A program made the position numbers and the translations under genes. Below the pieces are notes generated by a model, which searched no databases, had not been told where the DNA came from, and was given only the letters and a program-made list of their open reading frames with translations. DNA of 64,000 bases from Lepus europaeus. Taxonomy: Eukaryota > Chordata > Mammalia > Lagomorpha > Leporidae. Positions 1 to 64,000 of the stretch are shown here, piece after piece. The stretch lies in the NCBI RefSeq assembly GCF_033115175.1, contig NC_084845.1, positions 560,501 to 624,500 on the forward strand. Direction: 5' to 3'. How positions within the stretch are numbered: position 1 is the first letter of the stretch; the number at the start of each line of letters is the position of its first letter.

Positions 1-232
1 ATGGGCGCTTGTTCGAGTCCTGGTTGCTCCTCTTCCAGTCCAGCTCTCTGCTGTGGCCCGGGAGGGCAGTGGAGGATGGCCCAAGTGCTTGGGCCCTGCA
101 CCCACATGGGAGACCAGGAGGAAGCTCCTGGCTTCGGATCGGATTGGCGCAGTGCGCCAGCCATAGCAGCCATTTGGGGGGTGAACCAGTGTCTCTCTCT
201 CACTGTCTAACTCTGTCAAATAATAATAAAAA
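1..232 (+). repeat. CSINE, 5' part cut by window edge
   Basis: The sequence matches the lagomorph C-repeat body (ctcttccagtccagctctct, ggcccaagtgcttgggc) and runs in plus orientation to an A-rich tail (aataataataaaaa). The head lies outside the window. Confidence 0.9.
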
Positions 233-252
233 GCTTTTTTCTGATGGACATG

Positions 253-408
253 ATTAAAGGTATGATAGAGGCCTTCCCAAGGTCAGAAGAAAAAGGGAAT
301 GAGATGGGGTTGTTATCTGCTTGCCTATGAATTAAAGGTATGATAGAGGCTTTCCCAAGGTCAGAAGAAAAAGGGAATGAGATGGGGTTGTTATCTGCTT
401 GCCTATGA
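253..408. repeat. 78-bp tandem duplication, two copies
   Basis: Copy one is 253-330 and copy two is 331-408. They differ by eye at a single base (gaggcc against gaggct). The unit is not a recognised repeat and contains no obvious coding sequence. Confidence 0.93.
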
Positions 409-665
409 ATGTTTCCACTACAGTCCCTATCTGCTTGTATGTGATCATTTCAGGTTCTGCTTGTTAGTACAAAGCAATTAGGTTAACCATCGCCAGTTTA
501 TGGCTCAGTATGTGTGTAAAAAATAACAAAACATCTTCAGTGATATACACATAAAACCATACATCAGGGAAAACACTTCTTTGTTCAGGACTCAGGATTT
601 TAGATAAAAATTTCACCTGGGCCTTATACAGACATAATAAAAGAGTACTTCCTGTTAAGAGGCCT

Positions 666-1005
666 GGGGAGACTGGCACTGTGGCATAGTGGGTAAAGGT
701 GCTGCCTAGAATGCCAGCATCCCATATGGGTGCAGGTTCGAGTCCCGGCTGCTCCTCTTCCGATCCAGCTCTCTGCTATGGCCTGGGAAAACAGTGGAAG
801 ATGGCCCAAGTCCTTGGGCCCCTGTACCCACATGGGAGACTCAGAAGAAGCTCCTGGCCTTGGATCCACCCAGCTCTGGCCATTGTGGTCATTTGGGGAG
901 TGAATCAGCAGATCAAAGATCTCTCTCTCTCTCTCTGCCTCTGCCCGCCCTGTAATTCTGACTTCCAGATAAATTAAATACATCTTTAAAAAAAAAAAAA
1001 AAAAA
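666..1005 (+). repeat. CSINE with 9-bp target-site duplication
   Basis: Full-length plus-strand C-repeat ending in poly(A). The flanking duplication aagaggcct is at 657-665 and 1006-1014. Confidence 0.93.
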
Positions 1006-1269
1006 AAGAGGCCTTGGTGTCTTGTCTCAATGCACAAATCCTCCTACACTCCATGTTCCCACCTGAAACAAAGGAGACCTGAGGGTCCCTGAACCAGCTC
1101 AGCCCACCCCTCCATGTCCCCACATATACTGGTAACTACCTACATCTCAGCCCGCTATTGCCAACAATTTGATATGCTCCTCCATGAGGACCTGGATCAC
1201 AGCTTTTGTGTCTGTTCAGAAGCCCCCAGGTCCAAGGCAAGAAGAGTGGCAAGAGAGGTCCAAGAACAT

Positions 1270-2050
1270 CACTCACCCGGAGCCCTGGGTGGGGTGAAGA
1301 CTAGTGACGGCCACGCCACTCCCCAGTTCAGGCTCCAGAGCCAGTTCTGCAGTGAGGAGACCTAGAGAGAGGAAGACTGCCCAGGCCGAGGCTGCCGGCC
1401 GCTGCAGCAGAGCTGCGAGCTTGGACAAGCACTGTCTTCTCGGGTTTAGCTATTATCCCCTCTGCCCGCTAGTTCTTCCTCGGGGCAACTCCCACGAAGC
1501 TTTTAGAACCCTCAGGCCGTGTTCCTCTCTCCACAACCTCCCAGGGCGCCCAGGGTCTGATACTCGGACTTGCACTCCGCCGTGCAGACACGGGCCGACT
1601 CCGGGTCCCGAATCTCTCGGCTCAGTCACTCTTCCAAACCCTGGCACGCGCCGGTCGCTCCCTGTCACGCTCCGCCCCCCCCCCCCCCCCCCCCCGGGCT
1701 GCAGGGACAGTACCAGGCTCCCCTCAGTCGGAGCTTCGGGATGAGGGAGAGGCCCTGAGGACGCAACACTTACCTCAGCCGGGTCCCTCAGCAGCCACAG
1801 CCATCACTCGGCGCGGCGCGGGTCACCCGGGCGACTCCGCTTCTGTGTAGCGCCAACAACGGCTTCGTTGGCTTGTTTTCGGGTTAGGTCTGTTCCGGTC
1901 ACTGGTGCCGAAGAGGAACAGACCCGAGGGAAGCCAAAATGACCGCCACAAGCAGGATCCCGGAAGGCCTGGTGCGAGGCGCATGCGCAGAAACCCTGGC
2001 CCCCGCTTCGTGCATTGCCTTCTGGGTAAGGCGGTTTCCAGTGCTCTCAT
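1270..2050. promoter_or_regulatory. CpG-rich promoter region of a KRAB-ZNF gene
   Basis: GC- and CpG-rich island in an otherwise AT-rich intergenic stretch. It holds a palindromic NRF1-like site (gcgcatgcgc, about 1979-1988) and a gcattgccttctgggtaa element near 2012-2030. The latter resembles the gcattctgggtaatgtagt motif of the zinc-finger promoter at 17371. A run of about 21 C (from 1675) lies inside. Transcription probably runs on the minus strand into the exon at 1774-1804. A plus-strand transcript is possible too, because ttctgg|gtaagg at about 2022 would serve as a splice donor. Confidence 0.6.
1774..1804 (-). pseudogene. Candidate first coding exon of a second KRAB zinc-finger gene, frameshifted
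   Basis: On the minus strand an ATG at 1804 is followed by MAVA-type codons and a consensus donor GAG|GTAAGT (exon end 1774). This layout matches the short first exon of ZNF211/ZNF551-type genes, such as the one at 17102-17134. The neighbour's coding part is 33 nt and this one is 31 nt. The expected LRDPAE-like end is therefore in a different frame from the ATG. Seen: the donor, the ATG and the frame conflict. Inferred: membership of the KRAB-ZNF family. The KRAB and finger exons would lie left of position 1, so whether the gene works cannot be judged here. Confidence 0.45.
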
Positions 2051-2159
2051 GGCCATCCCTAGCCTGGATCTCTGTGAACACCGGGAGCTGCGGGGCGCTG
2101 TGGCTCAGCCAGCAGGTGAAGGAGGTTCTTAACCCTGCTTTAAAAGGCCGCTTCCAGAT

Positions 2160-2810
2160 CCCCCTCAGATCAGTGCAGCTTGAAGGAGCTGTACCAGGTG
2201 CTACTGGGCACAACTGCCTCAGTGAAATAGGATTAGACTTCTACCGTTGAAGTCTTCACAGGTGAACTCTTTAAAAGACACACCTGGCTATTCCCGTGAG
2301 CCAATCAGAGCCCTGGAGTACCTCTTTAAAGCAGAAAGAGTAAGTAAAGCCTTCGCCTCGTCACATCGACTGCTGCGCCTTCAGGCAGACATGCTACACC
2401 TGTCTCTCTTGATTCTCTCTGGAACTGCTATTGGCAATAAACTCCTAATGGGTTCCTCTGTTATAATTCTCTATACTCAAGCTAAAAGGGTTTATAATCT
2501 ATCACCACCATCTGGTGATAACGTTCTTTTCATCTTAAGAGACACTCCACTTACAATTGGTCTTGCTTCAGTTTTGTGTATGCTGATTAACAGACATGTT
2601 TCAGAACTCGACTTCTGGGAATAACTGACCATGCAGGGGACACAGACATTGGCGGTGACTAATACTGCTCCAGCTCACAAAGTGAATTTGTTAGGATAGA
2701 CAGAAACTTCCAGACCCAAGACAGGGCATACACCCCTCATATGCAGGAAGCAGCTATAGAAGATGTGATGATTCTATGCCCTTTGACATCCCTTAAGGTT
2801 AAGGGAACGG
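2160..2810. other. Unassigned DNA, possible old LTR
   Basis: No exon or known repeat recognised. An AATAAA at about 2436 in promoter-like surroundings (ccaatcag at 2300) gives it an LTR-like feel, but no terminal TG/CA pair or partner copy was found in the window. An open frame at 2247-2624 shows no recognisable domain and is probably chance. Confidence 0.3.
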
Positions 2811-2815
2811 GAACG

Positions 2816-3118
2816 GGCACTGGCACTGTGGTGTAGTGGGTAAAGTCACTGCCTGCGGTGCCAGCATCCCATATGGGCGCCGGTTCAAGACCTGGCTGCT
2901 CCACTTCCGATCCAGCTCTCTGCTGTGGCCTGGGAAAACAGTAGAGGATGGCCCAGGTGCTTGGGCCCTGTGCCTGTGTGGGAGACCCGGAGGAGGCTCC
3001 TGGCTTTGGATAGGTGCAGCTCTGGCCTTTGTGACCAATTGGAGAGTGAACCAACGGATGGAAGACCTCTCTCTTTCTCTCTCTGCCTATCCTTCTCATT
3101 GTGTAACTCCGACTTTCA
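2816..3118 (+). repeat. CSINE, tail missing
   Basis: Plus-strand C-repeat from ggcactggcactgtgg to gtaactccgactttca. It lacks the usual AAATAAATAAA tail. Confidence 0.88.
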
Positions 3119-3192
3119 TGTGGGTGACAATTTGAGTCCAGCGCTCCAATTCAAATTAAAAAAATTAAGGGAATGGAGTCTCTGAGGGAGGA

Positions 3193-3575
3193 ATGTTGTA
3201 GGCAGGCGTATAGGATAAAATTGATCAGATCTGTGAGCTCGAAGACCACGCCTTCACCATGCTCCTGTGTGACCTAACTGACCACACCTGTGCGCCCATC
3301 GGCCAATCAGGCTAATTAACCACTCCCCTCTGGAAGTGGATTAAAGGCCCAACCCTTCTTTTTGGCCTTTTGGCATTGCAGCCTGTGCTGCCCAGCACCT
3401 CCAGGGATTGTGGCCTTGGGGCCACCCACCCCATGCTTCCTGACCTGCATGCTCCTCACGTGGCTGGCTCCTGGTGCTGGATATGACTCCAGATTTCCCC
3501 CTCTCTCTTAGATAGGGCCCTCGCGCTCCAATGCATTTCTCCCACTGAATAAAAAACTTAAAAAAAAAAAAAAAA
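3193..3575 (+). mobile_element. LTR-like element ending at a poly(A) run
   Basis: Shares a segment (gatcagatctgtgagctc, gaccacgccttcacca, cacacctgtgcgccc) with the minus-strand LTR at 17914-18822, so both belong to one dispersed family. It starts tgttgtaggc and ends at an AATAAA followed directly by poly(A). That is where an LTR transcript would be polyadenylated rather than where an LTR would end, so a retroposed LTR-initiated RNA is possible. Confidence 0.6.
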
Positions 3576-3689
3576 GCCACTTCCAGACTTCTGGGGGGTG
3601 TTGTTGCCAGGTGACCACTTAACGTGTTTAGACACGGTTTCCGACTTTGAAGCTCTGGATGCTCTCAGAGGCTAAAAAGTTCTTCAGAT

Positions 3690-3850
3690 AGTCCCACAGG
3701 GTGCAGATCCAAATCAATCTGTTATTCCACGAAGCTATTCAGAGTTCATCAAGGAACAGCTGGAGCACAAGAAAAGAAATTCCCCATTGCTACCTGACAC
3801 ATGGTCAGAAGCCACAACATCAACTCTGCAACTCCCTACTACTCAGTTAA
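3690..3850 (+). pseudogene. Unrecognised coding-like fragment
   Basis: One frame reads through about 54 residues of protein-like composition (for example SVIPRSYSEFIKEQLEHKK) after an in-frame TAA at about 3674. No family was recognised. It may be a scrap of a processed pseudogene that a CSINE has truncated on its right. Confidence 0.25.
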
Positions 3851-3856
3851 GAATAA

Positions 3857-4150
3857 AACTGTGGCGCAGCAGGTTAACGCCCTGGCCTGAAGCGCCGGCA
3901 TCCCATGTTGTAGTGCCGGATGCTCCACTTCTGATCCAGCTCTCTGCTATGGCCTGGGAAAGCAGTGGAAGATGGCCTAAGTCCTTGGGCCCCTGCACCC
4001 ACATGGGAGACCTGGAAGAAGCTCCTGGTTTTGGATCAGCGCAGCTCCAGCCGTTGCGGCCAGTTGGGGAGTGAACCATCAGATGGAAGACTCTCTCTCC
4101 TCTGTTTAACTCTGACTTGCAAATAAATAAACAAATCTTAAAAAAAAAAA
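3857..4150 (+). repeat. CSINE, slightly 5'-truncated
   Basis: Plus-strand C-repeat from ctgtggcgcagc to an A-run after aaataaataaacaaatctt. Confidence 0.9.
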
Positions 4151-4390
4151 TGTTGCTAGTCAGGGTCACAAGGTGGAGAAGAAGCGATGTTTAAGCCACC
4201 CTAAAACACAGGGTAAAGGGGCCTCTCTTTTGTGGGAACAGGTTCCTGCCACAGCACCCTCACTAAGATCCTGCTGGACACAGGATGTGGCCACAGAACT
4301 TTTTAAGGATAATACATGGCCTATTTTTAATATATATATTTGTGTACATATCTGCCTATGTTGAGCAAATATCTAAGTGTTCTCCCATTA

Positions 4391-4693
4391 TTTTTTAAAA
4401 AAAATTTATTTATTTAAAAGGCAAAGTTAGCGACAATGTCTTCCATCCACTGGTTCCCTGCCCAAATGGCTTCAATGGATGAAACTGTGCCGATCCAAAG
4501 CCAGGATCCTGGAGCTTCTGGGTCTCCCATGCGGGTGCAAGGGCCCAAGGACTTGGGCCATCTTTCACTGCTTTCTCAGGCCATAGCAGAGAGCTGGATC
4601 AGAAGAGGAGCAGCCGGGACTCGAACCGGCACCCATACGGGATGCCAGCACTGCAGGTGGCTGCTTTACCCATTAAATCACAGCACCAGCCCC
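4391..4693 (-). repeat. CSINE
   Basis: Minus-strand C-repeat. It begins with aaatttatttatttaaaagg and ends at agcaccagcccc. Confidence 0.92.
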
Positions 4694-4699
4694 AGTAAG

Positions 4700-5640
4700 C
4701 CAACTATTAACAAGAGGAGCACTGAGTTCCCACGGGAATGTTGGCTCCTGAGAGGACATGCAGCTGCTTTTCCAGACTTGCTTATCTAATAGGTCTTGCT
4801 AAACCTGTTTCAAAAAAATCTTAGCTATCGGAGCACGTGCATGCGCTGTACAAACGGCTGATGTGATCCATCAATAAAGAAACACACAGGGATTGTCCCG
4901 AGGCGCTTTGCAGAGGAAGCGCTCCTGTGTCCCGCCTCTCCTTTCACGTGACCCCAACTCTCCTCATGTGCTCCGAGACTGTGACCAACCCATCGAGCAA
5001 CACTGTTTATTCGCTTAATATTTCCTGCTCAATATTAAAGTTTAATTTCCTTATGCCATGCATCAACACAATTATGTTTGTTCCTAACAGCAGCAAAGAT
5101 GGCAGGGAGAAGCGGAAAGGGTACACTTCCCTGCTGAGTGGCCAAGGAGGATTATTCGTGTAAATGCATCAAGTAAATTTCACCTATGACATTCAGCAAA
5201 GCCCATGTATCATAGGCGTACAACTTCTACAAACAAAACACGGTATTTCCCAAGATCCAACAAATTTCTCTAACCAGCATCTAAATCAGGAAATGGAGTA
5301 GTTATTGGATTCCCAGCAACCCTAGCATCCACATTTTTAACCCATTAATTCCCCAAGAGAATCTCCATATTCTGACTTCTAGCATAATGTCTCATAACTC
5401 ACTTTTGCCTATTTTAACGTAATTCATTTATGTACATCTTTTCTTCTCCTCCCACCTAGTAGAAATTCCTCACGAAATTGGAGTATATAGCCACATGAAT
5501 AAATAAGCTATGATTCCTAAGGATATGATTACAAAACTCTTTTCTTGATAATAAAAAGATACTATGTAATTCTTTAGATACAGGTTTTTGGGGTTTTTGG
5601 TATAAAAATGGTCTATATGAGTTAAGATATCACAGCTTTT
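4700..5640. other. Intergenic DNA with no recognised feature
   Basis: AT-rich, with no splice-bounded exon, long coherent frame or known repeat noticed. The short open frame at 4927-5163 has no family signature. Confidence 0.5.
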
Positions 5641-5962
5641 TGTATTAAAATATAAATAACATGAAATTAACCATTCTTAGTGGCATTAAGTACAGTTACA
5701 ATGTTGTAAAACTGTCACCACCATAAATCTATCTCTTTTGTTTTCATAAATTGAAAGTGAAAATGCATTAAATGATAACTTCCTATTTCCCTTTTGCCCC
5801 CACCACTAGAAAACATTACTTTATACACTGTCTCCATGGATTTGCCTATTCTAGATACCTAACAATAAGTGGAATCATACAATACTTATTTTTTTGTGTT
5901 TGGGTTATGTCATTGAGCTTAATAACTCAAGGTTCATCCATCATAGTAAGTATCATTCTTTT

Positions 5963-6331
5963 AATTTTAATTTTTATTTTTATTTTATTTATTTATTTTT
6001 TAGACAGGCAGAGTGGACAGTGAGAGAGAGAGAGACAGAGAGAAAGGTCTTCCTTTTGCCGTTGGTTCACCCTCCAATGGCCGCCACGGTAGGCGCGCTG
6101 CGGCCAGCGCACCGCGCTGATCCGATGGCAGGAGCCAGGTGCTTATCCTGGTCTCCCATGGGGTGCAGGACCCAAGGACTTGGGCCATCCTCCACTGCAC
6201 TCCCTGGCCACAGCAGAGAGCTGGCCTGGAAGAGGGGCAACCGGGACAGGATCGGTGCCCCGACCGGGACTAGAACCCGGTGTGCCGGCACCGCAAGGCA
6301 GAGGATTAGCCTAGTGAGCCGCGGCGCCGGC
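5963..6331 (-). repeat. CSINE with 15-bp target-site duplication
   Basis: Minus-strand gacaggcagagtgg subtype ending gccgcggcgccgg. The duplication aagtatcattctttt is at 5948-5962 and 6332-6346. Confidence 0.95.
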
Positions 6332-6388
6332 AAGTATCATTCTTTTTAAAGGCTGAATTAACATTGCACTGTATTTAGGTAGCACAGT

Positions 6389-6706
6389 TTTTTTTAAAAA
6401 ATATTTTATTTATTTATTTGAAAGATAGCGTTAGAAGGAGATACAGAGAGAAAGGCCTTCCATCCATTGATTCACTCCCCAAATGGCCAAAACACCAAGA
6501 GCTAGGACAACCTGAAGCCAGGAGCTAAGAGCTGCTTCTGGGTCTCCCACATGGGTGCAGGGGTCCAAGCACTTGGGCCATCTTGTACTGCTCTCCCAGG
6601 CCACAGCAAAGAGCTGGATCAGAAGAGGAGCAGCCAGGACACAAACTGGCACCCATAAGGGATGCTGGAGCCGCAGGCAGAGCCTTAGCCCACTGTGCCA
6701 CAGCGC
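6389..6706 (-). repeat. CSINE
   Basis: Minus-strand C-repeat. A short direct repeat (agcaca at 6381 and 6707) may be its duplication. Confidence 0.9.
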
Positions 6707-7149
6707 AGCACACATAACACTTGAGCTATTTCCACCTTTTAGCTCTTGTGAATAATGCTACTATGGACATGTGGACAAACATCTGTTCCAGTCTCTACAA
6801 AGTTGTTGGAGATTTTTGCAGCAAGCCAAATGATAAATCAGGTGGAATCTCAAATAGGACTGAGCAAAGGCTTCAAAATATTTGCCTTTTATAAACAAAA
6901 AAGTGGTACTCAGAGATACAAATCAATATCAATATTCTATTAGCATGGGATTTAATAGACATTTGTTTCTATCCTGAAATTTTTATCTGTAATATACCTA
7001 CTGCTCTGTTAATTTTCAATCTTGTTAAAATTAATCTAGTAAGCAAGCCCCCACAAACAATACCACACAATAAAAAATATATATAAAATGTATGAATTTT
7101 TATTAAAGATTAGAAACAGTGATTACAGAGTGTGATGATTCTGAACTCA

Positions 7150-7427
7150 TTTATTTTATTTTTAAAGATTTTATTTGTTTACTTGAAAGAGTTACAGAGA
7201 GGCAGAGGCAAAGAGAGATCTTCCATCTGCTGGTTCTCTCCCCACATGGCTGCAATGAACGGAGCTGCACCAATTCAATGCCAGGAGCTTCTTCCAGGTC
7301 TCCCACACAGGTCCAGGAGCTCAAGGACTTGGGCCAGCTTCTACTGCTTTCCCAGGCCACAGCAGAGAGCTGGATCAGAAGTGGAGCTGCCAGGACTAGA
7401 ACTGGTGCCCAGCTACAGTGCTGGCCC
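7150..7427 (-). repeat. CSINE with 9-bp target-site duplication
   Basis: Minus-strand C-repeat flanked by ctgaactca at 7141-7149 and 7428-7436. Confidence 0.93.
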
Positions 7428-7602
7428 CTGAACTCAAGTTTAAAGTCCCATAAATAATATATATACACAGGGACTCAAATTAATATATAAGCATTTCAAG
7501 AAATGGATTATACATTTCCAGGGTTTATATGGATAAAATATAAAGAACTTGCACAAAATACTCAGGAATTTCAGGTAATAAACTATTAAATGAAAATCAG
7601 TA

Positions 7603-7940
7603 GGGGCCGGCGCTGTGGCATAGTAGGTAAAGTTGCCACCTGGAGTGCCAGCATCCCATATGGACACCAGCTGGACTCCTGGCTACTCTCCTTCTGATCC
7701 AGCTCTCTGCTGTGGCCTGGGAAAGCAGTAAGTAGAAGATGGCCCAAGTGTGTGGGCCCCTGCACCCACATAGGGACCTGGAAGAAACTCCAGGCTCCTG
7801 GCTTCTGATAGGCCCAGCTCCAGCTGTTGCAGCCATTTGGGGAGTGAAGTAGTGGATGGAAGACCTCTCTCTCTCTCTCTCTCTGCTTCTGCCTCTGTAA
7901 CTCTGCCTTTCAAATAAATAAATAAATCTTAAAAAGAAAA
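7603..7940 (+). repeat. CSINE
   Basis: Plus-strand full-length copy from ggggccggcgctgtggc to aaataaataaataaatctt. Confidence 0.94.
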
Positions 7941-8011
7941 ATAAAATCAATATAAACCAAATCATCAACTTATTGAAGAAACAGATTGTAAATTTTAAAA
8001 AGGCAGCTTTC

Positions 8012-8326
8012 TGGGCCAGCGCCGTGGCTCACTTGGTTAATCCTCCACCTGTGGCGCCGGCATCCCACATGGGCGCCAGGTTCTAGTCCCGGTTGCTCCT
8101 CTTCCAGTCCAGCTCTCTGCTGTGGCCCGGGAAGGCAGTGGAGGATGGTCCAAGTGCTTGGGCCCCTGCACCCACATGGGAGACCAGGAGGAAGCACCTG
8201 GCTCCTGGCTTCCGATCGGCGCAGCGTCGGCTGTAGCGGCCATTTTGGGGGTGAACCAACGGAAGGAATCCCTTTCTCTTTCTCTCACTGTCTAATTCTA
8301 TCTGTTAAAAAAAAAAAAAAAAAAGT
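8012..8326 (+). repeat. CSINE with 8-bp target-site duplication
   Basis: Plus-strand copy with an 18-base A tail. The duplication cagctttc is at 8004-8011 and 8327-8334. Confidence 0.92.
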
Positions 8327-8390
8327 CAGCTTTCCCTCTATGGTATTTAAACTCTTTTGATCACTTTCATTTACTTGAAGGCAACTGTGG

Positions 8391-8733
8391 GGGCAGGTGT
8401 TGTGGCACAGTGGGTTAAGCTGCCACTTGGAATGCCTGCATCTCACATAGGTGGAGTGCCTGGTACCGGCCCCAGCTCCTCTACGCTTCCATCCAGCTTC
8501 CTACTAATGCAACCTGTGAGGCAGAGAAGGATGGCCCCAGTACGCGGCTTCCTACCACCTACCTAGGTGACCCAGACTGAGTTCCTAGGTGTGACTTCAG
8601 AATAGCCCAGTCCTGGTTGCTGCAGGCATTTGCAGAGTGAACCAGTGGACAGAAGATCTCGTTCTGTGTCTCCTGCTCTCTGTAACTCTGTCTTTCATAA
8701 ATAAATAAATGAATCTCTTTTAAAAGGAAAAAA
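8391..8733 (+). repeat. Diverged, older CSINE
   Basis: Plus-strand copy recognisable by gttgtggcacagtgggttaa at its head and aaataaataaatgaatct at its tail. The body is strongly diverged. Confidence 0.75.
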
Positions 8734-8766
8734 ATTGAAAATATTTGTAAATAAGGTATATACTTA

Positions 8767-8844
8767 CAGAGTGAACCAGTGGATGGAAGACCTCTGTGTC
8801 TCTACCTCTCTCTCTCTCTAACTCTGCCTTTCAAATAAATACAC

Positions 8845-8887
<43 letters not shown>
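8767..8887 (+). repeat. CSINE 3' fragment with long poly(A)
   Basis: Only the last third of the C-repeat is present (agtgaaccagtggatggaag onward). It is followed by about 37 A at 8851-8887. Confidence 0.85.
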
Positions 8888-8889
<2 letters not shown>

Positions 8890-8924
8890 ATGAAGTCCCA
8901 ACATAAACCTGTTGTTTTAGTTTC

Positions 8925-9700
8925 TACTTGTTAATGAAAAAGGAACTGTCAAAAATTCGTTTTAAACGTGCAAAAGATATGAAGACATTTTACCAAGATG
9001 ACATATGTGCAGGTGAAAAACAAGTAAAAAAATGCCCAACATAATGAAACATCAGGGAAATACAACTAAAACCACACTGAAATACTGTTACACACTGTTC
9101 AAATAAGTAAAAACTGAAGGACTCTATCCATTACTGGCAAAGATATGGAAGAACTGTAACTCTTGCATGCTGGCAGGAATCCAAAGAGAACAACCATGTC
9201 AGATAAGAGTTAGGCATTTCCTAAGAAGTTACAAATTCACCTATGGTATAAATTAAGCTCAGTACTCTGAAGTATCAATACAATAAATGAAACATATCCA
9301 GGTGGAAACTTGTATTCAAACATCTGTAGCAGCTTTATTTGCAATAAACTAGAACTGTAAACATGTCAAAATATCCATGAGCAGACGAATAAATAAATAG
9401 TAAGATATTCACATAATATCGTACTTCTCAACAACGTAAAAAGGACCTGTTAATGTGTTAAACAGCATGTTATCTTAAGGTAAACATGCTGTATGAGAGC
9501 ACCAGGGGAAAAATATAAATGTTTTATGGTTTCAGCCTTATAAAGTTCCAGAAAATAAAAAGTAATCTATTAATGTAAATCAAGTTATACCTATGGGGTG
9601 ATGGGTAGACTCCCCATCATGATTACAATGATGGTGTAACAATTTATCAAACAGTATAAATATGTGCCATTTATTGCAAATAATTTAGTTTAGTAGAAAA
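8925..9700 (+). mobile_element. Old L1 ORF2 end and 3' region
   Basis: Contains diverged L1 text such as aaaagatatgaagacatttt, catcagggaaatacaact and agctttatttgcaataa in the usual order. Multiple stops show it is inactive. Confidence 0.65.
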
Positions 9701-10284
9701 ATACTGTGAAAATAAGACTGGATTGCCTACTGCAATTGATTCCACCATCTCCCCTCATGTCCCTGTAAAAGAGCCATATCTCAACCAGTTTACTGCAGTT
9801 TCTCCCACTCATTAATCCCATATTTATGTAACAACAATAATTCCTGCTATAATCTTAGAAGTTACGATGCCACCGTATGGAATTCAGGCTATCAAGGTGT
9901 ACAGATCCCTTGGAAGACCTAGGAACAGGTCTCCTACCTGTGCTTAGCCTGATACAATACTCCCCATGAATGAGAATGACTTCATGTTGCTCCTAGCTAC
10001 ACCAGACGGTCACAACTGCCCCTCTCTTCAGACTGCGCTCTGAACCCACACCCTATCATGGCACCCAGAATACAAACTAGGACAGTGGACAGTATCGTCC
10101 AGTCTTTCCTTGGTCAGCAGCTGCCTTCGGCAAGCTGTACTCTGCCATTATACCATGTCTTCTGAGGTACAGTTTGGAATTCCATCAAAAGCTGCTCACC
10201 TCTTCGCTGCAGAACTCAGTTATTTTCAAAGCACCCTATATAGGGAGTAGAACCCCTGAAACAAATGATGGTCTGAACAATGGC
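9700..10284. other. Intergenic DNA downstream of the zinc-finger gene
   Basis: No repeat, exon or coherent frame recognised. Confidence 0.5.
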
Positions 10285-10290
10285 TTTATT
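10285..10290 (-). terminator. Candidate poly(A) signal (AATAAA) of the zinc-finger gene
   Basis: Minus-strand AATAAA about 670 nt downstream of the finger-array stop. It is the nearest perfect hexamer I found. The assignment is inference. Confidence 0.4.
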
Positions 10291-10955
10291 TTTGTACAAA
10301 CCAGGGTAATAAGGGACAGGCAGCTCCCACAGCTGGTGATTTGGAAGCTGGAAAGTTCCAGCAAGAGTTGTGAGACCAACAACACCCCTGAAAAATGCAG
10401 TCCAGCTCTCAAGGCACCAGCAGAGTTCTCTGGGCCGAACTGGGTCAGGTCCACACACTAACTCCTCAGAAAGAAATGAGAGAGGACAAATGTTTATGCT
10501 GCTTACAGATTCCTGTGAATGGGAGAACACTTCCGTTCACTTACCTGAATATACTGGGCTGGTGAATGGCGTACACCGTGGGCACCGCCACGTGGCAGAG
10601 ATGAAGTGGCTTCTGCTTCAGCGCTGGCAATGACACAATTGGAAAGCCCCTGAGCCAGTCAGGAAGGGCAATGACTCTCATGCACCTGGAATTTATGCAG
10701 ACGTCTGGATATATGAGATTCAATTCAGGCAGATGGCATTTTTAGAAAGGATCTCCTGCCACAGTACTTCCCAGGTGGTTTTTATTATTATTAGTCCATG
10801 TGAACTTTAAGGTATCTGATGATGTAAGGCACTCAACTGAAGGATTTCTCATACTCATTGTGGTCAGAAGGGCTTTTCTAAGATGTATTCTCCAGTGTGT
10901 AATGAGGTCAGAACTCTGACTAAATGATTTTATACATGTGCCACCCGGAACGCCT

Positions 10956-11918
10956 TCACCGATTATGGATTCTCTGGTGCTTAATGAGGCTAGAGTTATG
11001 GCTAAAGGATTTCCCACATTCAGTGCATTCGTAAGGTCTTTCTCCAGTGTGAACTCTCCTGTGTTTAATGAGGCTGGAGTTCTGAGTGAAGGATTTCCCA
11101 CACTCACTGCATTCATAAGGCCTGGATCCAGTGTGAACTCTCTGGTGTTTCTGGAGACTGGAACTGTAGGTAAAGAATTTCCCACATTGACTGCATTCAT
11201 AAGGCCTTTCTCCAGTGTGCACTCGCCGATGCTGAAGGAGGGCAGAGCTTTGGCTAAAGGATTTCCCACATTCGCTGCACTTAAAAGGTCTTTCTCCAGT
11301 GTGAACTCTGCGGTGTTCAATGAGGCTGGAGTTTTGACTAAATGATTTGCCACATTCACTGCATTTATAAGGCCTTGACCCACTATGAACTTTCTGGTGC
11401 TTTATGAGACTGGAATGATAGGTAAAAAATTTGCCGCATTCACTGCACTCATAAGGCCTTTCTCCAGTGTGAACACTTTGATGTTGGAGGAGTGCTGAAC
11501 TTTCACTGAAGGATTTCCCACACTCACTGCACTCATATGGTCTTTCTCCAGTGTGAACTCTCCGATGTTTAATGAGGTTGGACTTGTTGCTAAACAGTTT
11601 TCCACATTCCTCACATTCATGAGGTCGTACTCCAGTGTGAACTCTCCGGTGCTGAATGAGGCTAGAGCTCTGCCTAAAGGATTTCCCACACTCCCCACAC
11701 TCGTAAGGCTTTTCACCGGTGTGAACTCTCCAGTGGTCATTGAGGCTGTAGCTTTTGCTAAAAGACTTCCCACATTCACTGCACACATAGCATCGTTCTC
11801 TGGTGAGGGCTCTGTGATGCTGGACAAGTGTGTGTTCTCCACAGTTGTAATCAACTTTTCCACCGTGACAGATAACTCTACAACGGCCTCTGCTGTTTGA
11901 CTCCTCAGTACGAATGGC
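10956..11918 (-). CDS. Ten-finger C2H2 array (open segment of the broken ZNF)
   Basis: Ten consecutive fingers of the C-x2-C-x12-H-x3-H type, joined by TGEKPY/TGERPYE-like linkers. Variant linkers TGVRPHE, SGSRPYK and TGSRPYE also occur. One continuous frame runs from just after the TAG at 11919 to the stop at 10956. The finger before number one is a remnant: it has the first cysteine and the histidine half (LVQHHRAL) but lacks the middle. The lack of any stop or frameshift over about 960 nt contrasts with the four lesions in the preceding 270 nt. Confidence 0.85.
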
Positions 11919-12010
11919 CTATTCAAGGATAAAGTTGCGGCTGGTTAGGGAGTCCTCCCCAACCTCCCTTCCAGTAAAGGGACCCCCTGACACACGGCAT
12001 GGATAGCTCC

Positions 12011-12309
12011 TCACAAGCAAGGCTCAGCCCACACTGCTGCTTCTGAAACCTTTCTCTCCACAGTGCTGAGTCTGGTGCTGATGCACACCTGCACTGAAAT
12101 ATGATCGCTTCCCCCAGGCCCCACACCTGCAAAGTTCCTGTCCAGCTTGTTCCCTGGAAAATGTCTCTCAAGATCAGGCCATATACCACACAAGGGCTGG
12201 GCCTCCTGGGGAGATGGACTTGCCTTGGAAGTCCTGATTTGGGACACTCCTTCTAAAGAAGCACTCTGCTCAGAAGGTACCTCCTCATCTTCCACTCCAT
12301 GCAAACAGC
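12011..12309 (-). pseudogene. Start of the ZNF last exon (linker), frameshifted
   Basis: The acceptor TTTTAG|GCTG places the exon start at 12309. The reading [14 protein letters not shown] follows the KRAB exon in frame. After about 12200, family-like text (GLILRDIF, then CGAWGK and GREVGED) appears in other frames. Confidence 0.75.
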
Positions 12310-13079
12310 CTAAAAGCAAGAAATGCTGGTGAAGTGACTGTGGTGGGACAGGGTAGCCTCTATATACATATGTGTCTGACAAACCCAGGAAGAAGTCCAT
12401 GGGATTGCTTGCAAGATGAGGGAGATGGATTCAGGTTGAGAATGAGGCATAGTGGGCTGTAAAACTCGAGGAATGGGAGAGAACTCACAAGGTAAAGAAC
12501 ACAACTCTGCTATGTGTTAAAGAGAAGAGAGATAGGATCTAAAACTCAATCCTCTGTCAACAGCATTTGGCAAAACCTTGTCTGCTGTACTGACATGTGA
12601 GTATTGTGTTAAATAGCATGTTCAGGCTCAAGAAAATACAACTCCAATAAAGCAGCTCATCTTCAAGGACTGTTTAGGAATGTGTGTGTGCTTCATGATA
12701 CAAAGGTAGAGGCCAATGGAGGGGAGCATGCAGATGGAGTAGTGAGAAAATCAGGTGAGACATGGGAGTCCAGAGATGTGGGGAATAGCTCCAGGCTAGA
12801 TACAAGGTAGTAAGTAGAGCTGACAAATGGGCATAGTGTCAGGAATGATAAAAGCAGAAATGAGCTGGGGCCACTGGTGTTGGCACCAACATACTAATCA
12901 CACAGAAGAGGTTTCTGGTGTGATTTGAACACAGTGCTGACATCCCATCCGCCCATACCACTCCTCAGGGCCAGGTGACCTCTGAGTCATCTTGCCATGG
13001 CTGGATTCACAGGCATCCTATGAACCTCTGAGGGCTACCTACTTTACTCTCAAGATAAACAGGGCAACACTCAGCCCAC

Positions 13080-13318
13080 ATCAGAGTACCTGGGTTCAAC
13101 ACCAGCTTCCTATGAATACACTCGCTGGGGCAGCAGTGATGGCCCAAGTAATTGGGTCCCTGCCACCCTAGTGGGAAATCTGGACTGATTTTGGGCCTCT
13201 GACTTTAGATTCAACTAGAGGCACTTCAAGCATCTGGGTAATGAACTAGCACAACATGGGAGTTCTCTTTGTCTCTTATCTCTTTGCTTCTCAAAACAGA
13301 AAAAAAAAAAAAAAAAAG
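13080..13318 (+). repeat. Old, diverged CSINE-like SINE
   Basis: Weak but ordered matches (gatggcccaagtaattgggt, gtgggaaatctgg, aatgaacta) end in a 17-A run. It lies in the intron of the zinc-finger gene. Confidence 0.5.
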
Positions 13319-13693
13319 ACACACACACAGAGGGAGAGGTACCTAGATGATCCAAATACTAAGAGAAAGACAAGACAAAAGAGCAGTCAGCGTTAGGAAA
13401 AAACTCAGTACATGGGACTCCACAGGAAAAAAACATAAATATTACAAAGGACACTTCAGAGGAAGGCCTTGCAGAACATAAGTGTGACCATGTCAGTGAG
13501 GGTGATTCCTCACATACCCAGGCTGTGAAAATGTCAGCTAAAAGATGGAAATACAGCCCGGGGCACAGGGGAACCTCAGATCTAGATAAAAACTTCTAGT
13601 CACGGAGAAGGCAAGGAAGGTGGGATCCTGTAAGACTCCTGACCCTGAATCTTTCCCAGCATGTTGCAAAGAAATATATGGTGGGGCTGCTCA

Positions 13694-14835
<1,142 letters not shown>

Positions 14836-15014
14836 TTTCTTTTGCTTTTTTTTGACAGGCAGAGTTAGAAAGTGAGACAGAGAGAAAGTGAGAGAAAGTG
14901 AGTGAGAGAGAGAAGAGGAGCAACCGGGACAGAATCCGGCGCCCCAACTGGGACTAGAACCTGGGGTGCCATTGCCGCAGGCGGAGGATTAGCCAAGTGA
15001 GCTGGGGTGCCGGC
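14836..15014 (-). repeat. CSINE with internal deletion, 14-bp target-site duplication
   Basis: Head and tail of a minus-strand gacaggcagag-type copy with the middle missing. The duplication caaccccaaatctt is at 14822-14835 and 15015-15028. Confidence 0.92.
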
Positions 15015-15642
15015 CAACCCCAAATCTTATGCAGACTTCCTGCCTGGTTCCATTCTTTGCCCCAGATTTAGCAAAAAGAATCCATGCCTTACTGTCAGAA
15101 CCTGTCTCTGTTTACCTAACACTCAAAGACCAGCCCCACTGGTTGCCCACTCCAGGTCAGATGACTCTCACGGGCTGAATGAAACACTTCAGACTTCATC
15201 AAAGTCATCACAGAATTCTGCTGATTCCACAGAACGATGAGTAGGCACCAGGTCCAGCCTGGGTGTCATCCTGCCTCAAATACAACTATGCATCTGCATC
15301 CATCTCACTCCACTCCTCCTCTGAAAGTCTACACCACTTGCCAAACTATTCCATCAGAGACGCTACCTCCATAGCCACTTACCTCCCTTATCCGAGTCTG
15401 TAAAGCCCAACGCCATCACCCATACATTCAATCAAGAGGCCCAGGCCTCGGCTCCCTAATACCCCTTCCAGGCAGTGTAACAGCTGTAACATCGGAACTG
15501 GAAATACTGCTTCTCCTAATGTGATCCACAGCCTACTCACCTTCGTCCTTAACCACCGTATCCTGGATGTCTCCATCCGCAACCACTTGCCAACTTTCCA
15601 GACCTATGTGTTTAGCTGCCCATCTAATACCACCATTCACTG

Positions 15643-15867
15643 TTTTTTTTTTTTTTTTTTTTTTGACAGGCAGAGTTAGACAGTGAGAAAGAGAGAGACA
15701 GAGAGAAAGGTCGCTTGGGCCATCCTCCACTGCCTTCCCGGGCCACAGCAGAGAGCTGGACTGGAAGAGAAGCAACCGGGACAGAATCCGGCACCCCAAC
15801 CGAGATTAGAACCCAGGGTGCCGGTGCCGCAGGCGGAGGATTAGCCTAGTGAGCCGTGGCGCCGACC
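15643..15867 (-). repeat. CSINE with internal deletion, 9-bp target-site duplication
   Basis: Minus-strand copy lacking part of its middle. The duplication cattcactg is at 15634-15642 and 15868-15876. Confidence 0.92.
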
Positions 15868-15879
15868 CATTCACTGGTT

Positions 15880-16480
15880 TCTGAAACACCTCACTTAATA
15901 TGATCAAATCAAGTGTTTTTCTTAACCCTTAATTCTCCATCTGTTTGTGAAGTTCGTATTCTTACAGCAGCTAAAACAAAAACCATGGGGTCCTGTTTTA
16001 CTCCTTCACTGTCTTATTCTAAATCCACACCCAGAAAGCAACCACATCTCCTGAGGCGTGACTATGGCCCACTAACCGTTACCTGGACACGGCATTAGCC
16101 TCCACCCTCTTCTTCCTGCCTCTCCTTTAACCTCACAGTCTGTTCTCCACTCTGCACACGATGGAGACTGTTAGGACTTTGGTAAGACCATGTCTCCCTT
16201 CTGACCCAAACTTCTCATTACCTACAGAATAGGCACTCAACTTCTCAGGCTGGCATTTAGTCCTGACTTCTCCCTACTAGTCATTCTTACCTAAAAGAAA
16301 GGAGTTTTCTAAGTTCTTGTACATTTCCCTTTAACCATTTCCACGGCGGACAGTGGACAGATGATTCCTATTTCTTAACCTTGGCTGTCAGAAGAGAACC
16401 CCCACATGTAACCTTTGACATGTAACCTTTGACCAAGGATCTTGGGCCTGGAGGAACAGTACTGAGGAGTCCAGGGCACC
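15880..16480 (-). other. Intron 1 of the zinc-finger gene, no feature seen
   Basis: Pyrimidine-rich unique sequence between the CSINE at 15643-15867 and the CpG island. Confidence 0.5.
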
Positions 16481-16499
16481 GCAATGCAGATCATAGTAG

Positions 16500-17470
16500 G
16501 TGGGGGTAGGGAGCCTTGCACCTTCTCCACGTTCCTGTGTAGGTTTCAAAAGCGCGCCTACAGCCACGGGAACCAAGGCGAGCCAGAGCTTAGAGGAATA
16601 CATCCAAGTGGCTCAACAGGCTCGCGACGCGTTGGGCTGGCTGTCACCTCCTGCCACCCGTGGGGCTCTGAAAAAGGATGCGACATCACGGCGCTTCAAT
16701 TTCCCGACGGCCCCTTGCACTCTGTTCCTCCTCTGAACAGTCTCCGGTAGTTTTAAAACTCTCACCGAGACGGCCTCTCCTTTGTCCCCAACCCCCCCCA
16801 GGCCTCTACCGTCCACAGAACAACCTTCATCCAGAAGAGACTCTGCTTCTTTATCGTTGTCCGGGGCAGGGGGCAGACCTCGGGTTTTCCAAATCCCCCC
16901 CCCGCCTCAGTCGCACCCCAAGCCTTTGCACAACCCAGTAAACACGCCCACCGCACACCACAGGTGCCGGCGGATACAGCGACCCCGGCCCAACACACGC
17001 TCTCCGGGACACCACGTTCGGGACTGCAGTGACGTGGGCGGGCGCCGCACTCGGAGCTGCAGGGCTCGGCCCGGCGAGGGCCCGCCAGACACAGCACTGA
17101 CCTGAGCGCGGTCCCGCCGCGCGCCTGGCGCCATTGAACTCTGCGGGCGAAGCGGGAACTTGGGCGCGGGGCTCAGGTAACACCTTCTCAGTCCCTCTCC
17201 TCCGACCGGGCTGCGCGCCCCAGTCTCTGAACCAGTGAACACACCCGAGATAAACCACTAAGGCCTCCAAGAGGCGGACGCCGGAAGTCCCGCCCCTCTT
17301 TTTGTGCCTCACTGAGAATTTTCCGTTTTCTGACTCTCATTGGCTCGGTCTAAACGCCGAGCGGCGCGGAGCATTCTGGGTAATGTAGTTTCACTCATTC
17401 CGAGGCCGGAAAACGGTGCTGTCAGCTCCCACCTGGAACAAAGGCTGAACTCCGGAGGTGAGGGCGCTGG
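16500..17470 (-). promoter_or_regulatory. CpG-island promoter of the KRAB zinc-finger gene
   Basis: CpG-dense stretch around the first exon. Upstream of the ATG (minus strand) lie a CCAAT (17339-17343) and, at 17371-17391, the complement of an ACTACAtTaCCCAGAATGC element. That resembles the ZNF143/THAP11 composite site common at KRAB-ZNF promoters (family knowledge). No TATA box is seen. The start site probably lies between about 17140 and 17330. Confidence 0.75.
17102..17134 (-). CDS. First coding exon of the zinc-finger gene (11 codons)
   Basis: ATG at 17134 within an open exon ending CTCAG|GTCAGTG. It encodes MAPGARRDRAQ, the short start typical of this family, and hands over in phase 0 to the KRAB exon. 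The 5' UTR extends upstream into the CpG island. Confidence 0.8.
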
Positions 17471-17825
17471 GGATGGGTGCTCAAGTCCTAGGGCAGGGGA
17501 GGGAGTCTGAACCAAACAGCACACCTGAGGAATTCTGTCTGCAACTTATTACCCATGTGTGGAAATCTATTATTTCAAACTCCATAAAGTTCTATATGCT
17601 CCACAGAGACTACCAATCCAAAAACGTGTGAATATTATTTGACTCACTCAGACACAAAAATCTGTGCACTGGTAGGGAAGCTGACAAACACTGCTGTGTT
17701 CCAATTAAAATACATGCACTCTGAGGCGCTGAAGCTACCTTCCCAGTTTGTTTTCTACCAGAGACAAGAGAAAAAATATCCCAGATAGTGTGTCTTAATT
17801 AATTCTCTGTTGCTGTTTAGCACAA

Positions 17826-18822
17826 TACTGATATCGGAATTTGACCCCTTAAAAATATATGGGAATGTGGCCCCTTTCAAGTTCCCCAGCAGTCCCATCT
17901 GGGGTGCCACCTATGTTATCGGAATTTGGGGTGCCATATGATATCACCATATGCTTATTAATAAATCCCCAATATTAATAAGCACAAGTGGGTTCTTGCC
18001 TAATATTTAGAGAAGAATTCTAAATGCCAGAATAAATAACAAGGCAACATGGTACATTTAAAGCTTTTTTTTTTTTTTTTTGACAGGCAGAGTGGATAGT
18101 GAGAGAGAGAGAGACAGAGAGAAAGGTCTTCCTTTTTGCCGCTGGTTCACCCTCCAATGGCCGCTGCGGCCGGCGCATCGCACTGATCCGAAGCCAGGAG
18201 CCAGGTGCTTCTCCTGGTCTCCCATGCGGGTGCAGGGCCCAAGGACCTGGGCCATCCTCCACTGCCTTTCTGGGCCATAGCAGAGAGCTGGCCTGGAAGA
18301 GGGGCAACCGGGATAGAATCCGGCGCCCCAACCGGGACTAGAACCCGGTGTGCCGGTGCCGCAAGGCGGAGGATTAGCCTGTTAAACCACGGCGCCGGCC
18401 ACATTTAAAGCTTTTATTTAGTGAGAAAGATGCACAGGAGAGTGAGAGCTTTATCTAAGAGAGAGAGGGGTAAATCTGGGTTCATAAGAGTACCAGGAAC
18501 CAGCCATGTGGAAGAGCATCTAGACCCGGAAGCCTAGGGCAGGTAGGCCAGGAAGCCTAGGGTGGGTAGCCCAGGAAGTCTAGGGTGCATGGTTACAGCC
18601 AGCCCCCTCCTGGCAAGAGGCCAGGACGAGGGAGGGAGGAAAGGATAGACACACCCTGTTCCAGGTTTTTAATTCACTCTCAAAGGGGAGTGTTTAATTA
18701 ACATGGTGCACAGGTGTGGCCAGGTAGGGGCCTGAGGCCACACAGGGGTGTGGTGAAGGCGTGGTCTTCCAGCTCACAGACCTGATCAATTTTAACCTGT
18801 GTGTCTACTTCAATACCACACA
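17826..18822 (-). mobile_element. ERV LTR with PBS and a stub of internal sequence
   Basis: Minus-strand LTR of about 560 bp net. It starts TGTGTGGTATTG at 18822 and ends AAATTCCGATAACA at 17914. An AATAAA lies near 18411-18419. Beyond it, 17909-17892 reads TGGCACCCCAGATGGGAC, an imperfect lysine-tRNA-type primer-binding site. About 60 nt further on, an LTR-end-like string (AAATTCCGATATCA, about 17826-17840) recurs, so almost all of the provirus is missing. The CSINE at 18069-18400 is a later insertion. Confidence 0.6.
18069..18400 (-). repeat. CSINE inside the LTR, 15-bp target-site duplication
   Basis: The duplication acatttaaagctttt is at 18054-18068 and 18401-18415. The body is full-length and little diverged. 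Confidence 0.95.
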
Positions 18823-19385
18823 GACTGAGTTTTACCAAAAGGCTTACTTTGGTTTCTGCTTCTGGAGGCCCAGAGTCGAGGCTAAACATCTGTCGAAGGC
18901 CTTCTTGCTGGCAGAGTCTTGCAGGAATCAGGGAGTGACCATGTGTGTCTGTCTCTCCTCTGGTCTCTCCCTCTTATAAAGCCACCGGTAATTCAATCAT
19001 AAGGCTCAACCCCCAGTGACCTTATTTAATCTTAATCACCCCCCCCCCCTGCTGCCAACACCGAAGTTTCTACCCTTTTAATAATTTACAATGAGAATTA
19101 AATTTCAGCACATGAACCCTTGGGGGACTTAAATTGAAGTCACAGCACAATGGTGTGATGGTGCCTTCTTCAGAGAAAGGAGAAATGTTGGGTCTTGCTG
19201 AAGCCTCATAGAAAGGACTTGTTTGTCTTTCCCATGGAGAACTTCTTTTCTGTTTGCATAGTCAGTTATTGAGTTAAATTAATTAAGTAACACTTTCTCA
19301 TATTTAATAATACTTGACACCTTAGGTATATTCAGTTCCTTTTAGGAGCTTATCAATTTTTTGAAAAATGAGCAACTAATAGCTA

Positions 19386-19552
19386 TGCTTCAGATCGGCA
19401 CAGCTCCAGCCGTTGCAGCCAGTTGAGGAGTGAAGCAGCAGATGGAGAGGTTGGAAGACCAACCTCTCTCTCTCTCTCTCTCTCTCTACCTCTCCTTCTC
19501 TTTCTGTGTAACTCTTTCAAATAAATAAGTAAATCTTTTAAAAAGAGACAAA
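19386..19552 (+). repeat. CSINE 3' half
   Basis: Starts at cttcagatcggcacagctcc and ends after aaataaataagtaaatctttt. Confidence 0.85.
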
Positions 19553-19619
19553 TATTTTCAGAGTTGTTAAAACCATAAGACACAGCCAAATGTTCTTTAA
19601 CAGAAATCCACGTTAGCTA

Positions 19620-19906
19620 TAAAAACTCGGGCACAGGCATTGGCACGGCAGTTAAGTCACTGCTTGGGACACCGCATCCCATATCCGAGCTCCTGGTTTG
19701 AACCCTGCTCCTTTGCTTCAGATGCAGCTTCCTGTTGCTGCACGTCCTGGGAAAGTAGTAGATGGCTCAAGTACACGGGAGAACTGGATTGAGTTCCAGT
19801 CTCCTGGCTTTAGTCAGGCCCAACCCTGATTGTTGGAGACATTTGGGGAGAGAAACATTGGATAGCAAACATCTCTCTCTCTCTCAAATAAAATGAAAAT
19901 AAATAA
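19620..19906 (+). repeat. Diverged CSINE
   Basis: Recognisable by cattggcacggcagttaag, catcccatatccgag and an A-rich tail. The body is diverged. Confidence 0.75.
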
Positions 19907-20027
19907 AAACATCAAGATTCAAATAGGTTCAGCATCAAGGTGTGGAGAAAGATGTGAGGGATCTTAAGTTCATAGCAAATGCATCGAAAAAATATGCACA
20001 TTTTACAGTTTTTGGCACCAAAACACC

Positions 20028-20349
20028 TTTTTTTTTTTTAAAGATTTATTTGAAAGACAGAGTTACAGAGAGGTAGAGACAGAGAGAGAGAGAGGTCTTC
20101 CATCTGCTGGTTCACTCCCCAATGGCTGCAACAGCCGGAGCTGCGCCAACCGAAGCCAGGAGCCAGGAGCTTCTTCCAGGTCTCCCATGTGGGTGCAGGG
20201 GCCCAAGGACTTGGCCATCTTTTGCTTCCCCAGGCCATAGCAGAGAGATGGATTGGAAGAGGAGCAGCCAGGAACTCGAACCCGCACCGTTATGGGATGC
20301 CAGCCCTTCAGGCCAGAGCTTTAACCCACTGTACCACAGAGCCGGCCCC
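20028..20349 (-). repeat. CSINE
   Basis: Minus-strand copy ending gagccggcccc. Caaaacacc before it and caaatacacc after it are probably a decayed target-site duplication. Confidence 0.93.
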
Positions 20350-20404
20350 CAAATACACCGGCTGACCCCAGTAATTCTCTACCCAGGGTGTGGGTATTTA
20401 AAGT

Positions 20405-20670
20405 CAGGGCAGGTTTGAGCGTTTAGCCTAGTGGTTAAGACGCAGGTTAAGATGGCCAAATTCCTTTACCCAACCACCTGGTTTCCTTACCTGGCTCCCA
20501 CTTCCTGATAATGTGGACCGTGCCAAGCAGTGGTGATAGCTCAAGAAATTGAGTTTCTGCCGCCCTCATGGGAGACCTGGATTGGGTTCTTGGCTTCCGG
20601 GTTTTGCGGGCATTTGGGGAGTGAGCCAGTAGATGAGAACACACATACTTTCTCTACCTCTCAAATGAAT
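20405..20670 (+). repeat. Old, strongly diverged CSINE-like SINE
   Basis: Head gcgtttagcctagtggttaa and tail caaatgaataaaaac frame a poorly conserved body with the typical order of blocks. Confidence 0.5.
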
Positions 20671-20679
20671 AAAAACAAA

Positions 20680-21240
20680 ATGAATATTTCTAGTGAAATT
20701 GGAAGGGCATAATGTCGTTTGTTCATCATGTAAAGCCTGCTTTGGATTTCTGCCTGTGCTTGCTGAGCTCTTAGGAGTCTGTGACTGCAGAGATAAAGGG
20801 TGTGCTAGGAGGAGAAGGAACAGCCAGGGAAAGCCTCGCTGGACCCCTGGGCGCTGGTCGTGTTGGCACGGAGGTGAGCAGTACACTATTATGAGAGTTA
20901 AAGAACCTGTGTGACAGGGGTCTGACCGGGACCACCTACCACGCTGCGATGGTTATGTTTGCCTCTCCCTGATCACAAGATAAGAACCCAGCTGGTGATG
21001 GAACCTTGGCGACATCACCCCCATACACGCCTGTTGCATGATTGTGGACATGGAGCTAACTCAGTTTCCGTTAAACGCTGACCCTTTCATGGAGAGGTTG
21101 GATGTTACTGTCCTAGCCTGCCAACACTCTCTGGTTGCTAGCATTTCCCTCTTTTCCCCATCCTCTTCCTGTGTTACTGATTTCTGTTACAGTAGGTACG
21201 TGATTTCAGGCTTAGTAACAGTATCTGTGTCTTTTTTTTT
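20680..21240. other. Intergenic DNA, no feature recognised
   Basis: No exon signals or repeats identified between the SINE and the L1 cluster. Confidence 0.45.
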
Positions 21241-21245
21241 TTTTA

Positions 21246-21645
21246 ATTTCTACAAAGTCATTTTTAAAATTTTTTTAAAGCTTTTATTTAATGAATATAA
21301 ATTTCCAAAGTACAGCTTATGGATTACAATGGCTTCCCCCCCCATAACATCCCTCCCACCCACAACCCTCCCCTTTCTCGCTCTCTCTCCCCTTCCATTC
21401 ACATCAAGATTCATTTTCAATTCTCTTTATATACAGAAAATCAGTCTAGTATATATAAAGTAAAGATTTCAACAGTTTGCCCTCACATAGCAACACAAAG
21501 TGAAAAATACTGTTGGAGTACTAGTTATAGCATTAAATCACAGTGTACAGCACATTAATGACAGAGATATTACATGATATTTAAAAAAAATTGATTTAAT
21601 TTTCTGTGTAATTTCCAATTTAACACCAAGTTTTTTTTCATTTTC
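21246..21645 (-). mobile_element. L1 3' end, 5'-truncated (first of three)
   Basis: Minus-strand rabbit-type L1 tail: aacttttatttaatgaatat, cttatggattacaatggctt, then a C-rich block. Truncated after about 350 bp. Confidence 0.85.
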
Positions 21646-21647
21646 TT

Positions 21648-22050
21648 TTTTTTAACTTTTATTTAATGAATATAAATTTCCAAAGTACAGCTTATGGATT
21701 ACAATGGCTTCCCCCCCCCCATAACTTCCCTCCCACCCGCAACCCTCCCCTTTCCTGCTCCCTCTCCCCTTCCATTCACATCAAGATTCATTTTCAATTC
21801 TCTTTATATACAGAAGATCAGTTCAGTATATATTAAGCAAAGATTTCAACAGTTTGTACCCACATAGAAACACAAAGTGAAAAATACTGTTGGAGTACTA
21901 GTTATAGCACTAAATAACAGTGTACAGCACATTAAACACAGAGATCCTACATGATATTTTAAAAAAATTAATTAATTTTATATGCGATTTCCAATTTAAC
22001 ACCAGGTTTTTTTTTTCATTTTCAATTATTTTTTTTAAATTTTTATTTAT
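21648..22050 (-). mobile_element. L1 3' end, 5'-truncated (second of three)
   Basis: Same tail sequence again in the same orientation, directly next to the previous one and similarly truncated. Confidence 0.85.
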
Positions 22051-22057
22051 TTATTTA

Positions 22058-22917
22058 TTTTTTACTTTTATTTAATGAATATAAATTTCCAGTGTACAGC
22101 TTATGGATTACAATGGCTTCCCTCTCCCATAACTTCCCTCCCACCTGCAACCCTCCCCTCTCCCACTCCCTCTCCCCTTCCATTTGCATCAAGATTCATT
22201 TTCAATTCTCTTTATATACAGAAGATCAATTTAGTATAAAGATTTCAACAGTTTGCACCCACATAGAAACACAAAGTGAAACATACTGTTTGAGTACTAG
22301 TTATAGCATTAAATCAAAATGTACAGCACATTAAGGACAGAGATCCCACATGAGGAGCAAGTGCACAGTGGCTCCTGTTGTTGACCCAACAGATTGATAC
22401 TCTAGTTTATGGCGCCAGTAACCACCCTAGGCTCTCGTCATGAGTTGCCAAGGCTATGGAAGCCTTCCAAGTTTGCCGACTCTGATCATATTTAGACAAG
22501 GTCATAAAAGACAGAGTGAGGATAGTAACCAATGATCCTAAGAGTGGCATTAACCAGGTCTGAACAATTATACAGCATTAAGTGGGCAAGAGGACCATCA
22601 GTACACACAGGTTAGGAGTAGAGCCATTGGTGGTAGAGTAGAGGTTATGATTACAAAGGAATGAGGCCCAAGTGTGCTAGACAGGGTCTAGAACAAAGGA
22701 CAGAGTCATTATTAGAGGAGCTAAGAAAGGTGCTGTCTAAGCTACAATTAAGTTTTCTGACTGAGAGGCAAATAGAACCTGATAGAAGGGGCTTGATAAT
22801 AATCTGGTGGGCTTTAGGCCTTGTAAGTTAAGAGGCCCAGACCTATCTATCTATCTCTTCACATGGGGTATATCCTAAGGGAGGTGTGAACCTCCTGGGG
22901 GAAGGCACTCTGTTGAC
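22058..22917 (-). mobile_element. Chimeric L1 3' region (third of three)
   Basis: Begins with the L1 tail, then continues for about 450 bp more. It matches 31780-32630 of the large L1-like element in reverse complement, including its non-L1 part (see findings). 5'-truncated at ctctgttgact, about 22917. Confidence 0.88.
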
Positions 22918-22961
22918 TGGATTGTAAACATCAATGATACAGATTCACTCATCTAACAGAT

Positions 22962-23241
22962 TTTTTTTTTTTTGACAGAGTGGATAGTGAGAGAGAGAGA
23001 CAGAGAGGAAGGTCTTCCTTTTTTCCGTTGGTTCACCCTCCAATGGCCGTTGCAGCCAGTGCACCACACCAATCCGAAGCCAGGAGCCAGGTGCTTCTCC
23101 TGGTCTCCCATGCGGGTGCAGGGCCCAAGGACTTGGGCCATCCTCCACTGCCTTCCCGGGCCATAGCAGAGAGCTGGCCTGGAAGAGGGGCAACCGGGAT
23201 AGAATCTGGCGCCCCAACCGGGACTAGAACCCGGTGTGCCG
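22962..23241 (-). repeat. CSINE, left part (split by the CWF19L2 retrocopy)
   Basis: Minus-strand gacagagtgg-type copy running up to ctagaacccggtgtgccg. Its remaining head is at 32689-32732. Confidence 0.95.
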
Positions 23242-25879
23242 ACAACAATTATGGCGGCTGCCAGTGGCAGATTTGAAAGTGAGAGGAGTATCGAAGAGCG
23301 AAAAGAACAGACCTGGGTTGCCAGGGCCGAGGTGTTGTGCCAGGCTAAAGCTAACTTTGAAAAGGAAGAAAGGCGTAAAGAACTTAAACGACTTCGGGGT
23401 GAGGATACATGGATGCTACCAGATGTAAATGAGCGAATTGAACAATTCTCACAGGAACACTCTGTGAAGAAAAAGAAAAAAAAAAAAGACAAGCATTCAA
23501 AAAAAGTAAAGAAAGAGAAGAAAAAAAGAGCAAGAAAGAGAAATATGAGAAGAACAAGGAGTCATCTGATAGTTCATCTAGCTCTGAAGAGGAGTGGGTT
23601 GAAGCTGTTCCATCCCAGACTTCTCACCAGGAAAAGGCCTGGAAAGTGAAAGGTGAAAAGTCAGAAAAAGAAGATGACAGTAAAGTTATTCAGAGGGATG
23701 AGTGGATGACTGTTGATTTTATGACTGTCAAAACTGTGTCATCATCATCACTTACAGCTGAAAAGGAAACTCAAAGGAAAATAGAACAGGAGAAAACCCA
23801 AGCACTTGAGCATTCCAAACTCCTGGAAAGAGAATTGAATCCATACTGGAAGGATGGTGGAACAGGCCTTCCACCAGAAGACTGTGGTGTGTCATCGGTT
23901 ACTAAAGTTTCAGGAGTAGAAGATGGTGGATTAAGCTGGCTAAGGAAATCTTACCAGAGAATGAAGGAACAGGCTGAGAAACAAAATAAAAATCTGGAGG
24001 ACATTGTAGCTGAAAGATATGGGTCTATGGAAATATTTCAGTCGAAATTAGAAGAAGCTGAAAAAATTGCAACCAAAAAAGAAGACTATAGAAGAGAACA
24101 GTGGAGGAAACCAGCATATTCAGATATAACACAAAATAGTCAAGAAAGTAGAAAATCAGACTTTGTAAAATACAATAAAAGTTCAAAGGATAGATACAAT
24201 GCAACAGATATTGTAAATTGTAGCAGTAAAGATAAATTTATTGGGGATGAAAAAGATAAGAGATCTGAATCTTTAGAAACATATAGAAGAGAATCTGTTC
24301 CAAGGCAAAATCGAGAGTTTTCTTTTGGGAATTTGAGACCTAAATTCTTAAGACCCTCTGATGATGAAGACTTGTCATTTCACAGCAAGAGCAGAAATTT
24401 TGAACCATCTCATTCATCTACATCATGGGCAGCTGAGGGTTCTTTGCATTGTGGTTTTTGAAAACCTATCGAAAACAGTGAGAAAACTTTAACATCATTG
24501 AGTGGATTTGATGGAAGTGAAGGAGGCAAGAAACATTCAGATCAAAAGCTTTCTGAAATCAGCAGCATTGACTGTGGACACATTTCAGAAGATGTGAAAG
24601 AAAAATCACACCCTGAAAGTTTGCAAGATGACCCTCCGAAAAGAGAATATCTGCAAGACACAAAGTCTACATTTGCTGGCTGTGGTCCAGAGGATGAGTC
24701 CATCCACATCCTGAGTGTTGATGAGAAGAACAAGCTGGGAGCAAAGATTATCAAGGCAGAGATGATGGGGAATATGGAATTAGCTGAACAACTTAAAGCC
24801 CAACTTGAGAAGGCATATAAATTCAAAGAAACTATAACACAGATATCATCAAAAAAACCTGGGGTAGAGAATGAAGACCAGCAGGAAGTGGTCCTTGTCA
24901 GGACAGATCAGTCTGGAAGAGTGTGGCCTGTGAACACACCAGGAAATCCTCTGCAAGTGAAAGGAGGAAGGTTTCAACCCATGAGGAAAAAGAAAGAGTC
25001 AGATACTTTCATGATGATGATAATCTAAGCCTAAATGATTTAGTCAAAAATGAAAAGATGGGAACAGCAGAAAACCAGAACAAACTTTTTATGAGAATGG
25101 CATCTAAGTTTATGGGAAAAGCAGATGGAGATTATTATGACATGTTTGTCTCCAGAGCAGCTGAGAGAGAACGTCTTGGTGAAGAGGAAGAGAATCAGAG
25201 GAAAAGAGCTATTGCTGAGCATCAGAGTCTTGCTGCACAAATGGAAAAATGTCTGTATTGTTTTGACAGCTCTCAGTTTCTCAAGCACCTTATTGTTGCC
25301 ATAGGTGTTAAGGTTTATTTGTGTTTACCCAACTTCCAGTCTCTTACTGAGGGGCACTGCCTGATAGTCCCTTTGCAGCACCATAGAGCAGCCACATTAC
25401 TAGATGAGGATATCTGGGAGGAAATTCAGATGTTCAGAAAATCATTGGTTAAGATGTTTGAAGATAAAGGTTTGGACTGCATCTTTTTAGAAACTAACAT
25501 GAACCTGGAGAAGCAGTATCACATGATTTATGAATGTATTCCTCTCCCAAAGGAAGTGGGTGATATGGCTCCCATCTATTTTAAGAAAGCCATAATGGAA
25601 TCTGATGAAGAGTGGTCCATGAACAAGAAATTGATTGATCTTTCTTCAAAAGATATCAGAAAGTCTGTACCCAGAGGCTTGCCTTACTTCTCTGTGAACT
25701 TTGGTCTTCAAGGAGGGTTTGCCCATGTCATTGAAGATCAACACAAAAGGAATGTTGGATTTAGAACCAAGACTTTGGAGGAAAGGGATTCGAGAAAGCT
25801 TTGAAGACCAGAGGAAGAAAGCCCTGCAGTTTGCTCAGTGGTGGAAACTGTATGACTTCACCAAAAGTAAAAAATGTTA

Positions 25880-28373
25880 GAGTATATCTTTTAGTTTTAA
25901 TTCTTCAAATCTCATTCAATTGTATTTCTTTGTTATCTAAGTAAACAAGTGATTCTTAGGTCATAAGGAAGAAGCATAATGGCAGCAGACTTCCCTGGCT
26001 TTCTGAGAGCCTTGTTTGTTGGATTTTGTTATTTTCTTCCTTACTTGCTCCTGTGAACTTCATATTAGTGACTATGTATGAGTAATAGCAGATATATTGG
26101 ATAACCTGCTCAAATTCCTGTTTTGTACCTACTTCTTGGTTCTCCAAGCTATTCAGTTCATCTAGAGATAGGGCTTTTCTGAAAGAATATCTAGGAAGTA
26201 TGGCAAATCTTTGATCTAGAGAAAGTGGGCCTGCTTTAAAATAGTTGTCTATTTCCTGGCTTCTTTTGTACTTTTAACTATAAGACTTGGCATTTTCAAT
26301 AATAATTAGAATCTCTTTTCATAGAATTTTCCAGGAGAGCTAGTAGCTTAGAGTATTACTACTGTTGTTTTAGTTAAAGGAAAAAGTAATGTCCCACAAG
26401 TCTTTTGATTAAATGTTAATGAAAATATATGCATCAGTCAAGTTTGTTTTTGTTTCTGCATTTTTAACTAGTGTCTTTGAATTTTTGTGCTTTTAAAAGT
26501 AATTGTTCCTAATAGCACAATTTATAGTCATTTAGAGTTTGTGTGAAATTTATAATTTATAGCCAAATCATTGTTACATTGCTATGAAAATGAGGATACT
26601 TTAATGTTAGAAGCATATTCTTTTGTCTTTTACTTGACCTAATACCTTAATTTTTATTTGCTTTCAACATTAAGCATCAAGATAGCATCCCTCTAGTCAC
26701 AAATGTGGCTGTGGTCTGAGAATGCTCCTGCTTTTTTTTTTATATCAAAGTTACTGTTGTAGTAACCCCTATTCAAATGAATTTTTGGAAGCTGGACCTT
26801 GAAATTTTGTCACAAAATGTTGAATATCTGACATTAGTGTGAAACATCTCCTAAGCATAACTCATGTTCCAAACATTTAATTTTAATACCAGTGTCTCAT
26901 TATTTCCTTGGTAAGTTAAAGAAATGTTTGTGTTCTAGTTAGAATTTTGTTCACAAGTTGAAGTTAAATGGCTTTAGTTTTTTAATACTTAAAATTTGCA
27001 GTTGAATAATCTCACTTAGATGCTTGACAGTACTATGTGTGTACTGATGCTTTCAAACCCTTAACTTTGCTTCAAAGTCTGAAAGGAAATTTTAACATTG
27101 ACTTATTCTGTCAGTGAGTTAAACATTTTATTATAGAAAATCATGTTACCTGCTCATAGTGCAAAGATAAAAAGTCCTTCTACTTTGAATTATTTTATAG
27201 TTTAGTAGAGAGACATGTATATAAATAATTATAATATAAAATGTTCTGAGAGGCATATTTGAGTGCAGTGGTAAAGAACTTTTTAAATTTCTTGTTCATT
27301 TTCAGTGGATAACCTTGCTTCCTATTTTACTGAAGGAATAAGAAGGAGAAAGAAAGGACTTTTGATCATATCCATGAATATACCTGCATTTGTGTCCATG
27401 TATTATAGTTTTATTTTGATAATGGATAAATTATTTTACTGTTTTTATCTAGGACCAATTCACTCACTTTTGTATTGGATTTCATCCCTTCTCACTTATT
27501 TAGTTGCCCCTTCTCTCTATATATTTATTAGTTTTTTTCCTCCTCTGTAAAGGGCTATTTCCTTTAGAATACAACAACATTCTGTAGTACATCAATAACA
27601 ATTTCTGGCATCATATCCTCCTTTAACCATTTCTCTGGTTGACGGCTGAACTCATTTTTAAAAGATCTGTTTCTTCTCTCCTCAGTCTTTTTCTATTCTT
27701 TGTACAGTTAGACTTTATCCTCATCTGTGTTACTAAACTGTTCATTGTGGATATCATCAGTGACCTTCCACATAGATAAATCTAGCAAATGATGTTCAGT
27801 GTTCATTTCACTCTACCTGTCAGCAGACATATTTGATCACTTCTTTTTACTGGCTTTTCTTCATCTGCTCAGCTTCCTCAATGTTTACGTGACTATATTC
27901 AAGCATTACCTTTTGTTTATTTCTCACTATACGGGCTCTCAAAGTAATCTCATGGTTAAAATAGTTTTAAGTACAATTTTTAAGTTGACTCATTTCTTCA
28001 GCAAATATTTGTCTACCATGTGCCAGCAATAATTCTGCATGCTGGTGATAGCTCAGTGAATAAAATATCTTACTTTTTGAGAAGTTTAAAAAAGAGATTA
28101 CGGATAATGAATATTAATATTAATATTAATAAATTACTTAGAAAAAACCATAAATAATAAATACTTTGGAAAAAACTAGCATAGGCTAAAGAGGATATCT
28201 TTCAAATTTATATCTTACTATACACATCATCCCTAACTGCAGATTCATGTGTCCAAAACCAGCTTGACATTTCTACAGTATCTGTATCTGTAATAGACAA
28301 AACTATGCTGAACTCCTGATTTTTCTCCTGTTCTGATTATTTATTGCTGCATTAAAAATTACTTCAAAACTTA
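25880..28373 (+). pseudogene. CWF19L2: 3' UTR of the CWF19L2 retrocopy
   Basis: AT-rich and free of CSINEs, with no recognised older repeat. It is continuous with the retrocopy coding part and ends at the point where the poly(A) would begin (attaaaaattacttcaaaac). Confidence 0.75.
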
Positions 28374-29295
28374 GGGGGGAGCGGCAAGATGGCGGAATAG
28401 GAAGGGAGCACATTGATAGTTCGTCAAGACACACGTTAATAAAAGTGGAGATACTGCAGGGTCAAGGAAGAGTAGGGGAAGAAACAGCAGCGGAAACTCT
28501 TCTGGAACTAGTGATTCACAGTGGACCTGCGTGGAGAGTGTGGGAGCCCAAGTTCGGGACACCAGCGGCAGACTCAACACACCAGCGCTGGAACGCGAAG
28601 TGAGCCGAACCTCAATAGCCCGAGACACCAGCGGGCAAGCGGAAAGAGGAGGCTAGAGGCTTGAAACTCCGTGGGGAAAAGTTCACCAGGCTAACTAGAA
28701 GAGAGAGAGGAAAAAAAAAAAAGTGACCGATACGGACATGAGTTTCTCTCTCTCCACTCACCCCTCAAAGGTGAGCAAGACAAAGAGCAGGTGCCATTTT
28801 GGACATACGTCATAAGCAGGGCGACCTCAGGTCTGCACCGGCCCTAAGCCTAGCAGAAAAACCTGACTCTGGGGGGAGGGGTGAAATAACAGGAGATTAG
28901 GATCTAACTTGGCAATCCAGTGGGACACTGCAGGAGAATTGGAGCCCACACCGAGGGCAGCAGAGATTCCCTGTGTGGTCCTTGGGAAAGAGCTTCCGAT
29001 CTCTGGCTCCTGTGGGTATATCATTCGCCTGCTAACTACCTCCAATTACGTTCAGCTGTGCGGAATTACTTCCCTTTTGAATCAAAAAAGAAAAAAAAAA
29101 GAAAGAGAGATTTACCACGCCTAACCTGGGAGTGTCATCTTTGACACACCCTCAGCCCTGAGGAACCAAACACAGCTCTCAGTCCACACCCATCTCAAGC
29201 CTCCAAGACTCCACTGAAAGCAGACAGTCCACTTAATATAGAGCCATAGTGTAACGAGAAAAAACACCACAGTGAAGAAACCAAATATCTCCAAC

Positions 29296-30333
29296 ATGCC
29301 ATACAACAAACGCAAAAACCGAGGTAACAAGAACGAGGAAGACACTATGATGCCCCCAAATGAAAAAGACACCCCAATTCAAGATTATGAAGATGATGAG
29401 ATAGAAGAAATGCAAGAAGCGGATCTCAAAAAATTGATAAGAACATTAAGAAGTTCTCAAAAACAAATTCTTGAACTACAGAAATCCTTAATGGAGAAGA
29501 TAGAAAATCTCTCTCGTGAAAATGAAATATTAGGGAGGAATCAAAATGAAATGAAACAACTAGTAGAACATGAAACTGTGATAGTGACGAGAAATCATAA
29601 TGAAATGAAGAATTCAATAGATCAAATGACAAACACATTAGAGAGCCTTCAAAACAGAATGGGTGAAGCAGAAGAGAGAATATCAGACTTAGAAGACAGA
29701 GAACAGGAAAGGAAACAGGCAAACCAAAGAAAAGAAGAAGAAATTAGAAATCTAAAAAATATTGTCGGGAATCTACAGGATACTATTAAAAAAACTAATA
29801 TTCGGGTTCTAGGAGTTCCTGAAGGCATGGAGAGGAAGAAAGGATTAGAAGGCATTTTCAGTGAGATACCAGCAGAAAATTTCCCAGGTTTGGAGAAGGA
29901 CAGAGGCATCTTAGTACAGGAAGCTTATAGAACCCCTAATAAACATGACCAAAAGAGATCCTCACCACGACACATTGTAATCAAACTCACCACAGTGAAA
30001 CATAAAGAAAAGATTCTAAAAGGTGCAAGAGAGAAACGTCAGATTACTCTCAGAGGATCTCCAATTAGACTCACAGCAGACTTCTCAGCAGAAACCCTAC
30101 AAGCTAGAAGGGAATGGTGAGATATAGCCCAGGTACTAAGAGAGAAAAACTGCCAGCCCAGAATATTATATCCTGCAAAGCTCTCATTTGTGAATGAAGG
30201 TGAAATAAAGACTTTTCATAGCAAACAGAAACTGAAAGAATTTGTTGCCACTCATCCTGCCCTGCAAAAGATGCTTAAAGATGTGTTACATACAGAAACA
30301 CAGAAACACGGTCACCAATATGAAAGAAGGTAA
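29296..30333 (+). pseudogene. L1 ORF1p-like coding region with premature stop
   Basis: L1 ORF1p is a trimeric RNA-binding chaperone (family knowledge). Here ATG 29296 opens a protein with a long coiled coil (heptad-like, rich in E, K, N, Q, residues about 25-150). An RRM-like core follows (NIRVLGVPEG, then RGILVQEAYRTPNKHDQKR). The C-terminal block starts PRHIVIKLTTVKHKEKIL. TGA at 30118-30120 replaces the codon after ARREW. The rest of the C-terminal domain (QPRILYPAKLSF) continues in frame to TAA at 30331. A read-through or an undamaged sister copy would be complete. Confidence 0.9.
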
Positions 30334-30339
30334 AGGAAG

Positions 30340-32189
30340 GAAACCTCACAGCAAAAGATCACAGGAAGCTCAATTTCTCTTTGACATAGAATTAAACTCT
30401 GATGCTCTGTTAAAGCAATGTGTTAAAGTAATCTAAAAACAAAAAGCAATTCAAATCAATTGGCAATCTACAAAAAGAGTTAAAGATTTTAAAAGCTATT
30501 ATTAAAATTGCTATATTGGTCTATTATGCTATGTTATATGTGTGTACGTATTGTATGTCCACATAGGAAATTTTATTGAGTTTTATTTTAAATGGCTTAT
30601 AGATAAGTTTGTCCATAAATTTAAGCTGCTAAAATCAATCAAAGATACATTTTAATTTGTGTGACCTGAATCTGTGTATCACATGTTTTAAACTTGTTGG
30701 TAGAAAGAAACTAAAAACATTTTATATGTTTGTGCTTAAGCTTACTGGTTAAACAAACTATACCATGTTAGATATTGAAGAGGTGTTTTCAAATACATGA
30801 TTCTTAAAATTTATAGAAGGCATTGGACCTTCTGGTAAATGTTTTCTTAAGTTGTTATCTAATGATTGAAAGGGTTTGCTAAATATTCATGTAATATTGC
30901 TATTGTCAGCAAGCGATCTAGGACTTGCTCCCTCATTTCTCTATTGTAAGCCCAACTTGTTCTTTCATTTCTCTATTCTCTTCAAGGTAGGAAACTAATT
31001 CAATTATGAAGGAATCTGTAGGACGCACAATTTAATCTCTAGACCTTATAAAAGAGATGGCTAACATTTTTCTGTAATAGCATAGCCAAAATAAGAACTT
31101 AAATAATAATCTCATAGCTAGATTCACTTCGCCATCAGCGAAGTAAGCAGTAAGTAGAAAAAACCTCCCTTTCAGACCAAAGGGAAAGAAAGTTTTAAAG
31201 TGAGAATATAATTTTCCTCATGGGCATTGTCTACCTTAGAAAAACTACTACAGAACATGCCTGTGACTATAGACTTGTAGTTCAGGCCACCGAAGATTAG
31301 AGATGGGACTTGGGCACTCCCTTGACTAGCATCCTCTGGTCTGCTTTAACACAAACCAGGAGGAAAAGAAAGCTAGGCATCAGAAGCAATGGGTGGCAGG
31401 CCTATTAATGGCTGATCTGTACAGTGATCTGCCCTCAAGGAGACCCAACAGGCCAGTCCACTGCAGTGGCTTTCAATGTGGTAAGCCTGGGCTTCAGCAG
31501 AAGTCAGCTTGTGAAGAGCCCTGGCAGCTATGCCAAGAGTTGGATCACTGGAAATGGACCTGCCCTGGAGTTGAAGGATGCCCAGGTCAGAGCCACAGAT
31601 CTTATTGGCTCTAAGCTGAAAAGCCCTTCACTCAGCCCAACTTCCAAAGTGACCACTGCAGCTGAGGGTATGGTCAAGTAGGGTCAGCAACATTGCAGGC
31701 AGAACTGTAAATTTCTTGTTAGAGATGCCACCTGCCTTTACCTGGCCAGCTCTCCTCCTAGGCCAGCCAAGTAATGAAAGTCAACAGAGTGCCTTCCCCT
31801 AGGAGGTTCACACCTCCCTTAGGATATACCCCATGTGAAGAGATAGATAGGTCTGGGCCTCTTAACTTACAAGGCCTAAAGCCCAACAGATTATTATCAA
31901 GCCCCTTCTATCAGGTTCTACTTGCCTCTCAATCAGAAAACTTAATTGTAGCTTAGACAGCACCTTTCTTAGCTCCTCTAATAATGACTCTGTCCTTTGT
32001 TCTAGACCCTGTCTAGCACACTTGGGCCTCATTCCTTTGTAATCATAACCTCTACTCTACCACCAATGGCTCTACTCCCAACCTGTGTGTACTGATGGTC
32101 CTCTTCCCCACTTAATGCTGTATAATTGTTCAAACCTGGTTAATGCCACTCTTAGGATCATTGGTTACTATCCTCACTCTGTCTTTTAT
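30340..32189 (+). other. Non-L1 segment replacing ORF2, retroviral-like in part
   Basis: No L1 ORF2 motif is visible. At 31440-31590 a frame contains a degenerate CCHC knuckle, C-QELD-H-WKWT-C followed by P, with the first cysteine as W. An earlier CGKPG motif precedes it. At about 31690-31750 a protease-like FLVRDATCLYLA (compare FLVDTGA in retroviruses) appears in another frame. Further on, APFLAPLIMTLSFVL looks like an env transmembrane stretch. The resemblance is by eye and the frames are broken. Confidence 0.5.
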
Positions 32190-32688
32190 GACCTTGTCTA
32201 AATATGATCAGAGTCGGCAAACTTGGAAGGCTTCCATAGCCTTGGCAACTCATGACGAGAGCCTAGGGTGGTTACTGGCGCCATAAACTAGAGTATCAAT
32301 CTGTTGGGTCAACAACAGGAGCCACTGTGCACTTGCTCCTCATGTGGGATCTCTGTCCTTAATGTGCTGTACATTTTGATTTAATGCTGTAACTAGTACT
32401 CAAATAGTATGTTTCACTTTGTGTTTCTATGTGGGTGCAAACTGTTGAAATCTTTATACTAAATTGATCTTCTGTATATAGAGAGAATTGAAAATGAATC
32501 TTGATGTGAATGGAAGGGGAGAGGGAGTGGGAGAGGGGAGGGTTGTGGGTGGGAGGGAAGTCATGGGAGGGGGAAGTCATTGTAATCCATAAGCTGTACA
32601 CTGGAAATTTATATTCATTAAATAAAAGTTAAAAAAAATTACTTCAAAACTTAAAAAAAAAAAAAGAAAAAAAGAACCCGGTGTGTCG

Positions 32689-32732
32689 GCGCCGCAAGGT
32701 GGAGGATTAGCCTGTTAAGCCACGGAGCCGGC
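32689..32732 (-). repeat. CSINE, right part (head of the split copy)
   Basis: Continues the copy at 22962-23241: gccgcaaggtggaggattag to gagccggc. The outer duplication follows. Confidence 0.93.
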
Positions 32733-32747
32733 CTCATCTAACAGATC

Positions 32748-32753
32748 TTTATT
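32748..32753 (-). terminator. ZSCAN4: ZSCAN4 poly(A) signal (AATAAA)
   Basis: Minus-strand AATAAA about 410 nt after the ZSCAN4 stop. It lies 2 nt before the target-site duplication of the nested stack, so the normal cleavage site 10-30 nt downstream now falls in the duplication or the CSINE. Confidence 0.65.
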
Positions 32754-33160
32754 AGACATATAAAAGATCAGCCACTTGCAATACATTAATGAGTCCAGAA
32801 ATCCCAGGTGCCAATGTGGCCATTGTTACAGCCAACTGCGAGCTGTGTGCCCCACTGTTAAAGGTGCACGTCAGGGCCATGCTGATACAATCCAACGTTC
32901 CATCAGCTTCCTCTGGATAGTTCTGCCCAAAGGACTCGAGCAACTGGAAGTTCATCCCTGCGGGCTCTGGCCGCCCGGTCTCAGCTCTGGCAACAATGCT
33001 CACCTCCCTGACTCACTTCTAACACCTGCGTCTAAGTGCAGACACCGAGAAGAGCCGGAGCAAGCTCCAGAGACTTTCTGAGTTCTCAAAGCATCTTCTA
33101 TATAGTTTTCCCAGTGTCTTCTAAATAGATTCTAAATAGTATGGAAACACACACATTCCA

Positions 33161-33906
33161 TCAGGGAAGAGCTGAGGAGGCTTCTGGAGTGGAGCGAGCA
33201 TTTTGGAGGGCAGTCCTTTGGTGCATCCTCAGGTGGCGGTGGTATGTGGATGACTGGCGATAGCTTTGGTGGCACAAGGAACACGTGTAGGGCTTCTCGC
33301 CTGTGTGAATTCTTTCATGAGCCTTCAGGTTGGTTCTGTGGCTGAACGGCTTTTCACAAGTGCTGCATACAAAAGGCTTCTCTCTTTGGTGAATCACCTG
33401 ATGCACACGCAGGTCTGAAGTCTGGAAGAAACCTTTGTGACACTCGGCACAAACGAATGGCCTCTCATTTTTGTGTCTTCTCTGGTGAGCTATCAAGTGG
33501 CTGGAATACCTAAAGACCTTGGAGCATTCCTCACATTCATATGATTTTGAGGCGTTGTGGGACCTTTCTTGATGTCCCCCACTTGTGGAGTTTCCCTCAC
33601 TACTCTGATTGGTAGGGGCAGGCTCAGGTGAGGACGCATCTGGACTGGGTAAGGGCCCTGTCCTCACCTCCATGGGGCCGTGTTGCTCAGAGGGCCCCTC
33701 TAGGCATCCTTCCTGGGACCCCGGGATGCCTTGCTCTGCACGTCTAGAACTGTGTGTGTTACTGAGAGAAACACGTCCCTCTTCAGAACTGCTGGGACTG
33801 TCCTCATCCTGGATAATGACTAGGGAAACGATTTGATCGCTCTGTTCAGTAAGAGTGTCATTTCCTTGAGTAGTTTTTGAAGAAGCGTTGCAGCCATCTT
33901 CTTCAT
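33161..33906 (-). CDS. ZSCAN4: ZSCAN4 coding exon 3 (four zinc fingers)
   Basis: Begins within the aspartate codon split with exon 2 and holds an acidic and serine-rich linker, then fingers YECEEC, FVCAEC, FVCSTC and YTCSLC. The stop is at 33161-33163. Confidence 0.94.
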
Positions 33907-35114
33907 CTGCAAAAACAGAGAAATCACTCAATGAAGCTGCACGCAGGAAAGGGCTCACTGGAACACTTCTCTGGTGTGCAGATTCCCCTCACTCACCTTG
34001 TGCTGTTGCCATGGAAGTGCCATGGCCAGTACATAAGGGTGTCCTCATGTTGTCTCCTGTGGGGGTTCCTGCTGACAGCTGTCTCTTCAGGTAAAAGATG
34101 ACGTCTTTTAGAGGCATATCCTCTGAAAAAAGGGCTTCCTGTCCCTGCATGTAGACATGGACCTGTAAACAAAGTCAGATCACCATTGAGTCTGCAGCTG
34201 TTGTAGGACAAGAGGCCTTCTGGGAGTCCAGCCCTCGGCAGGATTTCACAAGACCCTCAACTCGAGCTCATCTCCTTGTCTTGCCAGCGTGTCTGATGGT
34301 GTTATTCTTGTTATTGCCAACTTATTGCTATGTTCTACAGTCACTGTGGACACTGAGTTTGCAAGTACTGAATCACTGCTTCTAGGAAAATACAGTGTTA
34401 GTATCCTGGGAGCTTGTGGCCTCAGTATTTTCTCCAACGGCTTATCTTTACGTGCGTATATGTCGAAAGTGTTTATGAATATTTAGTATATGTTTTCTCG
34501 ATTAACTAACACTGTACTAATGGCCAAAAACATTGATAACTCATGCCTAAAGGAAGACTATCTAATCTATGAATTGAGTTCATAAGATATACTATCTTCT
34601 TGCTTTTAGGAATAGTAGTAACAGCACTTAAGCACTGCACACACATTATTTTAAATTACCAACAAAAAGCACAAGTGTGAAAATGCATGAAATAATTGAG
34701 AGCTGAAACAGAATGTAGACTTGTTCACCACCATCTGGAATGTGCTCAGCAGATGACTCAAAAAAATTTCTTTTTGCCATGCTACACAAGTTTGCAGATG
34801 ACAACATGCTTTGGGTATTGGCTTGGAAGTTACGAGTGAATTTTAGTGGTTTTCAAATATGAGATACAAGAATGAGTATTCGGGGTTGGCACTGTGGTGT
34901 AAATTAAGCCTCCACCTGCAGTGCCAGCATCCCATGTGGGTGCCAGTTTGAGTCCCTGCTAGCGTGCCTGTGAAAACAGCAGAAGATGGCCCAAGTCCTT
35001 GGGTCCCTGCACCCATGTGGAAGACAAGGAAGAAGCTCTTGGCTCCTGGCTTCAGCCTGGCCCATCTCTTGCTTTGTGGCCATTTAGGGAGTGAACTAGC
35101 AGATAGAAACTCTT

Positions 35115-35151
<37 letters not shown>

Positions 35152-35977
35152 CTAATAAATAAATAAATAAATAAATAAATCTTTTAAAAACAACTTAAAA
35201 AAGAATGAGGATTCACTGTGATTTAATATCTTTCCAGATAAAAATCACAATAAGCCTTTTTGAGGAAAATAACCAGTTTTTAAGGCATTTCTTCTTCATC
35301 CTTGAGTTCTTAGCTCAAATATTAATTTCTCAGAGTCCCTTGCCACTGTACCAAACAAAATTAGCTCCATGTTTGGCTCCTATATGTCCTACAGAACAAA
35401 TACAGGCCTTTTTGCTTTTTTTTCTTGCTTCCTTAAACCCGTGGAAATTCTCCTTGGTGAAGAAGAGTGGTGGGAGAGTACTCTGACTAATAAGGGGGTC
35501 TACCATAACTGTCTCTACTTCCAGGTGGTTCCACCTGACTCTTGCCTCCCTGTCCCCTCCCCCCAGGGCTCAGAGCCCTTGACTTACTAAGACAGGTGGC
35601 TTCGTGCAGTCGTCATTTAGGTCTTCCATTAGTTTCTCCAGGTTTCTGCCTCTTGCTTCCCATTTCTTCTTCAACGTGGGCTTGTCCCTGGGGTGGCCAC
35701 TCATCATAAATTGCTCAAAAACCAGTTGAGAGATAATTTCTTCCTTGCTGTGCTTTTCGGGCTGCAGCCACGAGCAAAAAGACTCAAAGAGTCTTTGCAG
35801 CTCCTGCCTTGAACTTGAGTTACTGTTGTACCGAAATGTGTCGACTATGCTCAAGCCCTCAGAGGTCTCTCCTGTCTGAGGAGCGGATTCTTGGGTTGTT
35901 GTCAACTCTGGGTTGTCTGGATTAAGATCATTCCTGGATGGCTTCCTTTTCAAGGAAGTTCTAAGATCTAAAGCCAT
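33161..35977 (-). CDS. ZSCAN4: ZSCAN4 (SCAN domain plus four C2H2 fingers)
   Basis: ZSCAN4 is expressed at embryonic genome activation and in rare 2-cell-like stem cells, where it promotes telomere recombination and demethylation (established knowledge). Three coding exons are read on the minus strand: 35977-35588 (390 nt), 34162-33997 (166 nt) and 33906-33161 (746 nt). The splice sites are TTA|GTAAGT, TTTACAG|GT, CAAG|GTGAGT and TTTGCAG|AT. The total of 1302 nt gives 433 residues, the length I recall for human ZSCAN4. It starts MALDLRT. The SCAN domain is about residues 51-118 ([20 protein letters not shown]). Four fingers cover about 308-414, the third joined to the fourth by TGEKPY, and the end is [10 protein letters not shown]. 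No stop or frameshift was seen. The finger 2-3 linker is HQREKPF, not a canonical TGEKP. Confidence 0.95.
33997..34162 (-). CDS. ZSCAN4: ZSCAN4 coding exon 2
   Basis: 166 nt, entered in phase 0 ([20 protein letters not shown]) and left in phase 1. The frame is open throughout. Confidence 0.92.
34215..34865 (-). other. ZSCAN4 intron, no feature seen
   Basis: AT-rich intron sequence without recognised repeats up to the CSINE duplication at 34868. Confidence 0.6.
34882..35200 (+). repeat. CSINE in ZSCAN4 intron, 14-bp duplication
   Basis: Plus-strand copy with a CT-rich stretch and a long AAAT tail. Aagaatgagtattc at 34868-34881 is repeated with one change at 35201-35214. Confidence 0.93.
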
Positions 35978-36031
35978 TTTTAGTTAAGAGTTCTCAGACT
36001 CCGACTTAACTATTCAACCCTTCTTGTGTCT
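35588..36031 (-). CDS. ZSCAN4: ZSCAN4 coding exon 1 with short 5' UTR
   Basis: The coding part is 35977-35588. A plausible acceptor (CATTTTCAG|AGACAC) puts the exon start at 36031, giving 54 nt of 5' UTR and implying at least one upstream noncoding exon. Confidence 0.85.
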
Positions 36032-36034
36032 CTG

Positions 36035-36825
36035 AAAATGTTTCAACAGTTGGTGGATGTCTAAACACTGCAATAAATAGAAGAGATATATGTAATTAGT
36101 TGCACCACTGATACAGTTAAAGATAAACAAGTCAGTCAAAGTGTCAGACTCAGATGGCTTCATGGATGAATTCTACCAGATACTAAAGAAATTATACAGT
36201 CCCCCAGAACACAGAAAAAGAGGGAATATTACCCATTTTGGCTAATGAATTAAGGACTTTGCTGAAGACAAAACTTTACAAGTGCATTCAAATAATTCAA
36301 AGCATAATACTTGCAAATCAAATTTAAAGAAAACAATACGTTGTAAACAAGTGGTGTTCATTTCAAAATTGAAGATTATTGGGTTAAAGTTCAAAGATCA
36401 ATTAATTACACTGAGAGAATATAACAATGTTACATCTCAGTATATATATTAAATTAAGTGAATATGAGCACGCATTCCTGAAAAAGGCATTTAATGAACT
36501 AGAAATATAAAGAAACCACCTTGATGTGAAAAAGTTTCTACAAAACAAGTACAACAAAAATGTTAAAAGCTTCTGGACTATCCCTTAACCAGTGAAACAA
36601 GGAAGGAAAAGATCACATATTATGGGATTATTTATGGAAGTCCTGATTTTGTTCACACAAAAATGTCCATCATTTAGTAACCTAAGTGAATGTAGCAAAG
36701 TACCCAAATACAGGCCAATAAATAAACTGAGTTTTGTATTATTGTTATCACAAGCATCTGAAAAATATTTTTAAAAGGCTTTTCCACTTATATTAGCATT
36801 AAACATCAATATTTAAGAATAAATC
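36035..36825. other. Unique AT-rich DNA upstream of ZSCAN4 exon 1
   Basis: Probably a 5' intron of ZSCAN4. No coding frame recognised. The text near 36130-36250 has a weakly L1-like feel (gatggcttcatggatgaatt, caccagatac-type context), too diverged to assign firmly. Confidence 0.4.
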
Positions 36826-36827
36826 AA

Positions 36828-37138
36828 GGGGCCAGCACTGTGGCTCACTAGGTTACTCCTCCACCTGTGGCACTGGCATCCCATATAGGCACTGGGTTCT
36901 AGTCCCTGTTGCTCCTCTTCCAGTCCAGCTCTCTGCTGTGACCCGGGAGGGCAATGGAGGATGGCCCCAGTGCTTGGGCCCTGTATTCACATGGGAGACC
37001 AGGAGGAAGTACCTGGATCGGTACAGTTCCGGCCGTGGTGGCCACTTGGGAGGTGAACCGATGGAAGGGAGATTTTCTCTCTGTCTCTCTCTCACACTGT
37101 CTATAACTCTACCTGTCAAATAAAAAAAAAATAATAAA
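36828..37138 (+). repeat. CSINE, 11-bp duplication
   Basis: The duplication aagaataaatc is at 36815-36825 and 37139-37149. Confidence 0.92.
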
Positions 37139-37370
37139 AAGAATAAATCCAACAAAAGATATGCACAATCTCTACACAGATAACCACAAAGCAACAATAA
37201 ACATGTGGAGAGATAACCGATGCTCATGAATTGGAAGTCACCATTAAAAAGGATGCCATCAAACTCCAGATTTCTTTTAACACTTCATGAAAGCAATCTG
37301 AAGAAAATCCAGAAATCCAAACTGTGAAATTCATATGCTAACTGTAAAGACAAATAAAAAATTTAAAATA

Positions 37371-37705
37371 GGCTGGCGCCGTGGCTTAACAGGCTAATCC
37401 TCCGCCTTGCGGTGCTGGCACACCAGGTTCTAGTCCCGGTTGGGGCGCCGGATTCTATCCCGGTTGCCCCTCTTCCAGGCCAGCTCTCTGCTATGGCCCG
37501 GGAGTGCATTGGAGGATGGCCCAAGTCCGTGGGCCCTGCACCCGCATGGGAGACCAGGAGAAGCACCTGGCTCCTGGCTTCGGATCAGCACGATGCACTG
37601 GCCGCAGCGGCCATTGGAGGGTAAACCAATGGCAAAAAGGAAGACCTTTCTCTGTCTCTCTCTCTCACTGTCCGCTCTGCCTGTCAAAATAAATAAATAA
37701 ATAAA
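37371..37705 (+). repeat. CSINE, 15-bp duplication
   Basis: Little-diverged copy (ggctggcgccgtggcttaac). A(a)aaaatttaaaata flanks it at 37356-37370 and 37706-37720. Confidence 0.95.
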
Positions 37706-37733
37706 CAAAAATTTAAAATAAATGTAACTGAAT

Positions 37734-37985
37734 CAGGGGCAGGCACTGTGGCGTAGCATGTAAAGCTGCTGCCTGCAGTGCCAGCAGCCCATTGGGTTCC
37801 GGTTCGAGTCCCAGCTGCTCCAGTTCTGATCCAGCTCCCTGCTAATAGCTTGGGAAAGCAGTGGAATATGGCCCTAGTCCTTGGGCCCCTGCACCCACAT
37901 GGGAGACCCAGAAGAAGCTCCTGGCTTCAGATTGTTTCATCTATGGCCGTTGCGACCAATGGGGGAGTGAACCATTGGATGGAAG

Positions 37986-38021
<36 letters not shown>

Positions 38022-38070
38022 CTGTGTAACTCTGATTTTCAAATAAATAAATAAATAAATCTTAAAAAAA
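37734..38070 (+). repeat. CSINE
   Basis: Plus-strand full-length copy with a (CT)n stretch at about 37986-38017. Confidence 0.93.
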
Positions 38071-38091
38071 AAAGAAAAATAGCATATATTG

Positions 38092-38420
38092 TGGCTGGCA
38101 CCCGTGGCACAGTACAGTAAGCCTCTGCCTGTAGCACCAGTCCCATATGGGTGCTGGTTCTAGTCCCTGCTGCTCTACTTCTAATCCAGCTCTCTGCTAT
38201 GGTCTGGGAAAACAGTACAGGATGGCCCAAGTCCTTGGGCCCCTACACCCACATGAGAGATGGTGAAGAATCTCCTGGCTCCTGGCTTTGGATCAGTGCA
38301 GCTCCAGCCATTGTGGCCATTTGGGAAGTAAACCAATGGAAGGAAACCTTTCTCTGTCTCTCCCTCTCACTGTCTGTAACTCTACCTCTCAAATAAATAA
38401 ATAAAAATATCTTAAAAAAA
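38092..38420 (+). repeat. CSINE, 11-bp duplication
   Basis: Gaaaaatagca is at 38074-38084 and 38421-38431. The insertion lies right behind the preceding CSINE tail. Confidence 0.92.
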
Positions 38421-38434
38421 GAAAAATAGCAAAT

Positions 38435-39100
38435 GTGTGTATGTATTAATGTCTACATATAAACTGAATATAGCAAGATGTTAAAAATTGTTAAAATTTA
38501 AATTAATTAATAGAAAATTTAAATTCTACTTGGTGCAAAATGAATAAGACTCTCCTCCCTTCCCAAACTAGAGCATTTACCTTAGAAAAATTGTAATTGA
38601 GAAATTTCTCTACCCCTTTTTGACACAGTGTAAACATTTTCTAAAGCAAAACAAACCTTTTGCCAAGTTTAAAACCCACAAATGTTTTTCTCAAGGGCCT
38701 GGTAGCCATTCTATTTGAGATGCAATCAAGGAAGATAGGGCTCCAGTTTCATTTTTGTGGGATGGTAGGAGCCCAGCTTCAATGGGTGCCTGGCTTCAGG
38801 TTGTAAACCCATCTCATATATATTCAAGTTTGTGCCATCATAATTCAGAATAGTCCTAAGCTTCAATCTAAATGTGTAATATTTGATGGGCTAGATTGTG
38901 ATTTATTCATATAAACATTTATGATAGCAATGAAAAGAATGAACTGCTTCATTAAACAACCTGTATTAATCTTGAACCGTAATGTGTACTGAAATAATCC
39001 AGACATTGCTCTATTCTTTGCACCTTTTATATATTGCTAGCATTTCAAAAATTTATATTAAAAAAGGAATATTTCATGCCATAATAAAAAAAATATGTGT
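38435..39100. other. Unique AT-rich DNA, no feature seen
   Basis: No repeat family or coding frame identified. Confidence 0.5.
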
Positions 39101-39103
39101 TTG

Positions 39104-39427
39104 GGGGCCAGTGCTGTTGTGTAGCAGGTAAAGCTACTGCCTGCAGTGCCAGCATCACATATGGGTGCCGATTCCAGTCCCAGCTGCTCCACTTCTAATC
39201 CAGCTCCCTGCTAAGGCTCCTGGGAAAGCAGCAGAAGATGGCCCAAGTCCTTGGGCCCCTGCACACAAGTGAGACCCAGAAGAAGCTCCTGGCTCCTGGC
39301 TTCAGCCTGGCCCAGTTCCAGCCCTCGCAGCCATTTGGGGAGTGAACCAGTAGATGGAAGAGTGCTCTCTGTCTTTCTCTCTCTCTCTAACATTGCCTTG
39401 CAAATAAATGAAGAAATCTTTAAACAA
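39104..39427 (+). repeat. CSINE
   Basis: Plus-strand copy from gggggccagtgctgttgtg to aaataaatgaagaaatcttt. Confidence 0.92.
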
Positions 39428-39501
39428 AGGGTGTGGTGGGAATGATGTATGGGCACACAAAGACCTAATTGGTTTGCTAGTTGTTGTTTCCTGCTCATGG
39501 T

Positions 39502-39951
39502 AAGTTTTTTTTTTTTTTTTGGTATGCTTCTTTCTTTTTTTTAAAAAAAAACTTTTATTTAATGAATATAAGTTTCCAAAGTACAGCTTATGGATTACAA
39601 TGGCTTCCCCCACCTCACCCCGCCAAACTTCCCTCCCACCCGCAACCCTCCCCTTTCCTGCTCCCTCTCCCCTTCCATTCACATCAAGATTCATTTTCAA
39701 TTCTCTTATTTACAGAAGATCAGTTTAGTATATATTAAGTAAAGACTTCAACAGTTCGCCCCCACATAGTAACACAAAGTGAAAAATACTGTTGGAGTAC
39801 TAGTTATAACATTAAATCACAATGTACAGCACATTAAGGACAGAGATCCTACATGATATCTTTAAAAAATTGATTTAATTTTCTATGCAATTTCCAATTT
39901 AACACCAAGTTTTTTTTTTTTCCTTTTCAATTATCTTTATATATAGAAGAT
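39502..39951 (-). mobile_element. L1 3' end flanked by a long duplication
   Basis: Minus-strand rabbit-type L1 tail, 5'-truncated. About 54 bp beginning tatgggcacacaaagacc (39448-39501) recurs with a few changes at 39952-40005, directly beyond the L1. Confidence 0.88.
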
Positions 39952-40049
39952 TATGGGCACAAAAAGACCTAATTGTTTTGCTAATTGTTGTTTTCTGCTT
40001 GTGTTAATCTTGTCAGTTTTGAATAGATTTGACATTCCAATCTTATTTA

Positions 40050-40187
40050 CCTGCTCCACCTCTTTTCCAGGCCCTGGCCCACCCAGCCACACCCAGGTTG
40101 TTTTGACCTTTTGGAGAGTGAATTAGTGGCTGGAAGCTCTGTCTCTCTCTAACTAAGCCTTTCAAATAAATTTTGTAAAAAAACTCA
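40050..40187 (+). repeat. CSINE 3' fragment
   Basis: Only the last part, including gagtgaattagtggctggaa and tcaaataaattttgtaaaa. Confidence 0.7.
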
Positions 40188-40188
40188 T

Positions 40189-40535
40189 GGGGGGTGGCAA
40201 CACTATGGCTTAGTGGGTAAGGCTGCTGCCTGCAGTGCTGGCACCCCATATGGCCACAGGTTCAAGTCCCGGAAGCTCAACTTCCGATCCAGCTCTCTGC
40301 TGTGGCCTGGGAGGGCAATGGGGGATGGCCCAAGTCCTTGGGCCTCTGTATCCCCGTGGGAGACCTGGAAGAAGCTCCTGACTCCTGGCTTCAGATCAGC
40401 AAATCTCCAGCTGTTGCAGCCAACTGGGGAGTGAACCTTGGATGGAAGCCTCCCTCTCTCTGTATCTCTCTCTCTGCCTCTCCTCTCTGTGTAACTCTGA
40501 CTTTCAAATAAATAAGCAAATCTTTACAAAGAAAA
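40189..40535 (+). repeat. CSINE
   Basis: Plus-strand full-length copy (actatggcttagtgggtaag to aaataaataagcaaatcttt). Confidence 0.93.
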
Positions 40536-40539
40536 TTCC

Positions 40540-41135
40540 AGATATAAGCCATTTGAGTTTTAAATCTTGTGCCCTTCTGAGGAGTGTGATGAAATCTTGG
40601 GCTGTCCTACTCTCTCCTTCCCAGAAATAATTTTGTACAATGTGTCCCCTCTGTATACACTACTCACATTAATTACTTAATACCATCTTGGTTAATCATC
40701 TCTACCATCATGGAATCACAGTGCTTGTATCCAAGTAACCCTTATTTTATTTAATAATTTCCCAAGTTACAATAATAGTAATGATAGAAATTCAGCTATT
40801 CCAAAAAGCAGTCGCAAAGTGCTTCCTTTGAGCGAAAAGGTGAAAGTTCTCAACGTAAGGAAAAAAATACTAAACTAAGATGTATGGTAAAAATGAAGCA
40901 CACTGCATACAGGACTCAGTACTGACTGAGGTTACAGGCATCTACTGAGGGTCTCGGTATAGATCACTCATGGATAAAGGAAAACTGTAGTTGGCACATT
41001 TTAAATTTCATCCCTACCCCATTCCAATCTGCTGTGGACCAACACTTACATAAAATGCAATGGGGAACATAAAATTAACAAGACAACAGAGCCACACCAA
41101 GAGGCTTTCCCGGGAGAAGTCTCTTTCAATCAATG
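40540..41135. other. Unique DNA, no feature seen
   Basis: No exon or repeat recognised between the two SINEs. Confidence 0.5.
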
Positions 41136-41139
41136 CCAG

Positions 41140-41739
41140 GACCAGGACTGGCATTGTGATACAGCAGTTTATGCTGCTGCCAAAATGATGACATCCTTTA
41201 CTGGAATACCAGTTCAAGTTAAGCTACTCCACTTCTTTTTTTTTTTTAAATTTATTTGGCAGATAGAGTTAGACAGTGAGAGAGAGACAGAGAAAAAGGT
41301 CTTCCTTCCATTGGTTCACTCCCCAAATGGCTGCCAAGGCCAGTGCTGCGCTGATCTGAAGCCAGGAGACAGGTGCTTCCTCCTGGTCTCCCACACGAAT
41401 GCAGGCACCCAAGCACTTGGGCCATCCTCCACTGCCTTCCCAGGCCACAACACAGAGCTGGACTGGAAGAGGAGCAGCTGGGACTAGAACCCGGTGCCCA
41501 TATGGGATGCTGGCGTCACAGGTGGAGGATTCACCAAGTAAGCCACGGTGTTGGCCCTGCTACTCCACATTGGACCCAGCTCCCTGCTAATGAGCCTGCA
41601 AGGCAACGGAAGATGACCCAGGCGCTTGGGCTCCTGCCACCCCTGTGGAGACATAGATGGAATTCTAGGCTCCTGGCTTCTTTCCAGACTAGGGCAGCCA
41701 TTTTACAGCCATTGGGGTGAACCAGTAGGTGAAAGATTT

Positions 41740-41770
<31 letters not shown>

Positions 41771-41800
41771 CAAATAAATAAATAAATAAACCTTAAAAAA
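41140..41800 (+). repeat. Older CSINE split by a younger one
   Basis: Left part 41140-41232 (gactggcattgtgatacagc) and right part 41559-41800 (tccctgctaatgagcctgca to aaataaataaataaacctt). They belong to one diverged plus-strand element. Confidence 0.85.
41233..41558 (-). repeat. CSINE inserted in an older CSINE, 10-bp duplication
   Basis: Gctactccac is at 41223-41232 and 41559-41568. Confidence 0.93.
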
Positions 41801-41997
41801 AATAAAAATCAGGCCAGAACCACAGAGCACACAGCATCAATCCCTTAAGTATGAGTAATTATCATGAAAGACCATACCCCTCTTCTGGGAGACTCCATAT
41901 TTTTGTATATAGGCTTCTTTCCCCCAATAACGGCCTACATAGACACGCATACACACCAGAACACAAGTTAAATCGCTCTTCCATTCTGGAAGCTTAC

Positions 41998-42124
41998 CTC
42001 TTTCTTGGTCGAACTTCAAGCTGGATAACACTGGACAGAATGTGGAGCTGCTGAGGAGACCAGCTGCCTTCTGCACTGGTCTGCTGTGAAGGGGAGTGGC
42101 TTCCCAAGGTTCCTGCCTTTTATG
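41998..42124 (-). promoter_or_regulatory. Candidate TATA promoter and noncoding first exon of ZSCAN4
   Basis: On the minus strand TTCATAAAAGGCAGG (about 42113-42127) resembles a TATA box. A purine-rich stretch follows, ending in a consensus donor AAGAGAG|GTAAGC (exon end 41998). A start near 42090 would give an exon of about 90 nt with no conserved coding frame. It lies 6 kb upstream of ZSCAN4 on the same strand. The link to ZSCAN4 is inference. Confidence 0.4.
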
Positions 42125-42129
42125 AACTC

Positions 42130-42940
42130 AGTGATTTGAATACATGATCCGATGAAACTTTCAACCAAAGCTTCAGCCACAGCTCTGGGTCTTTAATCCT
42201 AGCCTGGGGCAATGGACCACAACAAGCATCAATATTTCTGCAGTGAAATGTAATAGCATTCATATTAAGTGCAGATATAAAGACTTGCATTAGTCTGACA
42301 TACGTTCTAGTCAAGTTTTGTCATAAGTGACTGTTATTAAAACTTGGTAAAGTTTTTAGTTTTCAGAGATTTATAGATTGCAAACGTAGAGAACACGGCT
42401 TCTTGATGATCTCTCCTTCTGTGCCAATCCCGGGCTAGTGAGACAGAGGGGGCTCCAGGAACCTAGAAGTTTTCCTAACCCAGGAAAGAGATGTTGGGGG
42501 CTGAGACTAGGGTCCTTTCAGTGGGAAAGAGAGATAAGTGACCATTTTATGTTGAGCAAGCCCCTGAGTTTGATTGCCTTAACGGGATGGCTGAGGGAGA
42601 GGGTGGAGATCAAATGATGAGAAGCTCCCAGTCTGAGCTGTCACCTATGGGGGGTGGAGTAGGCTCTCTTCCATGATCCTTTCCCCACACCTCACACCCT
42701 TACATACACCTTTCCCAGAAACAAAGGGGTCAAGGACATGATGGCAGCCTGGGCCCCTCAGGAATGAAGGCTCCAGGGCTTAGATGATCCCCTTGTTGCT
42801 GCTGCCTGCCGAGCTCCTGGCCTCTCCTTGACACCCTGGTTAGTTGCTGGCTGCTAGGAGTAGCCTAGAGCTGCACTGATGAGGTGGCTCCTGATTCCTC
42901 TCACTGGGAATAATGGCCTGGTTTCTCCCACCACATTGCT
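42130..42940. other. Unique GC-moderate DNA upstream of the candidate promoter
   Basis: No coding exon or repeat recognised. Confidence 0.45.
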
Positions 42941-42947
42941 CTGCTTT

Positions 42948-43271
42948 TTTTTGACAGGCATAGTGGATAGTGAGAGAGAGAGACAGAGAGAAAGGTCTTC
43001 CCTTTTGCCGTTGGTTCACCCTCCAACGGCCGCTGTGGCCGGCGCATCGCGCTGATCCAAAGCCAGAAGCCAGGTGCTTCTCCTGGTCTCCCATGCGGGT
43101 GCAGGGCCCAAGGACTTGGGCCATCCTCCACTGCCTTCCCGGGCCATAGCAGAGAGCTGGCCTGGAAGAGGGGCAACCGGGATAGAATCCGGCGACCCAA
43201 CCGGGACTAGAACCTGGTGTGCCGGCGCCGCAAGGCGGAGGATTAGCCTGTTAAGCCACGGTGCCGGCCTG
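42948..43271 (-). repeat. CSINE (left arm of an inverted pair)
   Basis: Minus-strand young copy, gacaggcatagtggatagtg to ccacggtgccggcc. Confidence 0.94.
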
Positions 43272-43318
43272 CACTCATTCTTCTCTACAGGGAATTTCAT
43301 CCATTTAAAAAACTTTTT

Positions 43319-43631
43319 TGGCCGGCGCCGTGGCTTAACAGGCTAATCCTCCACCTTGCGGCACCGGCACACCAGGTTCTAGTCCCGGTCGGGGTGCCGG
43401 AGTCTATCCCGGTTGCCCCTCTTCTTGGCCAGCTCTCTGCTATGTCCCGGGAAGGCAGTGGAGGATGGCCCAAGTCCTTGGGCCCTGCACCCGCATGGGA
43501 GACCAGGAGAAGCACCTGGCTCCTGGCTTCGGATCAGCATGATGCGCCGTCCGCAGCGGCCATTGGAGGGTGACCCAATGGCAAAAGGGAAGACCTTTCT
43601 CTCTGTCTCTCTCACTATCCACTCTGCCTGT
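43319..43631 (+). repeat. CSINE (right arm of an inverted pair)
   Basis: Plus-strand young copy. The duplication aaaaaactttttt is at about 43306-43318 and 43632-43644. Confidence 0.94.
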
Positions 43632-43644
43632 CAAAAAAAAAAAA

Positions 43645-43945
43645 CTTTTTTATCATTTATTTGGAAAGCAGAGAGACAGAGGAGACACAGTGCAATAGAA
43701 ATAGGGTTCACTCCCCAAATAACCTATTACAGGCAGGGATGGTCCAGGCAGAAGCCAGGAGTCCAGAACCCAATCTGTCTCCTAGGTGGGTGGCAGGGAC
43801 CCAAGTACTTGAGCAATCAGCTGCTGTCTCCCAAGATGCACAATAGCAGGAAGCCAGAATTGGAAGCTCAGATGGGACTTGAATACAGGCACCTTGACAG
43901 GGGATGCAGGTACCTATCCCAACTGATGTCTTAACCACTGTATTA
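43645..43945 (-). repeat. Old, diverged CSINE
   Basis: Minus-strand order of blocks preserved (catttatttggaaagcagag to cttaaccactgtatta), strongly diverged. Confidence 0.7.
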
Positions 43946-44012
43946 GAAGTGTCCACCCTGAGTTTCAGTTTCATCCACTTATGCTCTTCATAATCTAAAG
44001 GAATCTCCAGGA

Positions 44013-44066
44013 CATTATATATATATATATATTATATATTTATGTATATATATTATATATATTTCA
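44013..44066. repeat. (AT)n microsatellite
   Basis: Alternating tatata blocks with interruptions. Confidence 0.9.
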
Positions 44067-44147
44067 TCCTTCATATCCCTGAGAATTAAACTTTTGTCAC
44101 AGAATGAAGAAATAGGCCTTTATTCTGAATCATGATTTAAGTTAGCA

Positions 44148-44480
44148 CATTTTTCTTTTTTTAAAAATATTGATTTATTTGAAAATCAGAGTTACACAGG
44201 GTGAGGAGAGGCAGAGAGTGAGAGGTCTTCCATCCGATGGTTCACACCTCAGATGGCCGCTCCGGCCGGAGATACAATGATCCGAAGCCAGGAGCCAGGA
44301 GCTTCTTCTGGGTCTCCCAGGTGGGTGCAGGGGCCCAAGGACTTGGGCCATCTTCTACTGCTTTCCCAGGCCGTAGCAGAGAGCTGGATTGGAACAGGAG
44401 CAGCCGGGACTAGAACTGGCATACGGGATGCTGGCACGTCAGGCCAGGGTGTGAACCCACTGCGCCACAGTGCTGGCCCC
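44148..44480 (-). repeat. CSINE, 9-bp duplication
   Basis: Aagttagca is at 44139-44147 and 44481-44489. Confidence 0.93.
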
Positions 44481-44554
44481 AAGTTAGCATATTTTTCTGT
44501 CACAAACTTATCTAGATGTAAAAGGAGGGTGATCTGGGAATGATCTGCCTCTAG

Positions 44555-44908
44555 GTTTTTTTTTTTTTTAAGATTTATTTGAAATGCAGAGTTACGGAGA
44601 GAGAAGGAGAGGCAGAAAGAGGCAGAGAAAGAGAAAGACAGAGAGAGAGGTCTTCCATCTGCTGGTTCACTCTCCAGATGGCTGCAAAGGCCAGAGCTGT
44701 GCTGACCCAAAGCCAGGGGCCTGGAGCTTCTTCTAGGTCTCCCATGAGAGTGCAGGGATCCAAAGACTTGGAGCATCTTCTACTGCTTTCCCAGACCATA
44801 GCAGAGAGCTGGATCGGAAGTGGAGCAGTTGCGACTCAATCCGGCACCCATTTGGGATGCCAGCACTGCAGGCGGTAGCCTTGCCTGCTGCACCACAGCG
44901 CTGGCCCC
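44555..44908 (-). repeat. CSINE, 9-bp duplication
   Basis: Tgcctctag is at 44546-44554 and 44909-44917. Confidence 0.93.
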
Positions 44909-45129
44909 TGCCTCTAGCCTTTTTACCTCAACTTCCTTTCAAATATTCTTGTCTTCATAATTATAGGTATTTCTAGGAAGAAATATGGCCAGATTAAATT
45001 TGATTTTGTTTACCATTCTGAAATGCCCTTTCTGGGTCTTTGTTTTTCTCTACCTGTATGAGATAACTCATTGCTATTCTTAAAATTCACAGATTTGTCT
45101 CAATCCCAGTCTGTAGAATGTGGCCTTAT

Positions 45130-45570
45130 TTGGAAATGGTGCTGATTTTAATACCTGCCCCCCCCAAATCCAAAATGTCATAATCTCAAATATTGAAATC
45201 CCCAAAGATCAAAAATGCATGAAGTCTTAAAATTCTGGATATCACAATCCTGAAAGATTAAAATTCTGAATTTTGACATTCTAAAGCACAAGACCCAAGA
45301 AAACTGCAATTCCCATGGGGAAAATGCTCTGTCAGAGGGGTAGAAAGCCAAATTCTGGGGTGGGAACAGGGCATGTGATATGGCAACTATGAAAACTTCA
45401 GATTAAAATTAACCAACTGGCATTGGCATTCCTTCCAGCTGATGAAATTCCAGGGAATTGTAATGAATTTGTGAGGTATTTTTGGAAGAAGCCAGGAATG
45501 TGACTGTAGGATAAAAAGACACTTAAAAATGATTTATGTATTTGAATGGCAGGGTTACAGAGAGGGAAAA

Positions 45571-45620
<50 letters not shown>

Positions 45621-46180
45621 TCCATCTGCTGCTTCACTCCCTACATGGCGCAACAGCCAAGGCTGGGCCAGGTTGAAGCTAGACGCCATGAGCTTCTTCC
45701 AGGTCTCCTATTTGGGTGCAGGGGCCCGAGGACTTGGGCCATGCTCCACTGCTTTCCCAGGTGTGTTAGCAGAGAGATGGCTTGGAAGTGAAGCAGCTGG
45801 GACCGGATGATGGTCACTTAACCTGCTGTGCCACAGCAGTGACTCTAAGGAGACACCTACAAATGGTGTTGCTGTGCAGCCCCCAGCATGAATTCCACCA
45901 ACTCGATGGTCTATAAATACACGTGTATGAAGATGAGTTTCCACATACACACAGAAGCACTACACAGATGGTGGAATTCAGTAGCAAAGGCTCATGCCAG
46001 GATATATCCATGGCAGAATTCCAAGAAGAAATGAATGTGAACAAGTTCCCTGAGAAGCAGGGCATCAAAGGAAAAAATGCAGCTCTCCACAATGATGCAA
46101 GACTTCAACGCATAGCTAACAATGAGGAAGCTGGCCATCTTTCAGGGATTAGCTCTGTGGAATTCCCTGTAATCTAACCC
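45130..46180 (+). mobile_element. MULE (Mutator-like) DNA transposon remnant
   Basis: A plus-strand frame at about 45418-45505 reads LAFLPADEIPGNCNEFVRYF, matching the conserved ALAFLPxDEIP...VxYFExT region of MULE transposases. After the CSINE at 45522-45845 the frame resumes at 45923-46177. It continues with the tail of the same domain: an N-rich segment, AEFQEEM, then DARLQRIANNEEAGHLSGIS (compare the usual ARLQxIVxNY...YLRGIA ending). Before it, 45150-45330 is a degenerate series of aaattct/aaatcc motifs that may be terminal or subterminal repeats. Catalytic residues are not present in this C-terminal part. Confidence 0.6.
45522..45845 (-). repeat. CSINE inserted in the MULE remnant, with (GA)n expansion
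   Basis: Minus-strand copy with a long (ga)n run at about 45575-45616. Confidence 0.9.
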
Positions 46181-46247
46181 TGAAACACATTTTATCATAA
46201 GGCATATTTTCTTTTTTCTCCCCAAATTCTTATGTGTTTTTGTCTAT

Positions 46248-46286
46248 TTTTGGTAGATTTATTTATTTATTTTGAAAATCAGAGTT

Positions 46287-46317
<31 letters not shown>

Positions 46318-46395
46318 ATCTTCCATCTGCTGGTTCACTCCCCAGAGGGCCACAACAGGCAGCAATGGGCCAGGCCAAGGCCAGACAAGAGCCCT
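46248..46395 (-). repeat. CSINE tail-side fragment
   Basis: Starts agatttatttatttattttg, then a (ga)n run. The copy breaks off after ggccaaggcc. Confidence 0.8.
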
Positions 46396-46530
46396 ATCTA
46401 TAGCAGCTTTTGGAGAAGTGGACCAGCAGAGATGAAAGGCAGAGTTCCTGAGGGAGAAAAAAAGCAGAGTTACACATATATACACATGTATGATGTCCAA
46501 TCAGGGTAATGGGTGTATCTATATTTTAAG

Positions 46531-46589
46531 ATTTATTTATTTACTTGAAAGGCAGAGTTATGGAAAGGGAGGGAGAGTGAAGGGGAGGA

Positions 46590-46620
<31 letters not shown>

Positions 46621-46873
46621 TAAGAGAGAATGAGTGAGAGCGTGAGCAAGCCAGGAGGGCTGGGCCTACAAAAAGCCAGGAGCCTGGAACTCTGTGTGGA
46701 TATTCCACATGAGGAGCAGGAGCACAAGTACTTGGGCCATCTTCCAATGCCTTCCCAGTCACATTAGCAGAGAGCTGGATCAGAAGTGCAGCAGTTGGGG
46801 CTTGAACTGGTGCTTATATGGGATGCTTGTGTTGCAGACATCAGCTTAATCTGCCGCACCACATTGTGGCCCC
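46531..46873 (-). repeat. CSINE
   Basis: Minus-strand copy with (ga)n, ending attgtggcccc. Confidence 0.88.
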
Positions 46874-46961
46874 AGAGTAAATGTATTTATCACTTTAAAC
46901 ATTGAACATTTATGGTGAAAACAATCAAAATCTAATTTTCTTCTTTTAAGATTAATTTATT

Positions 46962-47262
46962 GGGCCAAGTGCTCTGGCACAGCGGGTTAGCACCCTGACC
47001 TGAAGCGCCGGCACCCATGTGGGTGCTGGTTCAAGTCCCGATTGCTCCACTTCCAATCCAGCTCTCTGCTATGGCCAAGGATAGCAGTGGAAGATGTTCC
47101 AAGTCCTTGGGCCCCTGCACCCACGTGGGAGACCCGGAAGAAGCTCCTGACTCCTGGCTTCGAATCGGTTCAGCTCCGGCCGTTGTGGCCAACTGGGGAG
47201 TGAACCATTGGATGGAAGACCTCTTTCTCTCTGCCTCTCCTCTCTCTGTGTAAGTCTGACTT
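46962..47262 (+). repeat. CSINE, tail lost
   Basis: Plus-strand copy that runs straight into the tail of the next, oppositely oriented CSINE. Confidence 0.9.
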
Positions 47263-47582
47263 TTTTTTTAAAGATTCATTTATTTATTTGAAAGGCAGAA
47301 TTACAGAGAGATGGAGAATCTTCTACCCACTCACTGGTTCACTCTATAAATGTCCAGATGGCCAGAGCTGGGCCAATCTAAAGCCAAGAGCCAAGAGCTT
47401 CCTCCGGGTCTCCATTGTGGGTTCAGGGGCCCAGGTACTTGGGCCACCTTCCACAGCTCTCCCAGGAGCATTGGCAAGGAGCTGGGTCAGAAGTGGAGCA
47501 ATCAGCACTTGAGCTGACACCCATATGGGATCTGGCATCACAGGCAGCAGCTTTTACCCACTAAAACACAACACTGGCTAGC
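47263..47582 (-). repeat. CSINE
   Basis: Minus-strand copy from aaagattcatttatttattt to aacactggc. Confidence 0.9.
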
Positions 47583-47606
47583 TAAAATCCAATGATAGAG
47601 GGTTAT

Positions 47607-47936
47607 TTTTTTAAAGATTTATTTATTTATTTGAAAGTCAGAGTTACACAGAGAGAGGAGAGGCAGAGAGAGAGGTCTTCCATCTGATGGTTCACTCCTC
47701 AATTGGCTGCAACGGCTGGAGCTGCGCTGATCCGAAGCCAGGAAGCCAGGAGCTTCTTCCAGGTCTCCCACGTGAGTGCAGGGAACCAAGGACTTGGGCC
47801 ATCTTCTACTGCTTTCCCAGGCCATAGTAGAGAGCTGGATAGGAAGAGGAGCAGCCGGGACTAGAACCGGCACCCATATGGGATGCCGGCACTTCAGGCC
47901 AGGGCGTTAACCCACTGCTCCATAGCGCCGGCCCCT
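47607..47936 (-). repeat. CSINE
   Basis: Well-preserved minus-strand copy ending agcgccggcccc. Confidence 0.94.
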
Positions 47937-47944
47937 CTTAGAAG

Positions 47945-48267
47945 GTTATTAAAAAATATTTATTTGACATGCACAGTTAAAGAGAGGCAGAGGTAGACAG
48001 AGAGAGCTTCCATCTGCTGGGTCACTCCCCAAATGGTTACAATGGCTGGAGCTGGGCCAGTCCAAAGCCAGGAGCCAGGGGCCTCTTCTGGTTCTCCCAA
48101 GTGGGTTCAGGGGCCCAAGGATTTGGGCCATCTACTGCTTCTTTCCCAGGTACATTAGCAAGGAGTTGGATCAGAAGTGGAGCAGCCAGGACTCGAATTG
48201 GTGCCCATATTGGATGCTGGCACTGCAGGTGGAGGATTTACTTGCTATGCCACAGCAACAGCCCCAG
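47945..48267 (-). repeat. CSINE
   Basis: Minus-strand copy, moderately diverged. Confidence 0.9.
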
Positions 48268-48287
48268 AGGCTCTTTTGTTTTATTCA

Positions 48288-48625
48288 TGTAAAATTTATT
48301 TATTTACTCAAAAGTCAGAGTTACACAGAGAGAGGAGAGGCAGAGAGAGAGGGAGACAGAGACAGAGATCTTCCATCTGATGGTTCGCTCCCCAATTGTC
48401 TGCAATGACTGGAGCTGCACATATCTGAAGCCAGGAGGCAGGAGCTTCTTCCGGGTCTCCCACGTGGGTGCAGGGACCCAAGCACTTGGGTCATTTTCTA
48501 CTGCTTTCCCAGGCTGTAGCAGAGCTGAATTGGAAGTGGAGCAGGGGGTCTCGATCCAGCGTCCATATGTGATGCCAGTGCTTCAGGCCAGGGCATTAAC
48601 CTGCTGTGCCACAGCTCTGGCCCCT
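48288..48625 (-). repeat. CSINE
   Basis: Minus-strand copy, tail tttatttatttactcaaaag, head acagctctggcccc. Confidence 0.92.
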
Positions 48626-48721
48626 CTTTTGTTTTGAATAGAGAAATATATAGCACTTTATCTACAGTCACTCTATTGCATAAAGAACCCCAGAACTTTT
48701 GTCATTAAAATGGCAATCTTT

Positions 48722-49050
48722 GGAGCCTGGGCTGTGGCATAGGGGGTAAGGGTGCCACCTGCAGTGCCGGCATCCCACATGGGCACCAGTTCTAATCCCA
48801 GCTGCTCCACTTCTGATCCAGCTCTCTGCAGTGACCTGAGAAAACAGAAGATGGCCCAAGTCCTTGGGCCCCCACACTCATGTGGGAGACCAGGAAGAAG
48901 CCCCTGCCTCCTGGCTTCAGATCAGTGCAGCTCTGGCCATTACAGCCATCTGCAAAGTGAACCAGCAGATGGAAGACCTCTCTCTCTCTGCCTCTGCCTC
49001 TCTGCAACTCTGCCTTTCAAACAAACAAACAAAATAAATAAATAAATAAA
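48722..49050 (+). repeat. CSINE
   Basis: Plus-strand copy with tail caaacaaacaaacaaaataaa. Confidence 0.92.
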
Positions 49051-49307
49051 TGGCAATCTTGTTAGGACAGATCACAATCTTATTAGAACTCACCAGAAAG
49101 TTAAATCAATCTTTTATTTATGCTGTTTTCAAGTGTATTTGGATAATATGAAGGACTTTTTTGATGTACTTAGTTTGCTTACAAAGGAAATAATCATGTT
49201 GAACAACAGTATTTATACAGGCTCATATTGCTGATCTTAATAGATATTATTTGAGAAGCATACAGCTAATGCTGAGAATCAAATGTTACAGTTTGCAAGT
49301 GAAAATT

Positions 49308-49600
49308 TGGGTGCTGGCATGGTGGCCAGTGGGTCAAGCTGCTGCTTGCAGCTCTGGCATCCCACACTGTAATGATGCTTTGAGTCCTGCCTGCTTGCCT
49401 GCAGTCCAGCTTCCTGCTCAGGTGCCTGGGAAATCAACAGAAGGTCACCCAATACTCAGGCCCCTTCCATCAATGTGGGGGACCCAGATGGAGCCCCTAG
49501 CTTTGGCCTGGCCTAGCTGTAGCTATTCAGGCAGTCTAGGGAGTGAACCAGCAGATGGAAGATCTGTCACTCTGCCTTTTCAATAAATAGATCATTAACA
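49308..49600 (+). repeat. Diverged, older CSINE
   Basis: Blocks gctggcatggtggccagtgg and gtctagggagtgaaccagca are recognisable. The tail is short. Confidence 0.75.
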
Positions 49601-49653
49601 ACAAGAAATTTTAAGCTGAAAAATTTATGCTGATCTGAGGCTTTTGTTTCTTT

Positions 49654-49966
49654 AGAAAAGATTTATTTATTTGAAAAGCAGAGTTACAGAGGCAAAGGGG
49701 TGCATAGGTCTTCCATCCGCTGGTCCACTCCCCAAATCGCCACAATGACTGGAGCTGGGCTGATGCAAAGACAGGAGCCACATGCTTCTTCCAGGTCTTC
49801 CCTTCGGGTGGAGGGACCTAAGAACTTGGGCCCTCTTCAACTGCTTTCCCAGGCCATAGCAGAGAGCTTGATCAGAAGTGGAGCAGCCAGGACTTGAATC
49901 GGCACCCATATGGGATGCCGGCACTGCTGGTGGCAGCTTTACCCGCTATGCCATAGTGCTGGCCCC
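49654..49966 (-). repeat. CSINE
   Basis: Minus-strand copy, aagatttatttatttgaaaa to agtgctggcccc. Confidence 0.93.
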
Positions 49967-49969
49967 TCG

Positions 49970-50515
49970 TGCTTCTCTTACATAGGTTCTGATGGAACAC
50001 TGGTGGGTCTTAAAAGCCAGATACTGTAATGTTACAGTAAACAAAATCAATGATATTTGACAGTAAAACCAGTGTAAAAGATATCACATAGAGCTTTATA
50101 TGTTGATCCATTAAATCAGGATTAATGGTCCACAAGACGTGTTTTATTTATTACCATGTTTCTATCACTTAGTATGCATATTTGGTGAATGAATTCATAT
50201 CTAGTTTAGAAATGTATTTCTGACTTGGTAGTCTTGTATATGTATAGTCTGTACCATGTAACTGGTTTTGGATTTATTTTCATTTTAATGAATAAACCCA
50301 AGTTGTTATTATTGTTTCCAGTGATGATTAGTGGAAAAATAGGAAAGAGACCTAAAGTTATTACAGTTTTTGAATATACATGGCCGTAGTATAGAAATAA
50401 TTTTGTAAGCATCTGAGTTCTTTCATTCAGAATTAAAATTCAAAATGAGTAATAGTTGACTTTAAGGATAAAAATTGTTTCTTGACTCCTTGCCTATAAG
50501 CTAATGATCTCTATT
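49970..50515. other. Unique AT-rich DNA, no feature seen
   Basis: No exon or repeat recognised. Confidence 0.5.
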
Positions 50516-50528
50516 AGGAATGAAACCA

Positions 50529-50858
50529 AGCTGGCGCCGTGGCTCAACAGGCTAATCCTCTGCCTAGTGGCGCTGGCGCACTGGGTTCTAGTCCTGCTCG
50601 GGGCGCTGGATTCTGTCCCGGTTGCCCCTCTTCCAGGCCAGCTATCTGCTGTGTCCCGGGAGTGCAGTGGAAGATGGCCCAAGTGCTTGGGCCCTGCACC
50701 CTCATGGGAGACTAGGAGAAGCACCTGGCTCCTGCCTTCGGATCAGCGCAGTGCGCTGGCTGCGGTGCGCAGGTCGCAGCGGCCACTGGAGGGTGAACCA
50801 ATGGCAAAGGAAGACCTTTCTCTTTGTCTCTCTCTCTCACTGTCCACTCTGCCTGTAC
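50529..50858 (+). repeat. CSINE part of the chimera
   Basis: Young subtype (ctggcgccgtggctcaacag), complete to ctctgcctg, where the poly(A) would start. Confidence 0.92.
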
Positions 50859-51985
50859 AACTTACTACTCTGCCTGAACAACTTAATACATTATCCCTCT
50901 TAGTATTTTTTTTTGTTTGTTCTACTTAATACTTTTGGTTGAATACTGTAATCAATACACAGTTATTCTTAAGTGTTGAAACTTAACTGAAAAGTGATCA
51001 CTGTTAAATATAAGAGTGGGAATAAGAGAGGTAAGAGATGTGCAATTTGGGACATGCTAAAGCTGACTTGCCCCAAACGGTTAGAAACATACCAGGGGAC
51101 TCCAATTCAATCCCATCAAGGTGGTAGGTACCAATGTCATCTCACTAGTCCAAGTGATCAATTTCTGTTCACAATTGATCATAATGATAGGACTAAGAGG
51201 CAAAGGGGATCACACAAATAAGACTAGTGTCTGCAAATACTAACTGATAGAATAAAAAAGGGAGAGAACGATCCAACATGGGACACGAGATACACAGCAG
51301 ACTCATAGAATGGCAGATGTCCTAAATAGCACTCTGGCCTCAGAATCAGCCCTTAAGGCACTTGGATCCGGCTGAAAAGCCCATGAGAGTATTGTAGGCA
51401 TGGAAAGCCAAGACACTCTGGAAAAAAAATGACCTAAATGAAAGATCTCTGCGAGTGAGATCCCAGTGGAAAGAACAGGTCATCAAAGAAGGAGGTATCT
51501 TTCTCTGAAGGGAGGAGGAGAGAACTTCCACTTTGACTACGATCTTGTCTAAATATGACCAGAGTCGGTGAACTCAAAAGGCTTCCATAGCCTTGGCAAC
51601 TCATGACAAGATCCTAGGGTGATTACTGATGCCATAAACAAGAGTGTCAATTTGTTAAGTCAACAACAGGAGTCACTGTGCTCTTACTCCTCATGTAGGA
51701 TCTCTGTCCTTAATGTGCTGTACATTTTGATTTAATGCTATAACTAGTACTCAAACAGTATGTTTCACTTTGTGTTTCTATGTGGGTGCAAACTGTTGAA
51801 ATCTTTACTTAGTATATGCTAAACTGATCTTCATTGAAAATGAATCTTGATGCAAATGGAAGGGGAGAGGGAGCGGGAAAGGGGAGGGTTGCAAGTGGGA
51901 GGAAAGTTATGGGGGTGGGGAAGCCATTGTAATCCATAAGTTGTACTTTGGAAATTTATATTCATTAAATAAAAATTAAAAAAAA
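50859..51985 (+). mobile_element. L1 3' region of the chimera
   Basis: Contains canonical L1 3'-UTR sequence, including gatcttgtctaaatatga onward, which also ends the element at 28374-32633. Confidence 0.88.
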
Positions 51986-51999
51986 GAATGAAACCAGTT

Positions 52000-52550
52000 T
52001 TGACTCCACTGAAACCATTTACAAGAGTGAACTGGTCAAAAAGATTTTTTGTCTTTAGTGCAGTTCACTTGAGCTTCATTAAAATTTTTTTTTTACTTGT
52101 ATGAAATTTCAGTTTTTATTACAGTGAAACACTTATATAATAAAGAGGGCAAATGGCATTAAAGTTTGGGAGGAGAAAACTCATAGCTGAATAGTATACA
52201 CATCAAATGTGTAAACAAGAGTTCTGGGATTGGAAGTACTGATGCCACTAGTAGTGATCATGTCTAATTAAGGTCACTAACAAGCATGTTTCAGGAGGGA
52301 ATGTGGAGACGAATTAACTCAGAAGTAGCTTAACAGAGGGAAAAGAGATTACTTAGAACATATACAAATGAATGGAAATCTGCCTGGAAGGATCTTCACC
52401 AGTTGTAGAGTGTTCCTTCCAAGTCACAAATTTGGAGTAGGGGGCTTCATAAGGCACATTCATTTAAAAAATACGTGGATTCTAGAGCAGGTTGTGCTAA
52501 ATGGGCTCTGTAATAATGTCTACATTTCTGTCATTCTAAGGTTCATAACA
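52000..52550. other. Unique DNA, no feature seen
   Basis: AT-rich with no recognised exon or repeat. Confidence 0.5.
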
Positions 52551-52567
52551 TTTTTCTACCATTTTCT

Positions 52568-52779
52568 TTTTTTTAAATTTATTTATTTGAAAGAGTTACA
52601 CACAGAGAGAGGAGAGGCAAAGAGAGCGAGAGAGAGAAAGAGGTCTTCCAACCAAAGGTTCACTCCACAATTTGCCACAATGACTGGAGCTGCACTGATC
52701 TGAAGCCAGGAGCCAGGAGCCAGGAGCCAGGAGCCAGGAGCCAGGAGCTTCTTCCGAGTCTCCCATGTGGGTGCAGAGA
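52568..52779 (-). repeat. CSINE, left part (split by the provirus)
   Basis: Minus-strand copy, with the 14-bp duplication ttctaccattttct at 52554-52567 and 58357-58370. It contains a 7-bp minisatellite, about six units of agccagg (52703-52747). Confidence 0.94.
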
Positions 52780-53117
52780 TGTGTGGGCCAGCCGCACCAG
52801 TCGAACAGAACCTAAGGGAGGGAAAGGGACTGAAAAGAGGGACAAGAGATCGCAGAGAATGGAGCCAAGACAACAAGGCTGATCAATGCTCCTTTATTCC
52901 AATGTCTTGGTGGTATTTATTCATAACCAGCTGCAGAATAAAGAAGCACAAAAGATAACTACATACATAAGCAATTATCGGGGTCTCCGGTGGCATAGAT
53001 AATTTTAACAGAGCATTCTTGATTATTATCCACCTTCAGGATGGGAGTATGTGACTTTCTTATCCCAGGAATTCCACAAGCCAAGACTGGCCTTGATTTG
53101 TCCAAAGGCTGCCTACA
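52780..53117 (-). repeat. Provirus 3' LTR
   Basis: 338 bp. On the minus strand it begins TGTAGGCAGCC and ends GGCCCACACA. An AATAAA lies near 52891-52897 on that strand (plus ctttattcc). Confidence 0.93.
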
Positions 53118-53136
53118 TCTGCCCCTTTTTTATTTT
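53118..53136 (-). promoter_or_regulatory. Polypurine tract next to the 3' LTR
   Basis: The minus strand reads AAAAAAGGGGCAGA directly before the LTR start. Confidence 0.75.
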
Positions 53137-53473
53137 ATTGAGAATGGCCTCTGTCTTAGGTTGCCCTCAGTCATCTCTGCCCTGACCCGTCATTGGTAAC
53201 TCAGGCAGCTTGGCCTAGAGCCCTGTCTTAGGTTGGTACAGGATGCTGAGTGTCTTACCCGTCATTGAGGACCATTCCAGCTAGGCATTAGGTGGGAGTT
53301 GAGGATGGATATTTGGCCTAATATTGATTATATTGATTTTAAAGGAGGTTTGACATGAAGTTTTTAATGATGAATTTCGGTCCAAATAGACTGTAGTGAA
53401 GTTAACATCAGTTGCAGAACACACAGAAAACATCCCAAACAAAGTAAGAAAAGCAATAATGGTCCAGCCAACA

Positions 53474-53830
53474 TTAATAACCTATGGATCCATTGGAACC
53501 CTCCAAATGATGGGGGTTGGAAATGAACATGTGTTGCATTTCACTCTTAAGCTTATCAATAACAGACTCTATATGTGGCACATTGTTAGTAATGTTAAAA
53601 CAACATCCCCCAGGCACAGATTTACAGCTTATATGATCTTTTAACAGCAAGTAATCGATAACTGCATGGTTTAAAAGTACTCCTGAGTGAACTTGATCCA
53701 ATTCTTCGGCTATATTGGATAGCGCAGTAGCAGTAAGATTGATTGTTTTGGTCACCAAACATGTAAGCCTTCGCAGTCCACAATTATTTCCATAAGGCAA
53801 CCTAGGAACTCCTACTAGTGATATAGCCAT
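53474..53830 (-). pseudogene. Retroviral env transmembrane-subunit remnant
   Basis: The open segment includes ALSNIAEELDQVHSGVLLN, then an LLLKD block. A C-x6-CC motif (CKSVPGGCC) follows 2-3 residues further on, placed like the disulfide-forming motif of gamma-type TM subunits. The surface subunit and membrane anchor are not recognisable. It lies between integrase and the 3' LTR, as expected for env. Confidence 0.65.
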
Positions 53831-53939
53831 GGTAAAGGTAGTGTCGTCTCCAAATAGGATGACATTATCATCACAGTTCTCAGGTAATGAGTGTCACTGT
53901 CTTTGTCTTTGGAAATACAGATGTCAGCATTGGGGCCAC

Positions 53940-54600
53940 ACGGCCCAACGAGCAGTTTTGGAAATCATCAAGGGCTAATGAAGTAAAAGTACATTAGCTA
54001 CATAAAAATGCCCAGCCCTTAGGAGCCCACGTCCCATACCAGTACCGGATCAGGCCCATTCCATTGATTGGTGATAGGATCCTTGCATTTTACCATTGCT
54101 CTTTTCGCAGCTGTTTATGGATGCCAATGTCGATCAGCTGCAGAATGACCATCTTTATCCAATTTGAAAAAATTTAAAATGAAAAGGCATGTGAGAGCCA
54201 CCTGTTAGGAGAATGGGCAGAAACCCCAAACTCCCCCCTCTCCATTCCATTAAAATATTGTTTAAAGTATGATGTGTACATCAAACACTGTCTTGACCCA
54301 GAGGATTATAAGGAATGTCAGTAACATGAGATATAAAAAAGGTTGTGCAAAAAATGTTTAAAAGAAGTAGAAGTATAAGCAGGTCCATTATCCCTCTTAA
54401 TCTGCTTTGGAGTTCCTAGGGAAGCAAAAGCTTGCAAGCAATGGGCAATAACATGTTTTGTAGCTTTACCTGTATGTAAGGAAGCAAAAATTAATCCAGA
54501 ACAGGTATCAATAGACATGTATATATTTTTGTTTACCGAATTCCATGAGGTGGGTGATATCCATTTGCCATAGTTGACTGGGGACAATCTTCTGGATGTA
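53940..54600 (-). pseudogene. Retroviral integrase remnant
   Basis: Catalytic core text around DTCSG and DNGPAYTS (ORF at 54318-54587). The C-terminal NQW/GPDPVL-type segment is near 53995-54090, in another frame. The zinc-binding N-terminal domain is missing because the deletion junction near 54565 joins it straight to RT. Confidence 0.8.
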
Positions 54601-54960
54601 AAGGTATTGTGTAAAAACAGTCTTTTAAATCTATTATTGCAATATAAGAGTCCTTGGGATTTGCAGTAAGCAATGGTAAACCTGGTTGCAAGGCCCCCAT
54701 ATTTTCCATAGTAGCATTAACTGCCCTAAGGTCCTGAAGAAACCGCCATCTCCCAGATTTCTTTTTGATAACAAAAATAGGACTATTCCAAAGAGAATGA
54801 GAAGGAACTATATGTCCTGCTGTTAATTGTTCTTCCACCAATAGCTGTGCAGCATTTATCTTTTCCTTCGGTCAAGGCCACTGATCCACCCACACGGGAT
54901 TATCTGATTTTCATTTTATTTTATTTTTTTTTGCGTGGGGCACAAGCTGACCAGTAGCCA
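54565..54960 (-). pseudogene. Retroviral reverse transcriptase remnant (N-terminal)
   Basis: Carries [26 protein letters not shown], then [16 protein letters not shown], the fingers and first catalytic aspartate region of a betaretrovirus-like RT. It stops before the YxDD box. The remainder of RT and RNase H are deleted. Confidence 0.88.
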
Positions 54961-55660
54961 TCAAGGGAAACCCAAGCCTCTCTGGTCATGATGGACAGTT
55001 AAAATAACTGGAGATGTGATGCCTTGTTGTTGTTTGCCTAAACCCTTACCTGGCAAATGACCTTGTTGAAGTATGTTAATGGTAACAATCGTATTTGGAC
55101 TACACATTAAAGCCCCCATTTGAGTTAGAATATCATGGCCAAATAGATTAACAGGTAATACAGCCAAAATGTAGGGGCGACAGGTTCCAGCATTACCTGC
55201 TTCATCCTCCCAATGCAACAATTCGGTTGTGCTAATCTCTGACTCTGACCAATACCTCACAATTGAGTCATGGTAATTTCCTTTCTCCAATTTGTGGGCC
55301 AGCTTGCTGCTGAAATAACAGAGACATCAGCTCCAGTATCTAAAAGACCCTTGAATAATTTTCCATTTAATTTCAATTGAAATTTCGATCTGTCCTTTAT
55401 TATAGGCTGGACCGAATAAGCATCTGAAGACCCAAAACATCCTTCCCCACAGGAATTTGCCAATGTGGCTCCAAATAAGGCAAGAGGAAGAAGGACCAGC
55501 TGAGTAATGTGCTGTCCTGGAGAAAGTGTGACAATAGTACCATTAGCTTGGGCCATAATTTTAATTTCTCCCATGAAATCTTCATCTATAACCCCAGGGG
55601 AAACTTGCAGTCCGGCCAGAGTAGTACTATTTCTTTCTAACAAAAGCCCAAAAAAATCCC
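54961..55660 (-). pseudogene. Retroviral dUTPase-protease with G-patch
   Basis: The dUTPase C-terminal part (GVIDEDFMGEI) is followed by the protease active site LLDTGADVSVI and, after a frame break near 55260, by a glycine-rich G-patch (GKGLGKQQQGI). This order is that of the betaretroviral pro gene. Confidence 0.85.
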
Positions 55661-55739
55661 TCAGGAAGTGTGGTCCACTGATCCCTGTAGGGAGGGCCTG
55701 AGGCTGGCCCTGCTTCCAGTTTCCCGAACTCTGTTCTTT

Positions 55740-55970
55740 AATGAATTACCTTCTTTATCAGTTTTGGCGCGACATTTATTGGCCCAGTGCCTTCCCCTTT
55801 TGCACTAGGGGCAAATCCCAGGAGGAGTCTTATTTTGATTTCTAGCTTTTGGACAATTTTTGCACATGTCCCTGCTGCCCACATTTATAGCACCCTCATT
55901 TATTGAGCATAACCCTCCTTGTTGATTTTTGTAATGACATACCATGCAGAGCGGCAGGTCCTGAATGTCC
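55740..55970 (-). pseudogene. Retroviral nucleocapsid zinc-knuckle remnant
   Basis: A minus-strand frame shows C-x2-C-GxxGH-like and C-x2-C-KxGRHW-like knuckles, the second with a damaged first half, just upstream of the dUTPase region. Frames are interrupted by stops. Confidence 0.6.
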
Positions 55971-55979
55971 TGTTTTTAA

Positions 55980-57090
55980 GTGAATCCATTTTGTTCATCT
56001 CTCATCAAAGGGACTGTCACAGAACACCTCAGCCACAGTAGCCAATTGACCTATGTCCACATTATACTTAGTTCAGTAGAATTTACAGTACTGTGGTCAT
56101 CACTAGGCAATCTTCAATCCATACTGAGAATTAAACATTATCAGTAATCATCATAGGCATGTTTAACATTCAGCTTGACTGCGTGTTCCCCTGGGATGAA
56201 ACAGCAGCAGCAGAGGCTTGCTCTGGCTCCCTCTTAAAGCCCCCAAGGACAAGTGCTTGCCCATCCCAAATCTTGGCCAGAGAGCCGATACACGAAGCAT
56301 GCCTACCTATAAAATAAAAACATTCCTTTATCCTCCTCCCTGAGAACCAGCCAGGCTCCCAAGGAGCAGGAGAAGGTTATCCGGCAACAAAGTTACTTGT
56401 TTATCAGAGCCAAACCTAGATACAAGCCTCTCCATCCCAAAAATCTCTCCTTGCATTTGGTCCTAGGGTTGCATTGAGGTGTAGGCATAATTAACATGGG
56501 CTTGTTGCATCATAAGAATATAATACAAATTTTTTATACAAGTGTACATCCAGTAATAAAATGCAATAATATTCAATGTGTTTTAAGGATAAATTGAAAC
56601 ATATCTGAGGGGGAATTCGCCTCTTGGGCACCCATGTCAGGGACCTAAAAAACAGCACCGTTCCAATACAACAATTCAAGCTGCTGCAGACAGCCTGAGA
56701 ACAGGCTAGACAATCCCATGGCATGGAGATCTGAGGCATTGTTACTTGCTATACAGACATGTTGAGGTGCACACAGTCCAATTAACAAACATGCTAACAT
56801 TTTACATTACTCTCAAACTAGTGATTTTGGGTTTCATTAAATATTTGTAACCATAAGGAGAGTAGCCTCTTATTATCTGTAATTGTTACATTTTTGCAGG
56901 TTTGTGGAATCTTAACTATTTGTGGTGTATTTTTATTTACATTTTTTTCATAAAGTAAACCAAGCATAATCTGCCCAAGCATTCCTGTCAATAATAAGGG
57001 TAGAGTTAGTACATAATACAAAAACAGAATGGGTAGTCCGGACACTTTGTCACCACAATTCCTCATTTCACATAGTAATATCAACCTTAC
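55980..57090 (-). mobile_element. Unresolved gag region of the provirus
   Basis: Should contain capsid and the matrix-capsid linker. I could not recognise capsid motifs. 56200-56640 looks LTR-like in composition and may be an older insertion. Confidence 0.35.
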
Positions 57091-57100
57091 AACATGTAAC

Positions 57101-57251
57101 TTTTTTTGTTTTAATACGATTTTATTTTATAGGTTTTAATTTTTTTAAACTTTTATTTAGTAAATATAATTTTCCAAAGTACAGTTTATGGATTACAATG
57201 GCTTTTTCCCCCCCATAACTTCCCTTCTACCCACAACCCTCCTATCTCCCA
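57101..57251 (-). mobile_element. Short L1 3' end inserted in provirus, 12-bp duplication
   Basis: Acaacatgtaac at 57089-57100 and 57252-57263 flanks a 5'-truncated L1 tail. Confidence 0.92.
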
Positions 57252-57379
57252 ACAACATGTAACATTTACTTCAGCTGAAATATTTAAATGTAGGGTGGGG
57301 GGTATCCAGCGTACACTGATCTATATTTTTCACTCCCAGTGTAAGTACTTACACTTTCATTCACAATAACCTCTTTAGC

Positions 57380-57700
57380 AACCAAGGACTAATTTTTTCA
57401 ACAGCATTGATAAATTCCTCTACAGTTTGTTTCTTTAACCCTATTCCTTGCATCTACAATAAAGTTTTTACAGCCTTTATCCCAGCTTGCTTACCTTCTC
57501 TTTACAGCCTTTGTCATGGCTTGCTTTGTTTCTGTAAATGCACATTTAACTCTTTTCCCAGCAAATCCCAATGTTGCTCATCCACGACTTCTTCAGCGAA
57601 CCAGGGACTGACTATTCCTATTGCATCGCTGAACTGTTCTATGGCTCTATTTCCTGCATCTATAATGGAGTCTTTATAGCTTTATCACGGCCTGCTTACC
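57380..57700 (-). pseudogene. Retroviral gag matrix remnant, duplicated unit
   Basis: Two similar segments in tandem. One has AIEQFSDAIGIVSPWFAEE and a following QHWDLLGKEL. The other, 3' on the minus strand, has TVEEFINAVEKISPWL. Both resemble the betaretroviral matrix FxxxxxxxCPWF...W motif. Confidence 0.55.
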
Positions 57701-57839
57701 TTGTGCTTGCCCCATAATTGCCTCTTTCACACCTATCCTGGAGGCAAGCGGTATTGGGTACTTACCATCTTCCTTTCATTATTCTGTTATTGCTGGCAGC
57801 CTTTATGGTGGGGGTCCTCTCTTTATGCCTCCTACTCAG

Positions 57840-57857
57840 GTCCCTGTTCAGGCTCCA
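57840..57857 (-). promoter_or_regulatory. Provirus primer-binding site, lysine tRNA type
   Basis: The minus strand reads TGGAGCCTGAACAGGGAC, two mismatches from the tRNA-Lys(UUU) complement as I recall it, 2 nt after the LTR end. Confidence 0.85.
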
Positions 57858-57859
57858 CT

Positions 57860-58198
57860 TGTGGGGGCCAGCCGCACCAGTCAAACAGAACCTAAGGGAG
57901 GGAGAGGAACTGAAAAGAGGGACAAAAGATCACAGAGAATGGAGCCAAGACAACAAGGCTGATCAAGGCTCCTTTATTCCAATGTCTCAGTGGTATTTAT
58001 ACATAACCAGCTGCAGAACAAAGAAGCACAAAAGATAACAACATACGGAAGCAACTTATTGGGGCCTCTGGTGGCATAGATAATTTTTACAGAGTATTCT
58101 TGATTATTATCCTCCTTCAGGATGGGAGTATGTAACTTTCTTATCCCAAGAACTCCACAAGCCAAGACTGGCCTTGATTTGTCCAAAGGCTGCCTACA
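57860..58198 (-). repeat. Provirus 5' LTR
   Basis: 339 bp, about 93 percent identical by eye to the 3' LTR. TG...CA ends are intact. Confidence 0.93.
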
Positions 58199-58356
58199 CA
58201 GGGGCCCAAGGACTTGGACCATCTGCCACTGCTTTCCCAGGCCATAGCAGATAGCTGGATTGGAAGTGGAGCAGCTAGGTCTGGAACTTGCACCCATATG
58301 GGATGCCAGCACTTCAGGCCAGGGTGTTAACCAGCTAATCCACAGTGCCAGCCCCT
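58199..58356 (-). repeat. CSINE, right part (split by the provirus)
   Basis: Resumes at caggggcccaaggacttgg and ends cacagtgccagcccc. Confidence 0.93.
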
Positions 58357-58374
58357 TTCTACCATTTTCTAGAA

Positions 58375-59025
58375 GTGAAGGTCTCAATTCTCTATCCCAT
58401 TTATAGAAATGCAAATTATATTACATGTAAATAACATGTATAAATTTACATGCATAATATAAATAACATGTATAAAATTTACATGTATAATGTATATCAT
58501 ATTACAGATACATATGAGGGAATGGGCTGTGGGCTTTAGCTAAAAGGAATATTCGTGTTGGTTAAAGATTCCAAGGTCAGTCATCCTGCAAACAGGTAAT
58601 CATTCTAAAATGGCCTCAACATTCTCTTTCTCATGAAATTATACTATTTCCTCTGTTCTCAAAGTTCTGTTCTTGTCTCCTCTCTTAATCTGTCTCCCTC
58701 CCTTTGTCTATGAACCAAATATCCAACATGTGCAACTGAAATGATTGAGAGCTCTTATCAATAAGTTCTAGCCCTAATACTTTCTAGTGTGTGTGTGTGT
58801 GTGTGTATTAGGAAACTTTAGAAGTTGGGGCTAAAAATGGCTCTGCTAAATGTGGGTAATATTGAGAATGTTTACTATAACACTATAGAAATAGACTCCT
58901 CTGAATACTTTTCAGATTGATTAAAATTTTTTCACTTTATAGAACCTGGAGCTGTGAATTATGTTGGATTATGTATGGATTTTCTATCAGTAAGAACAAA
59001 GACTCAAACTTCCAAAGAATTCACA
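58375..59025. other. Unique AT-rich DNA with (GT)n at 58789-58807
   Basis: A short GT microsatellite is the only feature seen. Confidence 0.55.
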
Positions 59026-59039
59026 ATGAAATGGTTTTT

Positions 59040-59375
59040 TTTTAATTTTTATTTTTTTTGACAGGCAGAGTGGATAGTGAGAGAGAGACAGAGAGAAAGG
59101 TCTTCCCTTTTGCCGCTGGTTCACCCTCCAATGGCCGCTGCAGCCGGCGCATCACGCTGCTCTGAAGCCAGGAGCCAGGTGCTTTTTCCTGGTCTCCCAT
59201 GCGGGTGCAGGGCCCAAGGACTTGGGCCATCCTCCACTGCCTTCCTGGGCCATAGCAGAGAGCTGGCCTGGAAGAGGGGCAACCAGGATAGAATCCAGTG
59301 CCCCGACTGGGACTAGAACCTGGTGTGCCGGCACCGCAAGGCGGAGGATTAGCCTGTTAAGCCACGGCGCCAGCC
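59040..59375 (-). repeat. CSINE (first of two at one target)
   Basis: Target tgaaatgg at 59027-59034 and tgaaatagg at 59376-59384. Confidence 0.92.
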
Positions 59376-59385
59376 TGAAATAGGT

Positions 59386-59408
59386 TTTTTTTTTTGACAG
59401 GCAGAGTG

Positions 59409-59441
<33 letters not shown>

Positions 59442-59736
59442 TGAGAAATGTTTTTCTTTGCTGTTGGTTCACCCTCCAATGGCCGCCATGGCTGATGCAC
59501 TGTGGCCAGTGCACCGCGCTGATCTGAAGGCAGGAGCCAGGTGCTTATCCTGGTCTCCCATGAGGGTGCAGGGCCCAAGCACTTGGGCCATCCTCCACTG
59601 CCTTCCCGGGCCACAGCAGAGAGCTGGCCTGGAAGAGGAGCAACAGGGACAGAATCTGGCACCCCAACCAGGACTAGAACCTGGAGTGCCAGTGCCACAG
59701 GCAGAGGATTAGCCTAGTGAGCCACGGCGCTGGCTA
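59386..59736 (-). repeat. CSINE (second at the same target)
   Basis: Inserted at the duplication of the neighbour: tgaaatagg(t)ttt at 59376 and tgaaatagatttt at 59737. Confidence 0.92.
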
Positions 59737-60020
59737 TGAAATAGATTTTGATTCCAAAATGAAAGGTTGTCAAATTTCATCTCAGTTGTTTATTGGCACT
59801 CTTTCTGATCTCTGTGAGAAAAACATCCTTAAAATTTCTGACCTTCATGCAAGAACTGCGATTTTCAAATGCCTCCCTTTTGTTCTTTTAACAGACATAT
59901 CTCAATAATTAAACTGAATGATTGCCAGTATTGAAGGGTATCTTTTCATTTTTTTTGTGAAGTTTTTGGGTGTAATTCAAGTGTATCAGCATGTATCAAA
60001 AGATCAAAAATTTTATTTAT

Positions 60021-60318
60021 TTATTTATTTTTATTTTTATTTATTTTTTCTTGACACACAGAGTTAGACAGTGAGAGAGACAGAGAGGAAGGTCTTCCTT
60101 CCGGTCTGAAGCCAGGAGCCAGGTGCTTCCTCTTGGTCTCCCATGCGGGTGCAGGGCCAGAGCAATTGGGCCCTTCTCCACTGCCTTCCTGGGCCACAGC
60201 AGAGAGCTGGACTGGAAGAGGAGCAACCAGGACAGAATCCAGCACCCCAACCAGGACTAGAACCCCTGGGTGCCGGTGCCACAGGTGGAGGATTAGCCTA
60301 GTGAGCCGTGGTGCCAGC
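60021..60318 (-). repeat. CSINE with internal deletion
   Basis: Minus-strand copy lacking the segment after tccttccggt. (C)aaaaatttt near 60006 and caaaatttttatt at 60319 suggest the duplication. Confidence 0.9.
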
Positions 60319-60483
60319 CAAAATTTTTATTTTCAATAGAAGCACATGCAGTTTGTGTTGTCAATTATACCTGTATTAACCTTTTTAAAATAGTTACTTC
60401 CTAATCATTTTACTACATGTGATCTGTTACAGAGGTTCCTGGCAGCTAGTAGACCATTATGGAGAGTACAGATGCCATGTTAG

Positions 60484-60773
60484 GTAGAGTTAGACAGTGA
60501 GAGAGAGAGAAAAGTCTTCCTTCCGTAGGTTCACACCCCAAATGGCCACCACGGATAGTGCTGCGCCGATCCGAAGCCAGGAGCCAGGTGCTTCCTCCTG
60601 GTCTCCCATGCGGGTGCAGGTGCCCAAGCACCTGGGCCATCCTCCACTGCCCTCCCGGGCCATAGCAGAGAGCTGGACTGGAAGAGGAGCAACCAGGAAA
60701 AGAACCCGGCGCTCACATGGGATGCCAGCACCAGAGGCAGAGGACTAGCCAAGTGAATCACGGTGCCAGCCCC
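60484..60773 (-). repeat. CSINE, poly(T) end lost
   Basis: Minus-strand copy from tagagttagacagtgagaga to cggtgccagcccc. Confidence 0.92.
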
Positions 60774-60784
60774 GATGTTGACAA

Positions 60785-61177
60785 TTTGAAAGTGGCCATA
60801 TGGGAGGATGTATACTAGGGAGATTGGCAAATACTACACCATGATTTGATTTACTGCACTACTCAATGTCTACATTTAGAAATAATGTAATACAGATTAA
60901 ATTTAAAAGTCTGTGGTATGTGTGCTCATACACTGTATAGCATGAAAAAAAACACTGGAGAACAAAAATGAGCTAATTTATAACTCAAAAATGAGCTAAT
61001 TTATTTTATGGTTGGAACAAGATTTGGCTTTCAAATTTGTGCGTGACATTAAACATGAATGTCATTGTTAATGGACCAAAGAGTGTGGAAAGAATCTAAT
61101 TATGGTATTTAGGAGGTAGACCTATAATGGGAGGTCTAAGGTCATTCATGGCATGCCATCAGAAGGTGGTCTTCATG
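60785..61177. other. Unique AT-rich DNA, no feature seen
   Basis: A short direct repeat (atgagctaatttat near 60969 and 60989) is the only oddity. Confidence 0.5.
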
Positions 61178-61190
61178 AAAGGATTGGTTA

Positions 61191-61542
61191 GTCAGCGCCA
61201 TGGCTCAATAGGCTAATCCTCTGCCTTGCGGCACTGGCACACCGGGTTCTAGTCCCGGTCGGGGTGCTGGATTCTGTCCCTGTTGCCCCTCTTCCAGCCC
61301 AGCTCTCTGCTGTGTCCCAGGAGTGCAGTGGAGGATGGCCCAAGTGCTTAGTCACTGCACTCCATGGGAGACCAGGATAAGCACCTGGCTCCTGCCTTTG
61401 GATCAGAGCAGGCGCGCCGGCTGCGGCGGCCATTGGAGGGTGAACCAACGGCAAAAGAAGACTTTTCTCGCTGTCTCTTTCTCTCACTGTCCACTCTGCC
61501 TGTCAAAAAAAACCCCAAAAAACAAAAAACAAAAAAACAAAA
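61191..61542 (+). repeat. CSINE, 13-bp duplication
   Basis: Aaaggattggtta is at 61178-61190 and 61543-61555. The tail is an irregular A/C-rich run. Confidence 0.94.
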
Positions 61543-61906
61543 AAAGGATTGGTTAAATTTTACAGACTGTGTCTGTAAAATTGACTTTCTGTTTTCTGGC
61601 TTACCATGTGATCCTTTATCCACACGTACTGTGCTCTACCGTTGCCATCTCCCAACCTCACCAAAAGCCAAGCTGATCTTGGGCTATAAACCTCCAAAAC
61701 AGTGAGCCAAAACAAGCCTTTCCTTCATTAGTTTGTTCCAGGTGTTGAACGGTAGTATTGCAAATTGACTTACAAGATAAAAATAGGCAAGATACAAACA
61801 TTTTACCAAAGATATACAGGTGGCAAAGCAACACATGAAAAACTGTTCAACATCTTTGTGAAATATAATTAAAAACACTAACTGGTTTATTTATAAAAGG
61901 GTAAAG

Positions 61907-62600
61907 TGTGGTGGAATGAGAAGGCCATGCCAAGATGGCTGCTGGCAACAGAAACTGCCTGGCAACAGGCTGTGATTGGTTAGGGCATAGACTGCCCCTT
62001 GACCGGATTGGCTGCCTTGGCTGCTGCACCAACTGAAATAGATGAGTCTGCAGGCTGCTTGCCTCTGGCCTGCTTTCACCCAACTCCCGGGGTCTGTGTG
62101 GTGACTCCACGCCTCTTGCCCCTACCATGCTCCTGCTCTCAGAATGAATCCACAGGAACATCTGGTGTGCCAATGTGACTGAGAGAGAGATAGCATGTTG
62201 GACTCGGCAAGGTCCCCCCCGGATTTCGGCAAGTAGGCACCTCGGTGTTTTGTGTGCTATTCGGTTTTGTGAGGGTGAGCACAGAACCCTCTCCTATGCC
62301 CCTTTCCTTGTCCTTCCTTGTTCTCGGTCTAGGTGACCCCAGGTTAGGCACACACCACCCAGAAGCATATGCTGCTTCTCAGCTCCTCCTTTTACTTTCG
62401 GTTCGCCGGGCGAATTCACATAGGGACTGATCATCCAAGAATTCAGAACCAAGTCATCTTCCCTCACTCGAGAGAGAGAGGTGGCACTCCAGAGACACCG
62501 TGTGGGCACATGGCCTTGACCTAATGGATTAAGGAAGTCCCCCACTAAGCTCAGGACATATGTACCATCTGATACACCACTGTCAGTTCGTCTAAGATAG
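61907..62600 (+). mobile_element. Possible class I ERV LTR and leader
   Basis: A GC-richer block starts tgtggtggaatgagaagg. It contains gattggttagggcatagact, an AATAGA-type signal and ccggggtctgtgtggtgact, all reminiscent of gammaretroviral LTR R-U5 text. No second LTR or secure PBS was found. A short frame at 62615 onward gives no recognisable protein. Confidence 0.35.
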
Positions 62601-62907
62601 GGAACCCCTGCAGAATGCCATCAGCCACTGAGGTGCTAGGAATTTGCACTGTTATGGCAGCAGTGCTGTACGTATCTTTCCTTTGGCTAGAGTTGGTGTG
62701 GTGTGCCGCTCTTAAGTGCTCAAACATGGGAAAGATAACGCCCTCTCAGAATCCTGCACAGAAAACGAAACATAATGAATCTGTGAATGATAAGACCCTG
62801 ACACTCCAGGTCTCTGTCTCACAGACAACAGTTGATGACTTGGGGAGAGAGAGCTCCCACAGTGAAAATGACATGACAGCAGACAATGCAGCAATGCCTG
62901 GTCATCC

Positions 62908-63062
62908 ACTGTGGGCCATCCTCCACTGCACTCCTGGGCCACAGCAGAGAGCTGGCCTGGAAGAGGGGCAACCGGGACAGAATCCGGGCCCTGACTGGGA
63001 CTAGAACCCAGTGTGCCGGCGCCGCAAGGCAGAGGATTAGCCTATTGAGCCATGGCGCTGGC
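62908..63062 (-). repeat. CSINE head fragment, abutting the ERV
   Basis: Minus-strand copy from gccatcctccactgcactcc to catggcgctggca. The tail side is missing. Confidence 0.88.
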
Positions 63063-64000
63063 ACCATTGCTCTTTTTGCAGCTGTTTTTGGATGCCAGTG
63101 TTGATCAGCTGCAGAATGACCACCTTTATCCAATGTGAGAAAATTTAAAATGAATAAAGCATGTGAGAACCATTTGCTAGCTGAATGGGCAGAAACCCCG
63201 AACTCCCCCTTTTTTATTTTATTGAAATATTGCTTTAAAGTATTATGTGTACGTTTAACAGTGCCTTGACCCTGAGGATTATAAGGAATGTCAGTAACAT
63301 GAGATATAAAAAAAAGTTACACAAAAAGTTTTAAAAGAGGCAGAAATATAAGCAGGTCCATTATCCGTTTTAATCTGCTTTGGAGTTCCTAGAGAAGCAA
63401 AAGCTTGTAAGCAATGGGCAATAACATGTCTTGTAGCTTCACCTGTATGTAAGGAGGCAAAAATAAATCCAAAACAAGTATCAATAGACACATGTATATA
63501 TTTTTGTTTACCGAATTGCATGAAGTGGGTAATATCCACTTGCCATAGTTGATTGGGGAATAAACCGCGAGGATTAATTCCAAAGTGAGGTACTGGTAAC
63601 TGGATGGAGCAAGTAGAACAGGATTTTACAATCTGTTGAGCTTGTTTTCAAGTAATATTGTTTTAAAGTAATGTATGAGCATTTAAATGATGTAAAGCAT
63701 GATCTATTGTTGCTGTATCAATAGAATATATGCATAGAGCAGAATCTGCCAAACGATTACCCTCTACCAAAGGCCCAGGAAGATTGGAATGTGCTCGAAT
63801 ATGAGCTATAAAGAAAGGGCAGGTATGCTGTCAAATGACAGTGCAAATGCAAGAAAACAAAGGAGAAGCAGCTGAGGATTCAGGAAGGAATGAACAAGTT
63901 TCCAATTGAGGCACCGATAGGAACACATATTTGCTATCAGTGTATATGTTAACCACTACATCCAAAGTAGACTGCAATGCAAGTGCAACAGCAGCTAATT
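63063..64000 (-). mobile_element. Second copy of the class II provirus (pol part), cut by window end
   Basis: From ccattgctctttttgcagct it follows the provirus at 54088 onward with modest divergence. It contains the integrase C-terminal side, the core (DNGPAYIS, 63291-63539), an HHxC-type N-terminal domain (HHLNAH, then C-x2-C) and the end of RNase H (YTDSKYV near 63940). These last parts are deleted in the first copy. Stops and frameshifts are present. No LTR on its left side is seen: it joins a CSINE fragment directly. Confidence 0.88.

Follow-up and report, generated by a model that had tools for sequence, protein, structure and literature searches.

An L1 insertion in Lepus europaeus with ORF1 and no detected ORF2, probably a non-autonomous rabbit L1 derivative

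The window analysed here is a 64,000-nucleotide stretch of the Lepus europaeus genome (contig NC_084845.1, positions 560,501 to 624,500). It contains an element composed of an L1 5' UTR, ORF1, a segment in place of ORF2 (segment X), and an L1 3' end. We consider, with a probability of roughly 0.7, that a non-autonomous derivative of rabbit L1 was inserted here by means of L1 enzymes. Insertion by the L1 machinery is suggested because the element has a target-site duplication (TSD) and an L1 tail and no ORF2 was found. The features are listed in Table 1.

Table 1. Coordinates of the element, its parts, and related L1 sequences in the window
Feature	Position	Strand	Basis
TSD, 5' copy, 20 bp, perfect	28354..28373	+	Exact match
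L1 5' UTR, apparently complete	28374..29295	+	Abuts TSD; A-rich sense strand in most composition windows
ORF1, 345 codons before TAA, one in-frame TGA at 30118-30120	29296..30333	+	Pfam, protein alignment, period-3 signal
Segment X, in place of ORF2	30334..32187	+	Composition change-point; no ORF2 found; match of other L1 3' end begins at 32187
G+C-richer middle of X, site of alleged gag/protease remnants; no profile match	31241..31790	+	Composition, Pfam, period-3
L1 3' end, purine-rich tract and short A tail	32188..32633	+	Tail alignments
TSD, 3' copy	32634..32653	+	Exact match
Second copy of 31779-32638 (end of X and L1 tail); begins inside X	22055..22918	-	BLAST, 97.3%; no TSD found
L1 3' end of another lineage, different DNA upstream	51538..51985	+	86% identity, matching only from 32187 on

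Boundaries and insertion site

The element occupies exactly positions 28374-32633, the span between the two copies of the TSD AAAAATTACTTCAAAACTTA (28354-28373 and 32634-32653). As had been predicted from a first inspection, this 20-bp duplication is perfect; its sequence was found just two times on the plus strand of the window. The insertion site is ATT/AAAAATT (slash, point of insertion), and the opposite strand reads TTTTT/AA, which we take to be close to the L1-endonuclease type TTTT/AA. The marks of an L1-mediated insertion were found together: the TSD, an L1 3' end with an A tail, and a site presumed to be of the endonuclease type.

The element opens with GGGGGGAGCGGCAAGATGGCGGAATAGG, which resembles a complete L1 start and abuts the TSD, in agreement with the intact L1 5' end of the original prediction. 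In the 5' UTR, Rfam gave one sub-threshold match (E = 0.085). The element ends approximately 0.5 kb beyond the 3' end of a zinc-finger reading frame. On the minus strand there, C2H2 zinc fingers (33161-33985, 4.1e-20) and a SCAN domain (35573-35983, 3.8e-19) were matched, and this locus (33161-35983) resembles ZSCAN4.

ORF1

ORF1 is full length with a single premature stop, the TGA at 30118-30120, as the original prediction stated. In Pfam, Transposase_22 (5.6e-24), the L1 RBD-like domain, was matched upstream of the TGA, and Tnp_22_dsRBD (4.3e-21), the L1 dsRBD-like domain, was matched downstream. The period-3 signal of ORF1 was reached by 0/2000 shuffles. A protein search gave 847 relatives at E ≤ 0.001, the best 34 of which (P0001-P0034) were all UniRef proteins of Oryctolagus cuniculus. 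Among the matches listed, the identity to the nearest UniRef proteins was 89-90%, and that to the rabbit ORF1 protein P0001 was 89.9% over all 345 residues. In a tree of 39 rows, the piece of ORF1 before the TGA fell within the rabbit group, in an unresolved part. These relatives point to rabbit, or a species close to it, as the source. By Pfam and alignment, the element has the ORF1 of L1, as expected of HAL1 (half-L1), the mammalian elements reportedly treated by Bao and Jurka in 2010.

At the position of the TGA, Arg is present in 32/34 of the best relatives and Gln in 1/34; the remaining one was unreadable by the pattern. This points to CGA to TGA as the likely change behind the premature stop. 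With Arg in 32/34 rabbit relatives, and since CpG sites commonly mutate in this way, the element may have had an unbroken ORF1 when it was inserted.

Absence of ORF2

The original prediction held that reverse transcriptase and endonuclease are lacking between ORF1 and 32190, and neither was detected by six-frame Pfam or by tblastn. The profile search for ORF2 similarity, a positive outcome of which would have spoken against the original prediction, was run on 30334-32250 with stops written as X. It gave no ORF2 domain; up to E = 10, the only match was one minus-strand bacterial family (0.26). In tblastn with P0038, a UniRef rabbit protein that contains L1 reverse transcriptase, the element was matched in ORF1 only (29626-29976). 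The sole other match in the window (37143-37235, E = 0.28) is at chance level and lies outside the element. P0038 itself is not in the window, and in it an ORF1 piece is joined directly to the reverse transcriptase; it would stem from a rabbit L1 with an internal deletion or from an error of the gene model. The ORF2 with endonuclease and reverse transcriptase that marks an autonomous L1 was not detected. The ORF2-less state that marks HAL1 was found for the element 28374-32633 alone.

Extent and recurrence of segment X

The sense strand is A-rich through the end of ORF1. AT skew was 0.27-0.52 in 17/19 composition windows across 28374-30373, and the two exceptional ones (0.00 and 0.08) lie in the 5' UTR. 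Across 30374-32273, AT skew was -0.24 to 0.23; the A-richness is gone after ORF1. The change-point of base composition was placed at 30374 (2-log-unit interval 30358-30487), so the non-L1-like stretch is about 1.70-1.83 kb long. Counted from the ORF1 stop, X measures 1.85 kb, and the predicted replacement of about 1.85 kb is confirmed on that count.

BLAST within the window placed a second copy of 31779-32638 at 22918-22055 on the minus strand; the two are 97.3% identical over 864 bp. After realignment, the X part had 4 gap columns and, among its 408 aligned positions, 7 mismatches; the tail had 12 mismatches in 452. The two X-bearing copies thus differ at 19/860 positions (2.2%), or about 1.1% per copy, which at the mammalian rates that we assume would correspond to a few million years. 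The last 409 bp of X and the same tail thus lie together at a second place, and this end of X, if not more of it, moves along with L1 tails. The match ends in the A tail and starts inside X, as in a 5'-truncated L1 insertion. No TSD was found around the second copy, where the shared sequence consists of A runs only, so that its origin by retrotransposition is presumed.

Within the window, the ORF1-X junction is present in one copy only, and no second copy of 30334-31778 was found. An ordinary L1 might therefore have inserted first, and a single local rearrangement might have created X, or its left part, later. We regard this as unlikely, since the end of X stands with the same tail in another copy, which ties the right part of X, at the least, to that tail. 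The insertion of a non-autonomous L1 derivative remains the preferred reading. Against it stand the single junction, which a one-off deletion or rearrangement at that point might explain, and a second copy that reaches back no more than 409 bp into X and around which no TSD was found.

Two other features lie beside the second copy. At 23203-25804 (+), several reading frames follow one another, overlapping or side by side. Pfam matched CwfJ_C_1 (1.2e-38) and CwfJ_C_2 (3.9e-13) in 24875-25801 and gave no match in 23442-24458. The row is probably a decayed retrocopy, which we take to be CWF19L2-like. Directly after the second copy, at 21268-21954 (minus strand), two L1 tails of the same orientation are separated by 377 bp, and the DNA that precedes one is similar to that preceding the other. 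A unit with an L1 tail seems to have been duplicated in tandem.

L1 3' ends in the window

The predicted L1 3' tail was recovered: within the window, the tail of the element has one match at 97% and five at 85-89% among the other L1 tails. Six tails were aligned, those of the element and the second copy included, and a seventh, short tail (57251-57138) was left out. The element and the second copy share tail variants that are absent from the four other aligned tails, among them a 9-bp gap and ACACTGG for ACTTTGG. The L1 3' end at 51538-51985 matches the element only from 32187 on. When X was compared with the 681 bases before that tail (50860-51540), the best match had an E value of 0.096 over 20 bases, a chance length. 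These data indicate that L1 3' ends in the window differ upstream of the common last 450 bp. Tails of the X type may be common, to judge from the two that this 64-kb window holds. The other tail is part of a larger unit (50518-51996), in which a SINE-like unit, presumably of the rabbit C-repeat type, is followed by the L1 3' end, flanked by the 11-bp repeat GAATGAAACCA at 50518 and 51986. The whole appears to be one chimeric insertion of SINE and L1.

In one form of the preferred reading, X would be a long 3' UTR belonging to an autonomous rabbit L1 subfamily of young age, with ORF2 lost from this copy by RNA splicing, a template jump, or an internal deletion. We hold this to be a serious possibility, somewhat short of even odds. 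The two most alike tails in the window are both of the X type, and the five others reach 85-89% as measured against the element only. On the other hand, no ORF2 remnant was detected, and about 2.2 kb would be long for a 3' UTR. Replacement of L1 3' UTRs is outlined in PMC5753468, and spliced L1 insertions in human are outlined in PMC5860796; the latter, as described there, concern the 5' UTR and ORF1 and not the removal of ORF2.

In the other form, which we propose more tentatively, the element would belong to a HAL1-like family whose master itself lacked ORF2, with many rabbit copies sharing the 5' UTR-ORF1-X-tail layout. Such a family fits an element that was inserted in its present form between perfect TSDs, with a full-length ORF1 whose one stop is of likely CpG origin, and with the end of X and the tail in a second copy. 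It also fits the outline in PMC5753468 that HAL1s arose several times in mammals. However, of copies that could share the ORF2-less structure, the second one in the window begins within X, does not include the ORF1-X junction, and is silent on ORF2.

Source of segment X

The original prediction derived X from an endogenous retrovirus (ERV), citing a degenerate CCHC knuckle, a protease-like stretch, and an env-like hydrophobic stretch. With stop-to-stop pieces and whole frames of X, no match of a retroviral kind was obtained in Pfam, PDB, or the protein database, and this source is not supported. Pfam on the six frames gave nothing at E ≤ 0.1, and the proposed check with zf-CCHC, RVP, and TLV_coat produced no match to any of the three; pieces of X gave a weak match to DUF2650 (E = 0.74). 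In the protein database, the 94-aa frame of the knuckle had no candidate, and a longer frame had 74 candidates, none at E ≤ 10. The frames of X had two weak PDB matches (E = 1.1 and 1.2), both to bacterial binding proteins, and no others. As a control, four decayed ERV pieces from elsewhere in the window were scanned with Pfam, and 3/4 were positive (RVP 9.7e-12, RVT_1 1.1e-8, rve 8.3e-19). The fourth piece gave no match, so a decayed piece can be missed. ERV pol fragments in decay, with RT, dUTPase and protease, and integrase, are located at 54533-55745 and 63291-63647, both on the minus strand.

The knuckle C-QELD-H-WKWT-C, when extended upstream, has 3/4 zinc ligands. Among dinucleotide shuffles of X, 3/4 ligands occurred in 106/1000, the C-x4-H-x4-C half in 26/1000, and all four ligands in 1/1000. 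At this chance frequency, and with zf-CCHC unmatched in Pfam, the knuckle is not upheld. The retroviral protease motif includes D-[ST]-G. The stretch FLVRDATC fits 4/8 motif positions, and D, S/T, and G all fail. The best fit in X over the three plus-strand frames is 6/8 and lies elsewhere, and 973/1000 shuffles reach at least 6. FLVRDATC thus has none of the catalytic residues, its score is lower than chance would give, and it had no Pfam or PDB match; its reading as a protease was dropped. The env reading failed likewise, as the hydrophobic stretch had no match to TLV_coat or any other relevant Pfam family.

Period-3 signals were determined for nine stretches in all. For 31241-31790, p was 0.054 against base shuffles, a borderline value, and the strength was 1.54, compared with 1.69 and 1.98 for two ERV pieces, whose p values were 0.039 and 0.012. 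The knuckle frame alone had p = 0.143, and 30434-31240, 31791-32187, the tail, and the 5' UTR had p values of 0.13-0.95. The borderline signal and the higher G+C content of 31241-31790 would be compatible with a decayed coding origin.

These observations bear on whether an L1 captured an ERV piece with a gag end, protease, and env. The G+C-richer middle of X with its period-3 strength near that of two ERV pieces, and one knuckle-like stretch with 3/4 ligands, would agree with such a capture. Yet X had no retroviral match in three databases while the same Pfam scan was positive in 3/4 ERV controls, and FLVRDATC is without the catalytic residues of a protease. The retroviral reading of X is not supported, and we judge the capture improbable. 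The wider proposal is a young rabbit family of ORF1-only L1s in many copies, driven in trans by full L1s, in which foreign DNA, possibly retroviral gag-pol in decay, was captured and took the place of ORF2. This is improbable as a whole. What stood of it is the ORF1-only L1 with a TSD and the recurrence of the end of X with the tail, which fit a mobilised family; what fell away is the retroviral source, for which no profile match was found.

Other sources were also searched. Within 30334-32200, three short pairs of direct repeats (16-23 nt) and no inverted pair were found, and hence no LTR-like pair. Exact-word scans of viral contigs and genome contigs with words from the window gave 0 matches, and BLASTN of 30340-32190 against phages gave no match. 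Against plasmids, the same query matched two Borreliella mayonii records over about 50 bases at 87%, which was taken as chance.

Mobilization and related systems

For the non-autonomous L1 derivative, we propose the following course. An RNA with the layout 5' UTR-ORF1-X-tail would be made from the L1 promoter. It would be copied at a nicked target by the endonuclease and reverse transcriptase of intact L1s, presumably supplied in trans. ORF2p would act either in trans for a master without ORF2 or after ORF2 was lost from the RNA. In the simplest account, a young lineage of rabbit L1 would have gained X as its 3' region through 3'-UTR replacement, with ORF2 lost in the present copy or missing from a HAL1-like lineage.

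SVA carries a defined ERV piece and no ORF1. The element resembles SVA and other composites mobilised by L1 in that a composite RNA would be moved by L1; it differs in that ORF1 is present and no ERV piece was detected. Like the mammalian HAL1, it has ORF1 without ORF2 and would be moved by L1 enzymes, but it carries a large segment before the L1 tail, known here from one copy with the ORF1-X junction. It shares with autonomous rabbit L1s (P0001-P0034) the L1 tail, the TSD, and an ORF1 89-90% identical to the nearest of those listed, whereas no ORF2 was detected and the sequence upstream of 32187 is unlike that before the L1 3' end at 51538-51985. The spliced human insertions called SpIREs, as outlined in PMC5860796, are also L1 insertions without an internal part; there the 5' UTR and ORF1 are affected, while the present element lacks ORF2 and has other DNA.

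The element is compatible with the published frame of UTR replacement, HAL1 origins, splicing, and RNA recombination. L1 UTR replacement and repeated HAL1 origins are reported in PMC5753468. According to PMC4161310, SINEs, and likely HAL1s too, use the machinery that L1 provides. PMC5860796 treats insertions of spliced L1 in human and gives the length of the ORF1-ORF2 spacer as 63 bp. Recombination of L1 with other RNAs is described in PMC13174262, where chimeras are speculated to drive 5' UTR swaps. The titles and abstract openings among the literature matches listed name no ORF2-less rabbit L1, which is not a claim of absence from print.

The analysis removes an unsupported retroviral label from X. 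If X is a mere 3' UTR variant, the element is ordinary, yet it would document that rabbit L1s, too, have had a 3' UTR replaced. Should many rabbit copies have the layout without ORF2, it would be a recent rabbit case of the repeated origin of half-L1s, and it would allow a test of why such an element keeps ORF1 while borrowing ORF2.
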